Assembly: GCF_025244705.1 (NCBI RefSeq)
Contig: NZ_CP104207.1
Location: forward strand, 248,001 to 312,000
Direction: 5' to 3'
DNA from: Sphingopyxis sp. PET50
GTDB lineage: Bacteria; Pseudomonadota; Alphaproteobacteria; Sphingomonadales; Sphingomonadaceae
DNA: 64,000 nucleotides
Below the pieces are notes generated by a model. That model was not told the origin of the DNA. It was given only the letters and a program-made list of their open reading frames with translations, and made no database searches. The translations under genes and the position numbers were made by a program. Shown here in pieces: positions 1 to 64,000 of the stretch. Position 1 is the stretch's first letter. Every line of letters starts with the position of its first letter.

Positions 1-669
1 CTGCTCGAACTCGACAGCCGCGAAGGCTATGCCGCGTCGAGCTGGCATACCGACGTGACCTTCGTCGACGCCTATCCCAAGGCGTCGATCCTGCGCGCGA
101 TCACCATCCCCGAAGCGGGCGGCGACACCCAGTGGGCGAACGGCGAAACCGCCTATGAAGGCCTGCCCGAGGTGCTGCGCCAGCTTGTCAACAATCTGTG
201 GGCGACGCACACCAACCTCTATGACTATGCGTCGATCCTCCAGTCGGCACCCGACGCCGAAAGCGCCGCGAAGCGGATCAAGGAGCATCGCAACGTCTTC
301 GCCTCGACCGTGTACGAGACCGAACATCCGGTGGTGCGCGTCCATCCGGTCAGCGGCCAGCGCAGCCTGCTGCTCGGCCATTTCGTCAAGCAGTTCGTCG
401 GGCTGAACCAGGTCGACAGCGCGCGGCTGTTCCAGACGCTGCAGGAGCATATCACCAAGCCGGAGAATGTCGTGCGCTGGCGCTGGCAGGCGGGCGACGT
501 GGCGATCTGGGACAATCAGGCGACCCAGCATCGCGCGACCGCCGACTTCGGGCTCCAGCGCCGCACGCTCCGCCGCGCGACGATCCACGGCGAGGTTCCG
601 GTCGCGATCGACGGCCGCCGCAGCCGCACCGTGCGGCAGGAAAAGGCGGTCGAATACGAACCCGCCTGA
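1..669 (+). CDS. TauD/TfdA-family 2-oxoglutarate-dependent dioxygenase, 5'-truncated by window edge
   Basis: The frame is open from base 1, so the N-terminus lies outside the window; 222 residues remain. The Fe(II) facial triad is visible: HTD in SSWHTDVTF near residue 16, and the distal His in QATQHRATADFG. The conserved arginine for 2-oxoglutarate lies in RRTLRRATIHGE. Family members hydroxylate a carbon next to a sulfonate, sulfate ester or aryloxy group and release sulfite, sulfate or phenol. The sulfatase that follows 121 bp downstream favours a sulfur-scavenging role, either taurine dioxygenase or alkylsulfatase. The exact substrate cannot be read from the sequence. Confidence 0.85.
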   Translation: MLELDSREGYAASSWHTDVTFVDAYPKASILRAITIPEAGGDTQWANGETAYEGLPEVLRQLVNNLWATHTNLYDYASILQSAPDAESAAKRIKEHRNVFASTVYETEHPVVRVHPVSGQRSLLLGHFVKQFVGLNQVDSARLFQTLQEHITKPENVVRWRWQAGDVAIWDNQATQHRATADFGLQRRTLRRATIHGEVPVAIDGRRSRTVRQEKAVEYEPA

Positions 670-790
670 TCGAAACCGGCCTAGCGCCGACCTCTTCTCC
701 CTTCCTGCGACTGCGCCGGTCCCGACTGCGGCGCGCCCGGGTTCCATTCGCCCGTGGCGCGCCGCCCTTCCTTTTCCCGAGGATATCCCG

Positions 791-2416
791 ATGAAGCGTT
801 TCGCCTCGCTGCTGCTTGCCTTTCTGATCGTTGCCTCGCCCGCCCACGCGAAGGAGCGGCGTCCGAACTTCCTGGTCATCGTTGCCGACGATCTGGGCTA
901 TTCGGATATCGGCGCCTTTGGCGGCGAAATCCGGACGCCGAATCTCGACCGGCTGGCGCTCGCGGGTATCCGGCTTGCCAGCTTCCATACCGCGCCGACC
1001 TGTTCACCGACGCGCTCGATGCTGCTGTCGGGAACCGACAATCACCTCGCCGGGCTCGGCACGATGGCCGAACTCATCCGGCCGAACCAGAAAGGAAAGC
1101 CCGGCTATGAAGGCTATTTGCGCAGCGACGTCGCGACGCTTGCCGAGCGTCTGGCGGCTGGCGGCTACAGCACGCTGTTTTCGGGCAAATGGCATCTGGG
1201 GCTGACGCCGGAGCAGGACCCGCACGCGCGCGGATTCCAGCGCAGCTTTGCGCTGCTGCAGGGCGGTCACAATCACTTCGGCACCGACGTTGGCACCACT
1301 GCGACCTATACCGAACAGGGCAAGCCGCTGAGCGCGCTCCCCGTCGGCTTCTATTCGAGCGACGCTTTCGCGAGCCGGCTGATCGGATTTCTCGGCGAGC
1401 GGCCCGCGGCAGGGAAAGCGCGGCCCTTCTTCGCCTACCTCGCCTTCACCGCGCCGCACTGGCCGTTGCAGGCGCCCGCCGAGGATATCGCGCGCTACAA
1501 GGGGCGCTACGATGCGGGATATGACGCGCTGCGGCAGCAGCGCCTCGACCGGCAGCGCGAACTCGGCATCCTGCCCGCCGACGTCGTGCCGCACACCCCG
1601 CGCAACCGCGACGGCAGCTGGGATTCGCTGACCGCCGACCAGCAACGTACCGCTGCGCGCAACATGGAAATCTATGCCGCGATGGTCGACCGCCTCGACC
1701 AGAATGTCGGCCGCGTCATCGAGGCGCTGCGCGCGTCGGGAGACCTTGACAATACGGTGATCCTCTTCCTCGCCGACAATGGCGCCGAGGCGCTCGATAT
1801 CGAGACCACGGGCGCCGAAATGCTCGGCCGCTATGCGAAAGGCGCCGACAACGGTTTCGCCAACCGCGGCGCGGCGACCTCCTATGTCACCTACGGCGCC
1901 GGCTGGGCGCAGGCGGCGACCGCGCCGTCATGGCTGACCAAGGGCTATCAGAGCGAGGGCGGCACGAGGGCGGTTGCCTTCGTCAGCGGCGCGAATATTC
2001 CGCAGCGCGGCGGCGCCGACACCCAGTTTCTCTCGGTTGCCGATATCGCGCCGACTTTGCTCGACCTCGCCGGCATCGATCCCGACGCGCTTGAAGTCGG
2101 GGGCAGGACGGTGCGGGCGATCACGGGCCGCTCGTGGCTGGCGTGGCTCCGGAATCCGGCGGCGCGGGTCTATGGGACCGGCGACGGTTTCGGCAGCGAA
2201 CTCTTCGGCTCGCGCGCCTATCGTCGGGGCGACTGGAAGCTGACCGACATCGGCGACGGCCAGTGGCGCCTCTTCGACATCGGGCGCGACCCCGGTGAAA
2301 CGCGCGACCTGTCGCTCGCCGCACCCGCAAAGCGCGACGAACTCGCGGCGGCGTGGGACCGTTACGCGCGCGACGTCGGCATCGTCGCCCCGGACTCGAT
2401 ACCCTATCGTCCGTGA
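791..2416 (+). CDS. Type I sulfatase (arylsulfatase family), exported
   Basis: This 541-residue protein begins with a signal peptide (MKRFASLLLAFLIVASPAHA) and then the metal-binding start of the sulfatase fold, NFLVIVADDLGYSD. The C-x-P-x-R signature is CSPTR at residues 71-75. In this family that cysteine is converted to formylglycine by the maturation enzyme, and it is the catalytic nucleophile. Further metal and substrate residues lie in SGKWHLG, LAFTAPHWPLQ and FLADNGAE. A GAGGA ribosome site precedes the chosen ATG; the open frame extends upstream without a signal peptide. It should hydrolyse organic sulfate esters in the periplasm. The neighbouring dioxygenase, porins and sulfate-exporter remnant fit an organosulfur locus. 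Confidence 0.9.
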   Translation: MKRFASLLLAFLIVASPAHAKERRPNFLVIVADDLGYSDIGAFGGEIRTPNLDRLALAGIRLASFHTAPTCSPTRSMLLSGTDNHLAGLGTMAELIRPNQKGKPGYEGYLRSDVATLAERLAAGGYSTLFSGKWHLGLTPEQDPHARGFQRSFALLQGGHNHFGTDVGTTATYTEQGKPLSALPVGFYSSDAFASRLIGFLGERPAAGKARPFFAYLAFTAPHWPLQAPAEDIARYKGRYDAGYDALRQQRLDRQRELGILPADVVPHTPRNRDGSWDSLTADQQRTAARNMEIYAAMVDRLDQNVGRVIEALRASGDLDNTVILFLADNGAEALDIETTGAEMLGRYAKGADNGFANRGAATSYVTYGAGWAQAATAPSWLTKGYQSEGGTRAVAFVSGANIPQRGGADTQFLSVADIAPTLLDLAGIDPDALEVGGRTVRAITGRSWLAWLRNPAARVYGTGDGFGSELFGSRAYRRGDWKLTDIGDGQWRLFDIGRDPGETRDLSLAAPAKRDELAAAWDRYARDVGIVAPDSIPYRP

Positions 2417-2447
2417 TCGCCGTCGCGCGCCCGCTGGCAATGGCCGG

Positions 2448-3041
2448 TCAGCCCGGGTGGCCCGGAACGATCGCGATCGCGAACAGCAGCGAGGCGACGA
2501 AGCTGGTCAGTGAGGCCAGCGCCACCGGTACCGCCGCGCGCCAGCCCATCTCGAGCAAAAGGTCCATCCGCGTGCGCATCGCGGTCGCGGTCACCGCGAG
2601 CAGGAGCAGCGCCTTCGACGCCGTCAGCGCGGCGTCGCGTGCCGCGTCGGGGACCGGCGCGACGCTGTTCAACGTCACCATCGCGAAAAAGGCGGCGATG
2701 AACCAGGGGAGGGCGAGCCGGCGCCAGATGCGCCTGTCGCCGCCGTCGCGCGGTTTCAGCCGCAGGCCGACGAGTGCGACGACCGGAGCGAGCAGCGCGA
2801 CGCGCGCCAGCTTGACGATCGTCGCGCTCGCGCCCGTGGCGTCGGAAAAGGCGTATCCGCCGCCGATCGCCTGCGCGACGTCATTGATCGAGGCGACGAG
2901 TTCGCCTGCCTCGCCGCCATAAAGGCCGGCGAGCCGTTCGGCCGCCAGCGGATCGAGCCCGTCCAGCCGCGCGGCATAGCCCGCTTCGCGCCTGATGTCG
3001 GCCATTCGGGCCGTTATAATCTTGCGCTCGAAAGCTGTCAT
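2448..3041 (-). pseudogene. C-terminal fragment of a YeiH-type putative sulfate exporter
   Basis: About 197 residues resemble the C-terminal half of the YeiH/UPF0324 membrane family. The recognisable element is SINDVAQAIGGG, followed by ATIVKLARVALLAPVVALVG and several hydrophobic helices. Full-length members have about 330-350 residues and around ten membrane segments, so the N-terminal half is missing. Upstream, in the same frame, the sequence only shadows the porin gene and shows no family similarity. I infer a deletion remnant. It sits tail-to-tail with the sulfatase, which is meaningful because sulfatase activity produces sulfate that needs export. Confidence 0.6.
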
Positions 3042-3123
3042 GCCATCGGGCAGACCGGGATCGACGGCTTTCGCCGCAATTCGAACATTCGATAGGGCGA
3101 CGACGCGGCGGGGGGCCGATTGT

Positions 3124-4309
3124 TCAGAATCCGGAGAGGTTGAAGCTGGCTTCGGCTCTGATTCCGAGGACCAGGGAATCGGCGATGCGGAGGTCGGCGG
3201 ATGGTCGGCGGATGTAATGGATGTTGGGCTGGATGGCGAGCCAGCGTGAGAGCTGGGCGCGGTAGGTTGCTTCGACGGCGACCTCGGATGCGGCGGCACC
3301 GGTCGCGGCGCGATGCGAGTCCGATGTAAACGCCGCGGCGAGCGCGATGCCGAACGCGTCCTGCTCGCGGCCGGGGATCCAGCCGCCGAACGTGAGGCCG
3401 CCGTCGGCGAAGCGGCCGAACATGTTGAAGCGGCCGCGGGCGGTACCGAGCCGGACGAATGCATCGACGGTGCGGCCCGATCGTTCGAGGAGCGGGAGCT
3501 CGGCGCGGATGTAGGTGCCTTCATTGCCGTCGCCCGCGCCCTTGCCGTCGTTGCGCTCGAAGTTCGCGGTGTAGCGCCAGTGGCCGAGGAGAAGCTTGCC
3601 GCCGCCGAGCGGCGCCTCGACCTCGCCGACGAGCAGCGCGCCGTCGCCGTTCCCCAGCTCGATCGCGGTGCGGCGCGGATGCGCGGGGTCGCCGGGGACG
3701 CCGTCGAGGACAGCCGCACGGAGGGTCCAGCCCTCGGCGGGCATTACCGCGAGCCGTGCGGCGAGCGAAGTCGAGGGGAAGATCGACGGGCCGTTCTCGC
3801 CGCTCTGTCCGAAGTCGGTGCCGATGCCGTTCGGGCTGCTGACGAACAGGCCGGCGGCGTCGAGCGCGTCGAACTCGGCGTTGAGGTCGTAGAGGCCGGC
3901 GCGCAGCGAGGCATGCCGGCCGATCTTCTGGTCGATCCACGCTTCGTAGAGGCGCAGCGCGCGGGTGCCGGTCTCGATATTGCTGACCGCCTGGGTGTCG
4001 CTAGGCCAGGTCGCTGATCGACTTGCCATTGTTGTAGAGGCCATAGACATGGACCTGCGCGCCGGTCCAGCCCGCGAGCGCTTCCATGTCGGCCTCGAAC
4101 ACGATGTCGAGATTATCGAGATAGCGCGCGCCGCGCTTCACGCCGCCCGCCGCGTTGCCGATCACCTCGCCGGTATAGGTGAGTTGGAGCAGCAGCGGCC
4201 CGTGCGTCTCGTCGATCTCGCCGGGCGCGTGGGTATGGCCGTGCGGCAGGTGGCCGTGCGGGTGCGGCGCGGGTGCTGCGGGCGCGGCGTCGCTCGCCGC
4301 GGCGAGCAT
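3124..4309 (-). CDS. OprB-type carbohydrate-selective porin, frameshifted
   Basis: Two frames together give about 390 residues of an OprB-like outer-membrane barrel. The N-terminal part holds a His-rich stretch and GLYNNGKSISDLA. The second frame continues with TQAVSNIETGTRALRLYEAW, a typical OprB passage, and ends in an aromatic terminus (FNLSGF). The break is at 4000-4006, where removing one base from GCTAGGC (top strand) rejoins the frames. ATG at 4309 is the first usable ATG; a hydrophobic stretch just upstream suggests the real start is a few codons earlier, overlapping the previous stop. It probably imports sugars or sulfated glycans alongside the neighbouring porin. Confidence 0.75.
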
Positions 4310-4326
4310 CAGGGCGCAGAGCAGCG

Positions 4327-5679
4327 TCAGAAGCTGACCAGGAAGGCGAGGCGGATGCGGTCGAGCCAGTCGGACGGCGCCAGCGCGCCGGCGTAGGCTG
4401 CGTCGAGCGGGCGGTAATGATACCAGAGCAGGTCGAGCTGGAGGTTCGGCGCCGGGACATAGGCGAGGCCGAGGCCGTGGAGGCGGTAGTTGGTCGAAAG
4501 GTCGATATTGTCGTGGCTGAACGCCGCGAGCACCGCATCGACTTCGACCTCCGAGAAATTATAGGCGATGCGCCAGTCGCCGGGCTTGGCGGTGCGGCCC
4601 GCCGCGAGTTCGAGGTTGAACGCGGTGTCGCCGGGCACCGCGGCGCCGAGGTTGCGGACATAGACGGCGGTGAAGGTCACCGGCCAGCGCTCCGAGGGAC
4701 CCGTCCAGCCGAGCGTGCCGATCCCCTCGATCAGATGGAAGTCGGAGAGATAGCGGCCGCCCGCCAGCAGGTTGCCGCGAAAGTCGCCCGCCTCGGCGCC
4801 GGCGACCGAGCCGAGGCGGTAATGATAATAGCTGCCGGTCAGCCCCGCCTTGACGGCGGAGCCGAGCGGTACGGAGAGGGCGAGCTGGCCGCCGAGCATG
4901 TCGCTGTCGCGCGCCACGGCCGCCTCGTCGATCACGAACCAGATGCCGCGCGCATCGAGCTTGGCGCCGCCGCCGAGCGGGGCGCTATAGACGGCAGCGA
5001 CGCCTTGGGGCGACACGTCGCCGTCCCACAGCATGTCGGTGCGCTGGAAGACCTGCGGGAACTTGCCGGCATAGGCGGTGAGCCCGCCGCTGTGATAGCG
5101 GATCCATGCCTGGTCGAGCGAGACCTGAAAATCATCCACGAAGTTGCCGAGGGTGACGTCGGTCGAGTTGGGGTCGTCGGGATCACCGGTCGCGATCTGC
5201 GTGCCGAGCGCGAACCTGTCGTTCACCGCATAGGTTGCGCGGACGCGCGCGCGCACCGCGGTGCGCGCGCGGTCGCGTCCGTCGACGAAGTTCCACTCCT
5301 GCCGCACCCGCATGTCCCCGCTCACATCGAGGCCCGGGATGCGAAAGGCGTCCGGAGATGCGGCGGGGGTGGCCACCGCCAGCTGCGGCGAGGCCGAGGT
5401 GGTCGGCGCCGGTAACGCCGCCGTGTTGGCGGGAGTGACTGGGGTGGGCGGCGCGACCGGCGGAGCGTGACCCTGCCCTTGCATCATCTCTGCCTGCCGC
5501 GCGACCATCGCCTCAAGCTGAGCGATCCGCTCCTGCTGCGCCGCAAGCTGTTGCTCCAGCCTGGCAAGACGGTCTTCCTGGGCCCAAGCGGGGGGCGCGA
5601 GCAGCGCAACGGCCAAAAGCGTGCCGCGAAAGCGGCCAAGCCGCCCGCAAAGAGGATATATTGTCGTTCTCATCGTCAC
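4327..5679 (-). CDS. Putative outer-membrane porin with N-terminal coiled coil
   Basis: The 450-residue protein has a signal peptide ending near APPAWA, and a short coiled coil (EDRLARLEQQLAAQQERIAQ). A Pro/Ala-rich linker follows, then a beta-rich domain starting at about residue 115 (GLDVSGDMRVRQEWNF). It ends in a terminal phenylalanine (RLAFLVSF), as expected for an outer-membrane barrel. This matches the general putative-porin group of proteobacteria; the solute is unknown. It lies immediately upstream of the OprB-type porin on the same strand, 17 bp apart, so the two are probably co-transcribed. Confidence 0.75.
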   Translation of the reverse strand: MTMRTTIYPLCGRLGRFRGTLLAVALLAPPAWAQEDRLARLEQQLAAQQERIAQLEAMVARQAEMMQGQGHAPPVAPPTPVTPANTAALPAPTTSASPQLAVATPAASPDAFRIPGLDVSGDMRVRQEWNFVDGRDRARTAVRARVRATYAVNDRFALGTQIATGDPDDPNSTDVTLGNFVDDFQVSLDQAWIRYHSGGLTAYAGKFPQVFQRTDMLWDGDVSPQGVAAVYSAPLGGGAKLDARGIWFVIDEAAVARDSDMLGGQLALSVPLGSAVKAGLTGSYYHYRLGSVAGAEAGDFRGNLLAGGRYLSDFHLIEGIGTLGWTGPSERWPVTFTAVYVRNLGAAVPGDTAFNLELAAGRTAKPGDWRIAYNFSEVEVDAVLAAFSHDNIDLSTNYRLHGLGLAYVPAPNLQLDLLWYHYRPLDAAYAGALAPSDWLDRIRLAFLVSF

Positions 5680-5683
5680 TTGC

Positions 5684-6783
5684 TCAATCCCATCGCTTTC
5701 CGGCGCGCGCCTTGCGGCGCTTCGCCCAGAGCAGGCATCCCGCCACGATCATCGTGATCAGCCACAGGCCGATGGCAATCGACAACAGGCGCCCGACGAA
5801 TCCGCCCGCTTCGCCGGTGTGGATCGGGAACAGCGCCATCATGAACCGGCGCGAGGGCGCGGCCTCGCCGATCGGAAAGACACCCCGAATGCCGCCGGTG
5901 TTGGCATCGACCAGCACTACGCTCGCCCCCCAGTCGCGCCGGATTTCGCCCGGCGCGCGGACGCGGACGCTGTAGGTTGCGTCGCCAGGTGTCGGCCAGC
6001 CGACCGACGTCAGGCTGCTGCCCGGGATCGCGGCGACAGCCGGCGCGCGCGGCGGCGGCGAAACCGACCGGCGCGCCTGCCGCGCGGGTTGGCGGGAAGC
6101 GCCACCGGCGCGGCGCCGACGAGACTGCCGACGCCGTCCTCGAACTTCATCATCGTCCCCGTCGCGGCGATCACCAATGCCGGAACGACGGCCCACAGGC
6201 CGATTGCGCGGTGCCAGGAATAGAGGCGCGCGGCGACGGGGCCCTTGCGCGTCGGCACGAGCGCGCGGCGCCAGGTGCCGCGCTTCGGCCAAGCGGCGAC
6301 GAGTCCCAGCGACAGATTGCTGCACAACAATATGCCGCTGATCGCGACGATCCAGCTTCCCCATTCGCCGAGCAGATCATGGTGAAAGCCGACGAGGAAT
6401 TCCATCAGTGTGCTGTCGTCGGGCGCGGCGTTGCGAAGTATCGTTCCGTCCCCCGCCAGCCGCACGCCGCGCCGCACTCCTTCGGCGTCCTGCATGAACA
6501 CGACATAGCGGTCGCTGTTGCTGCCGCTGTCCCACACCGACTGCACGATCGCGGCGCCGCCGGGCGGCGCGAGAGCGTCGATCCGGCGCTCGATCGCGGC
6601 AAGATCGGTCGGCCGCTCGAGCCGGGAGATGGCGGCATCGTTGATTTCCCAATGGAAGACGATCAGCACGCCGGTGATCGCCTGGAGCAGCCAGAAGATC
6701 GCCGCGCCGATGCTGAGCCAGCGGTGGATCTTCAGGACGGGGGAGCGGAGCGAAACCTTCGCTTTGCGGGTTGCTTCGGTCAT
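5684..6783 (-). CDS. PepSY-associated membrane protein, frameshifted
   Basis: The first frame carries an N-terminal helix (LKIHRWLSIGAAIFWLLQAI) and a PepSY-like periplasmic segment. Further helices follow (WGSWIVAISGILLCSNLSLG, LWAVVPALVIAATGTM). The second frame carries another extracytoplasmic segment and the last helix (GLWLITMIVAGCLLWAKRRK). One or more indels between about 6045 and 6100, in a GC-only run, separate them; joined they give roughly 365 residues, usual for the family. The HR, HH and H motifs in the helices resemble haem-binding ferric-reductase-like members. It follows a TonB receptor, so a role in reducing or releasing imported ferric siderophore iron is plausible. The 4-bp gap to the porin at 5679 is tight. 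Confidence 0.75.
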
Positions 6784-6876
6784 CTTGCGCTATTGCCGCC
6801 TCGTGCCGGTCCGATAAACGTCCACTTTTGGAGGACCCGACGGGTCCAAATGTCCCACCGCAAAGCGCGGAACGGC

Positions 6877-6906
6877 AAAAAGCCCGGCCGGGGCAGGCCG
6901 GGCTTT
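6877..6906 (-). terminator. Rho-independent terminator downstream of the TonB receptor
   Basis: An 11-bp stem AAAGCCCGGCC / GGCCGGGCTTT with a six-base loop is followed, on the minus strand, by a run of five T. It lies 20 bp beyond the stop codon of the receptor at 6926 and before the PepSY gene. It therefore ends or attenuates the receptor transcript. Confidence 0.85.
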
Positions 6907-6925
6907 CGAAGCAATCGCCATATGA

Positions 6926-9100
6926 TCAGAATTCGATCGAGGCCGACGCCTTGAAGGTGCGCGGGCCACCCTGAAGCAGCCTCGTGCCGAAGGCGCTGAA
7001 GGCGTTGTAGGCGGAAGCCCAGTAGCGTTTGTCGGCGACATTATCGACGTTGAAGCGCAGCGTCAGCGGGGTGTCGCCCACCAGTGCGACATAGCGCGCG
7101 CCAAGATCGAAGCGGGTCCAGCTGTCGAGTTCCAGCGTATTGACGTCGTTCGCCGCCTGCTTGCCCGTATAGACGACGCGGCCGACCAGCGTGAGTGCGG
7201 GGAAAAAGGGCAGATCCCATTCGACGTTCGCGTTGGCGAGCACTTCGGGCACGCCTACCGCGTCATTGCCCTCGTTCACGCCGCCCTCGGTCCGGCGCAG
7301 CTTGGCGTCGTTGAAGGTCACACCCGAGATGATGCGGAGGCCGTCGACCGGTTCGCCGTCGAGCGTGACCTCGATGCCGCGGTTCCGCTGGGTGCCGTAA
7401 TTGCCATAGATGATCGTGGCGGGATCGACGAAGCTGTTGGGCTTGTCGATCCGGAACAGGGCGAGGCCCGCGTTGAAGCGGCCGAAGTTCAGCTTGCCGC
7501 CGACTTCATATTGCTTCGACTTGACCGGCGGCAATGCCGCGCCGCCGTTGACGACGGGCAGAGGGGGCGTTCCCGGCAGGCCGTCATCGTCGTAGGTCGC
7601 GGGCGCGTTCGTACCCGCGATCAGCCCTTCGATCCGGTTGGCGTATATCGACAGCCCCTCCACCGGCTTGATCACGAGGCCGAACACCGGGGTTACCCCC
7701 GATTCCTTGTAACCGCCGGAGAGCGCGCCATCGGTATAGGAGTAGGAGGACGTCTTGATCTCCTGCAGCCGAAGGCCGCCGGTGATGAGGATGCGGTCGT
7801 CCCAGAACCCGAGGGTGTTCGAAACGAAGACGCTCGACAGGCGGCGGCGGGTGATCGGAAACACATCGTCGAGGTCGCCGCCCACGAATTGATTGGGGGC
7901 GGGCCGAGGCGCGACGACCGGATCATAGAGGTTGGTGACGTAGCCGACGAGATCGAAGTCATAGGCGTTGCGGTTGACTTGCCAGTTCACCGCGAAACCA
8001 GCGTTGATCTCGTGGCTGACGCCGCCGCCCTCCAGCTTGACGCGGATGCCGGCGGTGGCGGATTCATTATTGTCCTCGCGCGGCACATAGGAGCCGCTAC
8101 CCGTCGCAACGCCGGTCACGGCGTCCAGAACGGTGATGCTGGCGGTGGTCTGGTCTTCGCGCCCGTCGCGCGCCCCGACCTTGGCATAGACCATGGCGGC
8201 GTCGGAGAGGTCATATTCGACGCTGAAGGTGCCGAAGAAATCCTTGGTCAGGATCTGGCTCCACGGCTGCGAATAGTTGGTGTCGGCGTCCGGCACGCGC
8301 GGGATGACCGCGCCGATGCCGACCTGTCCGCGCCAGTTCACATGGTTCAGGCGCTGGTAGTTGAGGTTCAGCGCGGCGCGGAGCGGGCCGTTGTTGTAGT
8401 CGAGGGTCGCGCCGAGGACATAGCTTGAGTGGAATTCGTCGTCGATCGCGATGTCGCCGCGGCGGGCCGATGCGTTGACACGCAAACCCCATTCGTCATT
8501 GGCGCCGAAGCGGCGGGCGACGTCGACGGCTCCCGAGAAATGCTGGGCGGACGTATAACCCAGCGTTCCGCGGATCACATCGCGTTCGGCCGCTTTGGGG
8601 ATCAGGTTGACGCTGCCGCCGATGCCGCTGCCGCCAGGCGCGGCGCCGTTCAGGAAGGCGCTTGCGCCGTTGATGACCTGAACCGACGAGAAAAGCTCGG
8701 GCGCGACGAGCTGGCGGGGCGTGATGCCGTAGAGGCCGTCGAAGCCGACGTCGTCGGACGACAGATCGAAACCGCGGATGACAAAGACTTCGTCGGCGAT
8801 GCCGAAGCCCAGCGCGGTACGGACCGTGGGATCGTTCTCCAGCACTTCGCCCAGCGTATCGGGCTGTTGGTTGAGGATCAGCGCTTCATTGTAGCTGCGG
8901 ATGTTGAACGGAATATCCTCGGCCGCCTTGGTGCCGAATACGCCGACATTGCCTCCGCCCGTGACCTTGGTCTGGTTGTTGCGCTGCGCGGTGACGACGA
9001 TGCTTTCGTCCTCGCCCGTCTCCTGCGCCAGGACCGGTGCGGCGGTGATGAACGCGACGACGAGCGCGCTTGCTCCCATGATGTTACGATAGGCGACCAT
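6926..9100 (-). CDS. TonB-dependent siderophore receptor
   Basis: The 724-residue product has a signal peptide (MVAYRNIMGASALVVAFITA to VLAQ) and a TonB-box-like segment (DESIVVTAQR). A plug domain follows with VFVIRGFDLSSDDVGFDG and GGSGIGGSVNLIPK, then a 22-strand-type barrel ending in aromatic SIEF. The plug resembles ferric-siderophore receptors rather than the substrate-inducible type at 25-27 kb. I chose ATG at 9100 because a GGGGGA ribosome site and a good signal peptide begin there; the frame stays open to 9262. The downstream PepSY protein supports an iron role. Confidence 0.85.
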   Translation of the reverse strand: MVAYRNIMGASALVVAFITAAPVLAQETGEDESIVVTAQRNNQTKVTGGGNVGVFGTKAAEDIPFNIRSYNEALILNQQPDTLGEVLENDPTVRTALGFGIADEVFVIRGFDLSSDDVGFDGLYGITPRQLVAPELFSSVQVINGASAFLNGAAPGGSGIGGSVNLIPKAAERDVIRGTLGYTSAQHFSGAVDVARRFGANDEWGLRVNASARRGDIAIDDEFHSSYVLGATLDYNNGPLRAALNLNYQRLNHVNWRGQVGIGAVIPRVPDADTNYSQPWSQILTKDFFGTFSVEYDLSDAAMVYAKVGARDGREDQTTASITVLDAVTGVATGSGSYVPREDNNESATAGIRVKLEGGGVSHEINAGFAVNWQVNRNAYDFDLVGYVTNLYDPVVAPRPAPNQFVGGDLDDVFPITRRRLSSVFVSNTLGFWDDRILITGGLRLQEIKTSSYSYTDGALSGGYKESGVTPVFGLVIKPVEGLSIYANRIEGLIAGTNAPATYDDDGLPGTPPLPVVNGGAALPPVKSKQYEVGGKLNFGRFNAGLALFRIDKPNSFVDPATIIYGNYGTQRNRGIEVTLDGEPVDGLRIISGVTFNDAKLRRTEGGVNEGNDAVGVPEVLANANVEWDLPFFPALTLVGRVVYTGKQAANDVNTLELDSWTRFDLGARYVALVGDTPLTLRFNVDNVADKRYWASAYNAFSAFGTRLLQGGPRTFKASASIEF

Positions 9101-9267
9101 TGCTATTCCCCCACTGGTGTCCCGATTCCCCTTCGAAACAAGACTTGCCGGGACCAGGCCTGTTTCAGAACTGTAATATGATTGTCGGGATTGGGCCCCA
9201 AAACATCCAGTTTCGACAGTTAGAAGGGACCAGTCGAGCAGCAAAATAACAATCGGGGACAAGAATC

Positions 9268-10935
9268 TTAGCCGAACCGCGGAATCCCGCCCACGATTGT
9301 CTGCAGCACCTTTGCTTTTAACAGAGAATGCGAGTCAATATCAAAAAAATCGCTGTCCCAGACGACCAGGTCGGCGAGGAAGCCCGGCGCGATCAGCCCC
9401 ATCCGCTTTTCATTGAAGCCGGCATAGGCGCCTTCCTGCGTATAGCTGTGCATCGCCTGCGCCAACGTGACGCGCTGTTCGGGATGCCAGCCTTGCGGAT
9501 TCTTGCCGTCGAGCGTCTCGCGATTGACCGCGGCATCGAGCCCGGTGAGCGGATCGATCGGCGCGACGGGCCAGTCGGAGCCCATGCAGACATGCGCGCC
9601 CGAGCGGACGAGCGAACCAAAGGCGAAGCTGGTCTTCAGCCGCTCCTCGCCGATCCGGCGCACCGCCCAGCGGCCGTCGTCGATCGCGTGATAGGGCTGG
9701 ACCGATGCGACGATGCCCTGCTCCTTGAAGCGGGAAATCGCGTGCGGTTTCATATGCTGGACATGCTCGACGCGGAAGCGGCGGTCGCGTGGGCCGTTTG
9801 CCTTGGCGACGGCGGCCATGCTGTCGAGGACGATGTCGTTGGCCTCGTCGCCGATCGCGTGCGCGGTCACCTGAAGCCCTGCCTTGTCGGCGCCCTCGAT
9901 CCAGCGCCGCAGGTCGGCGGGATCGGTGACGACGATGCCGCGCGTCGCGGGATCGTCGGCATAGGGTTCGTAGAAGCGCGCGGTGCGCGAACCGAGCGAG
10001 CCGTCGAACACCACCTTGCACGCGCCCCACTGGACCCAGTCGTCGCCGCGCCCTTCGGCGCCGATCAGCGCGACCTGTGCCTCCCAGTCCTTGAGCGGCA
10101 GATAGTGGCGGAAACGCAGTCCGGTCTCGCCCTTGGCGCGCAGGCGGCGGGTCGATTCGAAGGTCGCGGTGTCGAGTTCGGTCGGATGGACCTGCGTCAC
10201 GCCCTTGCCGAGCGCGTGCGCGATCCCGTTGCGCGTCGCCGCGTCGATCTGCTCGGGCGTCGGCGCGGCGATCGCGCGCTGGACCAGATCCTTGGCGGCG
10301 TCCTTGACGATGCCCGTGGGCTCGCCGGCCTCGTCGCGTTCGATCACGCCGCCCGGCACGTCGGGAGTGTTGCGGTCGATGCCCGCGAGCTCCAGCGCCA
10401 GCGAGTTGAGCAGCAGCATGTGCAGGTCGTAGCGGATGACCGCGACGGGCGTGTCGGGCGTGACCGCGTCGATCCACGAGCGGTGCGGCATTTCGCCGCC
10501 CCAGCGGTCCTGGTCCCAGTTGCCGCCTTCGAGCCATTGCCCCTTCGGCAGCGCCTTCGCCGCCGCGGCGATCCGCTCGACGAATTCCTGGCGGTTGGCG
10601 GCGTCGCGCAGCGAGGGCTGCGAGAGCATCGTCGAGGCGATCACGAAATGGACGTGCGGATCGATGAAGCCCGGCGTGACGAAGGCGCCCTTGAGGTCGA
10701 CGACCCGCGTGTTCTTTCCGGTGCGCGCCCGCACGGCATCGCTGCCGATCGCGGCGATACGCTCACCGCGCACGCCGATCGCATCGGTCCGTAGGGCGGG
10801 GCCGGCACCTGTCCACACGCGGGCGTTGACATAGGCGGTATCCAGCGGCTCGCCGCCGCCCGCAAAGGCGCTGCGGGTCACGGCCGCCGCCGCGGTTCCG
10901 CCGGCGAGGGCGAGAAGGCTGCGGCGGCCGAGCAT
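9268..10935 (-). CDS. YtcJ-like metal-dependent amidohydrolase (Amidohydro_3), exported
   Basis: From ATG at 10935 the protein has 555 residues and starts with a twin-arginine-type leader (GRRSLLALAGGTAAAAV). The first metal pair is HVH in GFIDPHVHFVI. Other binuclear-site residues are in AHAIGDEAND, VEHVQHMKP and GSDWPVAPIDPL, and the C-terminus carries LIAPGFLADLVVWD. YtcJ/NfdA relatives hydrolyse N-formyl or other amide bonds; the substrate here is unknown. The start codon shares one base with the stop of the preceding small gene (TGATG), implying translational coupling. It belongs to the minus-strand group headed by the MocR regulator at 12984. Confidence 0.85.
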   Translation of the reverse strand: MLGRRSLLALAGGTAAAAVTRSAFAGGGEPLDTAYVNARVWTGAGPALRTDAIGVRGERIAAIGSDAVRARTGKNTRVVDLKGAFVTPGFIDPHVHFVIASTMLSQPSLRDAANRQEFVERIAAAAKALPKGQWLEGGNWDQDRWGGEMPHRSWIDAVTPDTPVAVIRYDLHMLLLNSLALELAGIDRNTPDVPGGVIERDEAGEPTGIVKDAAKDLVQRAIAAPTPEQIDAATRNGIAHALGKGVTQVHPTELDTATFESTRRLRAKGETGLRFRHYLPLKDWEAQVALIGAEGRGDDWVQWGACKVVFDGSLGSRTARFYEPYADDPATRGIVVTDPADLRRWIEGADKAGLQVTAHAIGDEANDIVLDSMAAVAKANGPRDRRFRVEHVQHMKPHAISRFKEQGIVASVQPYHAIDDGRWAVRRIGEERLKTSFAFGSLVRSGAHVCMGSDWPVAPIDPLTGLDAAVNRETLDGKNPQGWHPEQRVTLAQAMHSYTQEGAYAGFNEKRMGLIAPGFLADLVVWDSDFFDIDSHSLLKAKVLQTIVGGIPRFG

Positions 10936-11426
10936 CACTTCTTCGCCGCGGCCGGGGCCGGATTTTCGGCGCGCCACTTGTCGAGCCGACCGAGCCACTG
11001 CGCCGCGGAAAGCGGGCCATAGGTTTTGGAGTCGGTGTGTTCGGCGATATATTCGCGGATATAGACGAAATAGGCGGGCCCGCTCGGCAGACCGAGCTCC
11101 TTCTGCTTCCTTGCCATCGCCGCAAGCTGTTCGGGCGTCGGCGCCGCGCCGGTCGACGGCTTGAACAGGATCACGTCGAAGTCGGCGCCATTTTCATGAA
11201 AGAAAAGTTGCGTCGGCGGCAGGCCGGCGGCGGCATAGACCTGATCGCCGAGTGCGATCTGGCGGATGAATTCTTCCTGCTTGCCCGGCGCGAGCTTGAA
11301 GATTTCGAACCACGCCTCGGGCCACGCCTCATCCTCTGCGGCGGGCGGCGGCGAGGGCGTCTGCTGGGCAAGCGCCGGGCCGAGCGGCAGCGCGGCGGCG
11401 AGCAATAATGCGACACGATATTTCAT
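10935..11426 (-). CDS. Small secreted protein of unknown function
   Basis: A 163-residue protein with a clear signal peptide (MKYRVALLLAAALPLGPALA). The mature part is rich in aromatic residues and charge (AWFEIFKLAPGKQEEFIRQI). Its pattern of an amphipathic helix then strands hints at a ferredoxin-like or NIPSNAP-like fold, but I do not recognise a family with certainty. An AGGAGGG ribosome site precedes the ATG. It is translationally coupled to the amidohydrolase downstream, so it probably serves the same pathway. Confidence 0.7.
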   Translation of the reverse strand: MKYRVALLLAAALPLGPALAQQTPSPPPAAEDEAWPEAWFEIFKLAPGKQEEFIRQIALGDQVYAAAGLPPTQLFFHENGADFDVILFKPSTGAAPTPEQLAAMARKQKELGLPSGPAYFVYIREYIAEHTDSKTYGPLSAAQWLGRLDKWRAENPAPAAAKK

Positions 11427-11490
11427 GATTTTTCCCTCCTGGACGAGGATCAGGCTCTGCCCTCGTCATGGATCGGAAAACATCCAAGAT

Positions 11491-12984
11491 TCATGGGAGC
11501 AATGGGACCAGTGACCGGGTCAGCTCGGCCGCCTTGCGGAGCGCCGCCAGCGCCGTGCGCGCTTCATGCTGGTTCAGGCTGGCGAAACCGATGCGCAGCC
11601 CGCGCGGCGCGTCGTCGCTGCTCATGAACGAGCGCGAGGAAGCGAAGCGCAGGCCCATCGCGACGGCGCGCGTCTCCATCTGGTCGAGGTCGGTATCGTG
11701 AAAGCGCAGCCAGAAGGCGAGGCCGCCATCGGGCATGCGATAATCGACGATATCGCCCAGCGTGCGGTCGATCTCCGCGGCAAAGCCCTCGCGGCGCCTG
11801 GCATAGACCTGGCGAACCTTGCGCGCGTGGCGGCGCAGTTCGCCGCTTTCGATCAGTTCGGCGGCGGCATCCTCGGTCAGCGTATTGCCCATGCCGTCGG
11901 TCAGCGAGACCATGTGCGCGATCGCATCGATCACCGACGGCGGTGCGGCGATATAGCCGATACGCAGCGCGGGCAGCAGCAGCTTCGACATCGACCCGAC
12001 ATAGATGACATGGCTGGGTCCATAACCCGCCATCGGCAGCAGCGGCTGCGATTCGAAGTGAAACTCGTGATCATAATCATCCTCGATGATCGCAAAGCCG
12101 AACTGGCGCGCGAGCTCGAGCAGCTGCAGCCGCCGTTGCGGGCGCAGCGAGACGGTGGTCGGAAACTGGTGGTGCGGCGTGACGAATACCGCGCGCACGG
12201 CGTTGCGGCGGCAGGCGCGTTCGACCGCCTCGACGTCGATCCCTTCCTCGTCGAGGCCGACGGGCAGGACGTTCGCGCCCAGTGCCCGGAAAGCCGCGAC
12301 CGCGGGCTCATAAGTCACGGCCTCGACGATCACCGAATCGCCGGGGCGAACCAGCACATGCGCGGCGAGGAAGATGCCGTTCTGGCTACCGCGCGTGATG
12401 CAGATATTCTCCGCCGCGACGGGCAGGCCGCGCTGGCTCTTGAGCATCGTCGCGATGCTTTCGCGCAGCGCCGGCGATCCGCGCGGGTCACGATATTGAA
12501 AGCCGTTTTCCCGCGACGCGCGATGCGCCGCGGCCCGATAGGCGCGCGCGAGCAGCTCGGCCGGAAACAGGCGTCCGTCGGGCGCGCCCTCGTCGAGCTT
12601 GAGCCCCGGCCCCGACGGCAGCGCGAGCGGCCGTTCGGGCGGCGGGGCAAAGCGGTAGTCGATCACCGCATTGCTCATCGTCGCCTCGGCTTCGCCGTGC
12701 TGCCGCTTTACCGGCTCGGGCAGCGTCGTCGCGACCATCGTTCCGCGCGTGCCGACGGACGCGAGCCAGCCTTGCGCGATCAAATCCTCATAGGCGATGA
12801 CCACCGTCTTGCGGTTGACGCCCAATATCTGCGCGAATTCGCGGCTGGAGGGGAGGTAGGTGCCGGAGGTCAGCCGACCGCGTTCGATATCGCGGATCAG
12901 CGCCTGGATGATCTGCATATAGATGGGAACGTCGCGCGCCGGGTCGATCCGGTCCCCGAGGCTCACCTGCCATGGACGAAGCAT
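11491..12984 (-). CDS. MocR-family regulator: GntR winged helix fused to aminotransferase-like domain (copy 1)
   Basis: The 497-residue protein has a GntR DNA-binding domain at about residues 15-85 (IIQALIRDIERGRL, YLPSSREFAQILGVNRKTVV). A fold-type I aminotransferase domain follows from about residue 130. The PLP lysine is in YVGSMSKLLLPALRIGY, the cofactor aspartate in IIEDDYDHEFHFES, and NPHHQ-type contacts appear as TPHHQFPTTVSLR. MocR proteins use PLP or a PLP-amino acid adduct as effector and usually act on the divergent promoter. Here the divergent gene is the flavin-binding protein at 13151. A second, closely similar copy lies at 22464-23945. Confidence 0.9.
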   Translation of the reverse strand: MLRPWQVSLGDRIDPARDVPIYMQIIQALIRDIERGRLTSGTYLPSSREFAQILGVNRKTVVIAYEDLIAQGWLASVGTRGTMVATTLPEPVKRQHGEAEATMSNAVIDYRFAPPPERPLALPSGPGLKLDEGAPDGRLFPAELLARAYRAAAHRASRENGFQYRDPRGSPALRESIATMLKSQRGLPVAAENICITRGSQNGIFLAAHVLVRPGDSVIVEAVTYEPAVAAFRALGANVLPVGLDEEGIDVEAVERACRRNAVRAVFVTPHHQFPTTVSLRPQRRLQLLELARQFGFAIIEDDYDHEFHFESQPLLPMAGYGPSHVIYVGSMSKLLLPALRIGYIAAPPSVIDAIAHMVSLTDGMGNTLTEDAAAELIESGELRRHARKVRQVYARRREGFAAEIDRTLGDIVDYRMPDGGLAFWLRFHDTDLDQMETRAVAMGLRFASSRSFMSSDDAPRGLRIGFASLNQHEARTALAALRKAAELTRSLVPLLP

Positions 12985-12990
12985 TGGACC
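12983..12990. promoter_or_regulatory. ATTGGACC motif at the start of MocR copy 1
   Basis: The octamer ATTGGACC overlaps the start codon of this regulator. The same octamer abuts the start of the second MocR gene (23947-23954). A related TGGACC occurs at 13066-13071 in the divergent promoter region. I infer an operator element for autoregulation by the MocR pair. Chance conservation through related coding sequence is less likely, because the motif lies mostly upstream of the start codons. Confidence 0.4.
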
Positions 12991-13150
12991 GTCCTTTCTG
13001 CAATAAAATCGGCGCTTGCGGAACCAAGCCTAGCGCCAACCTCGCGGCTCCGCAATGGCATGCTGGACCATCGACCTTTTATGTATTGGTGCTTGTCGCA
13101 GCTCCAACGCTGGGAAAGAAGAGGGCCCTCAACTGCAGGTACAGGGGCGG

Positions 13151-13801
13151 ATGGACGAAGCTGAAGCGGCAACCGAATGGGCGAGGGATGGGGTCGGGAC
13201 GAAACTTCCCTTGTTCGAGCGGTTCAGCGATGCGGATGTCCGTGCGCTGATCGAGGCCCACCCTCTGGCGTGGGTCTGCGCCGGCGAAGGCGCCGCGATC
13301 GACGCCAGCCTGCTGCCGCTGATCCCGATATTCGACGCGGACGGCCAGCTGGTCGAACTGATCGGCCATATGATGCGGTCCAATCCGCTCCATGCGGCGC
13401 TGCAACGCGATCCGCGTGCGACGATCCTGTTCAGCGGCCCCGACGCCTATGTCAGTCCCGAGCATGCCGGGCGGCGCGACTGGGCCCCGACCTGGAACTA
13501 TGCGCAATTGCGCATCGGTACAGAGATCGTCATCGACGCGGGGCTGACCGAATATTCGCTGAAGATATTGATCGACGCGATGGAGGCGGGACGGCCCGAG
13601 CCCTGGGAGGTCGATGAGCTGGGACCGCGCTATCATGCGATGCTGGAGCGCATCATCGGCTTCCGCGCCCGCGTGACGGGCCTTTCGGGCAAATTCAAGC
13701 TGGGTCAGGACGAAGGCGCGGAAACGCTGCACCGGATTCTCGCCGCGCTTGATGGCGATGCGGTGACCGGCTGGATGCGACGGTTCAACGCCGGGCGCTG
13801 A
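13151..13801 (+). CDS. PaiB-like FMN-binding negative regulator/flavin protein
   Basis: The 216-residue product begins with a PaiB-type segment (FERFSDADVRALIEAHPLAW). It contains the hallmark YVSPEHAGRRDWAPTWNYAQ, which corresponds to the family's Y-V-S-P-x-W...VPTWNY flavin-binding motif. In Bacillus PaiB acts with PaiA in sporulation and protease control; in proteobacteria these are split-barrel FMN-binding proteins of unclear role. I chose ATG at 13151, behind CAGGGGCGG; the upstream extension to 13055 is not family-like. It is divergent from MocR copy 1 and is followed four bases later by the amidohydrolase operon. Confidence 0.8.
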   Translation: MDEAEAATEWARDGVGTKLPLFERFSDADVRALIEAHPLAWVCAGEGAAIDASLLPLIPIFDADGQLVELIGHMMRSNPLHAALQRDPRATILFSGPDAYVSPEHAGRRDWAPTWNYAQLRIGTEIVIDAGLTEYSLKILIDAMEAGRPEPWEVDELGPRYHAMLERIIGFRARVTGLSGKFKLGQDEGAETLHRILAALDGDAVTGWMRRFNAGR

Positions 13802-13819
13802 ACGATGGGGAGGGGAGCG

Positions 13820-16480
13820 ATGAAGGCAATTCGGTTCATGTCGGCGATTGCCGCAGGGGCGCTGCTGGCCGTGGCGCCTCCCGGCGCAGCGCAGCGCGCG
13901 GTGCCGACTCCGTGGCAGGAGGATCCCTTTCCCAGCACCTATCGCGCGCCGCCGCCCGACGACATGCTGCTGCGCGGCGCGACCATCCTCGACGGCGCGG
14001 GCGGGCGGATCGACGGCGGCGACGTGCTGCTGCGCGGCGGAAAGATCGTCGCGGTGGGCAAGGGACTCGTCAATCCGGGGGTGCGCGAGGTCGATGCCAG
14101 GGGCCGCTGGGTGACGCCCGGCGTGATCGACGTCCACACCCATAACGGCACCTTCGTGCTGCCGCTCACCACCATCGATCGCATGGCGAGCGACGTGTCC
14201 GACGTCAGCGCGCCCAATGTCGCCGATACCTGGGTCGAAACCGCGGTCAATACCCAGGACATGGCCTTCGATCGCGCGCTCGCCAATGGCGTCACGACGA
14301 TGCAGATATTGCCCGGCTCCACCCCGATCTTCGCCGGCCGCTCGGTCGTGGTGAAGCCGGTTCGCGCGCCGACCGTGTCGGCGATGAAGGTTGCGGGGGC
14401 GGTCCAGGGCTTCAAGATGGCGTGCGGCGAAAATCCCAAGAGCTGGGGCGCCGAAAACGACAATGACGGACCGACCAGCCGCCAAGGCGTGATCGCCTAT
14501 ATGCGCCAGGCCTTCAGCGACGCGCGGGACTATAAGCGCGCGTGGGAGCGATACCGCGCCGGCACCGCCGCCGCCCCGAAGCGCGACCTGAAGCTGGAGG
14601 CACTGGCGGGCATTCTCGCGGGCGACATTCGCGTCAACCTCCATTGCTATCGCGCGGGCGATATCGAGGCGGTGCTCGATGTCGCCAAGGAGTTCGGGTT
14701 CCGGATCGGCGCGATCCATCATGCGACCGAAGCCTACAAGATTCCCGGTCAGCTCCCCGCGGCGGGCACCTGTTCGGCGGTCTGGGCCGACTGGTGGGGC
14801 TTCAAGATGGAGGCGCAGGACGCGGTGCGCGCCGAGGCGCCGCTGCTCGAACGCGCCGGGGCCTGCGTGATGATGCATTCGGATTCGGCCGCCGACGGCC
14901 AGCGGCTGAACATCGCGGCAGCCAAGGCCGCGGCGGCGGGACGGCGCATCGGTATCGACATTCCGCCCGAACAGATGATCCGCTGGACCACCAGCAACCC
15001 GGCGAAGCTGCTGGGGCTGGACACGCGCGTGGGCACGATCGCGCCGGGTTACCAGGCCGACGTCGTGCTGTGGTCGGGCGATCCGTTCAGCATCTACAGC
15101 AAGGCCGACCTCGTGCTGATTGACGGCGCGATCGCGTGGGACCGGTCGAAGCCCCCGCCGCCGTCCATATCCGACTTCGAGCTCGGCCGAGCAGGAGACG
15201 GTGCGATGAAAAGTCTTGCGATGCTGCTGGCGCTCGCCGCCACAAGCCCCGCTGCGGCGCAGACGCTCGCGGTGACCAATGCCGAGGCCTGGACGATGGA
15301 AGCGGACGAGCCGGTGCGAGGCGCGACCATATTGATCGAGGACGGGCGCATCCTGTCGGTGACGCCCGGCGGCGCGGTGCCCGAGGGCGCAACGGTGATC
15401 GACGCGCGCGGCAAGCCGGTGACGCCGGGCCTCGTCAATGCCGCGACCCAGATCGGGCTCGTCGAAGTGGCCTCCGCGCTCGATACGCGCGACGATGCCT
15501 CCACCGACGAGCGCAGCCCGGGGTTCGACGTCAGCCGCGCGCTCAACGGCAATTCGACGCTGGTGAGCCTCGCCCGCGCCGACGGTCTCACACGCGCGCT
15601 GATCTATCCGTCGCAGTCGCGCGCGGCGCCGCTGTCGGGCGAGCCGTCCTTCGCGCGGCTGCGCGATGGCGTGAACATCCTCGATCGGCCCGGCGTCGCG
15701 GTCTATGTCGTCATCGGCGGCGGCGCGTGGGACCGGCTCGGCGCGCGCGCCCAGCAATGGACGGCGCTTCGCAAGCTGCTCTCCGACGCGAAGCGCGCCG
15801 CCGCGCCGCCGCCCGCGCCGGAGAAAAAGGGAAAGGGCAAGGACAGGCCCGGGGGTCCGCCGCCGGGTGCCGGCGTCCCGCCCGGCGGCGACGCGTCCTT
15901 CGTCCAGATTGTGACGGGCAAACTGCCGCTCGCGATTCAGACCAACCGCGAATCCGATATTCGCCAGGCAGCGGCGCTCGCGCAGGAATTCGGCATCAGG
16001 GTGGTCATCGTCGGCGGCGCCGAAGCGTGGCGCGCGGCGGATGTGCTCGCCGCGGCGAAGGTCGCGGTGGTGCTCGACCCGCTCGCCAACCTGCCCTTCG
16101 CCTTCGATCAGGTCGGTACGCGACAGGACAATGCCGTCATCCTGACCCGCGCCGGCGTGCCGGTGGCCTTCGGCATGGCGGGCGGGATCATCCACATGAC
16201 CTATAATGCCGGCATGGCGCTGCGCGAGGGCGCGGGCCTGTCGGTCGCGAACGGGCTGACCTATGTCGAGGCGCTGCGCGCGGTGACGGTCAATCCGCTC
16301 AGCATCTGGGGCCGCGGCGGCGGCACGCTGGCGGAAGGCAGCGACGCCGATCTGGTGGTGTGGGATGGCGATCCGCTCGAGCCGTCCACCAATGCGGTCG
16401 CGGTGATCGTCGAGGGGCGGCAGGCATCGACCCGCTCGCGGCAGGATCTGCTCGCCGAACGGTACAAGGACGCGCGCTGA
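13820..16480 (+). CDS. Two amidohydrolases read as one fused frame (catalytic N-half, HxH-less C-half)
   Basis: The single open frame has 886 residues from ATG 13820. The first half (about residues 1-460) has a signal peptide, HTH in GVIDVHTHNGTF, AIHHATEAYK and MHSDSAADGQRL, so it looks like an active imidazolonepropionase/amidohydrolase-type enzyme. The second half starts with its own signal peptide (MKSLAMLLALAATSPAAAQ) behind a GGAG ribosome site. An exported protein with an internal signal peptide is not credible. At 15186-15192 the frame reads GCCGAGC; dropping one base creates a TGA that overlaps the internal ATG (ATGA). I therefore infer two coupled genes artificially fused. Substrate unknown; peptides or cyclic amides are likely from context. 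Confidence 0.75.
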   Translation: MKAIRFMSAIAAGALLAVAPPGAAQRAVPTPWQEDPFPSTYRAPPPDDMLLRGATILDGAGGRIDGGDVLLRGGKIVAVGKGLVNPGVREVDARGRWVTPGVIDVHTHNGTFVLPLTTIDRMASDVSDVSAPNVADTWVETAVNTQDMAFDRALANGVTTMQILPGSTPIFAGRSVVVKPVRAPTVSAMKVAGAVQGFKMACGENPKSWGAENDNDGPTSRQGVIAYMRQAFSDARDYKRAWERYRAGTAAAPKRDLKLEALAGILAGDIRVNLHCYRAGDIEAVLDVAKEFGFRIGAIHHATEAYKIPGQLPAAGTCSAVWADWWGFKMEAQDAVRAEAPLLERAGACVMMHSDSAADGQRLNIAAAKAAAAGRRIGIDIPPEQMIRWTTSNPAKLLGLDTRVGTIAPGYQADVVLWSGDPFSIYSKADLVLIDGAIAWDRSKPPPPSISDFELGRAGDGAMKSLAMLLALAATSPAAAQTLAVTNAEAWTMEADEPVRGATILIEDGRILSVTPGGAVPEGATVIDARGKPVTPGLVNAATQIGLVEVASALDTRDDASTDERSPGFDVSRALNGNSTLVSLARADGLTRALIYPSQSRAAPLSGEPSFARLRDGVNILDRPGVAVYVVIGGGAWDRLGARAQQWTALRKLLSDAKRAAAPPPAPEKKGKGKDRPGGPPPGAGVPPGGDASFVQIVTGKLPLAIQTNRESDIRQAAALAQEFGIRVVIVGGAEAWRAADVLAAAKVAVVLDPLANLPFAFDQVGTRQDNAVILTRAGVPVAFGMAGGIIHMTYNAGMALREGAGLSVANGLTYVEALRAVTVNPLSIWGRGGGTLAEGSDADLVVWDGDPLEPSTNAVAVIVEGRQASTRSRQDLLAERYKDAR
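15206..16480 (+). CDS. Amidohydrolase-like protein lacking the HxH metal motif (second half of fused frame)
   Basis: If translated from its own ATG this is a 424-residue exported protein. The position of the usual HxH reads TPGLVNAATQIGLVEV, so the first metal ligands are absent. The region after about residue 190 has a Lys/Pro/Gly-rich loop (PEKKGKGKDRPGGPPPGAG). The C-terminal beta-sandwich motif is normal (LAEGSDADLVVWDGDPL). Proteins of this type regularly follow a catalytic amidohydrolase in sphingomonads and xanthomonads, so I suppose a partner or non-hydrolytic subunit. Its end overlaps proC by one base (TGATG). Confidence 0.65.
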   Translation: MKSLAMLLALAATSPAAAQTLAVTNAEAWTMEADEPVRGATILIEDGRILSVTPGGAVPEGATVIDARGKPVTPGLVNAATQIGLVEVASALDTRDDASTDERSPGFDVSRALNGNSTLVSLARADGLTRALIYPSQSRAAPLSGEPSFARLRDGVNILDRPGVAVYVVIGGGAWDRLGARAQQWTALRKLLSDAKRAAAPPPAPEKKGKGKDRPGGPPPGAGVPPGGDASFVQIVTGKLPLAIQTNRESDIRQAAALAQEFGIRVVIVGGAEAWRAADVLAAAKVAVVLDPLANLPFAFDQVGTRQDNAVILTRAGVPVAFGMAGGIIHMTYNAGMALREGAGLSVANGLTYVEALRAVTVNPLSIWGRGGGTLAEGSDADLVVWDGDPLEPSTNAVAVIVEGRQASTRSRQDLLAERYKDAR

Positions 16481-17256
16481 TGGACGTGCTGCTCATCGGC
16501 TGCGGGCGGATGGGCGGCGCGATGGCGCGCGGCTGGACGGGCGCCTATCGCGTGCTGGTGTTCGATCCGATGCTCGCGGCGCTGCCGAAGGGCGCCGAAC
16601 GGGTCGACAGGCTGGAAGCGATTGATGCCGGCGGCGAGCTGGTGGCGGTGCTGGCGGTGAAGCCGCAGATGTTCGCCCCGATCGCGGAGACGCTGAGGCC
16701 GCTGGCGCGGCAGGGCGCGCTGTTCGTTTCGATCATGGCGGGTATCCCGCTGGCCCGGCTGGAAGCCGAACTCGGCAGCGGCCGTATCGTGCGCGCGATG
16801 CCGAACACCCCGGCGGCGATCGGCAAGGGGATCACGGCGGCGGTCGCCGGGCCGGGGCTGCGGGACGGCGACCGCGCGGCGGTCGATGCGCTGCTCGCCT
16901 CGACGGGCGCGCTGGTGTGGCTCGATGACGAGGGACAGATCGACGCAGTGACGGCGGTATCGGGCAGCGGCCCCGCCTATTTCTTCCGCTTCACCGAAGC
17001 GCTCGCGGCGGCGGGAGTGGAGGCGGGCCTGCCGCCCTCGCTCGCGATGCAGCTCGCACGGGCGACCTTCGGCGGCGCGGCCGCGCTGGCCGAGGCGGAC
17101 TCGGCCGGGCTTGGCGAGCTTCGGCGGCAGGTGACGAGCCCCGGCGGCACGACCGCGGCGGGGCTGGCCGAGATGGATACGGACGAGGCGATCGACCGGC
17201 TGGCGCGGGCGGTGGTCGCGGCGGCGGCGGCGCGCTCGCGCGAACTTGCCGGCTGA
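16480..17256 (+). CDS. proC: Pyrroline-5-carboxylate reductase
   Basis: The 258-residue enzyme reduces 1-pyrroline-5-carboxylate to proline with NAD(P)H. The Rossmann start is LLIGCGRMGGAMARGW, the nicotinamide loop is AVKPQ, and the family signature is SGSGPAYFFRF (residues about 163-173), followed by TSPGGTT. Length is normal for ProC. The start codon shares a base with the upstream stop. Placement inside an exported-amidohydrolase operon is unusual for a biosynthetic gene and suggests that a proline-like or cyclic imine intermediate is formed by this pathway. Confidence 0.9.
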   Translation: MDVLLIGCGRMGGAMARGWTGAYRVLVFDPMLAALPKGAERVDRLEAIDAGGELVAVLAVKPQMFAPIAETLRPLARQGALFVSIMAGIPLARLEAELGSGRIVRAMPNTPAAIGKGITAAVAGPGLRDGDRAAVDALLASTGALVWLDDEGQIDAVTAVSGSGPAYFFRFTEALAAAGVEAGLPPSLAMQLARATFGGAAALAEADSAGLGELRRQVTSPGGTTAAGLAEMDTDEAIDRLARAVVAAAAARSRELAG

Positions 17257-17268
17257 CAGGAGATGAGG

Positions 17269-18318
17269 ATGGAGCGCTTTCGGATCGCCTTTGCGGCGTT
17301 TCTGCTCGGTGGCGGCACGGTCGCGGGGCAGGAGGCCGCACCCGACCTGCCCTATGTCAAGACGGGCAGCGTCACCTTGCCCAGCTCCGACACGGATTGG
17401 GACTATGTGAAGTTCGAACCCGGCAGCGCGCGGCTGTTCATGGCGCGGTTGCAGGACGGGCTCACGGTCTACGACGTCGATCGCGGCCAGCCGATCATGA
17501 CGATGCCCGATTCGGTCGGAGCGAACGGGCCGGTGCTGTTGCCCCAATTCGACCGCGGCTATGCCGCGATGGCCGACGGGTCGCTGCTCAGCTTTGGCCT
17601 GAAGACGCTGGAGCCGCTCGCGCGGGTGAAGCTGGCGGACGATGGCGGGCTCAACAGCGGGGCCTTCGATCCGGCGTCGGGCCGGCTGCACATGATTACC
17701 GGCTCGCGCCCGGCGCAATCGACCTGGTTCAGCATTGACCCCGCGACGGGCAAGCTGCTGGCGACGACGCGCTTTCCGTTCCGCAAGATGGACGACCCCG
17801 CCGCCGACGGAAAGGGCCGTCTCTATGCGCCGGTGCGCCTCGACGGGCTGGTGCTCACGCTGGATTCGCGCACGTTGAAGGAACTGGCCCGCTGGGATGT
17901 CGGCTGCAACGTATCGAAGCTGAGATACCTCGCCGCGACCAACCGGTTGCTGGGCGCGTGCGGGGGCGACCGGCCGGCACTGTTCATCCTCGATCCCGCT
18001 ACGGGCATGGTGACGGCGCGCGTCGCGATCGGCAAGGGGCTCGACGCGCTGGCGATCGACGCGGCGCGGGAGCGCGCCGTCACCAGCAATTACGAGGGCA
18101 CGATGACGGTGGTCGCGCTGGACGGGCCGGACGCGCTGCGCCACCTTGCTACCGTCCGCACCCATTTCGGCGCGCGGATGATGGATATCGATCGCCGCAC
18201 CGGGCGGCTCTATCTGGTCAATGCCGATTCCACCGAATTTCCGGGGCGGGATGGCGGCGCGCCGGTCACCCGCTATCATCCGGACAGCTTCCGCGTGGAG
18301 ACGTGGGAGCCGAACTGA
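17269..18318 (+). CDS. Exported YncE-like beta-propeller protein
   Basis: A 349-residue protein with a signal peptide (FRIAFAAFLLGGGTVAGQ). Repeated strand motifs of a seven-bladed propeller follow (DWDYVKFEPGSARLFMA, FDPASGRLHMITG, IDRRTGRLYLVNAD). ATG at 17269 is preferred over 17263 because AGGAG then sits at good spacing. YncE-type propellers bind ligands or partner proteins in the periplasm, and no catalytic motif is visible. It lies between proC and the TolB-amidohydrolase on one strand with short gaps, so it is likely part of the same operon. Confidence 0.75.
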   Translation: MERFRIAFAAFLLGGGTVAGQEAAPDLPYVKTGSVTLPSSDTDWDYVKFEPGSARLFMARLQDGLTVYDVDRGQPIMTMPDSVGANGPVLLPQFDRGYAAMADGSLLSFGLKTLEPLARVKLADDGGLNSGAFDPASGRLHMITGSRPAQSTWFSIDPATGKLLATTRFPFRKMDDPAADGKGRLYAPVRLDGLVLTLDSRTLKELARWDVGCNVSKLRYLAATNRLLGACGGDRPALFILDPATGMVTARVAIGKGLDALAIDAARERAVTSNYEGTMTVVALDGPDALRHLATVRTHFGARMMDIDRRTGRLYLVNADSTEFPGRDGGAPVTRYHPDSFRVETWEPN

Positions 18319-18339
18319 GGCGAAGGAAGGGGCAAAGCA

Positions 18340-21300
18340 ATGAGGCGGCCGGTTCTGGCGGCATGGGTGTCGATGGCGCTCGCGGTACCCGCAGGCGCGC
18401 AGGAGGGATTGCCGCTCAAGCCCGCGCGGACGCTCGAATATGACGTGTCGAGCGGCACCTTCATGTCGCTCGCGCTGTCGCCCGACGGCAAGACGATCCT
18501 CTTCGACATGCTCGGCGAAATCTATGCGCTGCCCGCGACGGGCGGTCGTGCGGTGCCGGTCTCGACCGGCCTGGCGTTCGAGGTACAGCCGGTCTTTTCC
18601 CCCGACGGCCAATGGATCGCCTATGTCAGCGACCGGTCGGGCGGCGACAATGTCTGGATCGCGCGCGCCGACGGCAGCGATGCGCGGCGGATCAGCGAGG
18701 ATGACGATGGCGCGGTGCGTACCTCGCCCGAATGGAGCGCCGACGGCCAATCGGTCTATGTCAGCCGCTATCGCATCCGGCTCGGCCATTATGAACTGTG
18801 GCGCCATCCGATAGGGGGCCGTCCGGGCGAGCTGGTCGCCGCAATCCGCGCGGGCGATGACGCGCCGCGCGACTCCTGGCAAAGCACCCTGGGCGTGTCG
18901 CCGTCGCGCGACGGCAAATATCTCTATTATGCGCGGCGCGTGGGCGACCTGTCGGTCGACGAGCCGGTGCAATGGACGATCGTGCGCCGCGACCTTGCGA
19001 CCGGGGCCGAGCAGCCGGTCGTCACCAGTTCGGGCGGGCGCGAGGCCGGGGGCGAGACCTTCTTCCGCCCCGCCATCTCTCCCGACAGCAGGCTGCTTGC
19101 CTATGCGACGCGGCGGCTGGGGGCGACGCGGCTGCGGGTGCGCGATCTGGCGACCGGGCTCGATCGCGACCTCGAGCCGGCGCCGCTCGACCTGACGAAC
19201 GGCGCGGCGTGGATGGACCTGATCCCGCGCTACAGCTTCACCCCCGACGGCAAGGCGATCCTCATCGCCCATGAAGGACGGATCGAGCGCCGCCCGCTCG
19301 ACGGGACGGCGCCGACCCGAATAAACTTCACCGCGAAGCTCAAGCTCGCGGTCGGGCCGAGCACGCGCATTTCCTTCCGCGAAGAAACGGGGCCGATACG
19401 CGCGAAACTGCCGAACGGTACCAGCCTGTCGCCCGACGGCGAACGCGTCGCCTATGCGGCGCTGGGAGCCGTCTATGTGCAGCCGGCAAGGGCGGGGCAT
19501 CGCTGCGCCTGCCGATCGTGCGGCGATCCGCCGTCATTGCCGAGCTGGAGCCCCGACGGATCGCGCATCGTCTATGTGACCTGGAGCGACGCGGCGGGCG
19601 GGGCGGTGTGGACCGTCGCCGCGGACGGATCGGGCGCGCCGGTGAAGGTCAGCGACGTGGCGGCCTTTTACAGCCATCCGGCTTACACTCCCGACGGCAG
19701 CGCGATCCTCGCCGTGCGCTCGCCGGCCGCGGCGCGGCAGCAAACGAGTTTCGAGTTCGGGACGCTGCGTCCCTCGGACCTGGTTTCCTTCCCGATCGCA
19801 GGCGGCGCGCCGCGCGTCGTGACCAGCGGCGCGGCTGGGGCAGCGACCCCATTTCGTGGCGGGCGATCCCGGCACCGCCTATCTGCTCGGCGCCAGCGGA
19901 CTCGTCGCGATCGAGCTTGCGAGCGGAGCGCAGCGGCCCATCGCGACGGTCAGGGCGCAGGATTATTATTTTACCGAACGGCTCGCTTATGCCGACGACC
20001 TGCAGATCAGCCCCGACGGCAAGTGGATCGCCGCGCAGACCAGCGAACAGCTTTATCTGCTGCCCACGCCCACCGATCCGAAGGTCGAGGTCGATCTGAC
20101 CGCGCCGGGCAATCCGGGACGCAAGGTCACCGACATGGGTGCCGATTATTTCGACTGGCGCGCCGATGGCGGCCTGATGTGGTCGGTCGGCAATTTCCTT
20201 CAGACGCTGCCCGACGCGGCCGCGCCGACGCCGAAGGACCATGTCGAACTGATCGCCGAACTGCCCCGCGCGCGGCCGGCGGGCAGCTTGTTGCTGCGCG
20301 GCGCCCGCGCGCTGACCATGGCGGACGGCGATCGGATCATCGAGGATGCCGACATATTGGTCACCGGCGACCGCATCGCCGCGATCGGCCCGCGCGGCAG
20401 TTTCGCGGTGCCGCCCGGAACGCCCGAGCGCGAGCTGGGCGGGAAGACCGTGGCGCCCGGCTTCATCGACGATCACGACCATATCGGCGGGGTGCGCCGC
20501 AATATCGTCGGCTATGACGAATGGGACCTGGCGGCGCGGCTCGCCTTCGGGGTGACGACCTCCTTCGATCCCTCGACGCTCGGCATCGACCAGATCGCCT
20601 ATCAGGACATGATCGACGCCGGGCTGATCGCCGGGCCGCGGCTGCGCTCGACCGGCCCGGCGCTCTTTTCCAAGGAGCGCTTCACCTCGCTCGATCAGGT
20701 GCGCGCCGTCTTGCGGCGCTATCGCGGGGCGTGGGGTCTGCGCAACATCAAGCAATATCGCGGCGAGAGCCGAACCGTGCGGCAATGGATCGCGATGGCC
20801 GCGCGCGAACAGGGCATGCTGCCGACCACCGAGGGCAGCCACAATCCGAAGCTGATCCTGACCCAGATCCTCGACGGCTATGCCGGCAACGAACATGCGC
20901 TGCCGCTCGCGCCGTTGCAGGAGGATGTGCTGACGCTCTATCGGCTCACGCGCGCCAGCTATGTCTCGACGCTGCTCGTCAACACCAGCGGGCTGACGGG
21001 AAGCCATTATTATGTGGCAAGATATGATCCGGCGCTGGATGACAAGGTGCGGCGCTTCTGGTCGCCGATGGCGATCGCGCACCGGCTGGGCCACCGCCGC
21101 TGGGGCTCGCTCGACGCCTCGCGCATGCCGGCCCTGGCGGCGGACGTGGCGGCGCTCGCGGAGCAGGGGGCGCTCGTCGGCATGGGATCGCACGGCGATG
21201 AGCCGGGGATCGGCTTTCACTATGAGATGGAGGCGCATGCGCTGGGCGGGATGAAGCCGCCGGCGATCCTGCATGCCGCGACGGCGGGGGCGGCCGAGGT

Positions 21301-21538
21301 GATCGGGCGATTGCAGGACATGGGCACGCTCGAAACCGGAAAATATGCCGATCTGGTCGTGTTCGACGCCGATCCGCTGGCGGACATCCGCAACACCCGG
21401 TCGCTGACGCTCGTGATGCGCGGCGGCCAGCTGTTCGACGCGGACACCCTCGACGAGCTGTGGCCCGTGCCGGGCAAGCGGCTAGCGCCCTGGTTCGCGA
21501 ATAGCGAGGGGGACGCGCAGTGGCTGCCAGTAAAGTGA
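18340..21538 (+). CDS. Large exported amidohydrolase with N-terminal TolB-like propeller, frameshifted
   Basis: Two frames give about 1065 residues. The N-terminal 650 residues have a signal peptide and repeated PD40 strands (ALSPDGKTILFDML, FSPDGQWIAYVSDRSGGDN, WSPDGSRIVYVTWSD). The C-terminal part is a metal-dependent hydrolase with HxH in GFIDDHDHIGG, a further His in EGSHNPK, and GSHGDEPGIGFHYEME. The frame changes at 19837-19850, where one missing G in GGGG and one missing C in CCCC together restore it. The same architecture occurs in exported peptidase/amidase-like proteins of sphingomonads; the substrate is not established. Its end overlaps the downstream esterase by 19 bp. Confidence 0.8.
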
Positions 21539-22488
21539 CGATCGACCCGGAAATCCGGCTGTTCCTCGACGAGATGACGGCGCGCTGGGCGCAGCATCCG
21601 CCCTTCGCGGATCTGTCGTTTCCCGAGCAGCGCCGCGTTTCGGAAGCGGTGCGGGCGCGCTGGACCGAGGGTGGACCGGCGATGGCGGGGGCCGAAGAAC
21701 GGCTGTTCGACCCCGGCGCCGGTGAACTGCGTATCCGCGTCCACAAGCCCGAAGGGGCGGGCGATCCGGCGCCCGCGCTCGTCTATCTGCACGGCGGCGG
21801 TTTCACCCTGTTCTCGATCGACACGCACGACCGGCTGATGCGCGAATATGCCGCACGCGGCGGCTTCGCGGTGATCGGCGTCGATTATCCGCTGTCGCCC
21901 GAACATAAATATCCAGTCGCGCTCGACCGGATCGAAGCGCTGATGCTGTGGCTGAGGGACAATGGCCGCGACCTCGGCGTCGACCCGCATCGGCTGGCGA
22001 TGGGCGGCGATTCCGCCGGTGCGAACCTGTCCATCGCGGCCGCGCTGCGCCTCGCCGCCCGCGGCGAGGCCGGGTTGGTGCGCGCGATCCTGTCCAACTA
22101 TGGCTATTTCTCGCCTGAGGTGTCGGACGAGGCGGAAGCGCGCTTCGGCGGGCCGGGGTCGATCATGGATCGGGCGGAGGCGCAAAGCTACTACGTCAAT
22201 TATCTGAGCGACTGGGCTGAAGCGGATGACCCGCTCGCCTCCCCTTTGCTGGCCGACCTCGCCGGACTACCGCCGCTGTTCCTCGTGATTCCCGAATGCG
22301 ACCTTCTGGCCGAGCAGTCGCTGGCGATGGAGACGCGGCTGCGCAGGGCGGCTGTCGATGTGAAAGCGAAAATCTACCCTGGTGCCACGCATAGCTTCCT
22401 CGAAGCGATGTCGGTGGCGAAGGTCGCGCGCGATGCGATCGAAGACGGCGCGGATTTCATTCGTCAGGCCATGGCGGACCCATCCTAG
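21520..22488 (+). CDS. Alpha/beta hydrolase of the hormone-sensitive lipase group
   Basis: 322 residues with no signal peptide. The oxyanion-hole motif is YLHGGGFTLF and the nucleophile elbow is GGDSAGANLS. The acidic residue probably lies in VIPECDLLAEQ and the histidine in YPGATHSFLEA. Family members are esterases for short acyl chains or aryl esters. It starts at GTG 21520 behind AGGGGG, inside the end of the amidohydrolase frame, so it is translationally coupled. Its 3' end converges on MocR copy 2. The TAG stop falls in a CTAG that could itself be an error site, so the true C-terminus may differ. Confidence 0.8.
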   Translation: MAASKVTIDPEIRLFLDEMTARWAQHPPFADLSFPEQRRVSEAVRARWTEGGPAMAGAEERLFDPGAGELRIRVHKPEGAGDPAPALVYLHGGGFTLFSIDTHDRLMREYAARGGFAVIGVDYPLSPEHKYPVALDRIEALMLWLRDNGRDLGVDPHRLAMGGDSAGANLSIAAALRLAARGEAGLVRAILSNYGYFSPEVSDEAEARFGGPGSIMDRAEAQSYYVNYLSDWAEADDPLASPLLADLAGLPPLFLVIPECDLLAEQSLAMETRLRRAAVDVKAKIYPGATHSFLEAMSVAKVARDAIEDGADFIRQAMADPS

Positions 22489-23945
22489 CTCGGCGAGCGC
22501 GCGAAGATCGCGCAGCGCCCGGTCGGCTTCCTCTTCTTCCAGACTCGCGAAGCCCAGCCGCAGCCCGCGTTCCCGCGACGGAGGCACCGCGAAGGAGGTC
22601 GAGGGCGCGAAGCGCAGCTTGTCCGACGCGGCGCCGCGGTCGATCCGGTCGAGCGCCGCCATGTCGCGAAAGCGCAGCCAGTAGGCGAGCCCGCCTTCGG
22701 GCATGTCGAATTCGGCGAGGTCCGCCAGATGGCGGCGGAGCGCCGCGGCGAAGCTCTGCCGGCGTTCGGCATAGATCGCATGCGTCTTGCGCACATGGCG
22801 GCGCAATTCCCCCGACGCGATCAGGTCGGCGGCGGCTTCCTCGGTCAATAGATTGCCCTGCCGGTCGACGGTCATCACCAGCTCCGCGATCGCGTCGATC
22901 ACCTGGGTCGAGGCGACGACATAGCCGATCCGCAGGCTCGGCAGCGTCAGCTTCGACAGCGAGCCGATATAGATGGTCCGCCCCGGCGCATAGCTCGCGA
23001 TCGGCAGCAGCGGCTGCGATTCGAAATGATATTCATGGTCGTAATCATCCTCGACGATCGCGAAGCCGAACTGGCGCGCGAGCTCGAGCAGCCGCAGCCG
23101 CCGCTCAGGGCGCAGCGAGACCGTCGTGGGAAACTGGTGGTGCGGCGTCAGGAACAGCGCGCGCACGCGCTCGCGGCGGCACAGCGCCTCGACCGCCTCG
23201 ACGTCGATCCCCTGATTGTCGAGCGGAACGCCGAGCACCTTGGCGCCCGCCATGGCGAAGGAGGAGATGGCGGGGGTATAGGCGAGCGATTCCATGATCA
23301 CCGCGTCGCGCGGCCGCATCAGCATCCGCGCCGCGAGCGCGATGCCCATCTGGCTGCCGCGCGTCACGCAGATCTGTTCGGGCCGCACCACCATGCCGCG
23401 CTGCGCGCGCAGCATGGTCGCGATACGGTCGCGCAGCGCGAGCGAGCCGCGCGGGTCGCCATAGCTGAGCCGCCCGGCGCGCCGTGCGCGCGTCGCGGCA
23501 TCGCGATAGGCGCGGCCCAGCGTGTCGATCGGAAACAGCGCGGCAATCGGGCGATCCGACGTCGAGCGTCAGCGTCTCGCTGCCGCCCGCATGATAGGGG
23601 CAGGCGGTGCCCGGATCGAAGGGGAAATCGGGGGCATGGCCGGGGTCGCCATGGCCGATCATCTTGTCGGGCAGGCGATCGGGGAGGCTGGCAGGGACGC
23701 GAGTGCCGCGCGTGCTCGTCGTCTCCAGCCAGCCCTGCGCGATCAGTTCGTCATAGGCCGACACCACCGTCTTGCGGTTGACGCCCAGCGACCCCGCAAG
23801 CTCGCGGCTGCTCGGCAGGAAGGTGCCGGGCATCAGCTAGGCCGCGCTGAATGTCGCGTATCAGCGCGTGGATGATCCGGGTGCGCAGCGGCTGGCCGGG
23901 GTCGTTTGTAGGCTCCGCCGCGAGATCGAGCTTCCAAGGACGCAC
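22464..23945 (-). CDS. MocR-family regulator (copy 2), frameshifted
   Basis: This is a paralogue of the regulator at 11491-12984. The GntR domain (RIIHALIRDIQRG, then LMPGTFLPSSRELAGSLG) is broken at 23836-23842, where GCTAGGC (top strand) replaces an expected GCCGGC. The second break is near 23543-23546, before the aminotransferase domain. The PLP region is intact (YIGSLSKLTLPSLRIGY, IVEDDYDHEYHFES). GTG at 23945 aligns with the start of copy 1; an in-frame ATG is at 23960. The frame as written runs on to 22267 antisense to the esterase. Removing one base at 22485-22488 would end it at 22464. It probably controls the divergent esterase-receptor pair. Confidence 0.75.
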
Positions 23946-23995
23946 AATTGGACCCTTCATTCTTTTTAAACTGGCGGTATCTCCTAGTCCAATTG
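23945..23995. promoter_or_regulatory. Inverted repeat operator candidate between MocR copy 2 and the esterase
   Basis: CAATTGGAC at 23945-23953 and GTCCAATTG at 23987-23995 are perfect inverted 9-mers, 42 bp apart. That is about four helical turns, so they would lie on one face of the DNA. The left arm contains the ATTGGACC also found at the start of MocR copy 1. The divergent intergenic location is typical for MocR operators. This is inference from symmetry only. Confidence 0.5.
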
Positions 23996-24026
23996 GGCGT
24001 AAGTTTCAATCAAGGGAGATCGGAAT

Positions 24027-25167
24027 ATGAATCGCATTGCCATTGCCGTCCTGGGCCTCTCCGCAGCACTGGCGTTGCCCGCCGCCGCGCAGGAACCTGC
24101 GCCGACGCCGGCCGAAGCCGCGCAGCTCGAACTGCTCGCCCAACCCGAAAGCTGGTTCGTCGAACAGCTTGGCGGCCAGCGCCGCACGATCGACGGCCAG
24201 ACGCTGGACGCCAAGATCCACTATGCGCTCGAGCTTGCGGCCAGGGCGCCCAGGCCGGGCGGACCGCCGGTCGACCCCGGCGCGACGGTCGAGGGCCGGG
24301 CGGCGATGCGCGCCGCGGCCGATCGCTCGTGGACCTTTCGGACCAAGGTCACCGCGCCGATGGCCGACGTGCTCGACCGGTCCGTGCCGGGGCGCGGCGG
24401 CGCCATTCCGGTGCGCGTCTATCGCCCGGCGGGCGAGGGTCCGTTCCCCGTTCTCGTCTATTTCCACGGCGGCGGCTGGCTGACCGGCAGCATCGCCTAG
24501 CTCCGACCGCGCTGTCCGGTTGATCGCCAACGAGGCGAGGGCGATCGTCGTATCGGTCGAATATCGCCTCGCGCCCGAAAATCCCTATCCGGCCGCGTGG
24601 GACGATGCCGAGGACGCCTATGGCTGGGCGCTCGACCATGCGAAAGGCTTTGGCGGCGATCCGGCGATGATGGCGGTCGGCGGCGACAGCGCGGGCGGCA
24701 ACCTCGCCGTGTCCGTCTCGGCGCGGCGGCTGGCGGCGGGCAAGGCGCCGCCGCTCTACCAGCTTCTCTATTATCCCGCCCTCGATATGGGCCGCGATTA
24801 TCCGTCGTGGAGGCTGTTCGGCGAAGGCTATGGACTCGATACCGGCTATGCCGACTATGCCGTCGCGCGCGTCTTTCCGGGCCGCGACCTCAAAGATCCG
24901 GAAATTTCGCCGATCCGCGCCGCGTCGCTGAAGGGCATGCCCGCGACGATCCTCGCGACCGCCGGTTTCGACATCCTGCGCGACGCGGGCCGCGCCTATG
25001 CCGCGCGGCTCGAGCGCGAGGGGGTCAGCGTGATCTACCTCAACTACGCCTCGTTGAACCACAGTTTCCTGCAGGCATCGGGCGTCGTCGCCGACGCCGA
25101 ACGCGCCGCGACCGACACCGCCAGCATCTTCGGCACCGCCATCCGCAGCCGTGCCGCAAAGCCATAA
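24027..25167 (+). CDS. Exported alpha/beta hydrolase (esterase), frameshifted
   Basis: About 380 residues in two frames. The first gives a signal peptide (MNRIAIAVLGLSAALALPAA) and the oxyanion motif YFHGGGWLTGS. The second gives VEYRLAPENPYPAAWDDAED, the nucleophile elbow GGDSAGGNLAVS, and FDILRDAGRAYAARL. A final His is in LNHSFLQASG. The frame breaks at 24495-24501 (GCCTAGC); removing one base joins GSIA to the next strand. The split leaves the catalytic Ser and oxyanion hole in different frames, so the gene is dead if the extra base is real. It is divergent from MocR copy 2 and is followed 15 bp later by a TonB receptor. Confidence 0.8.
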
Positions 25168-25182
25168 CCAGAGGGGGACAGA

Positions 25183-27418
25183 CATGACCAAATATCGGCA
25201 TTTCCACACGGGAGCCGCGCTGTGCGCGACGGCCTTCCTGCTCGCCGCCGCGCGCGGCGCGGGGGCAGGACGCCGGCATGCGGCTCCGCCGCGGACGAAG
25301 AGGAAAGCGGCATCATCGTGGTGACCGCGCAGCGGCGCGAGGAGCGGCTGATCGACGTGCCCGCCTCGGTCACCGCCATCGGCCAGGACCGCATCCAGGC
25401 GACCGGCGCGCAGGATGTCGGCGACCTCGGCTCCTATGTGCCCAACGTCGTCATCGCCGACGGCACCGGGCTCGGCTCGGCGGTTGCGATCCGCGGCGTC
25501 GGGTCGAACAGCCGCAACATCGGCTTCGACAGCCGCGTCGGCGTCTATCTCGACGGCGTCTATCTGGGCCAGTCGCCCGCGATGAACCAGCAGCTCGTCG
25601 ACATCGAGCGCGTCGAGGTGCTGCGCGGACCGCAGGGCGCCTTGTTCGGCAAGAACACCGTCGCCGAGCGCGATCAACCTGGTTACCGCCAAGCCGACCG
25701 ACGAATTTTCGGCCTATGTGAGTGGTCGCTACGGCAATTACGATGCCTGGGCGCTGACCGGACGCGTCAATGTGCCGCTCGCCGACGGCGTGGCGGTGAA
25801 GCTGTCGGCTTCGCGCAACAAGCGTGACGGCTTTATCCTCAACCTCGTCGACGGCAAGCGCGGCGACGATATCGACAATTGGGCCTGGCGCGGCCAGCTC
25901 CGCGTCGATGCGACTCCCAATCTGCAATTCCTGCTGACCGGCGACGGGCTGATCGGCAACGAGCATGGCAGCGGCGGCAACGTCCTTACCAACACGCTGG
26001 GCAACGCGACCGACACGCTGGCGCCGGGGCGGCGCGAGATCGCGGTCAGCCGGGTCCAGACCAACGACCGGCGTCTGTGGGGCCTGGCGTTCGACGCGAC
26101 CTATGATTTCGACAGTGGCCATGCGCTGAAGTCGCAGACCTCTTATCGCTATACGAAGTTCCGTTCGATCATCGACCCCGACTATTCGCCCGCCGACATC
26201 TTCTATGTCGACTTCCAGGACCGCTACAAACAGTTCATCGAGGAAGTACAGCTCGTGTCGCCGGCGGGCCAGCCGCTCGAATATCTCGCCGGCATCTATT
26301 ATTACCAGACCGACGCGGATTCGAACCGCACCGCATTGACCGGCAGCCAGGGTTTTCTGCTGCTGGGGTCGCCGAACAATGCGCGGCTGCCGACGATCGG
26401 TAGGGTGTTCACCCGCAACATCGCCTTCTATGCCAATGTCACCTATGACATCCTGCCGCAGCTCGAACTCGGCGTCGGCTTCCGCCTGTCGCGCGAGACG
26501 AAGGATGCGACCTTCTCGATCGACGGAACGACGATCCCCGCGATCGGCCTCGCGACCGGCAATTTCGCCGACAAGCGCACCGACAAGGATTTCTCGCCCA
26601 GCGTCACGCTGACCTATAAGGTGACGCCCGAGATTTCGGCCTATGCCCGCTATGCCGAAGGCTACAAGAGCGGCGGCTACAACCTCGACTTCATCAGTCA
26701 GGCGACATTCCCGAACGGGATCGAGTTCGACAAGGAAACGGTCAAGAATTATGAGGTCGGGATCAAGGGATCGGTCGTCGGCGGCAGGCTGACCTTCGCG
26801 CTCGCGGGCTTCATCGCCGACTATCAGGATTATCAGATCAACCAGTTCCGCGATCTCGGCGGCGGGCGCAGCGCGATCGTGATCGGCAATGCGGCGACGG
26901 TGAAAACCAAGGGCATCGAATTTGAGACCACGGCGCGGCCTGCGCGCGGATTGACCCTGGCAGGCGGTATCGGCTTCGTCGAGGCCGATTACGACAATCT
27001 TCCGGTCAACCCGACGACGATCGTAAGCGGCAAACTGCCGAACGCTCCGGACGTCCAGGCGAGCGGTTCGATCGACTATGAGACCGCCCTCGGGAGCAGC
27101 GGGCTGATGCTGCGCGGCAATTTCACCTACACCTATCGCGGCAAATATTTCTCCGATATCGAGAATAGGCGGCAGATCATCGTCGGCTCGCCGACCGGCC
27201 CAACGGCCCTGAAAGTGGGCCCGGCCGGCGATTTCGGCTATGGCGATGCCCGGCTCGCGCTAGGGACCGAGAATGGCCGATGGGAGATTGCGCTCTACGG
27301 GCGCAACATCTTCGACAAGACTTATGTCGAGGGCTATGAGCGCGACTTCTTCGGGACGATCATCGAAGGGCTGGGCGACCCGCGCACCTATGGTGTGGAA
27401 GCGACGCTGCGTTTCTGA
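25183..27418 (+). CDS. TonB-dependent receptor (substrate-specific type), frameshifted
   Basis: The leader starts at ATG 25183 (MTKYRHFHTGAALCATAFLL). Frame breaks between about 25255 and 25310 separate it from the TonB-box/plug part (ESGIIVVTAQRREERLIDVP, IRGVGSNSRN, RVEVLRGPQGALFGKNTVA). A further break at 25673-25679 (GCCGAGC) precedes the barrel (INLVTAKPTDEF in the restored frame). The barrel runs intact to the terminal GVEATLRF. The plug style (VPASVTAIG, GPQGALFGKNT) is that of the large sphingomonad receptor group for organic substrates rather than siderophores. I infer that it imports the compound processed by the neighbouring hydrolases. Confidence 0.8.
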
Positions 27419-27524
27419 AAGCGGACGAGGCGGCAAGATCCGTCCCGTTTCGCACCTGAAAACCCGACGTTCCGCTTCCGGCCAATTCCAGTTGTGGATA
27501 CCGGCCCGCCAAGCCATCTGTAGA

Positions 27525-28013
27525 TCATATGCATTTGGAAAGAATGTCATCAACGACTTGGCTAACCGGCACGGTCGCGTCAATTCCAACCGCGTTGCTG
27601 GGAACGTCCGCACGCGTTTCATGCAGCCGCATGATCATCGCTCTTTGCGGCGGAGTCCCACCCCACTCGCTTGATGGTCTGTTGGTGAGACGTTGATGCA
27701 GGGTGTCCCTATCGATCTCAAGAACGAATATCTGATCGAACAGATCAATGAAACGCTCGAAGTTGCGGGAGCCGCCGCAGAAGAAAGAGACGGCATGACG
27801 CTGGTCGCCCGCCATGTTCCTGACCTTCGCGACGTCCCAAATATGATGCTCGTGCGCGAGGCCATCAAGCGGTTCGCCGGTACGTGGGTCGCCTTGGTAG
27901 GCTAACTCACGGTCACCGTGAATGGCGTGATAGCCGCGTCGTTCCAGTTCTTCGCAGACCGACGTTTTGCCGGTCCCTGAAACGCCTTCGATCAGATAGT
28001 TTCTGATTCCCAT
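27525..28013 (-). CDS. Small P-loop kinase-like protein
   Basis: 162 residues starting MGIRNYLIEG. A Walker A motif is clear (GVSGTGKTSVCEEL), then RGYHAIHGDRELAY. A lid/LID-like Arg-rich region (RLTNRPSSEWG) follows. This is the pattern of AAA_18/AAA_33-type nucleoside or small-molecule kinases; no exact function can be assigned. Base composition is visibly more AT-rich than its neighbours, hinting at recent acquisition. No operon partner: the next gene on the strand starts 182 bp upstream, after an AT-rich spacer. Confidence 0.7.
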   Translation of the reverse strand: MGIRNYLIEGVSGTGKTSVCEELERRGYHAIHGDRELAYQGDPRTGEPLDGLAHEHHIWDVAKVRNMAGDQRHAVSFFCGGSRNFERFIDLFDQIFVLEIDRDTLHQRLTNRPSSEWGGTPPQRAMIMRLHETRADVPSNAVGIDATVPVSQVVDDILSKCI

Positions 28014-28194
28014 TAAGTGAATCCGGATTGCCGGGAGAGCTTTTACGAATAGCACATGCAGCTTGATATGTCCGCAATCGGTCGCTTTGCGTCGTCGCGG
28101 CCCGTTCGATATCGAAAGCCCGCTTTCCTCGGTTTCCACCCCAAAAAGCTGCCGATCCGCTGTCGGTCCAAAGGAAGACTTCGAGCGGATTCCT

Positions 28195-29529
28195 TCAAAT
28201 ATGGTCCTCGAGCGGTGTATTGCAGTTCGTCGTCCACGGCAGCTCGATAGTGACACGCAGGCCGCCTTCGGCGCGGTTCTGGAGCGATATCGCGCCGTCG
28301 AGGCGGCCGACAAGCTGCCGCGCGATCGCCAAACCAAGCCCGGCGCCGCCGGTGTGGCGGCTGCGCGATGCATCGAGGCGCGTAAAGGGTGCGAAGACCG
28401 ACTCAAGTTCCGATTCGGGGATGCCCGGACCATCGTCGTCCACGGTGATGACGATCGCATGCGGCGGTGAAGACAGAGTCACGGCCGCATTCCCCGCGTG
28501 GCGCGTGGCATTCTGGACGATGTTGCGGACCAGCCGCTTCAGCTTCAGCGGCCGGGTGACGCTTTCCAGCCGGTCGGGGCCGTCATAGGTCACCGCATCG
28601 CCCGCATCGCGCGCCTCGTCGACCACGGTCATCACGATCGAGGCAATGTCCGCCTGTTGCTCCTTTTCGGGGTCGTTGCCGCGCAGATAATCGAGCACCG
28701 AGGTGACGAAAGCCTCCATCTCCCGCACATCCTGCTCCAGCGCCGCGCGCGTTTCGGCATCCTCGACCGTCGAAGCGTTGAGCCGCAGCCGCGCGAGCGG
28801 GGTGCGCAGGTCGTGGGACATCGCGGCGAGCGATTGCAGCTTGTCGCGGACATGGCCCAGCAGCCGCGTCTGCATCCGGTCGAAGGCGGCCGCCACCTGC
28901 CGCACTTCGCGCGGTCCCTCGACGCTGATCGGGACCGCCTCGTCGCGACCGACGCGTTCGGCCGCCTTCGCGATCTGAGCGAGCGGCCGGGCGATCATCC
29001 GGCCGAACAGCAGCGCGAGCAGGACGACGCACAGGATCAGCAACAGGACCGACGCGGTATAATGATAAAGCTGCGAGTGGCCCTCGAAATAGTCTTCCGA
29101 CCGGAAGGCGAGCCAGCCGCCGTCGCCGAGCCGCACCGTGCCGTGCAGGGCGTCGCCCTCGCGCGCCGCGCGAAGGCCCATGCGCCCGAGCCGCGGCTGC
29201 GCGGCGACGATCCGTTCGACGATTTCGGGATCGCCGACGTCGCCTTGCGCGATGTCGCGTGGCGGAGGCGCCGCGGTCCGCACGATGTGCAGACGCGGCT
29301 CCCACATGGCGTTCATCCGCTCGATCGCGTCGGGCCGGGTGCCGATGAATTCGTCGGCGAACTGCAGCCAGTCCGCCAGCCGCTGCGCGCGGCCGCGCTC
29401 CATGCGCGCCGATTCGACCCGGTCGAAGATGATCTCGCCGCCGACGAACTGGATCAGCAGCGCCGCGAACAGCGCCACCGCGATCCGGGCGCGCAGCCCG
29501 TCGAGCCAGGCGAAGCGGCGCGGCGTCAA
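28195..29529 (-). CDS. Sensor histidine kinase (EnvZ/OmpR-type)
   Basis: 444 residues. One N-terminal membrane helix (IAVALFAALLIQFVGG), a periplasmic region of about 115 residues and a second helix (SVLLLILCVVLLALLFG) are followed by HAMP. The phosphoacceptor box is AAMSHDLRTPLARLRL, the N box LVRNIVQNATRHA, and the G boxes VDDDGPGIPESE and HTGGAGLGLAIARQL. It autophosphorylates on the His and passes phosphate to the regulator encoded just upstream, whose stop overlaps its start by four bases (29526-29529). The signal is unknown; the adjacent iron-uptake operon is divergent and is a possible target. Confidence 0.9.
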   Translation of the reverse strand: MTPRRFAWLDGLRARIAVALFAALLIQFVGGEIIFDRVESARMERGRAQRLADWLQFADEFIGTRPDAIERMNAMWEPRLHIVRTAAPPPRDIAQGDVGDPEIVERIVAAQPRLGRMGLRAAREGDALHGTVRLGDGGWLAFRSEDYFEGHSQLYHYTASVLLLILCVVLLALLFGRMIARPLAQIAKAAERVGRDEAVPISVEGPREVRQVAAAFDRMQTRLLGHVRDKLQSLAAMSHDLRTPLARLRLNASTVEDAETRAALEQDVREMEAFVTSVLDYLRGNDPEKEQQADIASIVMTVVDEARDAGDAVTYDGPDRLESVTRPLKLKRLVRNIVQNATRHAGNAAVTLSSPPHAIVITVDDDGPGIPESELESVFAPFTRLDASRSRHTGGAGLGLAIARQLVGRLDGAISLQNRAEGGLRVTIELPWTTNCNTPLEDHI

Positions 29530-30303
29530 GCGCGCTCGACCGCCGCGGTGAAGATATAGCCGACGCCGCGCACCGTGCGGATCAGCTCGCGCCGCTCCTC
29601 GTCGCCGAGCTTGCGGCGCAGGCGGCAGATATGGACGTCGATCGTCCGGTCGGACGCGTTTCCGAGCCGCGAGCGCGACATCTCGAGCAGCGGCTCGCGC
29701 CCGATGACGCGCTGCGGATGTTCGAGCAGCGCGAGCAGCAGGTCATATTCGGCGCCCGACAGTTCGACACGCGCGCCCGATGGCGCGAACAGCTGCCGCT
29801 GCGGCAGGTCGACGGCCCAATCGCCGAAGCGCAGCTGCCGCACGCGCGGTGCCGCCGGGGCCGGAGCGATATGCGCGCGCCGCAGCATCGCGCGGACCCG
29901 GGCCAGGAGTTCGCTGTCGCCAAAGGGCTTGGCGATATAATCGTCGGCGCCCAGCTCGAGTCCCGTCACCTTGTCGGCCTCGTCGCCGCGGGCGCTGATC
30001 ATGATCACGGGCACCGGATTGTCGTGACGCAGCCGCAGGTCGCGGCAGATGTCGAAACCGCTGATTCCCGGCATCATCACGTCGAGCAGGATCAGGTCGA
30101 CATCCTGCTCCGTCAGGATGGTCATGATGGAATAGCCGTCGGGTGCGCTGAGGCAATGAAAGCCGTTTGTACGCAAGACCTTGAGCAGGGCGGCGCGCAT
30201 GCCGGGATCGTCGTCGACGATCAGGATCGTTGCCGTACTGGCTATCTGCCGACAGAGCTGCCGCGGACATCGGCGAATTATTGCTGCTTTGTTGCGTAAG
30301 CAT
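29526..30303 (-). CDS. OmpR/PhoB-family response regulator
   Basis: Receiver domain ATILIVDDDPGMRAALLKVL with phosphoacceptor Asp in LILLDVMMPGISG and the conserved Lys in ADDYIAKPFGDSE. The C-terminal winged helix runs from about residue 150 (LSGAEYDLLLALLEHPQRVI, RTIDVHICRLRRKLGD) to VRGVGYIFTAA. No good start lies in the receiver frame. ATG codons at 30303 and 30270 lie one frame over (MSAAALSADS), so a one-base error near 30245 is likely. I give 30303 as the outer limit. It forms a coupled pair with the histidine kinase. Confidence 0.85.
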
Positions 30304-30373
30304 TTTCTATTTTTGCGCGGTTTCGTCCATCGTTGACAGCCGATCCGCATACCCCCCTTAGGCGCCGTTGAGA

Positions 30374-30392
30374 TTGCGACTGATTATCATTC
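30374..30392 (+). promoter_or_regulatory. Fur-box-like sequence upstream of the iron-uptake operon
   Basis: TTGCGACTGATTATCATTC resembles the right half of a Fur box (GATAATnATTATC-like, here TGATTATCATTC). It lies 18 bp upstream of the GTG start at 30411, ahead of an AAGGGGG ribosome site. The gene content (siderophore receptor, PiuC, TonB) is typical of Fur control. The left half matches poorly, so I rate it as a candidate only. Confidence 0.4.
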
Positions 30393-30410
30393 CTAAGGGG
30401 GTAATGCAAA

Positions 30411-32731
30411 GTGACCGAGAAGACCAGTATCGACCGCCTGTCGGGACAGCCCGCCGTTTCGGCCTCGCCGAGCGCGCTGCTCGCGCTCGCCGGGATCGGC
30501 CTGATGGCCGGTGCCAGCCCCGCGATGGCACAGGAAGAGCCGCGCCTGGGCGGCGTCATCGTGACCGACACGGCGATCGACGACAGCTATACCCGCGCCG
30601 AGACCGAGTCAGCCAAGGCGACCGCGCCGCTGCTCGACACGCCGCAGACGGTGAGCGTCATCCCGCAGGAACTGATCCGCGACCGCGCCGCGCGCACGCT
30701 GTCCGAAGTGCTGCGCAACACGCCGGGGATCAGCTTCAACGCCGAGCGAGAACGGTTTCGGCACCTCGACCAACAACTTCACCCTGCGCGGTTTCGACAC
30801 CAGCGGCAGCGTGTTCGTCGACAACGCCCGCGATTCGGGCAGCTACGCCCGCGACGTCTTCAACATCGAATCGGTCGAGGTGGTGAAGGGCGCGGATGCC
30901 GGCAACGGCCGCGGCAGCGCCGGCGGCTATGTCAACATCAACACCAAGAAGCCGACGCTCGACGCCTTCGTGTCGGGTGACGCCAGCTTCGGTTTCGACC
31001 AATATGACAGCAAGTCGCGGCTGCGTGGGTCGATCGACGTCAACCAGCCGATCGGCGGCACCGCGGCGGTCCGCCTCAACGCCGTCGTCGAGGACAGCGG
31101 CGTTCCGGGCCGCGAGCTGGCGAAGAACAAGCTGTGGGGCGTCGCGCCGTCGGTCGCGGTCGGCCTCGGTACCGACCTGCGCGTCATCCTGTCGTGGGAG
31201 CATGTCGAGCGCGACGACCGGCCCGACTGGGGTGTGCCCGCCGCGACGATCCCCGGGCTGTTCCGCTACAACGCCGCGACCGCGGGAGCCCCGCGCGACG
31301 CTTTCTACGGTCTCGTCACCGACTTCGACGATTCGACCAGCGATTCGGTGTTCGGCCGGATCGAATATGAACCGTTCGACGGCTTCGTCGTCGCCAACCA
31401 GACGCGCTGGTCGCGGGTCGATCGCACAGCGCGCTTCACCATCCCGACCGGTTTCACGGCGCCCGCCACGGCCGGAACGAGCACCCAATTCTACGACCGC
31501 GTCAACAAGAGCCTGACCAACCTGACCTCGCTCAACGCCGAGTTCGACACCGGCGGCCTTCGCCACTCGGTCGCCGCGGGCGTCGAGCTGACCTGGGAAA
31601 AGTCGGACGCGCTGCGCTTCGGCGCCGCCGTGCCGGCGTCGGGCAACGCCAATTTGTTCGACCCCGACCCGCGCCGCGCCGGGGCCGCGCCGCTCAATCC
31701 GACCCAGGTCGCGACCGCCGATGTCGAGACCTTCGGCGTCTATCTCTACGACACCATCTCGATCGGCGAACAGCTGCAGATCAGTGGCGGCATCCGCGGC
31801 GAGGGCTATCGCGTCGAGCTGGGCAGTGAGACCGTCGCGGGCGCGCCGAACGGCGGATTCGACGGCTTCCGCCAGTCGCCCTTCACCTGGGGCGGCAAGG
31901 TCGGACTGAACTGGAAGCCGGTCGAAAACGCCAGCATCTATGCCTCCTTCGGCACATCGGCGCTGCCGCCGGGTTCCTATCTCTCCAACCCCGACATCTC
32001 GCGCGAGGGCGACAATGCCTTCCCCGGCCTCGTCGCCGAGCGCGAAGCTCGTCCGCTCGCACAATTACGAGATCGGCGCCAAGGTCGACCTGTTCGACGG
32101 CGGCCTGTCGCTGGCGCTCGCGGGTTTCCGCGGCGAAAAGCGCAACGTGCCCGTTGTCGGCCGCCCCGCCGCGGCGGGCGCCAACAGCCTGCAGGGCTAT
32201 CAGAAGCTGATCGCCGAGGGCGTCGAGTTCAGCGCGAGCGGCCAGATCACCCCCGACTGGAACATCTTCGGCGGCGTGCTCGTCATGGACAGCAAGCGCA
32301 AGATCAGCGACGCGCTGGAGGCCGCATTGGGCTTCGGCAACCCGGGCGACTATAGCGCCGATTTCCCGGCTTCGGGACTCAGCGGCGACCGGCTCGCCTT
32401 CACGCCCAATTTTCAGGCGACGCTGTGGACCAGCTACCGGCTGCCCTTCGGCCTGACCGTCGGCGGCGGCGTCCAGCATGTCGGATCGTCCTTCCTCGGC
32501 CGCCCCGACGATGCGCTGCGGGTGATCCCCAACGGCATCTTCGGCAAGCTGCCCTCCTACACGCTGATCAATGCGATGATCTCCTATGATGTGACCGAGA
32601 ATATCGATATCCGGCTCAACATCGACAATATTGCTAATGAGAAGTATGCGCTGACGACCAACTGGAACGGCACGCGTGCCAGCCTGGGGGCGCCGCGTTC
32701 CTATCTGATCAGCGCGGGCTTCCGCTTCTGA
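30411..32731 (+). CDS. TonB-dependent siderophore receptor (PiuA/Fiu-like), frameshifted
   Basis: About 770 residues in three frame segments. The leader (SALLALAGIGLMAGASPAMA) leads to a plug with TPQTVSVIPQELIRDRAART and RNTPGISFNA. The break at 30741-30747 (GCCGAGC) precedes FVDNARDSGSYARDVFNIES and GSAGGYVNINTKKP. A second break at 32035-32041 (again GCCGAGC) precedes LVRSHNYEIGAKVDLFDG. The barrel ends in the aromatic terminus SAGFRF. Plug and barrel match catecholate-type ferric siderophore receptors. The GTG start with AAGGGGG is convincing. A PiuC-like oxygenase follows 60 bp downstream, which is the conserved piuA-piuC arrangement. Confidence 0.85.
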
Positions 32732-32791
32732 TGAAGGGGTGACGCCTTGCGCCGCCCGGCGGACCGGGCGGCAGAGGGGCGGAGACAGGCA

Positions 32792-33472
32792 ATGTTGATC
32801 GAGATTCCGGCCCTATTCTCACCCGAGGAGACGGCCGGAATCCGTGCCCGGCTGGAAAGCGCGGTCTGGCGCGATGGCGCCGGGACCGCGGGGCATGTCG
32901 CCGCGCGCGCCAAGACCAATTTGCAGCTCGCCGACGACGACCCGCTCGGGGCCGAGATCGGCGCGGCGATCGTCGAGCGGCTCGCGGCGACGCCGCGTTT
33001 CATCGCCGCGGCGCTGCCGCTGCGCATCCTGCCGCCGCGCTTCAACTGCTATGCGGGCGGCGGCGCCTATGGCCGCCATATCGACAGCGCGATCTTCAGC
33101 GCCCCCGGAACGCGCGAGCGGGTGCGCAGCGACCTGTCGGCGACGCTCTTCCTCAGCGACCCCGCCAGCTATGAGGGCGGCGAACTGGTCGCCGAATTCG
33201 GTGCGGTGCGCCAGCCGGTCAAGCTCGGCGCCGGGTCGCTCCTGCTCTATCCCGCCAATTCGCTGCATCAGGTGACGCCGGTGACGCGCGGCACGCGGCT
33301 CGCCGCTTTCTTCTGGGTGCAGAGCCTGGTGCGCGACCAGGCGCAGCGGTCGATGCTGCTCGACCTCGACGACAGCATCCAGGCGCTCGCCGCGCGCGAT
33401 GCCGCGGACCCCGAGATCGTGCGGCTGACCGGCCTCTACCACAATCTGCTGCGCGAATGGTCGGAGACATGA
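32792..33472 (+). CDS. piuC: PiuC-type Fe(II)/2-oxoglutarate (PKHD) hydroxylase
   Basis: 226 residues, typical for the YbiX/PiuC family. Iron ligands are H and D in YGRHIDSAIF (HxD) and the distal His in NSLHQVTPVTRG, with the 2-oxoglutarate arginine in that last motif. ETAGIRARLE and AKTNLQLADDDPLG are characteristic N-terminal segments. In many proteobacteria this gene follows a siderophore receptor and is iron-regulated, although its substrate remains undefined. The stop overlaps the next start by four bases (ATGA at 33469-33472). Confidence 0.9.
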   Translation: MLIEIPALFSPEETAGIRARLESAVWRDGAGTAGHVAARAKTNLQLADDDPLGAEIGAAIVERLAATPRFIAAALPLRILPPRFNCYAGGGAYGRHIDSAIFSAPGTRERVRSDLSATLFLSDPASYEGGELVAEFGAVRQPVKLGAGSLLLYPANSLHQVTPVTRGTRLAAFFWVQSLVRDQAQRSMLLDLDDSIQALAARDAADPEIVRLTGLYHNLLREWSET

Positions 33473-34565
33473 CGCTGCCGCCGCTCGAACGCGTGCCGCC
33501 GCACGTCGCCGCGATCGCCGATTATGGGGCGCTGGCGCGCGAGCGGCTGTCGGATGCCGCCTGGGCCTATTTCGCGGGCGGCGCGGGCGACGAATGGACG
33601 CTGCGCGAAAATCAGGCGGCGTTCGACCGCCTGCCGCTGCGGACGCGCGTGCTGCGCGACCTGTCGCGGGCGACGACGCGCACCAGCCTGCTGGGCAGCG
33701 AGTTCGCCGCGCCAATCCTGCTCGCGCCGGTGGCGTTCCAGCGCATGGCGCATTCCGACGGCGAACTGGCGACGGTGCTCGCGGCCGGGGCGACCGGGCT
33801 GCCGATGGTGGTCAGCACGCAGGCGAGCCTCGATCTCGAAACGATCGCGGAACAGGCGTCGGCGCCGCTGTGGTTCCAGCTCTATATCCAGCCCGACCGC
33901 GATTTCACCGAAGCATTGGTGCGCCGCGCCGAACGGGCCGGCTATCGCGCGCTCGTCGTCACGGTCGACGCGCCGGTGAACGGCATGCGGCACCGCGAAC
34001 AGCGCGCCAGTTTCGCCCTCCCGCCGGGGGTGGAGGCGGTGAACCTGAAGGGCATGCGCGGCCTGCCCCCCCGCCACCCGAGGCCCTGCTGTTCGGCACC
34101 CCGCTCGCGGCCGCCGCGCCGGGGTGGGAGGCGATCGACTGGCTGCGCTCCCTGACCAGGCTGCCGGTCCTGCTCAAGGGCATCGTCGACCCCGACGACG
34201 CGCGCCGCGCGCTCGCGGCGGGGGTCGACGGCCTCATCGTGTCCAATCACGGCGGCCGCACGCTCGACGGCGTCGCGGGCGCGATCGACCTGCTGCCGCC
34301 GGTCGTCGAGGCCGTCGCCGGGGCGGTGCCGGTGCTGGTCGACGGGGGAATCCGGCGCGGCACCGATGTGCTGCGCGCGCTGGCGCTGGGGGCCAGCGCA
34401 GTGCTCGTCGGCCGCGCCTATATCTTCGCGCTCGCCGCCGCCGGCGTCGCGGGGGTCGCGCACGCGCTGCGCCTGCTGCGCGCCGAGCTCGAACTCGCGA
34501 TGGCGCTGACCGGCTGCTCCGATATCGCCGCGATCGACCGTTCGGTCCTGGCGCCGCGCGCATGA
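33469..34565 (+). CDS. FMN-dependent L-2-hydroxyacid (lactate) dehydrogenase family, frameshifted
   Basis: Joined frames give about 365 residues. FMN-binding elements are visible: LAPVAFQRMAHSDGELAT, WFQLYIQPDRD, VTVDAPVNGMRHRE. The catalytic His and following Arg lie in IVSNHGGRTLDG, with the phosphate-binding VLVDGGIRRGTDVLRAL and GRAYIFAL. The break is in a seven-C run (34066-34072); one more C restores the frame. Members oxidise L-lactate, glycolate or other 2-hydroxyacids with FMN. Its place between piuC and tonB is unexpected. Oxidation of a hydroxy-carboxylate siderophore or siderophore fragment is one possibility. Confidence 0.85.
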
Positions 34566-35254
34566 TGCACGGCCGTATCGCCCGCCCCGGCGCCGCGCCG
34601 CCGTCCTCGCGCTACGAGGGGCATCGCGGCCTCGACCCCGTCGCGTCGGCGCTCGTCCTCCTGATCACCGCGGGCCTGCTGTTCCTTCTCACCGCCTATC
34701 GCGGCCAGCCCGAGGCCAAGCGCGTCGAACATCGGATCGAAGTCGTGAACCTCGACATCGCGCCGCCGCCGCCCCCGCCGCCCCCGCCGGCAACGCCGCC
34801 GCCGCCGCGCACGCCGCCGCCCGTCGCGGCCTTCGTGCCGCCCCCGCTCGTCCCGATCCCTTCACCTTCGGCGCCGCCGGTCCAGGCGCAGCCCGACCCG
34901 GTTCCGGCCGAACCGGTCGCCAGCCCCGAACCGGCGAAGGCATCCGCCGCGCTGGTTTCGGCTCGGCCGGTGTCCGCCGGTGACCTTTCGGCATCGATGA
35001 TCCATGCCCCGCCACCGCGCTATCCGCGCGAATCGCGCCGGCTGCGCGAGCAGGGGACGGTCGTGCTGAGCGTGCTGCTGGCAAGCGATGGAACGGTCGC
35101 GGATATCGGCGTCGCAAAGAGCAGCGGGCATCGCCGCCTCGACGATGCGGCGCTCGCGGCGGTGCGGAAATGGCGCTGGCGCCCCACGATGCGGCAGGGC
35201 GTCGCGGTGCAGGTCCGTGGGTCGGTCGAAATACCGTTTGTCCTGACCGGTTAG
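34562..35254 (+). CDS. tonB: TonB energy transducer
   Basis: 230 residues with one N-terminal membrane helix (PVASALVLLITAGLLFLLTA). A long Pro-rich spacer (APPPPPPPPPATPPPPRTPP) crosses the periplasm. The C-terminal TonB domain has PPPRYPRESRRLREQGTVVL and LDDAALAAVRKWRWRPTMRQ. TonB carries energy from ExbB-ExbD to outer-membrane receptors. The start overlaps the stop of the dehydrogenase by four bases. No exbB or exbD is in the window, so this is a dedicated TonB for the receptor at 30411, relying on ExbBD encoded elsewhere. Confidence 0.9.
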   Translation: MMHGRIARPGAAPPSSRYEGHRGLDPVASALVLLITAGLLFLLTAYRGQPEAKRVEHRIEVVNLDIAPPPPPPPPPATPPPPRTPPPVAAFVPPPLVPIPSPSAPPVQAQPDPVPAEPVASPEPAKASAALVSARPVSAGDLSASMIHAPPPRYPRESRRLREQGTVVLSVLLASDGTVADIGVAKSSGHRRLDDAALAAVRKWRWRPTMRQGVAVQVRGSVEIPFVLTG

Positions 35255-35449
35255 CTGTTCGGGCCCGACTGTCGGAGGTTGCAGAACACGGAGCGCCTAA
35301 CGGCCGCTTTCTCAAGATTTCTCCCAAGAACGGACTTTCAGCTGTCGGCCATTTCCGGAAGGATGCGATAAGCCTGTTCAACACAGGTTGGGGCGGGCGT
35401 GCACAGGCGCCTTGGCGGGGTCGGGGGACGCCTTGCGGAGTAGCTCAAA

Positions 35450-35468
35450 CCCCGGATCGGATTCGAAC
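35450..35468 (-). repeat. Partial copy of the tRNA-Asn 3' end (candidate attachment-site remnant)
   Basis: On the minus strand this reads GTTCGAATCCGATCCGGGG. The tRNA-Asn T-arm/acceptor segment (35603-35621) reads GTTCGAATCCTACCCGGGG. Seventeen of 19 positions match, in the same orientation and about 150 bp apart, on the 3' side of the tRNA. Integrating elements leave such duplicates. No integrase is visible in the window. Confidence 0.4.
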
Positions 35469-35555
35469 TTTTAGAGTCGAGTAATTTCTATTTAAATTAA
35501 GTTGTTATAGAAATTCGGAAGAACGGTCCCTAACCGATCTGGTACATCATGACGC

Positions 35556-35583
35556 AAAAATGCAGATCCCCTAGGGAAGCTGC
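35556..35583 (-). terminator. Terminator of the tRNA-Asn gene
   Basis: On the minus strand, GCAGCTTCCC and GGGGATCTGC form an imperfect 10-bp stem around TA, then ATTTTT. It begins 15 bases beyond the tRNA 3' end. Confidence 0.65.
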
Positions 35584-35597
35584 GTTGCGTGAGAGTA

Positions 35598-35672
35598 TGG
35601 CTCCCCGGGTAGGATTCGAACCTACGACCGATCGATTAACAGTCGATTGCTCTACCGCTGAGCTACCGAGGA
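35598..35672 (-). tRNA. tRNA-Asn (anticodon GTT)
   Basis: A 75-nt cloverleaf with an encoded CCA end. The acceptor stem TCCTCGG pairs with CCGGGGA with one wobble. D arm GCTCAGCGGTAGAGC, anticodon stem/loop ATCGA-CTGTTAA-TCGAT giving anticodon GTT, T arm GTAGG-TTCGAAT-CCTAC, discriminator G. It marks the border between the accessory left half and the core right half. Confidence 0.96.
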
Positions 35673-35735
35673 ACAGTCCGCCGTGGCGGACGAGGCGGCT
35701 CCTTTGCCGCCGTGCGGAGCATTTTGCAAGCCCCT

Positions 35736-36506
35736 TCAGACGATAAATTGTTCCATCGCGATGCGCTCGTCGAGGCCCTGGTCGGGATCGAACAAGAGGG
35801 TCAGCGGGCGGCTGCGGTCGGTGGTGACCAATACCGTCTTCACGTCGCGGATCTCGCGCTGGTCGGCGACCGCGCTGACGGGCCGCTTGGCGGCCTCGCG
35901 GACGTTGAAGCGGATGCTGGTCGATTCGGGGACGAGCGCGCCGCGCCAGCGCCGCGGGCGGAAGGGGCTGATCGGCGTCAGCGCCAGCATCTGCGATTCG
36001 AGCGGCAGGATCGGGCCATTGGCGCTGAGATTATAGGCGGTCGATCCGGCCGGAGTGGACACGAGGACGCCGTCGCACGCCAGTTCCTCCAGCATCGACT
36101 TTTCGTTGATCAGCACTTCGAGCTTCGCCGCCTGGCGCGTTTCGCGCAGCAGCGAGATTTCGTTGATCGCGGGCAATATGTGCCGCTCGCCGCTGATCGT
36201 CGTGATGTCGCCCGAAAGCGGATGGATCAGATAGGGGCGCGCGGCGGCGAGCCGCTCGATCAGCCCCTCGACGCGGAATTCGTTCATCAGGAAACCGATC
36301 GTGCCGCGGTTCATGCCGAACACCGGCATCGACCGGCGCTGGTCGAGCAGCTGGTGCAGCATATGGAGCAGGAATCCGTCGCCGCCGAGCACGATCAAGA
36401 GGTCGGCCTCATTCAAGTCGACGAAATCGTAAAGCGGGCGGAGCTCGGCCTCGGCCTCCAGCCCCGCGGGCGCGTTGGACGCGACAAGCGCGATCTTGCG
36501 ATGCAT
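35736..36506 (-). CDS. nadK: NAD kinase
   Basis: The 256-residue protein phosphorylates NAD to NADP with ATP. The diagnostic GGDG is in LIVLGGDGFLLHML, and the substrate loop is VSTPAGSTAYNLSANGPIL. FGMNRGTIGFLMNE is also typical (usual NxGxxGFL). The length is on the short side, as usual in alphaproteobacteria. It lies 24 bp downstream of moaA on the same strand and upstream of the tRNA. Confidence 0.93.
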   Translation of the reverse strand: MHRKIALVASNAPAGLEAEAELRPLYDFVDLNEADLLIVLGGDGFLLHMLHQLLDQRRSMPVFGMNRGTIGFLMNEFRVEGLIERLAAARPYLIHPLSGDITTISGERHILPAINEISLLRETRQAAKLEVLINEKSMLEELACDGVLVSTPAGSTAYNLSANGPILPLESQMLALTPISPFRPRRWRGALVPESTSIRFNVREAAKRPVSAVADQREIRDVKTVLVTTDRSRPLTLLFDPDQGLDERIAMEQFIV

Positions 36507-36530
36507 GTTGGTCCCCCAGGGAGCGGGGTC

Positions 36531-37543
36531 CTACCCGCCCGTTGCACTCATATGACGCGCGACCGCCGGTTTGGACTTTCGTTCGATATGAAAGTCATGG
36601 GCGCGGGGTTTGCCAGCCAATGCGCCGTCAATCAAGCCATCGACTGCAGCCGCGCCGCCTTCTCGCAGCGCGGCGCGCAGGTCGACATGGTCGTCGCGCC
36701 CCAGGCACATATAGATGCGGCCCTCGACGGTCAGGCGGATGCGGTTGCAGGTCGAGCAGAAATTGTCGCTGAGCGGGGTGATGAGGCCGAGCGTCACCGG
36801 GCTGTCCTCGACCGCGAAATAGCGCGCCGGACCGCCGGTCTTCTTGTCGATGGGGAAAATTGCCCGTTCGGCGCGCAGCGGGGCGATGAAGGCGTGGAGC
36901 GGAATATAATGGTCGCTGCGGTCGGCCTCGACCTCGCCCAACGGCATGGTTTCGATCAGGGTGAGGTCGCAGCCGTTGGCGGCGCACCAATCGAGCATCG
37001 GCAGCAACTGATCCGCGTTCAGCCCGGCGAGCGCGACCATGTTGATCTTGACCGCGAGGCCCGCGGCCTGCGCCGCGGCGATACCCTTCAGCGCGACCGA
37101 CAGGTTGCCGACGCGGGTGATATGGCGAAAGGCGGCGGGGTCGAGGGTGTCGAGGCTGACATTGATACGGCGAACGCCGAGCTGCGGCGAGCATCGGCGC
37201 ATGGTCCGCCAGCCGCATTGCATTGGTGGTCAGCGTCAGTTCGTCGAGGCCGCGCCCGATGAGCTTGCCGAGCTGAGCCAACGAGCGTGTCGATGCCGCG
37301 CCTGACCAGCGGCTCGCCGCCGGTCAGGCGGATGCGGCGGATGCCGCGCGCGACGAATCGTTCGGCGAGTTCGGCCATTTCCTCGATGCTGAGCACCGCC
37401 GCCTTGGAGAGGAATGTCATATCCTCGGCCATGCAATAGCGGCAGCGGAGGTCGCAGCGATCGGTGACCGACAGGCGCAGATAGTCGATCCGGCGGCCGT
37501 GGCCGTCGGTCAGGGGCGCGGGAGAAGGCAGCGGAGCGGCCAT
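36531..37543 (-). CDS. moaA: GTP 3',8-cyclase (molybdenum cofactor biosynthesis), frameshifted twice
   Basis: Radical-SAM enzyme that begins molybdopterin synthesis from GTP. The N-terminal Fe-S motif CDLRCRYC is in [18 protein letters not shown], followed by [13 protein letters not shown]. The C-terminal cluster lies in [15 protein letters not shown] and the C-terminus ends in GG. Breaks lie at about 37278-37282 (one extra base) and at 37186-37192 (GCCGAGC signature, top strand). Corrected, it has 336 residues, the normal length. ATG 37543 follows weak ribosome-site sequence; 37585 is an alternative. The gene is divergent from the EAL protein. Confidence 0.88.
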
Positions 37544-37584
37544 TGTCTTCGATTGTGATGCAAAAGACAGGGGATTGGCAAGCA

Positions 37585-38803
37585 ATGCCTGCTATGGCCG
37601 CGCCGATGAATCGCATAGTTGACACATTTGCTGCGGCCGTGAGCCATCTCGAAGCATTGCACCAGCGCCACGACGCCGACATCGGCGTCATTCTGGTCCA
37701 GGTCGATCAGCTCTCGCGGATCAACAACAGCGCGGGCACCGAAGCGGGCGACGCGGTGCTCGAGGAAATCGCGCGGCGGCTCGAGAATTTCGCCGACGAC
37801 GAGTTCGGGCGCGGCTCGCACGTCGACCGGCTCGACGGGCCGCGTTTCCTGATCGTCGCCGGCGGCTGCGCTGTCGATCGGCGCCTTGCGGGCGCAGGAG
37901 CGCGCGCTGCATGTCGCGCTTGCCGAACCGATGGTCGGCGACCCCAACGGGCGGCTCGCGATCCGGATCGCGGCGGCGCAGATCGTCCGCGAGGAATCGG
38001 TCGCCGAGCAGCTGCGCACGGCCAGCGACCAGCTCGCGCGTCCGGCGTCGGCGCGTGACGGAGCAATGGTCAAGGCGGCACTGTCGGCGGGCGAGGTCGT
38101 GATCTTCTATCAGCCGCAATATGACGTCGCGACCGGGGCGATGACCGGGGTGGAGGCGCTGCTCCGCTGGCAGCACCCCGAACTCGGCCTGCTCGGCGCG
38201 GGCGCGCTGGTGACGGCGGCGCGCGCGGCGCGCATGGAGTGCGAGCTGACCGAACAGGCGCATCGCGTGGCGCTCGCCGAAATGGCGAAGTGGCCGAAGC
38301 CGCTGTCGAAGCTGCGCGTGTCGCTGAACATCACGGCGGCCGACCTCGGCGATCCCGATTTCGCCGATCGCTTTGCTGCGATGGCCAAAAAGACGGGGGT
38401 CGATCCCGACCGGCTGACGCTCGAACTCACCGAACAGGCGATGCTGAGCGACCCGGCGAGCGCGGCGGAGCAACTCGCGCGCATCCGGGCGCTGGGCTGC
38501 GCGATCGCGATCGACGATTTCGGCACGGGCTATTCCAGCCTGTCGCTGCTCGCGCGGCTGCCGATCGATTATCTCAAGATCGACAGCGGTTTCACCCGCA
38601 GCCTCGACGGCAGCGACCGCGACCGCATCGTCGTGCGCGCGATCGTCGATCTGGCGCGCGCGCTTGGGCTGCTGGTGGTCGCCGAAGGAATCGAGAATGA
38701 GGCGCAGCTCGCGCGGCTGGCCGAACTGGGGGTCGCAACGTGGCAGGGGTTTCTGAAATCGGGGCCGGTGCCGGGGGATGAGCTTCTCGCTTTGATGCAA
38801 TAG
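37585..38803 (+). CDS. EAL-domain cyclic-di-GMP phosphodiesterase with degenerate GGDEF domain, frameshifted
   Basis: About 406 residues. Residues 1-150 form a GGDEF-like domain ([17 protein letters not shown]) in which the active-site loop reads DGPRF instead of GGDEF. It is therefore unlikely to make c-di-GMP. The EAL domain is complete: [55 protein letters not shown], so hydrolysis of c-di-GMP is likely. A one-base loss near 37866-37873 splits the two parts. ATG 37585 has GGGGATTGG upstream. No membrane segment: a cytosolic protein. A PilZ protein, the usual c-di-GMP receptor, is encoded at 45.1 kb. Confidence 0.85.
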
Positions 38804-38808
38804 CCTCT

Positions 38809-38899
38809 GTCATTGCGATCCCGGTGAAAGCCGGGACAAGCAATCCAGGGCGGTTTACGCGACTCTGGATTGCCGCGCGGCTTCGCCGCTCGCAATGAC
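38809..38899. repeat. Nested palindromic intergenic repeat
   Basis: Outer arms GTCATTGCGA and CGCAATGAC flank inner arms CAATCCAG and CTGGATTG. A third small hairpin (GCGGCTTCGCCGC) lies between. It fills the convergent gap between the EAL gene and mfd, and could act as a bidirectional terminator. Confidence 0.75.
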
Positions 38900-38908
38900 G
38901 CTGGTTTT

Positions 38909-41900
38909 TCAGGCCGCCTGCCGCGCCAGCTTGCCCAACCCCTTCGACAACTGCAGCGCGCCGTTCAGCCGTGCGCCGGTGCTGGCCCAATCGCCGCTGA
39001 CCGACAGCCGATGGTCCGGGCGGATGCGCGCGCGGCCCTTCAGCCGCTCGACATAGGCGATGAGGCCCGGCACGTTGGCGAACTCGTCGCCATGGAAGCT
39101 GACGAGCGCGCCCTTGGTGCCGACGTCGAGCTTGGCGATCCCGGCCAGCTTCGCGCTGGCCTTGATCTCCATCAGCTGGATCAGGTTCGCCGTCTCGGGC
39201 GGCAGCGGGCCAAAGCGGTCGATCATTTCGGCCGCGAAACCGTCGAGTGCGGCGCGGTCCTCGGCTTCGTTGAGGCGGCGATAGAGCGCCATGCGCAGCG
39301 GCAGGTCGGGGACATAATCCTCCGGAATCAGGATCGGCGCGTCGATGGTGATCACCGGCGACAGCGCCTCGCGCGGCGGCGCGGCGCCCATGCTTGTCGC
39401 CTTGGCGACGAGGATCGCCTCCTCCAGCATCGACTGGTAGAGTTCGAAGCCGACCTCGCGGATATGCCCCGACTGCTCGTCGCCGACGAGATTGCCCGCG
39501 CCGCGAATGTCGAGGTCGTGGCTTGCCAGCTGGAAACCCGCGCCCAATGTATCGAGATCGCCGAGCAGCTTCAGCCGCTTTTCGGCGGTGTCGGTGATGG
39601 CGCCGCCTTCGGGCGTCGTCAGATAGGCATAGGCGCGCGTCTTTGACCGCCCGACGCGGCCGCGCAACTGATAAAGCTGGGCAAGGCCGAAACGGTCGGC
39701 GCGGTGGACGACCAGCGTATTGGCACTCGGTATGTCGAGACCCGATTCGACGATCGTGGTCGAGACGAGAATGTCATATTTGCGGTCATAGAAGGCGCTC
39801 ATCCGCTCTTCGACCTCGCCTGGCGCCATCTGGCCATGCGCGACCACATATTTGACCTCCGGGACGCGGGTGCGCAGATATTCCTCGATATCGGGCAGGT
39901 CCTTGATCCGCGGGGTGACAAAGAAGCTCTGTCCGCCGCGATCATGTTCGCGCAGCAAGGCTTCGCGGATCACGACCGGATCCCACGGCGCGACATAGGT
40001 CCGCACCGCGAGCCGGTCGACCGGCGGAGTCTGGATGACGCTGAGTTCGCGGAGGCCCGACATCGCCATCTGCAAGGTGCGCGGGATCGGCGTCGCGGTC
40101 AGCGTCAGGACGTGGACGTCGGTCTTGAGCTGCTTCAGCCGCTCCTTGTGGACGACGCCGAAGCGCTGTTCCTCGTCGACGATCACCAGCCCCAGCCGGT
40201 TGAACTCGACCGATTTTGCGATCACCGCATGGGTGCCGACGACGATGTCGATCTGGCCGCTCGCGAGCCCGTCGCGCGTCCTCTGCGCCTCGGCGGCGGG
40301 GACGAGGCGCGACAGGCGCCCGATCTCGATCGGGAAACCTTTGAAGCGCTCGACGAAATTGCTGTAATGCTGGCGCGCGAGCAAGGTGGTCGGGCACACG
40401 ATCGCGACCTGCATCCCCGCCATCGCCGCGACGAAGGCGGCGCGCAGTGCCACCTCGGTCTTGCCGAAACCGACGTCGCCGCAGACGAGCCGGTCCATCG
40501 GGCGCCCCGAGGCGAGGTCGGCGAGCACGTCGCCGATCGCGCGGTCCTGATCGTCGGTTTCCTGATAGGGAAAGCGGTCGACGAAAGCGGGATAGGCGGC
40601 ATCGGCCGCGAGCACCTCGCCCGGACGGAGCGCGCGCGCCGCCGCGGTCGCGAGCAGTTCGCCCGCAATCTCGCGGATGCGTTCCTTCATCCGTGCCTTG
40701 CGGCGCTGCCAGGCCTCGCCGCCGAGCTTGTCGAGCGCGACGCCCTCGCTCTCGCCGCCGTAGCGCGAGAGGACGTCGAGATTCTCCACCGGGACGTAGA
40801 GCTTGTCGCCGCCCGCGTAGGTCAGCGCGACGCAATCGTGCGGGCTGTTGCCCACCGGGATCGAGGTCAGCCCCTCATAGCGGCCGATGCCATGGTCGAG
40901 GTGAACGACGAGATCACCGACGCTGAGCGTCGCGAGTTCAGCGAGAAAGGCATCGGCGCTCTTGCGGCTCTTCTGCCGCCGGACGAGCCGTTCGCCGAGG
41001 ATGTCCTGCTCGGTGAGCAGGCTGATCGCGTCCGAGGCGAAGCCATGGTCGAGCGGGAGGACGATAAGCGCGACGATGCCTGTCCCCCTCCCGCTTGCGG
41101 GAGGGGCTAGGGGGGGCTTGTTTCGTCGGCGCGCTCTGCAGCAGGCCTTCCCCCGCCCCCTCCCGCAAGCGGGAGGGGAGAAGAGACACCCAGCGCTTCC
41201 TGCCACGTCTCGGCCTGAACCAGCCCCGTGACGCCATGGTCGCGGAGCAGACCCGACAGGCGTTCGCGCGCGCCGCCGGAATAGCTCGCGATGATCGTCT
41301 TGCGGCCCTTGCGGCGCTCGTCCGACAGATGGTCGGCGACCTTGTCATAGACGTTGAGGTCGGCCGTTCGCTCGGGCGTGAAATCGCGCGCCGCAAAGCT
41401 TGCGAGGTCGATCACGGATGCCGCTCGGCGGCACGTCGAACGGCGTTACCACATGCACGGGCCGCGCCCGCTCCGCCGCGCCCCATTCGTCCGCCGTCAG
41501 GTACAGCGTTTCGGGCGCAAGCGGGCGATAGCTGCCCGCCTGCTCACGTTCGGCCGCGACGCGGTTGGCATGATAGTCGCGGATCGCATCGAAGCGCGTT
41601 TCGGCGGTCGCGTCGGTGCGGTGGCCGCGCAGCACCGGCGTCGCGGCGTCGATATGGTCGAACAGCGTCGCCAGCCGTTCCTCGAACAGCGGCAGCCAAT
41701 GGTCCATGCCCGCCTGCCGTCGGCCCTCGCTGACCGCCTGATACAGCGGATCGCCGGTCGCCTGCGCGCCAAAGATTTCGCGATAGCTCGACCGGAAGCG
41801 CTTGATCGTGTCCTGATCGAGCAGGGTTTCGGTGGCGGGCAGCAATTGCAGCGCCTTGGCGGGGCCAAGGCTGCGCTGGTCGGCGGGATCGAAACGCCGG

Positions 41901-42490
41901 ATGCTCTCGATCTCATCACCGAAGAAATCGACGCGCAGCCCCGCATCTTCGCCCGCCGGAAAAAGATCGACCAGACCCCCGCGCACCGCGAATTCGCCCT
42001 GATCGGCCACGGTATCGACGCGGCTGAAGCCATTGGCGACAAGCAGATCGGCGAGCGCGTCGCGGTCGATCCGCTGCCCCGTTGCGAGCGTCGTCGCAAG
42101 CTGGCGGATGCGGAATGGCGTCAACGTGCGCTGCGTGATCGCCGCGACCGTGGTCAGGATCAGTTCGCCGCGTTTCGGTGGCGCCTGCAACGCCGACAGC
42201 GTCGCCAGCCGGTCGGCGCTGACGCGCATCGACGGGCCGGCGCGATCGTAAGGAAGGCAATCCCATGCCGGAAAGCGGTGGACGATCAGGTCGGGCGCAA
42301 AGAAGGGCGCTGTGTCGGCCAGCGCCTGCATCGCGGCATCGTCGGTCGCTATATAGACGAGCCTTTTGTCGCTCGCCCGCGCCAGGTCGGCGAGCAGCAG
42401 CGGCAGGAAGCCGTCTGCCGCGCGCGCCAGCGTCAGCGGCGCCCCGGCGCGCGCGATGGCGGCGAAAATGTCGGCGGCGGGGCGCGTCAT
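38909..42490 (-). CDS. mfd: Transcription-repair coupling factor, with frame break and an inserted palindromic element
   Basis: Mfd removes stalled RNA polymerase and recruits UvrA. The N-terminal UvrB-like region starts MTRPAADIFAAIARAG. RID is at GDLVVHLDHGIGRYEGLTSI. The translocase has Walker A GDVGFGKTEVALRAAF and VIVDEEQRFGV, followed by TATPIPRTLQMAMSGLRELS. A one-base insertion lies at 41414-41417 (joined sequence reads SGIVIDLASFAARDFTPERT). A repeat element at 41084-41179 lies within the D3 region. Its reading frame closes if the seven-C run there is really eight, adding roughly 35 residues rich in Gly/Pro. Normal Mfd joins TWQEALG almost directly to ALIVLPLDHGF. About 1190 residues. 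Confidence 0.9.
41084..41179. repeat. Palindromic element inside the mfd coding region
   Basis: Two 22-bp hairpins, CCCCTCCCGC-TT-GCGGGAGGGG (41085-41106) and CCCCTCCCGC-AA-GCGGGAGGGG (41157-41178), flank a 50-bp centre. The element resembles the one at 49973-50092 in layout. It interrupts an otherwise conserved protein segment and appears to be translated. Confidence 0.85.
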
Positions 42491-42747
42491 GGCAGCGGGA
42501 TATAGTCCAGCCGGCGCATCGCCGCGATCAGCGGCGGATTGTCGAGATGGGCTGGCGGATGGCCGGTGCCAAGCGCCCAGGCCATGATCTCGACGTCGTC
42601 CTCTTCGCAGACGGTTTCAAACCACGCGACCTCGGTCTCGCCCCATTCGGCCGCGTAGCGATCGAAAAAGCCGCCGATCATATAATCGGCCTCGCGCGTG
42701 CCGCGATGCCAGGCACGGAATTTCAGGCGTTTCAGGCGGTCTTGCAT
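42487..42747 (-). CDS. sdhE: FAD assembly factor SdhE (CptB/YgfY family)
   Basis: The 86-residue protein begins MQDRLKRLKFRAWHRGTREA, containing the family's RxxWRGxxE-type motif (here RAWHRGTRE) needed to help covalent flavinylation of succinate dehydrogenase. It continues with MIGGFFDRYAA and EEDDVEIMAWALG. ATG 42747 gives the usual length. Its stop overlaps the mfd start by four bases, so sdhE-mfd is one operon. Confidence 0.9.
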   Translation of the reverse strand: MQDRLKRLKFRAWHRGTREADYMIGGFFDRYAAEWGETEVAWFETVCEEDDVEIMAWALGTGHPPAHLDNPPLIAAMRRLDYIPLP

Positions 42748-42798
42748 GACGGTTCTTCTTGAACGGAGCGGTAAGGTGTTGACGGACTTTCCCCATCC

Positions 42799-42902
42799 CG
42801 TTCGCATCGAGCCCTTCGACTGCCTTGGCAGGCGCTCAGGGTATACCTAACGGCCGAGATGGCTTGCCTTCGGGGTGTCTCGACTTCGCTCGACACGAAC
42901 GG
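42799..42902. repeat. Composite repeat between sdhE and recG
   Basis: It combines a CGTTCG...CCCTTCGACTGCC arm related to the repeats at 45.0 and 48.6 kb with GGTGTCTCGACTTCGCTCGA, one arm of the palindrome at 60.9 kb. It lies in the divergent gap and may hold both promoters. It looks like a mosaic of two repeat families. Confidence 0.65.
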
Positions 42903-42929
42903 AGAGACGAGGCTAGACACGCCCTAGCG

Positions 42930-44992
42930 ATGCGACCCGAGATACTCAATCCGCTCTTTGCCGCGCTGACCGACCTGAAAGGCGTCGGACCGCAGCTTGC
43001 CAAGCCGCTCACGCGGCTGGGGCTGGAGCGGGTGGTCGACGTGCTGTTTCACCTGCCGACGGGGCTGGTGCAGCGCTATCCGGTGGACCGGCTCGATCAG
43101 GCGCAGGTGGGGCAGCAGATCATCGTGACGCTGACCGCGCGGGATTATCGCCCGGGCCGGTCCCCGCGCGCGCCCTTTGGCGTCGAGGCCTTCGACGGCG
43201 CGGGCGATCATGTCCGGCTCGTCTATTTCGGCCGCACCGCGGGGCTCGCCAAAAAGCTGTTTCCGCTCGGCGAAGCGCGGCAGGTTTCGGGACGGCTCGA
43301 CGCCTATGGCGACATGCGCCAGATCGTCCACCCCGACCATGTCGGCGAGCCGGGCCAAGGGGATATAGCGACAAGCGAGGCGGTCTATCCGCTGACCGAG
43401 GGGCTGACCAATGCGCGGCTGAACCAGCTGGTCGAGATCGCGCTCGAACGGCGGCCGGACCTCGCCGAATGGATCGACGGACCCTTGCTGACGACGCGCG
43501 GCTGGCCGGCATGGGGGAGGCGCTGACCCGCGCCCACGCCAGCCCGCACGATGCCGCGGCACGCGACCGGCTCGCCTATGACGAGATTTTCGCGAGCCAG
43601 GTCGCGCTGATGCTGATCCGCGAAGGGCTGCGCGCGCGAAAGGGCAGGGCGATCGCCGGTGACGGGCGGCTTGCCGATGCACTGAAACTTCCCTTCGGGC
43701 TGACCGGCGCGCAGGAACGCGTCGGGCGCGAGATCGCGGGCGACATGGCACAGGACCGCCCGATGCTGCGCATGCTGCAGGGCGACGTCGGATCGGGCAA
43801 GACGCTCGTCGCGCTGCGGGCGATGTTGACGGCGGTCGAGGCGGGGACGCAGGCGGCCCTGCTCGCGCCCACCGAAATCCTCGCGCGCCAGCATTTTTCG
43901 ACGTTGCAGCATATGCTCGGCGGTCTGCCGCTCAACATCGCGATCCTGACCGGGCGCGACAAGGGCCGGGCGCGCGAATCGACGCTGATGGGACTCGCCG
44001 ACGGCAGCATCGACATCCTCGTCGGTACGCACGCGATCTTCCAGGAGGCCGTAAGCTATCGCGACCTGGCGCTGGTCGTGGTCGACGAGCAGCACCGTTT
44101 CGGCGTCGCGCAACGGCTGATGCTGACCGACAAGGGCGCGCGGCCGCCGCACCTGCTGGTGATGACCGCGACGCCGATCCCGCGCACGCTTCTTCTGGCC
44201 AATCATGGCGAGATGGACGTGTCGCGGCTCGACGAGATGCCGCCCGGGCGTACGCCGGTCGATACGCGCGTCGTGTCGGTCGAGCGGCTCGACGAGGTGG
44301 TGGGCGGGCTGGAGCGTCACCTGGCACGCGGGGCGCAGGCCTATTGGGTGTGTCCGCTGGTCGCCGAGAGCGAGGTCAGCGAACTGGCGGCCGCCGAGGA
44401 ACGCGCGGCGCTGCTGCGCGCCCGGCTGGGCGAGGATCGCGTGGGGCTGGTGCATGGCCGGATGAAGGGCGCCGACAAGGATGCGGTGATGGCGCGCTTT
44501 CAGGCGGGCGAGATCGGCGTTCTCGTCGCGACCACGGTGATCGAGGTCGGGGTCGATGTCCCCGCCGCCAGCCTTATGATCGTCGAACATGCGGAAAATT
44601 TCGGACTGGCGCAGTTGCATCAGCTGCGCGGGCGGGTCGGGCGTGGTTCAGCGAAATCGGTGTGTTTGCTGTTGCGATCCCTGAATCTGTCGGAGACGGC
44701 GCGCGAGCGGCTGGCGCTGATGCGCGAAACGAACGACGGTTTCCTGATCGCCGAAAAGGATCTCGAACTGCGCGGCGGCGGCGAACTGCTGGGGCTCAAG
44801 CAGTCGGGGGACGCCGATTACCGGGTGGCGACGCCGGAACAACTGGTGCGGTTGCTCCCGGTGGCGCACGACGATGCACGGATGTTCGTCGAACGCGACG
44901 GCGGCATCGAAGGCGTCCGCGGCGAAGCGGTGCGGCTGTGCCTTTATCTGTTCGAGCGCGACGCGGCGGTGCCGCTGCTCAGGAGCGGCTGA
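42930..44992 (+). CDS. recG: ATP-dependent DNA helicase RecG, frameshifted
   Basis: RecG remodels stalled replication forks. The N-terminal wedge domain has LKGVGPQLAKPLTRLGL and DVLFHLPTGLVQRYPVD. The helicase core has Walker A LQGDVGSGKTLVALRAM, the DExH-type VVVDEQHRFGV, TATPIPRTLLLANHGEMD, HGRMKGADKDAVM and QLRGRVGRGSAKSVCLLL. The frame breaks at 43513-43517, where a run of five G should be six. Corrected length is about 687 residues, normal for RecG. The ATG at 42930 sits just after a CTAG-containing spacer without a strong ribosome site. Confidence 0.92.
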
Positions 44993-45005
44993 ACCACTAG
45001 CGCAG

Positions 45006-45124
45006 TTCGTGCCGAGCTTGTCGAAGCACCGTCCTTCTCTCTTCCAAGGCTGAAAGAAAGAACAGCCCTTCGACAAGGCTCTCCCGAGCGCCTGCAAGGC
45101 AGTCGAGGTGCTCAGGGCGAACGG
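45006..45124. repeat. Palindromic intergenic repeat (GAGCTTGTCGAAG family)
   Basis: Arms GTGCCGAGCTTGTCGAAG and the CTTCGACAAG / CTCAGGGCGAACGG half enclose a variable centre. One arm is interrupted by CTCTCCCGAGCGCCTGCAAG. It occupies the convergent gap between recG and the PilZ gene and shares its arms with the repeat at 48619-48706. Confidence 0.75.
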
Positions 45125-45141
45125 ATTTTGAATATTAGCGG

Positions 45142-45480
45142 TTAGACGTCGCCGCGCGCGCCCATCGCGCGGATCATCGGCAGATAATCCTCGACCGCGA
45201 TCATCTTTTCGAACTGAACGCCGGTCTTTCCGGCGAGCGACCAGATCACTTTCGCCGCGATACGGCCGATGATCGGCATACGGAATACCACCATGTCGCC
45301 GACTTCGAGCCCGCGCTCGTATCGCATCAGCAGGCCGTCGGCGCTGATGTTGACGCAGGTGCACATTTCCTGCGCGCCGTCGGGCAGCAGGAAGGGCAGG
45401 CGGCAATAGACGTCGCTGCGCGGCGCGAGGCGCTGGTCGAGGCCGACATAATGGGCCTTGTGGGTGTCGATCTTCCGCAT
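45142..45480 (-). CDS. PilZ-domain protein
   Basis: 112 residues from ATG 45480 (an upstream ATG at 45525 is possible). The PilZ signature appears as DQRLAPRSDVYC, an RxxxR-like element, and NISADGLLM, the D/NxSxxG element. These bind cyclic-di-GMP in canonical members. It ends with FRMPIIGRIAAKVIW and a basic/hydrophobic tail. Single-domain PilZ proteins act as effectors on motility or envelope machinery. The EAL phosphodiesterase at 37.6 kb could deplete its ligand, but no direct linkage is visible. Confidence 0.85.
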   Translation of the reverse strand: MRKIDTHKAHYVGLDQRLAPRSDVYCRLPFLLPDGAQEMCTCVNISADGLLMRYERGLEVGDMVVFRMPIIGRIAAKVIWSLAGKTGVQFEKMIAVEDYLPMIRAMGARGDV

Positions 45481-45555
45481 ATGCAAACCCTTGCTGGTCG
45501 AGCGGGCACGTTCGCCCCGATTCACCTAAGAAGTGGTAAACGCCGCGGCAGGACG

Positions 45556-46782
45556 TTAGCGGGTGACAAGGCCGTGCTTTTTCGCGCCCAGGCTGACGGG
45601 CACCGGATCGGCGGCGGGCGCGATGACATGGTTCGGGTCTCGGATCACCGCGCCGTCGACCTTGACCGCGCCCTCTTCGAGCTTGCGCCGCGCCTCCTTG
45701 TTCGAGGCGACGAAGCCGAGTTCGCGTAGCGCATCGAGGATGCGAAGTCCTTCGGCGGGCGCGACCGCCTGCGGCAAATCGCCGCCAATCTGGCCTTTTT
45801 CAAAGGTTTGCACCGCAGTTTCGGCGGCCGTGCGCGCGGCTTCCTCGCCGCGGCACAGCGCGGTGGCGGCGTCGGCGAGGATTTTCTTGGCGCTGTTGAT
45901 CTCGGCGCCCTCGAGTGCTTCGAGGCGTGCGATCTCGTCGAGCGGCAGGTCGGTGAACAGCTTCAGGAACCGGCCGACGTCGCGGTCGTCGCTGTTGCGC
46001 CAGAACTGCCAATAGTCAAAATGGGACAGTTGTTCGGGATTGAGCCAGACCGCCCCGGCGGCGGTTTTGCCCATTTTTGTGCCCGCGGCGGTGGTCAGCA
46101 GCGGCGTCGTCAGCCCGAACAGATCGGCACCGTCCATGCGGCGCCCCAGCTCCATCCCGTTGACGATATTGCCCCACTGGTCCGATCCGCCCATCTGCAA
46201 CCGCACGCCCATCGTCTTCGACAGGTGGCGGAAATCATAGCCCTGCAGGATCATGTAGTTGAATTCGAGGAAGGTCATCGGCTGTTCGCGCTCGAGCCGC
46301 AGCCTGACCGAATCGAAGGTCATCATGCGGTTGATCGTGAAGTGGGTGCCGACCTCCTGGAGCAGTTCGATATAGCCGAGCTTGCCGAGCCAGTCCTGAT
46401 TGTCGACCATGACCGCGTCGGTCGGACCGTCGCCGAAGGTCAGGAAGCGCTGGAAGATGCTGAAGATCGACGCGATGTTCGCGGCGATCGTCTCGTCCGA
46501 CAGCATCTTGCGGCTTTCGTCGCGGCCCGTCGGGTCCCCGATCCGCGTCGTCCCGCCGCCCATCAGCACGATCGGCTTGTGCCCCGTCTGCTGCAGGCGG
46601 CGCAGCATCATGATCTGAACGAGGCTGCCGACATGGAGCGAGGGCGCGGTCGCGTCGAAGCCGATATAGGCGGGCACGATCTGCTGCGCGGCGAGGGTAT
46701 CGAGCCCTTCGGCGTCGGTCACCTGGTGGATGTAGCCGCGGGCGTCGAGCACGCGGAGCAGGTCGGATTTGTAACTGGTCAT
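45556..46782 (-). CDS. tyrS: Tyrosyl-tRNA synthetase
   Basis: 408 residues. The HIGH-equivalent is HVGS in [19 protein letters not shown]. Tyrosine and ATP contacts are in [17 protein letters not shown] and [15 protein letters not shown], and the KMSKS-equivalent is KMGKT. A C-terminal S4 RNA-binding domain holds [18 protein letters not shown]. Length and motif order are those of bacterial TyrRS class 1. It is transcribed away from the DOMON-like gene; the 81-bp gap should contain both promoters. Confidence 0.95.
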
Positions 46783-46863
46783 GACGCGCGGGCGCTTAGC
46801 ATGGGTGCGGCATTCCTAAAACCCGTCATTCCCGCTCCATCGCGATTGGGCTAGGGACGCACC

Positions 46864-47391
46864 ATGCTGCTTACCTGCCATCCCGACACTCCCTGTTCCA
46901 CCGACCTGTTCATCTCGGTCGATGCAATCCGCAACCGGCCGGAACTTCTCTACCTGCGCTTCATCATCGACGGCGACATGGACAAGATCGTCATGCCGCC
47001 GCGGCGCACGCTCGGCCGGACGGACGGGCTGTGGCAAACGACCTGCTGCGAGGCGTTTCTGAAGCCCGAGGGGCGCCGCGACTATCTGGAATTCAACCTG
47101 TCGCCGTCGACCGCATGGGCATCATACCAGTTCGACGATTATCGTGCGGGAATGCGGGAGGCCGATGCAGCCCCCAATTTCGATCGCGTCGGCGGCATTT
47201 TTCAGGCGATGTTCGATTTCACGGACCAGCCGGACCTGCACGATGCCGCCTGGCGTGTCGGCCTTTCGGTCGTGATCGAGGAAAAGGGCGGCACCAAAAG
47301 CTATTGGGCGCTCGCGCATCCGCCCGGCAAGCCCGACTTCCATCATCCCGATTGCTTTGCGCTGACGCTTGGGGCACCCCCCGCGGCATGA
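46864..47391 (+). CDS. DOMON-like domain protein
   Basis: 175 residues without a signal peptide. Typical segments of the DOMON-like/CBM9-like group are LLYLRFIIDGDMDKIVMPPR, DGLWQTTCCEAFLKPEGR, YLEFNLSPSTAWASYQFDDY and SYWALAHPPGKPDFHHPDCF. The family is a beta-sandwich thought to bind a ligand such as sugar or haem; its function in bacteria is unassigned. Its stop overlaps the next start (ATGA), so it is coupled to the NamZ-like gene. That suggests a link to cell-wall sugar recycling. Confidence 0.8.
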   Translation: MLLTCHPDTPCSTDLFISVDAIRNRPELLYLRFIIDGDMDKIVMPPRRTLGRTDGLWQTTCCEAFLKPEGRRDYLEFNLSPSTAWASYQFDDYRAGMREADAAPNFDRVGGIFQAMFDFTDQPDLHDAAWRVGLSVVIEEKGGTKSYWALAHPPGKPDFHHPDCFALTLGAPPAA

Positions 47392-48596
47392 CTGTCCTCT
47401 TCGGTATCGACCGCTTGCTCGCCGACCCTGCGCTTCGCAAACCGCTGGAAGGGAAGCGTGTCGCGCTGCTCGCGCATCCGGCCTCGGTCACCGCCGACCT
47501 GACCCACAGCCTCGACGCGCTCGTCGCAGCCGGGATCAATGTCACGGCGGTGTTCGGGCCGCAGCATGGCGTGCGCGGCGACCTGCAGGACAATATGATG
47601 GAGTCGCCCGACTTCAGCGACCCGACATACGGAATGCCGGTGTTCAGCCTCTATGGCGAGGTGCGGCGGCCGTCGGGCCAGTCGATGCACACCTTCGACG
47701 TGATGCTGGTCGACCTGCAGGATCTGGGCTGCCGCATCTACACCTATGTCACCACCTTGCTTTATGTGCTCGAAGCGGCGGCCGAGCATGGCAAGGCGGT
47801 ATGGGTGCTTGACCGCCCGAACCCCGCGGGGCGGCCGGTCGAAGGGACATTGCTGCAGGCGGGCTGGGAAAGCTTCGTCGGCGCCGGGCCGATGGTGATG
47901 CGCCACGGGCTGACGATGGGCGAGATGGGGCGCTGGTTCGTCCGCCACTTCGGGCTCGATGTCGATTATCGCGTGATCGAAATGGACGGCTGGCAGCCCG
48001 ATGGCCCCGGCTTTGGCTGGCCGATGGAGCGCGTCTGGATCAACCCGAGCCCCAATGCCGCGAACCTCAACATGGCGCGCGCCTACGCCGGGACGGTGAT
48101 GGTCGAGGGCGCGACCTTAAGCGAAGGTCGCGGTACCACGCGCCCGCTCGAACTGTTTGGCGCCCCCGACATCGACGCGAAGGCGGTGATTGCCGAAATG
48201 CACCGCCTCGCGCCCGACTGGTTGGTGGGGTGCAAGCTGCGCGACATCTGGTTCCAGCCAACCTTCCACAAACATGCGGGTCAGCTCAACAACGGCATCC
48301 ATATCCATGCCGAGGGCGCTTGGTATGATCATGCCGCCTTCCGTCCGTGGCGCGTCCAGGCGCTGGGGTTCAAGGCGATCCGCTCGCTCTGGCCCGACTA
48401 TCCGATCTGGCGCGGCAAGGATTTCAAATATGAATATACCGACGATGTGCTGGCGATCGACGTGATCAACGGCGGCACGGGCCTGCGCGAGTGGGTCGAC
48501 GATGCGGGCGCCGAGGCGGGTGATCTCGATGCGCTCGCTTTGCCCGACGAGGCGGCGTGGCAGGAAACCGTGGAAGAGTTGCTGCTGTATCGTTAG
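47388..48596 (+). CDS. DUF1343 protein, NamZ-like exo-beta-N-acetylmuramidase
   Basis: 402 residues. Family landmarks are LLAHPASVTADL, VFGPQHGVRGDLQDNM, VFSLYGEVRRPS, DVMLVDLQDLGCRIYTYVTT, VLDRPNPAGRPVEG and EGRGTTRPLELFGAP. Bacillus NamZ (DUF1343, GH171) removes terminal MurNAc from muropeptide glycans. No signal peptide is visible from the ATG at 47388, so a cytoplasmic role in recycling is suggested here. The annotation is by family similarity; the enzyme's exact specificity is inferred. Confidence 0.85.
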   Translation: MTVLFGIDRLLADPALRKPLEGKRVALLAHPASVTADLTHSLDALVAAGINVTAVFGPQHGVRGDLQDNMMESPDFSDPTYGMPVFSLYGEVRRPSGQSMHTFDVMLVDLQDLGCRIYTYVTTLLYVLEAAAEHGKAVWVLDRPNPAGRPVEGTLLQAGWESFVGAGPMVMRHGLTMGEMGRWFVRHFGLDVDYRVIEMDGWQPDGPGFGWPMERVWINPSPNAANLNMARAYAGTVMVEGATLSEGRGTTRPLELFGAPDIDAKAVIAEMHRLAPDWLVGCKLRDIWFQPTFHKHAGQLNNGIHIHAEGAWYDHAAFRPWRVQALGFKAIRSLWPDYPIWRGKDFKYEYTDDVLAIDVINGGTGLREWVDDAGAEAGDLDALALPDEAAWQETVEELLLYR

Positions 48597-48618
48597 CGCG
48601 GTGGGGGATATTCCCATG

Positions 48619-48706
48619 CCGTTCGTCCTGAGCTTGTCGAAGGACCGTTCTTCCTATCAAAGGTTGCAGAAGAAATACGGCCCTTCGACAAGCTCAGGGC
48701 AAACGG
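48619..48706. repeat. Palindromic intergenic repeat (GAGCTTGTCGAAG family)
   Basis: Arms CCGTTCGTCCTGAGCTTGTC and the matching TTCGACAAGCTCAGGGCAAACGG half (one mismatch) enclose a 30-nt centre. It lies between the NamZ-like gene and the M24 peptidase on the same strand. Confidence 0.8.
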
Positions 48707-48716
48707 AGAAGGGAAA

Positions 48717-49970
48717 GTGAGCGTGATGCAGCGGCGGCAATTTCTGGGCAGTGCGGCGCTGACCGGGATGGCGGCCGCGTTGCCGTCATCGGTGTTCGCC
48801 GCCGATACGGCGGGTCTGCCCAACCTCGCCGCCGGGGCGGTGTCGATCGGCAAGGACGAGCGCATGGCGCGGATCGCCAAGGCGAAGGAACTGATGGCCG
48901 CGAACGATATCGGCGCGCTGCTGATCGAGCCGGGATCGAGCCTCGTCTATTTCACCGGGGTGCAGTGGTGGCGCAGCGAGCGGCTGACCGCCGCGGTGCT
49001 GACCCGCGAGGGCGAGGCGGCGATCGTCACGCCCTTTTTCGAGGAACCGTCGGTGCGTGAGAGCCCGGGCATCGAAGCCGAGGTTCTGACATGGAACGAG
49101 GACGAGAATCCGCTGGCGGCGGTTGCGGCGTGGCTCGGCAAGCGCGGGCTGGCAAAGGGGCGGATCGGGGTCGAGGAAACGGTGCGTTATTTCGCGGTCG
49201 ACGGACTGCAAAAGGCGATGCCGGGGGCGACGGTGGTCAATGGCGCGCCGGTGGTGCGCGGGTGCCGGATGCACAAGTCGGCGGCCGAAATCGCGCTGAT
49301 GCAGATCGCCAACGACATTACCATCGCGGCTTATCGCCACACCGCGCCGCGGATCGAGGCGGGGATGACGCCCGCCGACATCGGCGCGATCATGCGCGCC
49401 GCGACGGCGGCGCTGGGCGGGCAGAGCGAATTCGAACTGATCCTGCTCGGCGAGGCAAGCGCCTATCCGCACGGCAGCGGCAAGCCGCAGGCGGTGCGCG
49501 AGGGCGAGGTGGTGCTGATGGATTGCGGCGCGACGGTGCATGGCTATCAGTCCGATATTTCGCGGACGTTCGTCTATGGCAAGGCGAGCGCGCGGCAGCG
49601 GCAGGTGTGGGACCAGATGCGCAAGGGGCAGGACGTCGCTTTCGCCGCGGCGAAGCTCGGCACGCCGGCGGGCAAGGTCGACGATGCGGTGCGCGCCTGG
49701 TACGAAAGCCTCGGCTGGGGGCCGGGGTACAAGTTGCCCGGCACATCGCACCGCACGGGCCATGGCATCGGGCTCGACGGGCACGAGCCGGTCAATCTCG
49801 TGCGCGGCGAACCGACCAGGCTCGCGCCGGGCATGTGCTTCTCGAACGAGCCGGGCATCTATATTCCCGGCGAGTTCGGGATCCGGCTCGAGGATTGTTT
49901 CTACATGACCGAGACGGGGCCGAAATGGTTCAGTATGCCGTCGCCGTCGATCGACCAGCCTTTCGGCTGA
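48717..49970 (+). CDS. Exported M24-family peptidase (Xaa-Pro aminopeptidase-like)
   Basis: 417 residues beginning with a twin-arginine-type leader (MQRRQFLGSAALTGMAAALP). The pita-bread metal ligands are visible: D in VLMDCGATVHGY, D in YQSDISRTF, H in HRTGHGIGLDGHEP, E in FSNEPGIYIPGEFG and E in GIRLEDCFYMTE. It should hydrolyse X-Pro bonds or related dipeptides in the periplasm. GTG 48717 or ATG 48726 could start it; the spacing from GAAGGGAAAG suits either. The 3' end overlaps the antisense tail of the DUF817 frame. Confidence 0.88.
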   Translation: MSVMQRRQFLGSAALTGMAAALPSSVFAADTAGLPNLAAGAVSIGKDERMARIAKAKELMAANDIGALLIEPGSSLVYFTGVQWWRSERLTAAVLTREGEAAIVTPFFEEPSVRESPGIEAEVLTWNEDENPLAAVAAWLGKRGLAKGRIGVEETVRYFAVDGLQKAMPGATVVNGAPVVRGCRMHKSAAEIALMQIANDITIAAYRHTAPRIEAGMTPADIGAIMRAATAALGGQSEFELILLGEASAYPHGSGKPQAVREGEVVLMDCGATVHGYQSDISRTFVYGKASARQRQVWDQMRKGQDVAFAAAKLGTPAGKVDDAVRAWYESLGWGPGYKLPGTSHRTGHGIGLDGHEPVNLVRGEPTRLAPGMCFSNEPGIYIPGEFGIRLEDCFYMTETGPKWFSMPSPSIDQPFG

Positions 49971-50948
49971 ATCCCCCTCCCTAAAAGGGAGGGGTTAGGG
50001 GTGGGTTTGGCGAGCGACGCTCGCCGTTCTTCCTTTGGCCACGGTTCAAGGCATCGACCCACCCCCGGCCCCTCCCCTTTCAGGGAGGGGAGTAAAGGCT
50101 GATCCGGGGCCTTCGGCCGCTGGACGAGGCTGACCAGGACGAAGGATATGATCATCAGCAGATACCAGCTGCCGAGTTTCTCGACACCGACCATGTGCCA
50201 GCCGTGGTTCTGGCTGGGATAGGTCCAGGCGCGGGCGAAGGTGCCGATATTCTCCGCGAACCAGATGAAGAGGGCGACCATGGCCCAGCCGAGGAGCAGC
50301 GGCATCCGGCGGTGGATGTGGAGCGGGCGGAACCAGACCTGGCAGCGCCAGAAGAGCAAAGCCGTTGCGGCGAACAGGAACCAGCGGATGTCATAGAGCC
50401 AATGGTGGGCGAAGAAATTGACGTAGATCGCGGCGGCGAGCACATAGCTGGTCCAGGCCGCATGGATAGAAGGTGTAGCGGAAATCGAAGATGCGCCAGA
50501 CGCGCGCGATATAGCTGCCCACCGCGGCATACATGAAGCCCGAGAAGAGCGGCACCGCGCCGATGTGGAGCAGGCTCGCTTCGGGATATTGCCACGACCC
50601 GGCGGCGGTCTTGAACAATTCCATCACCGTGCCGACGATGTGGAAGATCAGGATGACGATCGCTTCCTTCGGCGTCTCCAGCCGGAATGCCAGCATACCG
50701 AACTGGATCAGGATGGCGCCGATGGTGATCGCGTCATAGCGGTGCAGCGGCGCATTCTCCGGCCAGAAGAGATGCGCGCCGAGCAGCAGCGCGAGCATCA
50801 AGGCGCCGAACAGGCAGGCCCAGCCCTGCTTGAAGCCGAAGACGAGGAATTCGAGGAACCAGCCGCGCGGTCCCGGTTCGACCGCCATCGCCTCCAGCCG
50901 GGCGCGGACGGCGTGGAAGCGGCTGTGGCCGCGTCCGGGTTCAGACAT
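49901..50948 (-). CDS. DUF817 integral membrane protein, frameshifted, tail read through a repeat
   Basis: The N-terminal frame has EFLVFGFKQGWACLFGALML, FHIVGTVMELFKTAAGSWQY and LFSGFMYAAVGSYIARVWRI, characteristic of DUF817. The second frame supplies AIYVNFFAHHWLYDIRWFLF and further helices. The break is near 50455-50475. The last 60 or so residues come from the palindromic repeat at 49973-50092 and from antisense of the M24 gene, so the real stop is uncertain and probably near 50095. Function unknown. The start overlaps the amj stop by eight bases, so the two genes are coupled. Confidence 0.75.
49973..50092. repeat. Palindromic element after the M24 peptidase gene
   Basis: Two GC hairpins, CCCCTCCCTAAAAGGGAGGGG and CCCCTCCCCTTTCAGGGAGGGG (allowing one bulge), flank a 75-bp centre with GGTGGGTTTGG and its complement-like CGACCCACCCC. 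The layout is like the element inside mfd. Confidence 0.85.
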
Positions 50949-51747
50949 GCACGGCGACCCAGGCGATCAGAATCGCGGCGGGCAGCAGCAACGCCTGCGC
51001 GAGGATCGTGCCGGCGAGGCGGCTCAGCGAGATGAAGGTGATCGCACGGCGGAAATCGGCCTCGTCGACCTTTCCTTCTACCGCGTCGTCGGTCATCACC
51101 GACAGCTGCGGGTCGATGAAGGCGAAGAGCAGGATCGTCGCGAAGCCGTTGATCAGCGCCGACAGCTGCGACGCGGTGACGCGAAATTCGGGGGCGAGAT
51201 AGCCGGCGTAGAGCGAGGCGACGACGCCGACCGCGAGCAAGGATTGCGCGAGGCAGTTCGCGACCAGCACGCCCCAGCCGATGCCCTTGGGCATTTTCCA
51301 GCCCTTGAGATGGGCGAGGCTCGGAATCGTCAGCGACTGGCGCAGGGTACGCAGCCCGCTGGGGCTGACCGCCTTGATCGCGAGCTTCGTTGTCGATCGG
51401 TTATTCTGGTACCAGCCGATCGCCGCCGCGAACATGCGCTGTCCGGTGGGGACGAGCAGGATGCCGGCCAGCGTCGCGATGCTCGCGGCGGCGAGGACGA
51501 ACTGCATGTCGATGAACAGCGACGCGCCGCTGCCGTCGTGGATGCGCGTCTCGATGCGTTTGGCGAGGAAGGGGCCGAGGAAGCTGTTCGAGGTGCGCGA
51601 GAAGAGCACGAGGATATTGAACAGCGCGAAGGACATGGCGATCCGCCGCGTCCGCACCCCGGCGATGCGCGCGGCGTAAGCAAGGGCGCCGATCAGATTG
51701 ATGAAGCCGGTGAGCAGGAGGATGGTGATGAGGGGGAGGTCGAACAT
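50941..51747 (-). CDS. amj: Amj-type lipid II flippase (DUF2837)
   Basis: 268 residues and about six membrane segments, starting LPLITILLLTGFINLIGALA. The Amj/YdaH family signature YAARIAGVRTRRIAMSFALF is followed by NILVLFSRTSNSFLGPFLAK. Amj of Bacillus subtilis is a MurJ-independent flippase for lipid-linked cell-wall precursors. Presence in an alphaproteobacterium does not prove the same function. DUF817 follows with an eight-base overlap, which makes it a possible functional partner. Confidence 0.82.
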   Translation of the reverse strand: MFDLPLITILLLTGFINLIGALAYAARIAGVRTRRIAMSFALFNILVLFSRTSNSFLGPFLAKRIETRIHDGSGASLFIDMQFVLAAASIATLAGILLVPTGQRMFAAAIGWYQNNRSTTKLAIKAVSPSGLRTLRQSLTIPSLAHLKGWKMPKGIGWGVLVANCLAQSLLAVGVVASLYAGYLAPEFRVTASQLSALINGFATILLFAFIDPQLSVMTDDAVEGKVDEADFRRAITFISLSRLAGTILAQALLLPAAILIAWVAVHV

Positions 51748-51768
51748 GGGAACTCGATATCAGATTCC

Positions 51769-51875
51769 CGTCTCCCCGAGCGAAGACGAGGGGCTAGGCC
51801 GAGCGAAGCCGAGGCAGCGACCTTGCGGGTTCTCGCTTCGCTCGAACGGGCCCCTCGTCTTCGCTCGGGGAGACG
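51769..51875. repeat. Palindromic repeat with 26-bp perfect arms, copy 1
   Basis: Arms at 51769-51794 and 51850-51875 are exact reverse complements; the core is CTCCCCGAGCGAAGACGAGG. Inner sequences also pair in part (CGAGCGAAGCCGAGG, CTTCGCTCGAACGG). The same arms, with one substitution (CGTTTCC for CGTCTCC), occur at 59249-59355 with the centre inverted. It lies between amj and the VWA gene. Confidence 0.9.
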
Positions 51876-51902
51876 GATGCTTTGCCTTTTATATGGTTGG
51901 CG

Positions 51903-53081
51903 TCAATGCTTGCGCGTCAACTCGCGCATCGCGTCGTCGAGGCCCCCGAGCGTCAGCGGGTACATGCGGTCGTTCATCAACTGTTTGATCAGCTTGACCG
52001 ACTGGGTGTAGCCCCAATGCTGCTCGGGCACCGGGTTCAGCCACACCGCGGCGGGATAGACATGGGTGATGCGCTGCAGCCAGACCGCGCCCGATTCCTC
52101 GTTGAAATGTTCGACGCTACCGCCCGGATGGGTGATTTCATAGGCGCTCATCGACGCGTCGCCGACGAAGATCACCTTGTAGTCATGGCCATATTTGTGG
52201 AGGATGTCCCACATCTGGTGGCGTTCGGACCAGCGGCGCTTGTTGTCCTTCCACACGCCCTCGTATGGGCAATTGTGGAAGTAGAAGAATTCGAGATTCT
52301 TGAATTCGCTCGTCGCGGCGCTGAACAATTCCTCGCACAGCTTGATGAAGGGATCCATCGACCCGCCGACGTCGAGGAACAGCAACAGCTTGACCGCATT
52401 ACGCCGCTCGGGCCGCATCCGGATGTCGAGCCAGCCCTGGCGCGCGGTGCCGTCGATCGTGCCGGGAATGTCGAGCTCGTCGGCCGCGCCCTCGCGCGCG
52501 AATTTGCGCAGGCGGCGGAGCGCGATCTTGATGTTGCGGGTGCCGAGTTCCTTGGTGTTGTCGAGATTGGCGAACTCGCGCTTTTCCCAGACCTTCAGCG
52601 CGCGCTTGTGCTTGCTTTCGCCGCCGATCCGCACGCCCTCGGGGTTGTAGCCCGAATTGCCGAAGGGCGAGGTGCCGCCGGTGCCGATCCACTTGCTGCC
52701 GCCCTCGTGGCGCTTCTGCTGTTCCTCGAGCCGCTGCTTCAGCGTCTCCATGATCTTGTCCCAGTCGCCGAGCGATTCGATCGCGGCTATTTCCTCGGGG
52801 GTCAGGAATTTCTCGGCGACCGCCTTCAGCCAGTCGGCGGGGACATCGACGGGGTTCTGGCCATAATCGGTGAGCAGGCCCTTGAAGACCTTGTTGAACA
52901 CCTGGTCGAAGCGGTCGAGATGCCCCTCGTCCTTCACATAGATGGCGCGGCTGAGGTAATAGAATTGCTCGGGGCTGCGGTCGATCGCCTCGCGGTCGAG
53001 CGCCTCCAGGAGCAGCAGATGCTCCTTCATGCTCACGGGAATGCCCGCGGTGCGGAGTTCTTCGAGAAAGCCGAACAGCAT
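51903..53081 (-). CDS. VWA-domain protein of the CoxE/MoxR-associated type
   Basis: 392 residues. The N-terminal half is helical (LFGFLEELRTAGIPVSMKEH, EEIAAIESLGDWDKIMETLK). The VWA domain begins near residue 220 with LLFLDVGGSMDPFIKLCEE. The MIDAS site reads DVGGS instead of DxSxS, as is common in this subgroup. FYFHNCPYEGVWKD and VIFVGDASMSAYEI follow. These proteins normally act as substrate adaptors for a MoxR AAA+ ATPase in metal-cofactor insertion or complex maturation. The likely partner is encoded at 58374, separated by about 5.3 kb. Confidence 0.85.
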   Translation of the reverse strand: MLFGFLEELRTAGIPVSMKEHLLLLEALDREAIDRSPEQFYYLSRAIYVKDEGHLDRFDQVFNKVFKGLLTDYGQNPVDVPADWLKAVAEKFLTPEEIAAIESLGDWDKIMETLKQRLEEQQKRHEGGSKWIGTGGTSPFGNSGYNPEGVRIGGESKHKRALKVWEKREFANLDNTKELGTRNIKIALRRLRKFAREGAADELDIPGTIDGTARQGWLDIRMRPERRNAVKLLLFLDVGGSMDPFIKLCEELFSAATSEFKNLEFFYFHNCPYEGVWKDNKRRWSERHQMWDILHKYGHDYKVIFVGDASMSAYEITHPGGSVEHFNEESGAVWLQRITHVYPAAVWLNPVPEQHWGYTQSVKLIKQLMNDRMYPLTLGGLDDAMRELTRKH

Positions 53082-53351
53082 GGGTCAGGGGTACCCTGTC
53101 ACCGGGGAGGACGCAACCGCTTTACGTAAACGGAAAGTGTTGGCGCTTGAGCAAGCGCGCGTGGCGGAAAATTGCGAAACTTCATTCGCAAATCGCGGCT
53201 GCGCATCGGATCGCCCGCCGCATGGAGCCCCAAAAGCCCCGCATGCACACGCCCGAACCGGGGCCTTTGTCGCCTTCAATCCGTGCGCGCGGGGGCATCG
53301 GGGGGGATCGGCACCGTCCGCTTCGCACTCCATAGCAGCTCAGCCGATAAT

Positions 53352-53921
53352 TTACCCCGGACCCTCGCCCCGGCCCGCAGCGCGAAACAGTGCCGCCGAC
53401 GCCAGCCATAGGGCGGCGAAAAATCCGCTGATCGCCAGCACGCCCCACGCGCCCATCGGCTCGACCCGCGCGGTCGAGGGGGCGGTCGCGATGACGAGGC
53501 CGAGCAGCATCTGCACGATCGCGACGCCCAGCATCGCCCGCGCCATGCCGCGCGCGCGAAACTCGGCGGCAAAACCGCCCACCGCCGCCGCGAGCACCAG
53601 CAGGAAGAAGCCGAGGTTGGCCGGATTGTCCTCGCTGCCGACGATGCCCACCGCGACGTTGATCCACACGAGCAGAAAGGCCGCAGCCACCGCCAGCGCG
53701 GCGCCGGCACGATATGCCAAGCTCGTCGAGAGCCGCCCGGCGAATTCATAGAGCAGCAACGCGCCCCCGATCATGAATGCAGCGAACAGGAAATCGCTGC
53801 CGGTCCAGTTCCACGCGTCGCCGATATGCATCATGATCAACGGCACCGTCAGCAGCGCCGCCGCGGCGCTCCATCGCGCCACCCGCCACCGGTTCGAGCG
53901 CGCTCCGACTTCGTCCACCAT
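53352..53921 (-). CDS. Small multi-pass membrane protein of unknown function
   Basis: 189 residues from ATG 53921. Five or six hydrophobic segments are seen, for example WSAAAALLTVPLIMMHIGDA, LFAAFMIGGALLLYEFAG, LAVAAAFLLVWINVAVGIVG and MLGVAIVQMLLGLVIATA. NWTGSDFLFAA is typical of small sphingomonad membrane proteins, but I assign no function. It is divergent from the regulator at 54008; the 86-bp gap probably holds both promoters. The 270 bp between this gene and the VWA gene hold nothing I can recognise. Confidence 0.7.
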   Translation of the reverse strand: MVDEVGARSNRWRVARWSAAAALLTVPLIMMHIGDAWNWTGSDFLFAAFMIGGALLLYEFAGRLSTSLAYRAGAALAVAAAFLLVWINVAVGIVGSEDNPANLGFFLLVLAAAVGGFAAEFRARGMARAMLGVAIVQMLLGLVIATAPSTARVEPMGAWGVLAISGFFAALWLASAALFRAAGRGEGPG

Positions 53922-54007
53922 TCGCTTGCCTCCTTTGCCATTTGCGGCTTTACAGTGGCGCACCGGACGATGACGGGCATGAGCAACATCTGAGATTTCG
54001 CTGAAAA

Positions 54008-55079
54008 ATGGCCCCGCACCAGTTCCATTTCGATCCTTTCACCGTCGATGCGCACGACCGCTGCGGCTGTGCCGTGACGGCATCCCGCTCGAGATCAGCA
54101 ACCGCTATTTCGACGCGCTCGCGCTGTTGCTCCGCGAGAAGGGGCGGCTGGTGACCAAGGATCGCTTCATGGACGAGGTCTGGCGCGGCGTGCCGGTCAC
54201 CGACGAAGCGCTGACCCAGTGCATCCGCGCGCTGCGCCGCGTGCTGAGCGACGATGCTGGGCGGCCGCGCTTTATCGAGACGGTGCCGAAGCATGGCTAT
54301 CGCTTCATCGGGTCGATCGAAACCGCCGGAACGCCCCTGGCTCGGCGCCCCGTCGACGGACCGCCGCCGGAACGCCCTGCTGCTCGCGCGGCGCCGCGAC
54401 GATCGGGGGCGGGATCGCCGGTATCATGGGCGGGCTCTTCTATGGACTCAGCGTCGATCTGCAGGCGATGCGGCCCGCGCTGGGTGCGACATCGGTGCTC
54501 TTCGTCCTGCTCGCGATGAACATGCTCGTCGGGCTGGCCGGCGGCATCGGCATAGGTCTGGGAATCGCAGCGGCCGACTATGCGCCGACCCGCCGCTGGC
54601 ACTGGAGCCTGTTGGGCGGTGCCGTCGGCGGACTGCTCGTCGGCGGCCTAACCGAACTCGTCGGGCTCGACGCCTTCAACCTGCTCCTGGGCCGGTCGCC
54701 GGGCAATATCACCGGTGCGGCCGAAGGCGCGTTCCTCGGCGCGGCGGTGGGGCTGGCGGTGTGGACGGCGCGGCGGCGCGAGTGCAGCCTGGCGCAAAGC
54801 GCCGCCATCGGCGGTTTGACCACGGGCCTCGCGGGCTTGCTGATCCCGCTCCTCGGCGGAACCTTGTTCGCGGGCAGCCTCGATCGCCTCCTGACGCAGT
54901 TTCCAGACGCCCGCTTCCGGCTCGATGCGATCGGCCGGCTGTTCGGCGAAACCGGCTTCGGCCCGGTCAGCCGGGTCGCGACGGCGGGGATCGAGGGGCT
55001 GCTGTTCGGCGTCTGCCTACTGGCCGCGATGTTTTTCTGTTGGCATGGCGCGGTCCGCGCGGCAGGCGGCGCGCGATGA
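54008..55079 (+). CDS. CadC-like regulator: winged helix fused to a glycine-rich membrane domain, frameshifted
   Basis: Starts MAPHQFHFDPFTVDAHDR. After a one-base loss near 54060-54071 it continues LREKGRLVTKDRFMDEVWRG and RALRRVLSDDAGRPRFIETV with VPKHGYRFIGSIE, the trans_reg_C winged helix of CadC/ToxR-type regulators. One or two more breaks between 54331 and 54395 lead into about 220 hydrophobic residues with many GG pairs (GGGIAGIMGGLFYGLS, GLAGGIGIGLGIAAADYA, LLGGAVGGLLVGGLTELVG). I infer a membrane-anchored transcription factor. Its stop overlaps the deacetylase start by three bases, so it heads that operon and may respond to envelope state. Confidence 0.75.
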
Positions 55080-55917
55080 GTTTCGCCGAAACCGCCGCCG
55101 AAGCCTGGGCCCCCGTTCGCGGTTGGCTAGGCGCGAGCGCGAAGCACGGCCCGCGCGGCGCGGATCCGGCTGGAGGCGATGCGGCAGGGCCCGGCGACCG
55201 CCCCCTTTGTCCGCTGCCTCTATGCCCATGCCGTCTTCCCCGACACCGTCCCGACCTTCCGTGCCTTCCTCCGCACCGCCAAGCAGGAGGGCGAATTCGT
55301 CGACACGGCGACGCTGCGCGCGATCATCAGGGACGGCAAGCCGTCCGACGGCCGCTTCTTTCACCTGAGCTTCGACGACGGTTTCGCCAGCGTCTATGAA
55401 GCCGCGCGGCCCGGTGATGGAGGAGGAGCGCGTCCCCTACACGATGTTCGTCGCGACCGACCTGATCGACGCCGATCCCGAGACGCTGAACAGCTATTTT
55501 GCGCATATGCCCGCCTATCGCGCGCGCGTACGCACGCTCGACTGGGGTCAGGCGAAGGCCGCCGCCGAAGGGATCGGCGAGATCGGCTGCCACACGCGCA
55601 CCCATGCGCGGCTGTCGCAAATCTCGGGCGACCCCGCGCGCCTGACCGACGAAATCGCGGGCGCCAGGGCGATTATCGAGCGCCATGTCGGCCAGACGTG
55701 CGACAGCTTCGCCTGGCCCTATGGCACCGCGAGCGACATCGACGCCGCGGGCCGCGCGGCGATCGCCGATGCCGGCTTCACCAGCAATTTCAGCGCGGTG
55801 CGCGGCGCGGTGCAGCCCGGCACGACCGACGTCATGAACATCCCGCGCCACCAGCTCGAATTTCACTGGCCGCTCCACGAACTGATGGTCTGGGCGCGAG
55901 GGTTTCGCGAGCCATGA
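55076..55917 (+). CDS. Polysaccharide deacetylase (CE4/NodB-like), frameshifted
   Basis: Corrected length is about 280 residues. The NodB signature begins with HLSFDDGFASVYEA (TFDDG-equivalent). The metal-binding HxxxH-type motif is in GCHTRTHARLSQ, and the further conserved DSFAWPYG matches the RxPY/G region. Breaks are at 55126-55132 (GCTAGGC signature) and at 55410-55412 (one C too many). No signal peptide is seen, so cytoplasmic action on a lipid-linked or nucleotide sugar is more likely than on mature wall. It overlaps the regulator and the formyltransferase genes at both ends (ATGA). Confidence 0.82.
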
Positions 55918-56693
55918 CGCTGCGCGTCGTCCTGATGACCAGCGGCCCGGTCGGCGGCGCGGGCGCGGTGCTCGATCGGCTGACCCGCATGCCCGAGGTC
56001 GAGATCGCCTGTCTGATCGTCTCCGAGACGATCGTCGCGAAGCGCAGCCGCAAGAAGATGCTGCAAAAGGTCTGGAAGATCGGCCTGCTCGGCGCATTGA
56101 ACGGCGTGCGCATCCGCAAATGGTTCGGCCACAATATGACCATCGACGCGCGCGAAGTGGCGAAGGCGCACGGCATTCCGATCGTCACCGTGCCGCGCGT
56201 CAACTGCGACGAGACCGTCGCCGCGCTCCGGCAATATGCCCCCGACCTCGGCATCTCGACCGGCAACAGCTACATCGCCTCGCGCGTCTTCACTGTGCCG
56301 CGCGAGGGTTTCATCAATTTCCACGGCGAACTGCTGCCCGAATATCCCGGCGCGCAGAGCGTCATCTGGCCGATCTATTTCGGGCGGACGCAGACCGGCT
56401 ATACGATCCACCGCATCGACAAGGGCATCGACACCGGCGACGTGCTCTACAAGCGCGCGGTCGACATCGACTTCCAGCCGAAGCTGGCCGACACGATCCG
56501 CCGCACCAACGACAAGGTGCGCGAGGAACTGCCCGAGGCCTTTGCCGCGCTGTTGTCCGACTGGGACGCCCATGCCGCTGCGGCAACCAGCCAGAAGGCC
56601 GAGCGCCATTTCACCACCCCGACCTTCCGCGAATATCTGCGCATCGAGCGCAACAACAAGCGGCTCTGGCGCGAAAGCCTTCGCGGGAGCTGA
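55914..56693 (+). CDS. Formyltransferase-family protein (sugar N-formyltransferase-like)
   Basis: 259 residues. The catalytic Asn-His-Asp triad of folate-dependent formyltransferases can be traced: N in GISTGNSYIA, H in FINFHGELLPEYPGAQS and D in IDKGIDTGDVLY. It is shorter than methionyl-tRNA formyltransferase and lacks its C-terminal domain. It resembles enzymes that formylate amino sugars using 10-formyl-tetrahydrofolate. The coupled upstream deacetylase could free the amine that this enzyme formylates. Acceptor unknown. A basic insert (KRSRKKMLQKVWKIGLLGAL) distinguishes it from purine enzymes. Confidence 0.82.
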   Translation: MTLRVVLMTSGPVGGAGAVLDRLTRMPEVEIACLIVSETIVAKRSRKKMLQKVWKIGLLGALNGVRIRKWFGHNMTIDAREVAKAHGIPIVTVPRVNCDETVAALRQYAPDLGISTGNSYIASRVFTVPREGFINFHGELLPEYPGAQSVIWPIYFGRTQTGYTIHRIDKGIDTGDVLYKRAVDIDFQPKLADTIRRTNDKVREELPEAFAALLSDWDAHAAAATSQKAERHFTTPTFREYLRIERNNKRLWRESLRGS

Positions 56694-56911
56694 TTGCTGC
56701 GCCGCACAAATATTTTCGCCAGCCCCTTAAAATCTTCATCTTTCACCGCCACATAGCGGCCGGACGGACGTCGGACGGCCTTCAGCCGCCGTTCAGGCAC
56801 CGACCGGTAAATGGCGAATATTCCCAAACGATGGGAATGGATTCGAACCAGGAAGACGAAAGAAAGCCGGGTCGGATCCGGAAACCCCAGCAAAACCGGC
56901 AAAGACAAAAA

Positions 56912-56928
56912 TTGGCACGCCCGTTGCT
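56912..56928 (+). promoter_or_regulatory. Sigma-54 promoter upstream of pspC
   Basis: TGGCACGCCCGTTGCT at 56913-56928 matches the -24/-12 consensus TGGCAC-N5-TTGCW exactly at the invariant GG and GC, with correct spacing. The predicted start is about 12 bases downstream, and the ATG of pspC is 57 bp from the -12 element. Phage-shock genes are classically transcribed by RNA polymerase with sigma-54 and activated by PspF, so the context agrees. Confidence 0.8.
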
Positions 56929-56984
56929 TAGCGACGGGCAGAAACGCGGGGCGGAACCCGCGGCCATCAGGAAAGACGAAAAAA

Positions 56985-57284
56985 ATGGACAACGACACCA
57001 CCAATCTCTTCCGCCGCCGCGATACGATGTTCGGTATCTGCGAGGCCGTGGGCCAGGATTTCGGCTTCAGCCCGACGTGGCTGCGGCTTGCCTTCATCGC
57101 GCCGCTCTTCTTCTTCCCGGTGCAGACCTTCGCCGCCTATTTCGGCCTCGGCGCGGTCGTGCTCGCCTCGCGGCTGGTCTTCCCGCGTCAGTCGGCCGCT
57201 CCGGCACAGCCCGCTCTGACCCAGGTCGAGGCGGCGGCGGACCGCCCGGCGGAAACGGCGCAGGACCTCGCACTCGCAGCCTGA
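56985..57284 (+). CDS. pspC: PspC-domain membrane protein (phage-shock protein C-like)
   Basis: 99 residues. The PspC signature is LFRRRDTMFGICEAVGQDFG (family: ...R..r..MigGVCaGlA.yfg). The membrane segment is WLRLAFIAPLFFFPVQTFAA with YFGLGAVVLASRLV. A short Ala/Pro-rich tail follows. PspC senses envelope stress with PspB and binds PspA; neither partner is in the window. ATG 56985 is preferred because it follows the sigma-54 promoter, although the frame is open further upstream. A strong terminator follows, so it may be monocistronic. Confidence 0.88.
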   Translation: MDNDTTNLFRRRDTMFGICEAVGQDFGFSPTWLRLAFIAPLFFFPVQTFAAYFGLGAVVLASRLVFPRQSAAPAQPALTQVEAAADRPAETAQDLALAA

Positions 57285-57378
57285 TCGGCGCTGGGCGGGC
57301 CCTCCCTCTCCCCCGCGCCCGCCCGCGCCACGACCCGCACGGCCCGAGTCCTCTTCGGACACGCCGTGCCGCAACAGG

Positions 57379-57413
57379 GACCGGCAAGCATCCCCCGCTT
57401 GCCGGTCTCTTTT
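57379..57413 (+). terminator. Rho-independent terminator after pspC
   Basis: Perfect 11-bp stem GACCGGCAAGC / GCTTGCCGGTC with a seven-base loop, followed by TCTTTTG. It lies 95 bp after the pspC stop. Confidence 0.85.
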
Positions 57414-57538
57414 GTCTCCGCCTGACACAACGCTTGGTCGATTGCCCGCCCCCTCATAAACGCGCTGTTTACGACGTTGCGCTATGACTGGCGGCTGAAG
57501 TCCGGCAGCCCATGCTGCCCGCAGGCAAGGAAGACGCG

Positions 57539-58210
57539 TTGAGCCAGTCGCCCCAGCTCCAGCCGCAGACACGCAACGTCGCCGAAATGCTCGATCTCGC
57601 TGGTCGCCGGCTGAGGGCACCGGCGCGCATCGCCACGTGCGCGCCGCGCGGGCTGTCGAACGGACCCGACGCCATGCGCAACCTGGCCGATGCCGTCCAT
57701 TTCCTCTGCCTGCTCCACGGCCGTCACCCCGGCGTCATCGACCTCGCCGCGCGCAAGGCGGTCGATCCCGTCTCGCGCCAGTGGATGGACGAAGCCGCCG
57801 ACGCCTTTGCCCAGGAACGCGCCTTCCTGTCGAAAATCGCCGCCGCGGTCGGCCCGGTGCCGAGCACCCAGGGCCAGGACCAGTGCGAGGCCGCGGTCGC
57901 GGCGCAGCGCAAGGCGCTCGACATGCTCGCCGAATCGGACCGCCACGGCTGCGCGGTCGGCGCCGCGATCGCGCTGACCCTCGACTGGCGCACGATCCGC
58001 GTGCTGCTCGACATCAGCGCGCAGCGGCTCGACATGGCGCCGCCGCGCTGCGCGCTGCCCGACCTGCGCGAGACCGCCCGCCTCGCCGGCGCGGTCGCCG
58101 ACACCCCCGCCGCCGAACGCGCGCTGGTGTTCGGCGCGCAGCAGCTGATTGCCCAGCACAGCGGCCTGTGGGACCTGCTTGAGGCGCGTGCCGCGAGCCG
58201 CACTCACTAA
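57539..58210 (+). CDS. Conserved sphingomonad protein (DUF6975-like), function unknown
   Basis: About 223 residues, soluble and mostly helical by composition, with no membrane segment. Recognisable pieces are AMRNLADAVHFLCLLHGRHP, SRQWMDEAADAFAQERAFLS and CEAAVAAQRKALDMLAESDR, followed by GAAIALTLDWRTIRVLLDIS. Proteins of this kind are restricted to Sphingomonadales as far as I recall. TTG 57539 has AAGGAAG at proper distance; ATG 57512 is the alternative. It is followed by a repeat and then moxR. Confidence 0.7.
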   Translation: MSQSPQLQPQTRNVAEMLDLAGRRLRAPARIATCAPRGLSNGPDAMRNLADAVHFLCLLHGRHPGVIDLAARKAVDPVSRQWMDEAADAFAQERAFLSKIAAAVGPVPSTQGQDQCEAAVAAQRKALDMLAESDRHGCAVGAAIALTLDWRTIRVLLDISAQRLDMAPPRCALPDLRETARLAGAVADTPAAERALVFGAQQLIAQHSGLWDLLEARAASRTH

Positions 58211-58302
58211 ATCGTCGTCCCCGCGCAGGCGGGGACCGCTGGCGGCCTTGCTCAGCACCGTTGCAGAAACCGACGACGGCCCCCGCCTTCGCGGGGGCGA
58301 CG
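58211..58302. repeat. Palindromic intergenic repeat (CGTCGTCCCCGC family)
   Basis: Arms CGTCGTCCCCGCGCAGGCGG and CCCCCGCCTTCGCGGGGGCG with inner CCGACGACGG lie between the DUF6975-like gene and moxR. Each half forms its own hairpin. Confidence 0.75.
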
Positions 58303-58373
58303 CTTCGCTTGCACCCTCTCCCTCCCCCCGCTATGCCCCTTGACGTTCACGTTAAGGGAAAGGCTCTCCGCCC

Positions 58374-59219
58374 ATGCGCTTCGAAGGAACCAGCGCCTAT
58401 ATCGCGACCGACGATCTGAAGGTCGCGGTCAACGCCGCGACATTGCTCCGCCGCCCGCTGCTCGTGAAGGGCGAACCCGGCACCGGCAAGACCGTGCTGG
58501 CCGAGGAAATCGCGAAAGCCTTCGACGCGCCGCTGATCACCTGGAACATCAAGTCGACGACCAAGGCGCAGCAGGGGCTCTACGAATATGACGCGGTGGC
58601 GCGCCTGCGCGACGGCCAGCTTGGCGAAGAGCGCGTCCATGATATCCGCAACTATATCCGCCAGGGCAAATTGTGGGAGGCTTTCACCAGCCCCAAGCTC
58701 CCCGTCCTGCTGATCGACGAGATCGACAAGGCCGACATCGAATTCCCGAACGACCTGCTCCAGGAACTCGATCGCATGGCCTTCCACGTCTATGAGACCG
58801 ACGAGACGATCGTCGCGAAGGAACGCCCGATCGTCGTCATCACCTCGAACAATGAAAAGGAACTGCCCGACGCCTTCCTGCGCCGCTGCTTCTTCCACTA
58901 CATCAAATTCCCCGACCGCGACACGATGGCGGCGATCGTCGAGGTGCATTTCCCCGGCATCCAGAAGACGCTGGTCAGCCGCGCGATGGATATTTTCTAC
59001 GAAGTCCGCGACGTTCCCGGCCTCAAGAAAAAGCCCTCGACGAGCGAGCTCATCGACTGGCTGAAACTGCTCCTCGCCGAGGACATGCCGCTCGAAGTGC
59101 TCCAGAACCGCGACGTCGGCAAGGCGATCCCGCCGCTCCACGGCGCGTTGCTCAAGAATGAGCAGGATGTGATGCTCTTCGAAAAGCTGGCCTTCATGGC
59201 GCGGCGCCAAGGGAGCTGA
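58374..59219 (+). CDS. MoxR-family AAA+ ATPase
   Basis: 281 residues. Walker A is KGEPGTGKTVLAEEIAKAF, Walker B is VLLIDEIDKADIEFPNDLLQ, sensor 1 is IVVITSNNEKELPDAFLRRC with the arginine finger, and a C-terminal lid domain follows (STSELIDWLKLLLAEDMPLE). MoxR ATPases work with VWA proteins as chaperones for metal insertion or complex assembly. The CoxE-type VWA at 51903 is the expected partner and usually neighbours moxR directly; here they are divergent and 5.3 kb apart. Confidence 0.93.
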   Translation: MRFEGTSAYIATDDLKVAVNAATLLRRPLLVKGEPGTGKTVLAEEIAKAFDAPLITWNIKSTTKAQQGLYEYDAVARLRDGQLGEERVHDIRNYIRQGKLWEAFTSPKLPVLLIDEIDKADIEFPNDLLQELDRMAFHVYETDETIVAKERPIVVITSNNEKELPDAFLRRCFFHYIKFPDRDTMAAIVEVHFPGIQKTLVSRAMDIFYEVRDVPGLKKKPSTSELIDWLKLLLAEDMPLEVLQNRDVGKAIPPLHGALLKNEQDVMLFEKLAFMARRQGS

Positions 59220-59248
59220 GCGAAATCGCTCCCGCCCTATGAAGCAAC

Positions 59249-59355
59249 CGTTTCCCCGAGCGAAGACGAGGGGCCCGTTCGAGCGCAGCGAGAACCAGCG
59301 ACGTCGCTGCCTCGACTTCGCTCGGCATAGCCCCTCGTCTTCGCTCGGGGAAACG
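59249..59355. repeat. Palindromic repeat with 26-bp perfect arms, copy 2
   Basis: Arms at 59249-59274 and 59330-59355 are exact reverse complements with the core TTCCCCGAGCGAAGACGAGG. The centre is the reverse complement of the centre of the copy at 51769-51875. It lies in the convergent gap between moxR and the chemoreceptor gene. Confidence 0.9.
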
Positions 59356-59380
59356 GAGTGAAACAGCGTGGGCGCGGGCG

Positions 59381-60779
59381 CTAAAGCTGGTACGCCACCT
59401 CGACATCGCCCCAGCGGCGCCCGTTGATCACCACCGGCATATAGACATTGCGCACCGTGACATAATTGGTGCCGTCGCCTTCCTGGCGATAGACCGCCAT
59501 GAAGAAGGGCGCATTGCTCTTTTTCGCCGCCTTGTCGGTCTCGTCGAACAGGATGCGGCCGTTGCGGCAATGCGCGGTGTCATGCTCGATATCGCCCGTC
59601 GGCGCGCGCGAGCAGTCGGTGATGTGCGTCGGCAGGAATCCGTTCATGTCGCCCGCCGACGACATCTTCACCTCGGGATGGTTGGCGACGATATGGTCGA
59701 ACAGCGGCCGCCAGTTGACGTCGGCCCAGTCGCACAGCGTGGTGCGGAAACGTTCGGGATTCGACCCCGGCACGCGGACATAATCGGTGTCGAACAATTG
59801 CTCCATCGACAGCTCGCCCTTGGCGATGGCGAGTTCGGCGATCGCGACGAACTGGTCGCGCACCCGCGACGCCAGCTCGACCACCGCGGAATCGCGCGGG
59901 GACACGCCCGCCGAAATCACCGCATTGAACATGCGGTTGGAGACGCTCTCCATCTTCAGGATCGAATCGCGCGTGCCGTCCAAGGTGGCGCTGTTGTCGC
60001 GCACCGACGCGACGACGCGGTCGACCGCCTCGCGCACCTTGGCGCCATTGGCGTGGACCATCGCGCTCGACTGCGCGATGCGGTCGCTCTGGTCGTCGAG
60101 CAGCGCGACGAGGTGCGTCGCGTCGTGCAGCGCGTCGGTGATCGTCTCGAACTGCGCCTCGGCGCGGCTCGACTGTTCGACCCCCGACTGGATCTCGGTG
60201 ACCAGCCCGCTCGCTTCGGTCGCTAGGCTGCCTATGCTGCGGCGGATTTCGTCGGTGGCGCTGCGCGTATTCTGCGCCAGCTTCTTCACCTCGGCGGCGA
60301 CCACCGCAAAGGTCCGCCCGGCGTCGCCCGCCCGCTCGGCCTCGATCGCGGCGTTGAGCGCGAGCATATTGGTGGTCTTGGCGATCGACTCGATCGACTG
60401 GCTGACCTGCTGCACCTGCTCCATCACCGCGGCGAAATTGGTGACATGCGTGCCGAGCCGCGCCACGAGGTCGATGACCGACCGGAATTCGGTGACCGCG
60501 GCATTGACGCGCTCGGCGCCGGTGTCGAGCTGTTCGCAGGCACGCGCCGAGAGCAATTTCGCTTCGTCGGTCGAATCCGCGATCTGGCGCTGGTCGGATT
60601 CGAGGCTGACGACGAACTCCTCGAGCCTAGCCGAGCTCGACGATCTGCCGATCCATCTGGTCGGTCGACCGCTTGATCCGCCCCGCCGCCTCGCTGCACC
60701 CGACGGCAAGCTCGCCACAGTCGCTGGCGACCGACTGGTCGAGGATCGGAGCCGCCGGATTGATGGAATCGAATTTCAT
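59381..60779 (-). CDS. Soluble methyl-accepting chemotaxis-type protein with C-terminal sensor, frameshifted
   Basis: About 465 residues, no membrane helix. The start [20 protein letters not shown] joins, after the break at 60624-60630 (GCCTAGC), a signalling coiled coil. That coil includes [20 protein letters not shown] and [20 protein letters not shown], followed by [12 protein letters not shown]. The C-terminal 180 residues ([42 protein letters not shown]) look like a Cache/PAS-type sensor. The order is signalling first, sensor last, the reverse of classical receptors. Such cytosolic proteins report intracellular or redox state to CheA. Confidence 0.82.
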
Positions 60780-60926
60780 TGCGCCACCCACGTCGAATTG
60801 ATCGCAAAGCTATGACCGACAATGGTTAACGCGGGGTCAATGGGTGGTGGAGACGCCGCTGGGCCGGGAAGGCGGGGCGATGGAAAGGTGGCGGGATCGG
60901 GGTGGAAGGCGGACCGTCCTCTATGT

Positions 60927-61006
60927 CCGTTCGTGTCGAGCGAAGTCGAGACACCCCGAAGGCGCACGCGACCAATGGGTGTCTCGACTTCGCTCGACAC
61001 GAACGG
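60927..61006. repeat. Palindrome with 29-bp perfect arms
   Basis: Arms at 60927-60955 and 60978-61006 are exact reverse complements (core CGTGTCGAGCGAAGTCGAGA) with a 22-nt loop. One arm also occurs in the mosaic repeat at 42799-42902. The 426-bp gap between the chemoreceptor and rpoD (60780-61205) holds this, the next repeat and the rpoD terminator, and no gene. Confidence 0.9.
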
Positions 61007-61051
61007 GATTCATGAGGCGGCTTGATCGCGATTGCCTCGTTTCAGCCCTTC

Positions 61052-61127
61052 CCGTTCCCCGGCGAAAGCCGGGGTCCAGATGGCGAACGCAGCCTTCTCA
61101 TGGACCCCGGCTTGCGCCGGGGAACGG
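61052..61127. repeat. Palindrome with 27-bp arms (one mismatch)
   Basis: Arms 61052-61078 and 61101-61127 pair at 26 of 27 positions (core TTCCCCGGCG...AGCCGGGGTCC). Smaller hairpins lie inside each arm. It is downstream of rpoD. Confidence 0.88.
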
Positions 61128-61173
61128 CAGGTATCGCCCGATACCCGCCATCCCACCGCCCGAAACCCACAAA

Positions 61174-61202
61174 CAAAAAAGACCCCGCCGAAGCGGGGCC
61201 TT
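61174..61202 (-). terminator. Rho-independent terminator of rpoD
   Basis: On the minus strand, GGCCCCGC-TTCG-GCGGGGTC is followed by TTTTTTG, starting a few bases after the rpoD stop. Confidence 0.9.
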
Positions 61203-61205
61203 GTC

Positions 61206-63227
<2,022 letters not shown>

Positions 63228-63262
63228 CTATTCTTCCTGCCTAATGGGGCATCAACGGGTCG

Positions 63263-64000
63263 TTACTGGCCGCCGCTGTCGGACAACGCGGCCAGGCGGC
63301 GGGTCAAGTCTTCGTCCATCGCGCGCAGCTTCTGCTGCCGCGCATGGCCTTCGTCGTCCATCGTGCGCATATAATCCGCGGTCGCCTCGGCAAGCCGGGC
63401 ACGGATCTCGGGCTGCGTCACGAGCACACCGATATATTCGTCGAGGTCGCGAAGCGCGGTTTCCCGCGCCGCATCGGCCCCATCTTTGCTGTCCAGCCTG
63501 CGATTGAACGAAAAGTGCATTCCATCGGCTCTGAGCAATGTCGTCGCCCTATTATACACTTTCATCGGCTCCAATATGGCAAGCAAGCCCTCAGTATCAA
63601 GCCCTTCTTGGGCATTTGCCGTGTCAAGCATTATACCGAGCAGTTCGGCATCGACCGGATCGGCGACCGGCAGCCGGCACAGCGCCTCTTCATGGCGGCG
63701 CAGCGCGGCGGGGTAGCGCAGCAGCCCGCCGAGCAGCGCGGCGAGCAAGGGGCCGGCGATGCCCGCCTGTCCGATGCTACGCGTCGCATCCCCCGGAGGT
63801 TGCAGGCGCGGGTCGGGGCCGAAGCGGCGCTGGCCGCCGCGCGGGGCCTGCGGTGCCCAGGGGACGCGCGGTCCACGCTCGGGCTGTTTGCGCGTGAAGA
63901 GCGCGTCGAGCCGTTCGCGGAAGGCTTCGCGATAATGGTGGCGGACGTCGGCGTCGTCGATCGCATCGGCGTGGGCGAGCAGGCGGGTCTTGAGCGCCGC
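63263..64000 (-). CDS. dnaG: DNA primase, 3' part (gene continues beyond the window)
   Basis: The frame is open from the window end; 245 C-terminal residues are present. It starts LKTRLLAHADAIDDADVRHH, which matches the end of the TOPRIM-RNA polymerase core of DnaG (...YREAFRERLDALF). A Pro/Arg-rich linker (QPERGPRVPWAPQAPRGGQR) precedes the C-terminal helicase-binding domain (LLGGLLRYPAALRRHEEALC, LTQPEIRARLAEA-like VLVTQPEIRARLAEATADYM). DnaG makes replication primers and docks on DnaB. The catalytic zinc and TOPRIM regions are outside the window. Confidence 0.9.
   Translation of the reverse strand, partial: AALKTRLLAHADAIDDADVRHHYREAFRERLDALFTRKQPERGPRVPWAPQAPRGGQRRFGPDPRLQPPGDATRSIGQAGIAGPLLAALLGGLLRYPAALRRHEEALCRLPVADPVDAELLGIMLDTANAQEGLDTEGLLAILEPMKVYNRATTLLRADGMHFSFNRRLDSKDGADAARETALRDLDEYIGVLVTQPEIRARLAEATADYMRTMDDEGHARQQKLRAMDEDLTRRLAALSDSGGQ

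What the first reader, a model, noticed from the sequence alone, without database searches (positions are those of the whole stretch)
54008..56693. Coupled operon: membrane-bound regulator, sugar deacetylase, sugar formyltransferase
A CadC-like winged-helix protein with a glycine-rich multi-helix membrane domain overlaps a NodB-type deacetylase, which in turn overlaps a short formyltransferase. The chemistry suggests deacetylation of an N-acetyl sugar followed by N-formylation, switched on by a membrane sensor. I do not know a described system with exactly these three parts. It could modify a surface glycan or lipid-linked precursor, and pspC and amj nearby also concern the envelope.
Basis: inference. 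Interest (0 to 1): 0.6.

Follow-up and report, generated by a model that had tools for sequence, protein, structure and literature searches.

The report
Deacetylase–formyltransferase pair beside stray regulator
A Sphingopyxis genome carries two overlapping genes, inherited together, that look built to swap an acetyl group for a formyl group on an amino sugar; the membrane-bound regulator in front of them appears to be a neighbour by rearrangement rather than part of the set.

Summary
The three genes exist, but only two belong together. A NodB-type (CE4) deacetylase and a short GART-fold formyltransferase overlap by ATGA in the window, in 8 of 8 Sphingopyxis relatives and in one distant alphaproteobacterium (38-40% identity). 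Active-site residues are invariant, median dN/dS is 0.16-0.19, and carriers form one clade (99/95). The CadC-like membrane regulator is not part of this unit. In 7 non-carriers it sits between rpoD and pspC beside its own divergent membrane-protein partner. In the 8 other carriers the pair occurs there without regulator or partner. Only the window has both. Best reading: a cytoplasmic deacetylate-then-formylate step on a nucleotide- or lipid-linked amino sugar of an envelope glycan. Enzyme class is shown; reaction order and substrate are inferred. A nonulosonic-acid substrate is unlikely (NeuB in 0 of 7 named carriers). Ten full-text searches turned up no description of the pair.

The parts
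55076..55917 (+). NodB/CE4-type (PF01522) deacetylase gene, intact in relatives (279-325 aa open frames); two frame breaks in the window as sequenced (between 55126 and 55170, and near 55410)
55914..56693 (+). GART-fold (PF00551) formyltransferase, 259 aa, intact; residues N135, H137, D173 invariant
55914..55917 (+). ATGA overlap of deacetylase stop and formyltransferase start, kept in 8 of 8 Sphingopyxis relatives and in G180
54008..55079 (+). winged-helix (PF00486) regulator with multi-helix Gly-rich membrane domain; frame breaks near 54066 and between 54339 and 54435; neighbour, judged not part of the conserved unit
55076..55079 (+). ATGA overlap of regulator stop and deacetylase start, seen in the window only; probably a product of rearrangement (inference)
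53352..53963 (-). small membrane protein without Pfam match, divergent partner of the regulator (present beside it in 7 of 7 at-site relatives)
56985..57284 (+). PspC-domain gene, right-hand border of the variable site
57512..58210 (+). DUF6975 gene (PF22391), conserved right flank, used for the tree
58374..59219 (+). MoxR-like AAA ATPase, conserved right flank
61206..63227 (-). rpoD (sigma-70); elsewhere it is the left border of the site, here on the far side because the block between rpoD and the VWA gene is inverted
51903..53081 (-). VWA/CoxE-like gene, the other edge of the inverted block

Best explanation
The functional unit is the two-gene cassette deacetylase + formyltransferase (55076-56693). 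Both proteins lack a signal peptide or transmembrane segment by hydropathy, so they most likely act one after the other in the cytoplasm. The CE4 deacetylase removes an N-acetyl group from an amino sugar in a nucleotide-activated or lipid-linked precursor. The GART-fold enzyme then puts a formyl group, from 10-formyl-tetrahydrofolate, on the freed amine. The product would be an N-formyl amino sugar in an envelope glycan. The cassette was gained once in a Sphingopyxis clade at a variable site between rpoD and pspC and is kept under purifying selection. The membrane regulator is an independent occupant of that site, brought next to the cassette in this strain by rearrangement. Shown: pairing, overlap, intact catalytic residues in relatives, constraint, single clade, non-linkage of the regulator. 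Inferred: order of reactions, sugar substrate, glycan destination, the rearrangement.
For: Pair and ATGA overlap in 8 of 8 distinct Sphingopyxis relatives and in G180 at 40% / 38% identity. Catalytic residues invariant: N135, H137, D173 in the formyltransferase; D106, D107, H178, H182 and W219-P220-Y221 in the deacetylase (their roles are recalled). Median dN/dS 0.19 (36 pairs) and 0.16 (28 pairs, window left out because it is broken). Carriers form one clade at 99/95 in a 33-row tree of one gene. Best solved relative of the formyltransferase is a GDP-4-amino-4,6-dideoxy-mannose formyltransferase, 5vyr, E 7.9e-15. The deacetylase leans to PgaB, IcaB, HfsH and NodB, all GlcNAc-type deacetylases, and to PgaB structures (4u10, 5bu6). 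No 19-residue window above hydropathy 1.6 in either enzyme. Each of 8 Sphingopyxis carriers including the window genome has 3-4 further PF00551 genes, so this one is an extra. A sugar with formyl where acetyl is usual has precedent: D-GalNFmA in Pseudomonas aeruginosa O-specific antigen (PMC4773840, one passage seen).
Against: No glycan gene lies beside the pair in Sphingopyxis. In G180 the only hint is flgL-like and flgK genes, convergent and not in one operon. Substrate specificity cannot be read from the families; both enzymes fall below every curated equivalog cut-off. The formyltransferase profile matches methionyl-tRNA formyltransferases almost as well as sugar ones (5.7e-13 against 7.9e-15). 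The deacetylase is frame-broken in the window itself, so the pathway may be dead in this strain.
Confidence: 0.5

Rival explanations
1. Arn-like logic in the reverse order: the formyltransferase adds a temporary formyl group to an amino sugar, and the NodB-like enzyme later removes it as a deformylase (as ArnA and ArnD do for Ara4N).
For: The ArnA formyltransferase domain is among the matches (E 2.2e-14; 1yrw, E 9.4e-10); the ArnA/ArnD pathway is a recalled precedent for a GART plus NodB-type pair. Reading frames overlap, so equimolar action fits either order.
Against: No ArnD family was among the deacetylase matches at E 0.01 or better, whereas GlcNAc-type deacetylases were (that NCBIfam holds an ArnD model is recalled). 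No transferase or dehydrogenase accompanies the pair.
Confidence: 0.13
2. The substrate is not a sugar: for example an N-acetylated amine, peptide or siderophore precursor is deacetylated and formylated, or the formyltransferase is a tRNA or purine enzyme.
For: Both superfamilies contain non-sugar enzymes (recalled); Fmt, PurN and linear gramicidin formylation domains are all matched by the profile.
Against: Scores far below the Fmt and PurN cut-offs and 3-4 other PF00551 genes per carrier already there. Closest deacetylases act on GlcNAc polymers. No biosynthetic genes next to the pair.
Confidence: 0.17
3. One reading: a three-gene operon in which the membrane regulator senses and switches on the deacetylase and formyltransferase.
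For: In the window the three genes follow one another with ATGA overlaps, so co-transcription in this strain is plausible.
Against: Regulator absent beside the pair in 8 of 8 other carriers; present without the pair at the same site in 7 genomes with its own divergent partner. In 3 carriers a 52-54% relative lies elsewhere. 7 of 8 other carriers keep a common leader upstream of the deacetylase that is replaced in the window by the end of the regulator.
Confidence: 0.05
4. Nonulosonic-acid modification (N-formyl pseudaminic or legionaminic acid), for example on flagellin.
For: N-formyl legionaminic acid with an adjacent formyltransferase gene is reported in Halorubrum (PMC6137143, passages seen); PseJ matches the profile weakly (6ci2, E 9.3e-7); flgL-like and flgK genes adjoin the pair in G180.
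Against: NeuB (PF03102) is found in 9 of 80 Sphingopyxis and in 0 of 7 carriers or the window genome (the MAG was not searched). Flagellin is in 77 of 80 and so does not track the pair.
Confidence: 0.03
5. In this strain the cassette is a dying remnant: the frame breaks are real and the formyltransferase survives only by lag.
For: Two breaks in the deacetylase and two in the regulator; loss of the leader seen in other carriers.
Against: Unrelated conserved neighbours (DUF817 gene, chemotaxis receptor) are broken too, and the contig scores 87.04% complete, which points to assembly indels. The window formyltransferase keeps pN/pS at or below 0.36 against 8 relatives.
Confidence: 0.12

Closest known systems
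Brucella-type GDP-perosamine N-formyltransferase (PDB 5vyr-5vyu; the name WbkC is recalled)
   Same: GART fold with N-H-D residues aligned over 95 residues, best solved relative
   Different: Only residues 92-186 align; there the amine comes from an aminotransferase, with no deacetylase needed (recalled)
ArnA formyltransferase domain with ArnD deformylase
   Same: A GART formyltransferase working with a NodB-type hydrolase on one amino sugar (recalled)
   Different: Reverse order; ArnA at 52.8 of 777 bits, no ArnD match at E 0.01; ArnA is fused to a decarboxylase and in a larger operon (recalled)
PgaB, IcaB, HfsH, NodB deacetylases
   Same: CE4 fold family with D-D and H-x3-H metal motifs; WPYG as in PgaB 4u10
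   Different: 17-34 bits against cut-offs of 240-400; no signal or membrane segment here by hydropathy; none is described as paired with a formyltransferase in the searches made
CadC / HilA-type winged-helix membrane regulators (for the neighbour gene)
   Same: N-terminal OmpR-type winged helix before membrane helices
   Different: CadC 53.8 of 400 bits, over the winged helix only; several Gly-rich hydrophobic segments in place of one helix and a periplasmic sensor (recalled)

Membership tests
CE4 / polysaccharide deacetylase (PF01522) | Pfam model above its cut-off | tested here: met
   56.5 bits against 23.1 in relative L042; 45.7 on the window fragment
CE4 / polysaccharide deacetylase (PF01522) | metal and catalytic motifs (D-D, H-x3-H, Pro-Tyr-Gly motif; roles recalled) | tested here: met
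   D106, D107, H178, H182, P220, Y221 invariant in 7 rows including G180
PgaB, IcaB, HfsH, NodB equivalogs | score above curated cut-off | tested here: not met
   34.0/321.9, 26.1/248.35, 23.6/400, 17.2/240 bits
ArnD deformylase | match to an ArnD model | tested here: inconclusive
   no ArnD model among matches at E 0.01; presence of such a model in the library not checked
GART formyltransferase (PF00551) | Pfam model above cut-off and N-H-D residues | tested here: met
   67.0 bits against 26.1; N135, H137, D173 invariant in 7 rows including G180, aligned with those of 5vyr
Methionyl-tRNA formyltransferase (Fmt) | curated cut-off; C-terminal domain | tested here: not met
   62.2/201.5 bits; only PF00551 matched, no C-terminal domain family
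PurN | curated cut-off | tested here: not met
   46.6/150.1 bits
Sugar N-formyltransferases as a functional class | acts on an amino sugar with 10-formyl-THF | not testable with these tools
   only sequence nearness to 5vyr; AlphaFold models unusable
CadC/ToxR-type regulators (neighbour gene) | N-terminal winged helix (PF00486) | tested here: met
CadC/ToxR-type regulators (neighbour gene) | score above CadC cut-off | tested here: not met
   53.8/400 bits in the intact relative from G020
Three-gene coupled operon as proposed | conserved linkage of all three genes | tested here: not met
   0 of 8 other carriers
Two-gene deacetylase-formyltransferase unit | conserved adjacency and overlap | tested here: met
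   8 of 8 relatives and G180

The most novel reading that the evidence does not exclude
A self-contained two-gene N-acetyl-to-N-formyl exchange cassette, travelling outside glycan gene clusters, that rewrites one amino sugar of a surface glycan or glycosphingolipid already made by the host (for example to change phage or immune recognition), inserted at a variable site behind the housekeeping sigma-factor gene.
Probability: 0.3. Interest if true: 0.55.

Novelty: new variant of a known kind. Interest (0 to 1): 0.33.

Why it matters
Known sugar N-formyltransferases mostly act on amines made by aminotransferases (recalled). A dedicated deacetylase plus formyltransferase pair would be a minimal route from an ordinary N-acetyl sugar to an N-formyl sugar, and because it is a single two-gene block present in one Sphingopyxis clade and absent from its sister genomes, its effect can be tested by deletion or transfer in laboratory strains. 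It also shows how a first look at one genome can mistake a rearrangement for an operon.

Tried and rejected
Nonulosonic acid and flagellin glycan as substrate: NeuB in 9 of 80 congeners, none of them one of the 7 carriers; flagellin in 77 of 80. I compared the 20 kb beyond fliC in 4 carriers and 4 non-carriers: the carriers share an acyl-CoA dehydrogenase gene after fliC (family checked on one); the other ORFs there were read by eye only, without a family search, and I saw nothing that ties the pair to flagellin.

Wider homologues at E 1e-20: only G180 among 385 genomes of the class, none besides the window genome among 397 of the family or 398 of the phylum; these samples overlap and the tool scores at most six candidates per genome. 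In G180's family, and again its order, which gave the same 9 genomes, only G180 itself. Viral contigs: none. Plasmids: 7 partial matches by the formyltransferase, none covering 80%, 2 by the deacetylase without a formyltransferase among the genes listed nearby (that gene table is incomplete), none by the G180 formyltransferase. Phages: one partial match. The single genome-contig scan gave two Sphingopyxis loci.

Structure: both AlphaFold models have mean pLDDT about 35 and were not used; no fold search was made.

Papers, all ten searches used. No deacetylase-formyltransferase pair for N-formyl sugars turned up in the listings. Passages only were seen of PMC4773840, PMC6137143, PMC12815270 and PMC5484520; [quoted passage not shown] All other papers were seen as listings only.

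Results against my reading: no glycan gene beside the pair; the formyltransferase profile also fits tRNA formyltransferases; the pair is rare outside one clade; the tree rests on one gene.

Full report
What is there. The window lies in a 3.80-Mb single-contig genome whose closest relatives are Sphingopyxis. At 54008-56693 the sequence encodes, on the + strand, a winged-helix protein with a hydrophobic C-terminal region, a PF01522 deacetylase and a PF00551 formyltransferase. The junctions are ATGA overlaps at 55076-55079 and 55914-55917.

What was missed. Only the formyltransferase is one open frame. The regulator runs through three frames and the deacetylase through three. Comparing 13 neighbouring genes with relatives, 4 are broken, with 6 breaks in all; two of the four, a DUF817 gene and a chemotaxis-receptor gene, have nothing to do with this locus (names). 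With a completeness score of 87.04% for one contig, assembly indels are the simplest cause. Real decay is not excluded.

The enzyme pair is real. In 8 of 8 of these the deacetylase lies directly upstream, intact, with the same ATGA overlap. Searches at E 1e-20 found one further member, G180, among 385 genomes of the class, none besides the window genome among 397 of the family and none among 398 of the phylum. In G180 the formyltransferase (40% to the window) and the deacetylase (38% to KK2) are again adjacent with the ATGA overlap. The active-site residues are invariant across this span: N135, H137, D173 and D106, D107, H178, H182. Median dN/dS is 0.19 over 36 pairs for the formyltransferase and 0.16 over 28 pairs for the deacetylase, the latter without the broken window copy. 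In a tree of the flanking DUF6975 gene (33 rows) the 9 carriers, window included, form one group at 99/95.

The regulator is a separate matter. Its membrane domain has relatives in 18 of 80 Sphingopyxis genomes, the window genome included. I fetched 12 of the other 17. In 7 of these 12 it sits between rpoD and pspC (rpoD was seen in 6 of the 7; in the seventh the contig ends), beside a divergent membrane protein that is also in the window (53352-53963), and without the enzyme pair. In the other 5, three of them carriers, it is a more distant relative (50-54%) at another place. In the 8 carriers other than the window, neither regulator nor membrane partner was found in the fetched stretch; in one of them, G001, rpoD was not in the stretch either. 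In 17 further genomes none of the four genes lies at the site (rpoD seen in 16, pspC in 16). Only the window has both sets. So the rpoD-pspC interval is a variable site with four states: empty, regulator pair, enzyme pair, both.

How the window arrangement arose (inference). The block from the membrane protein to the chemotaxis receptor is inverted relative to rpoD and the VWA gene. In 7 of 8 other carriers a common leader precedes the deacetylase; in the window the end of the regulator stands there instead. A rearrangement that fused the two neighbours explains the overlap without any functional link.

What the pair does. Family scores place the deacetylase nearest PgaB, IcaB, HfsH and NodB, and the formyltransferase between the general formyltransferase families, all far below curated cut-offs. 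By profile the best solved relative of the formyltransferase is a perosamine-type sugar N-formyltransferase (5vyr, E 7.9e-15), closely followed by Fmt (3q0i, E 5.7e-13). The carriers each own 3-4 other PF00551 genes and G180 two others, so the enzyme is an extra. Neither enzyme shows a membrane segment by hydropathy. The most economical reading is a cytoplasmic acetyl-to-formyl exchange on an amino sugar precursor. Order of action and substrate are not shown. The opposite order, formylation and later deformylation as in ArnA/ArnD, is the main mechanistic rival; no ArnD model was among the deacetylase matches at E 0.01.

Substrate clues tested. NeuB is present in 9 of 80 congeners but in none of the 7 carriers or the window genome, which makes nonulosonic acids unlikely. 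In G180 the pair adjoins a flagellin_N (FlgL-like) gene and flgK, but in Sphingopyxis flagellin is in 77 of 80 genomes and the fliC surroundings gave no link. Formyl in place of acetyl on a sugar has precedent in the Pseudomonas aeruginosa O-specific antigen (D-GalNFmA; one passage of PMC4773840) and in archaeal legionaminic acid (passages of PMC6137143).

Verdict. A real, conserved two-gene enzyme cassette of uncertain substrate, next to an unrelated regulator. Modest interest: the parts are of known kinds; the pairing was not found in ten full-text searches of an open-access library, which does not show that it is undescribed elsewhere.

Noticed in passing
53352-55079; L064-L070: The winged-helix regulator with a Gly-rich multi-helix membrane domain has its own divergent partner, a 185-187-aa membrane protein without Pfam match, in 7 of 7 at-site relatives; this looks like the real regulatory pair. 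On the tree the regulator pair comes and goes (6 changes).
   Followed up: partly
53352-61000 against 61206-63227 and 51903-53081: The block from the membrane protein to the chemotaxis receptor is inverted relative to rpoD and the VWA gene when compared with relatives; an assembly error was not excluded.
   Followed up: partly
50084-50948 and 59384-60791: Frame breaks in a DUF817 gene and a chemotaxis-receptor gene, arguing for many indels in this assembly.
   Followed up: yes
L042:3449-6280 and L039:3749-6580: DnaG carries an intein-like insertion with a LAGLIDADG_3 domain in its zinc-finger region (family checked in L042 only); 2 of 9 dnaG genes looked at have it, the window genome (L101) does not.
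   Followed up: partly
L034, L036-L042, upstream of the deacetylase: A common leader (ACAAA..CTTTG, then TTTGCCATTGGC-like) in 7 of 8 other carriers, possibly the promoter of the pair.
   Followed up: no
L093-L096, just after fliC: A gene of about 400 aa follows fliC in 4 of 4 carriers and 0 of 4 non-carriers fetched; it is an acyl-CoA dehydrogenase in the one checked. May only reflect the clade.
   Followed up: no
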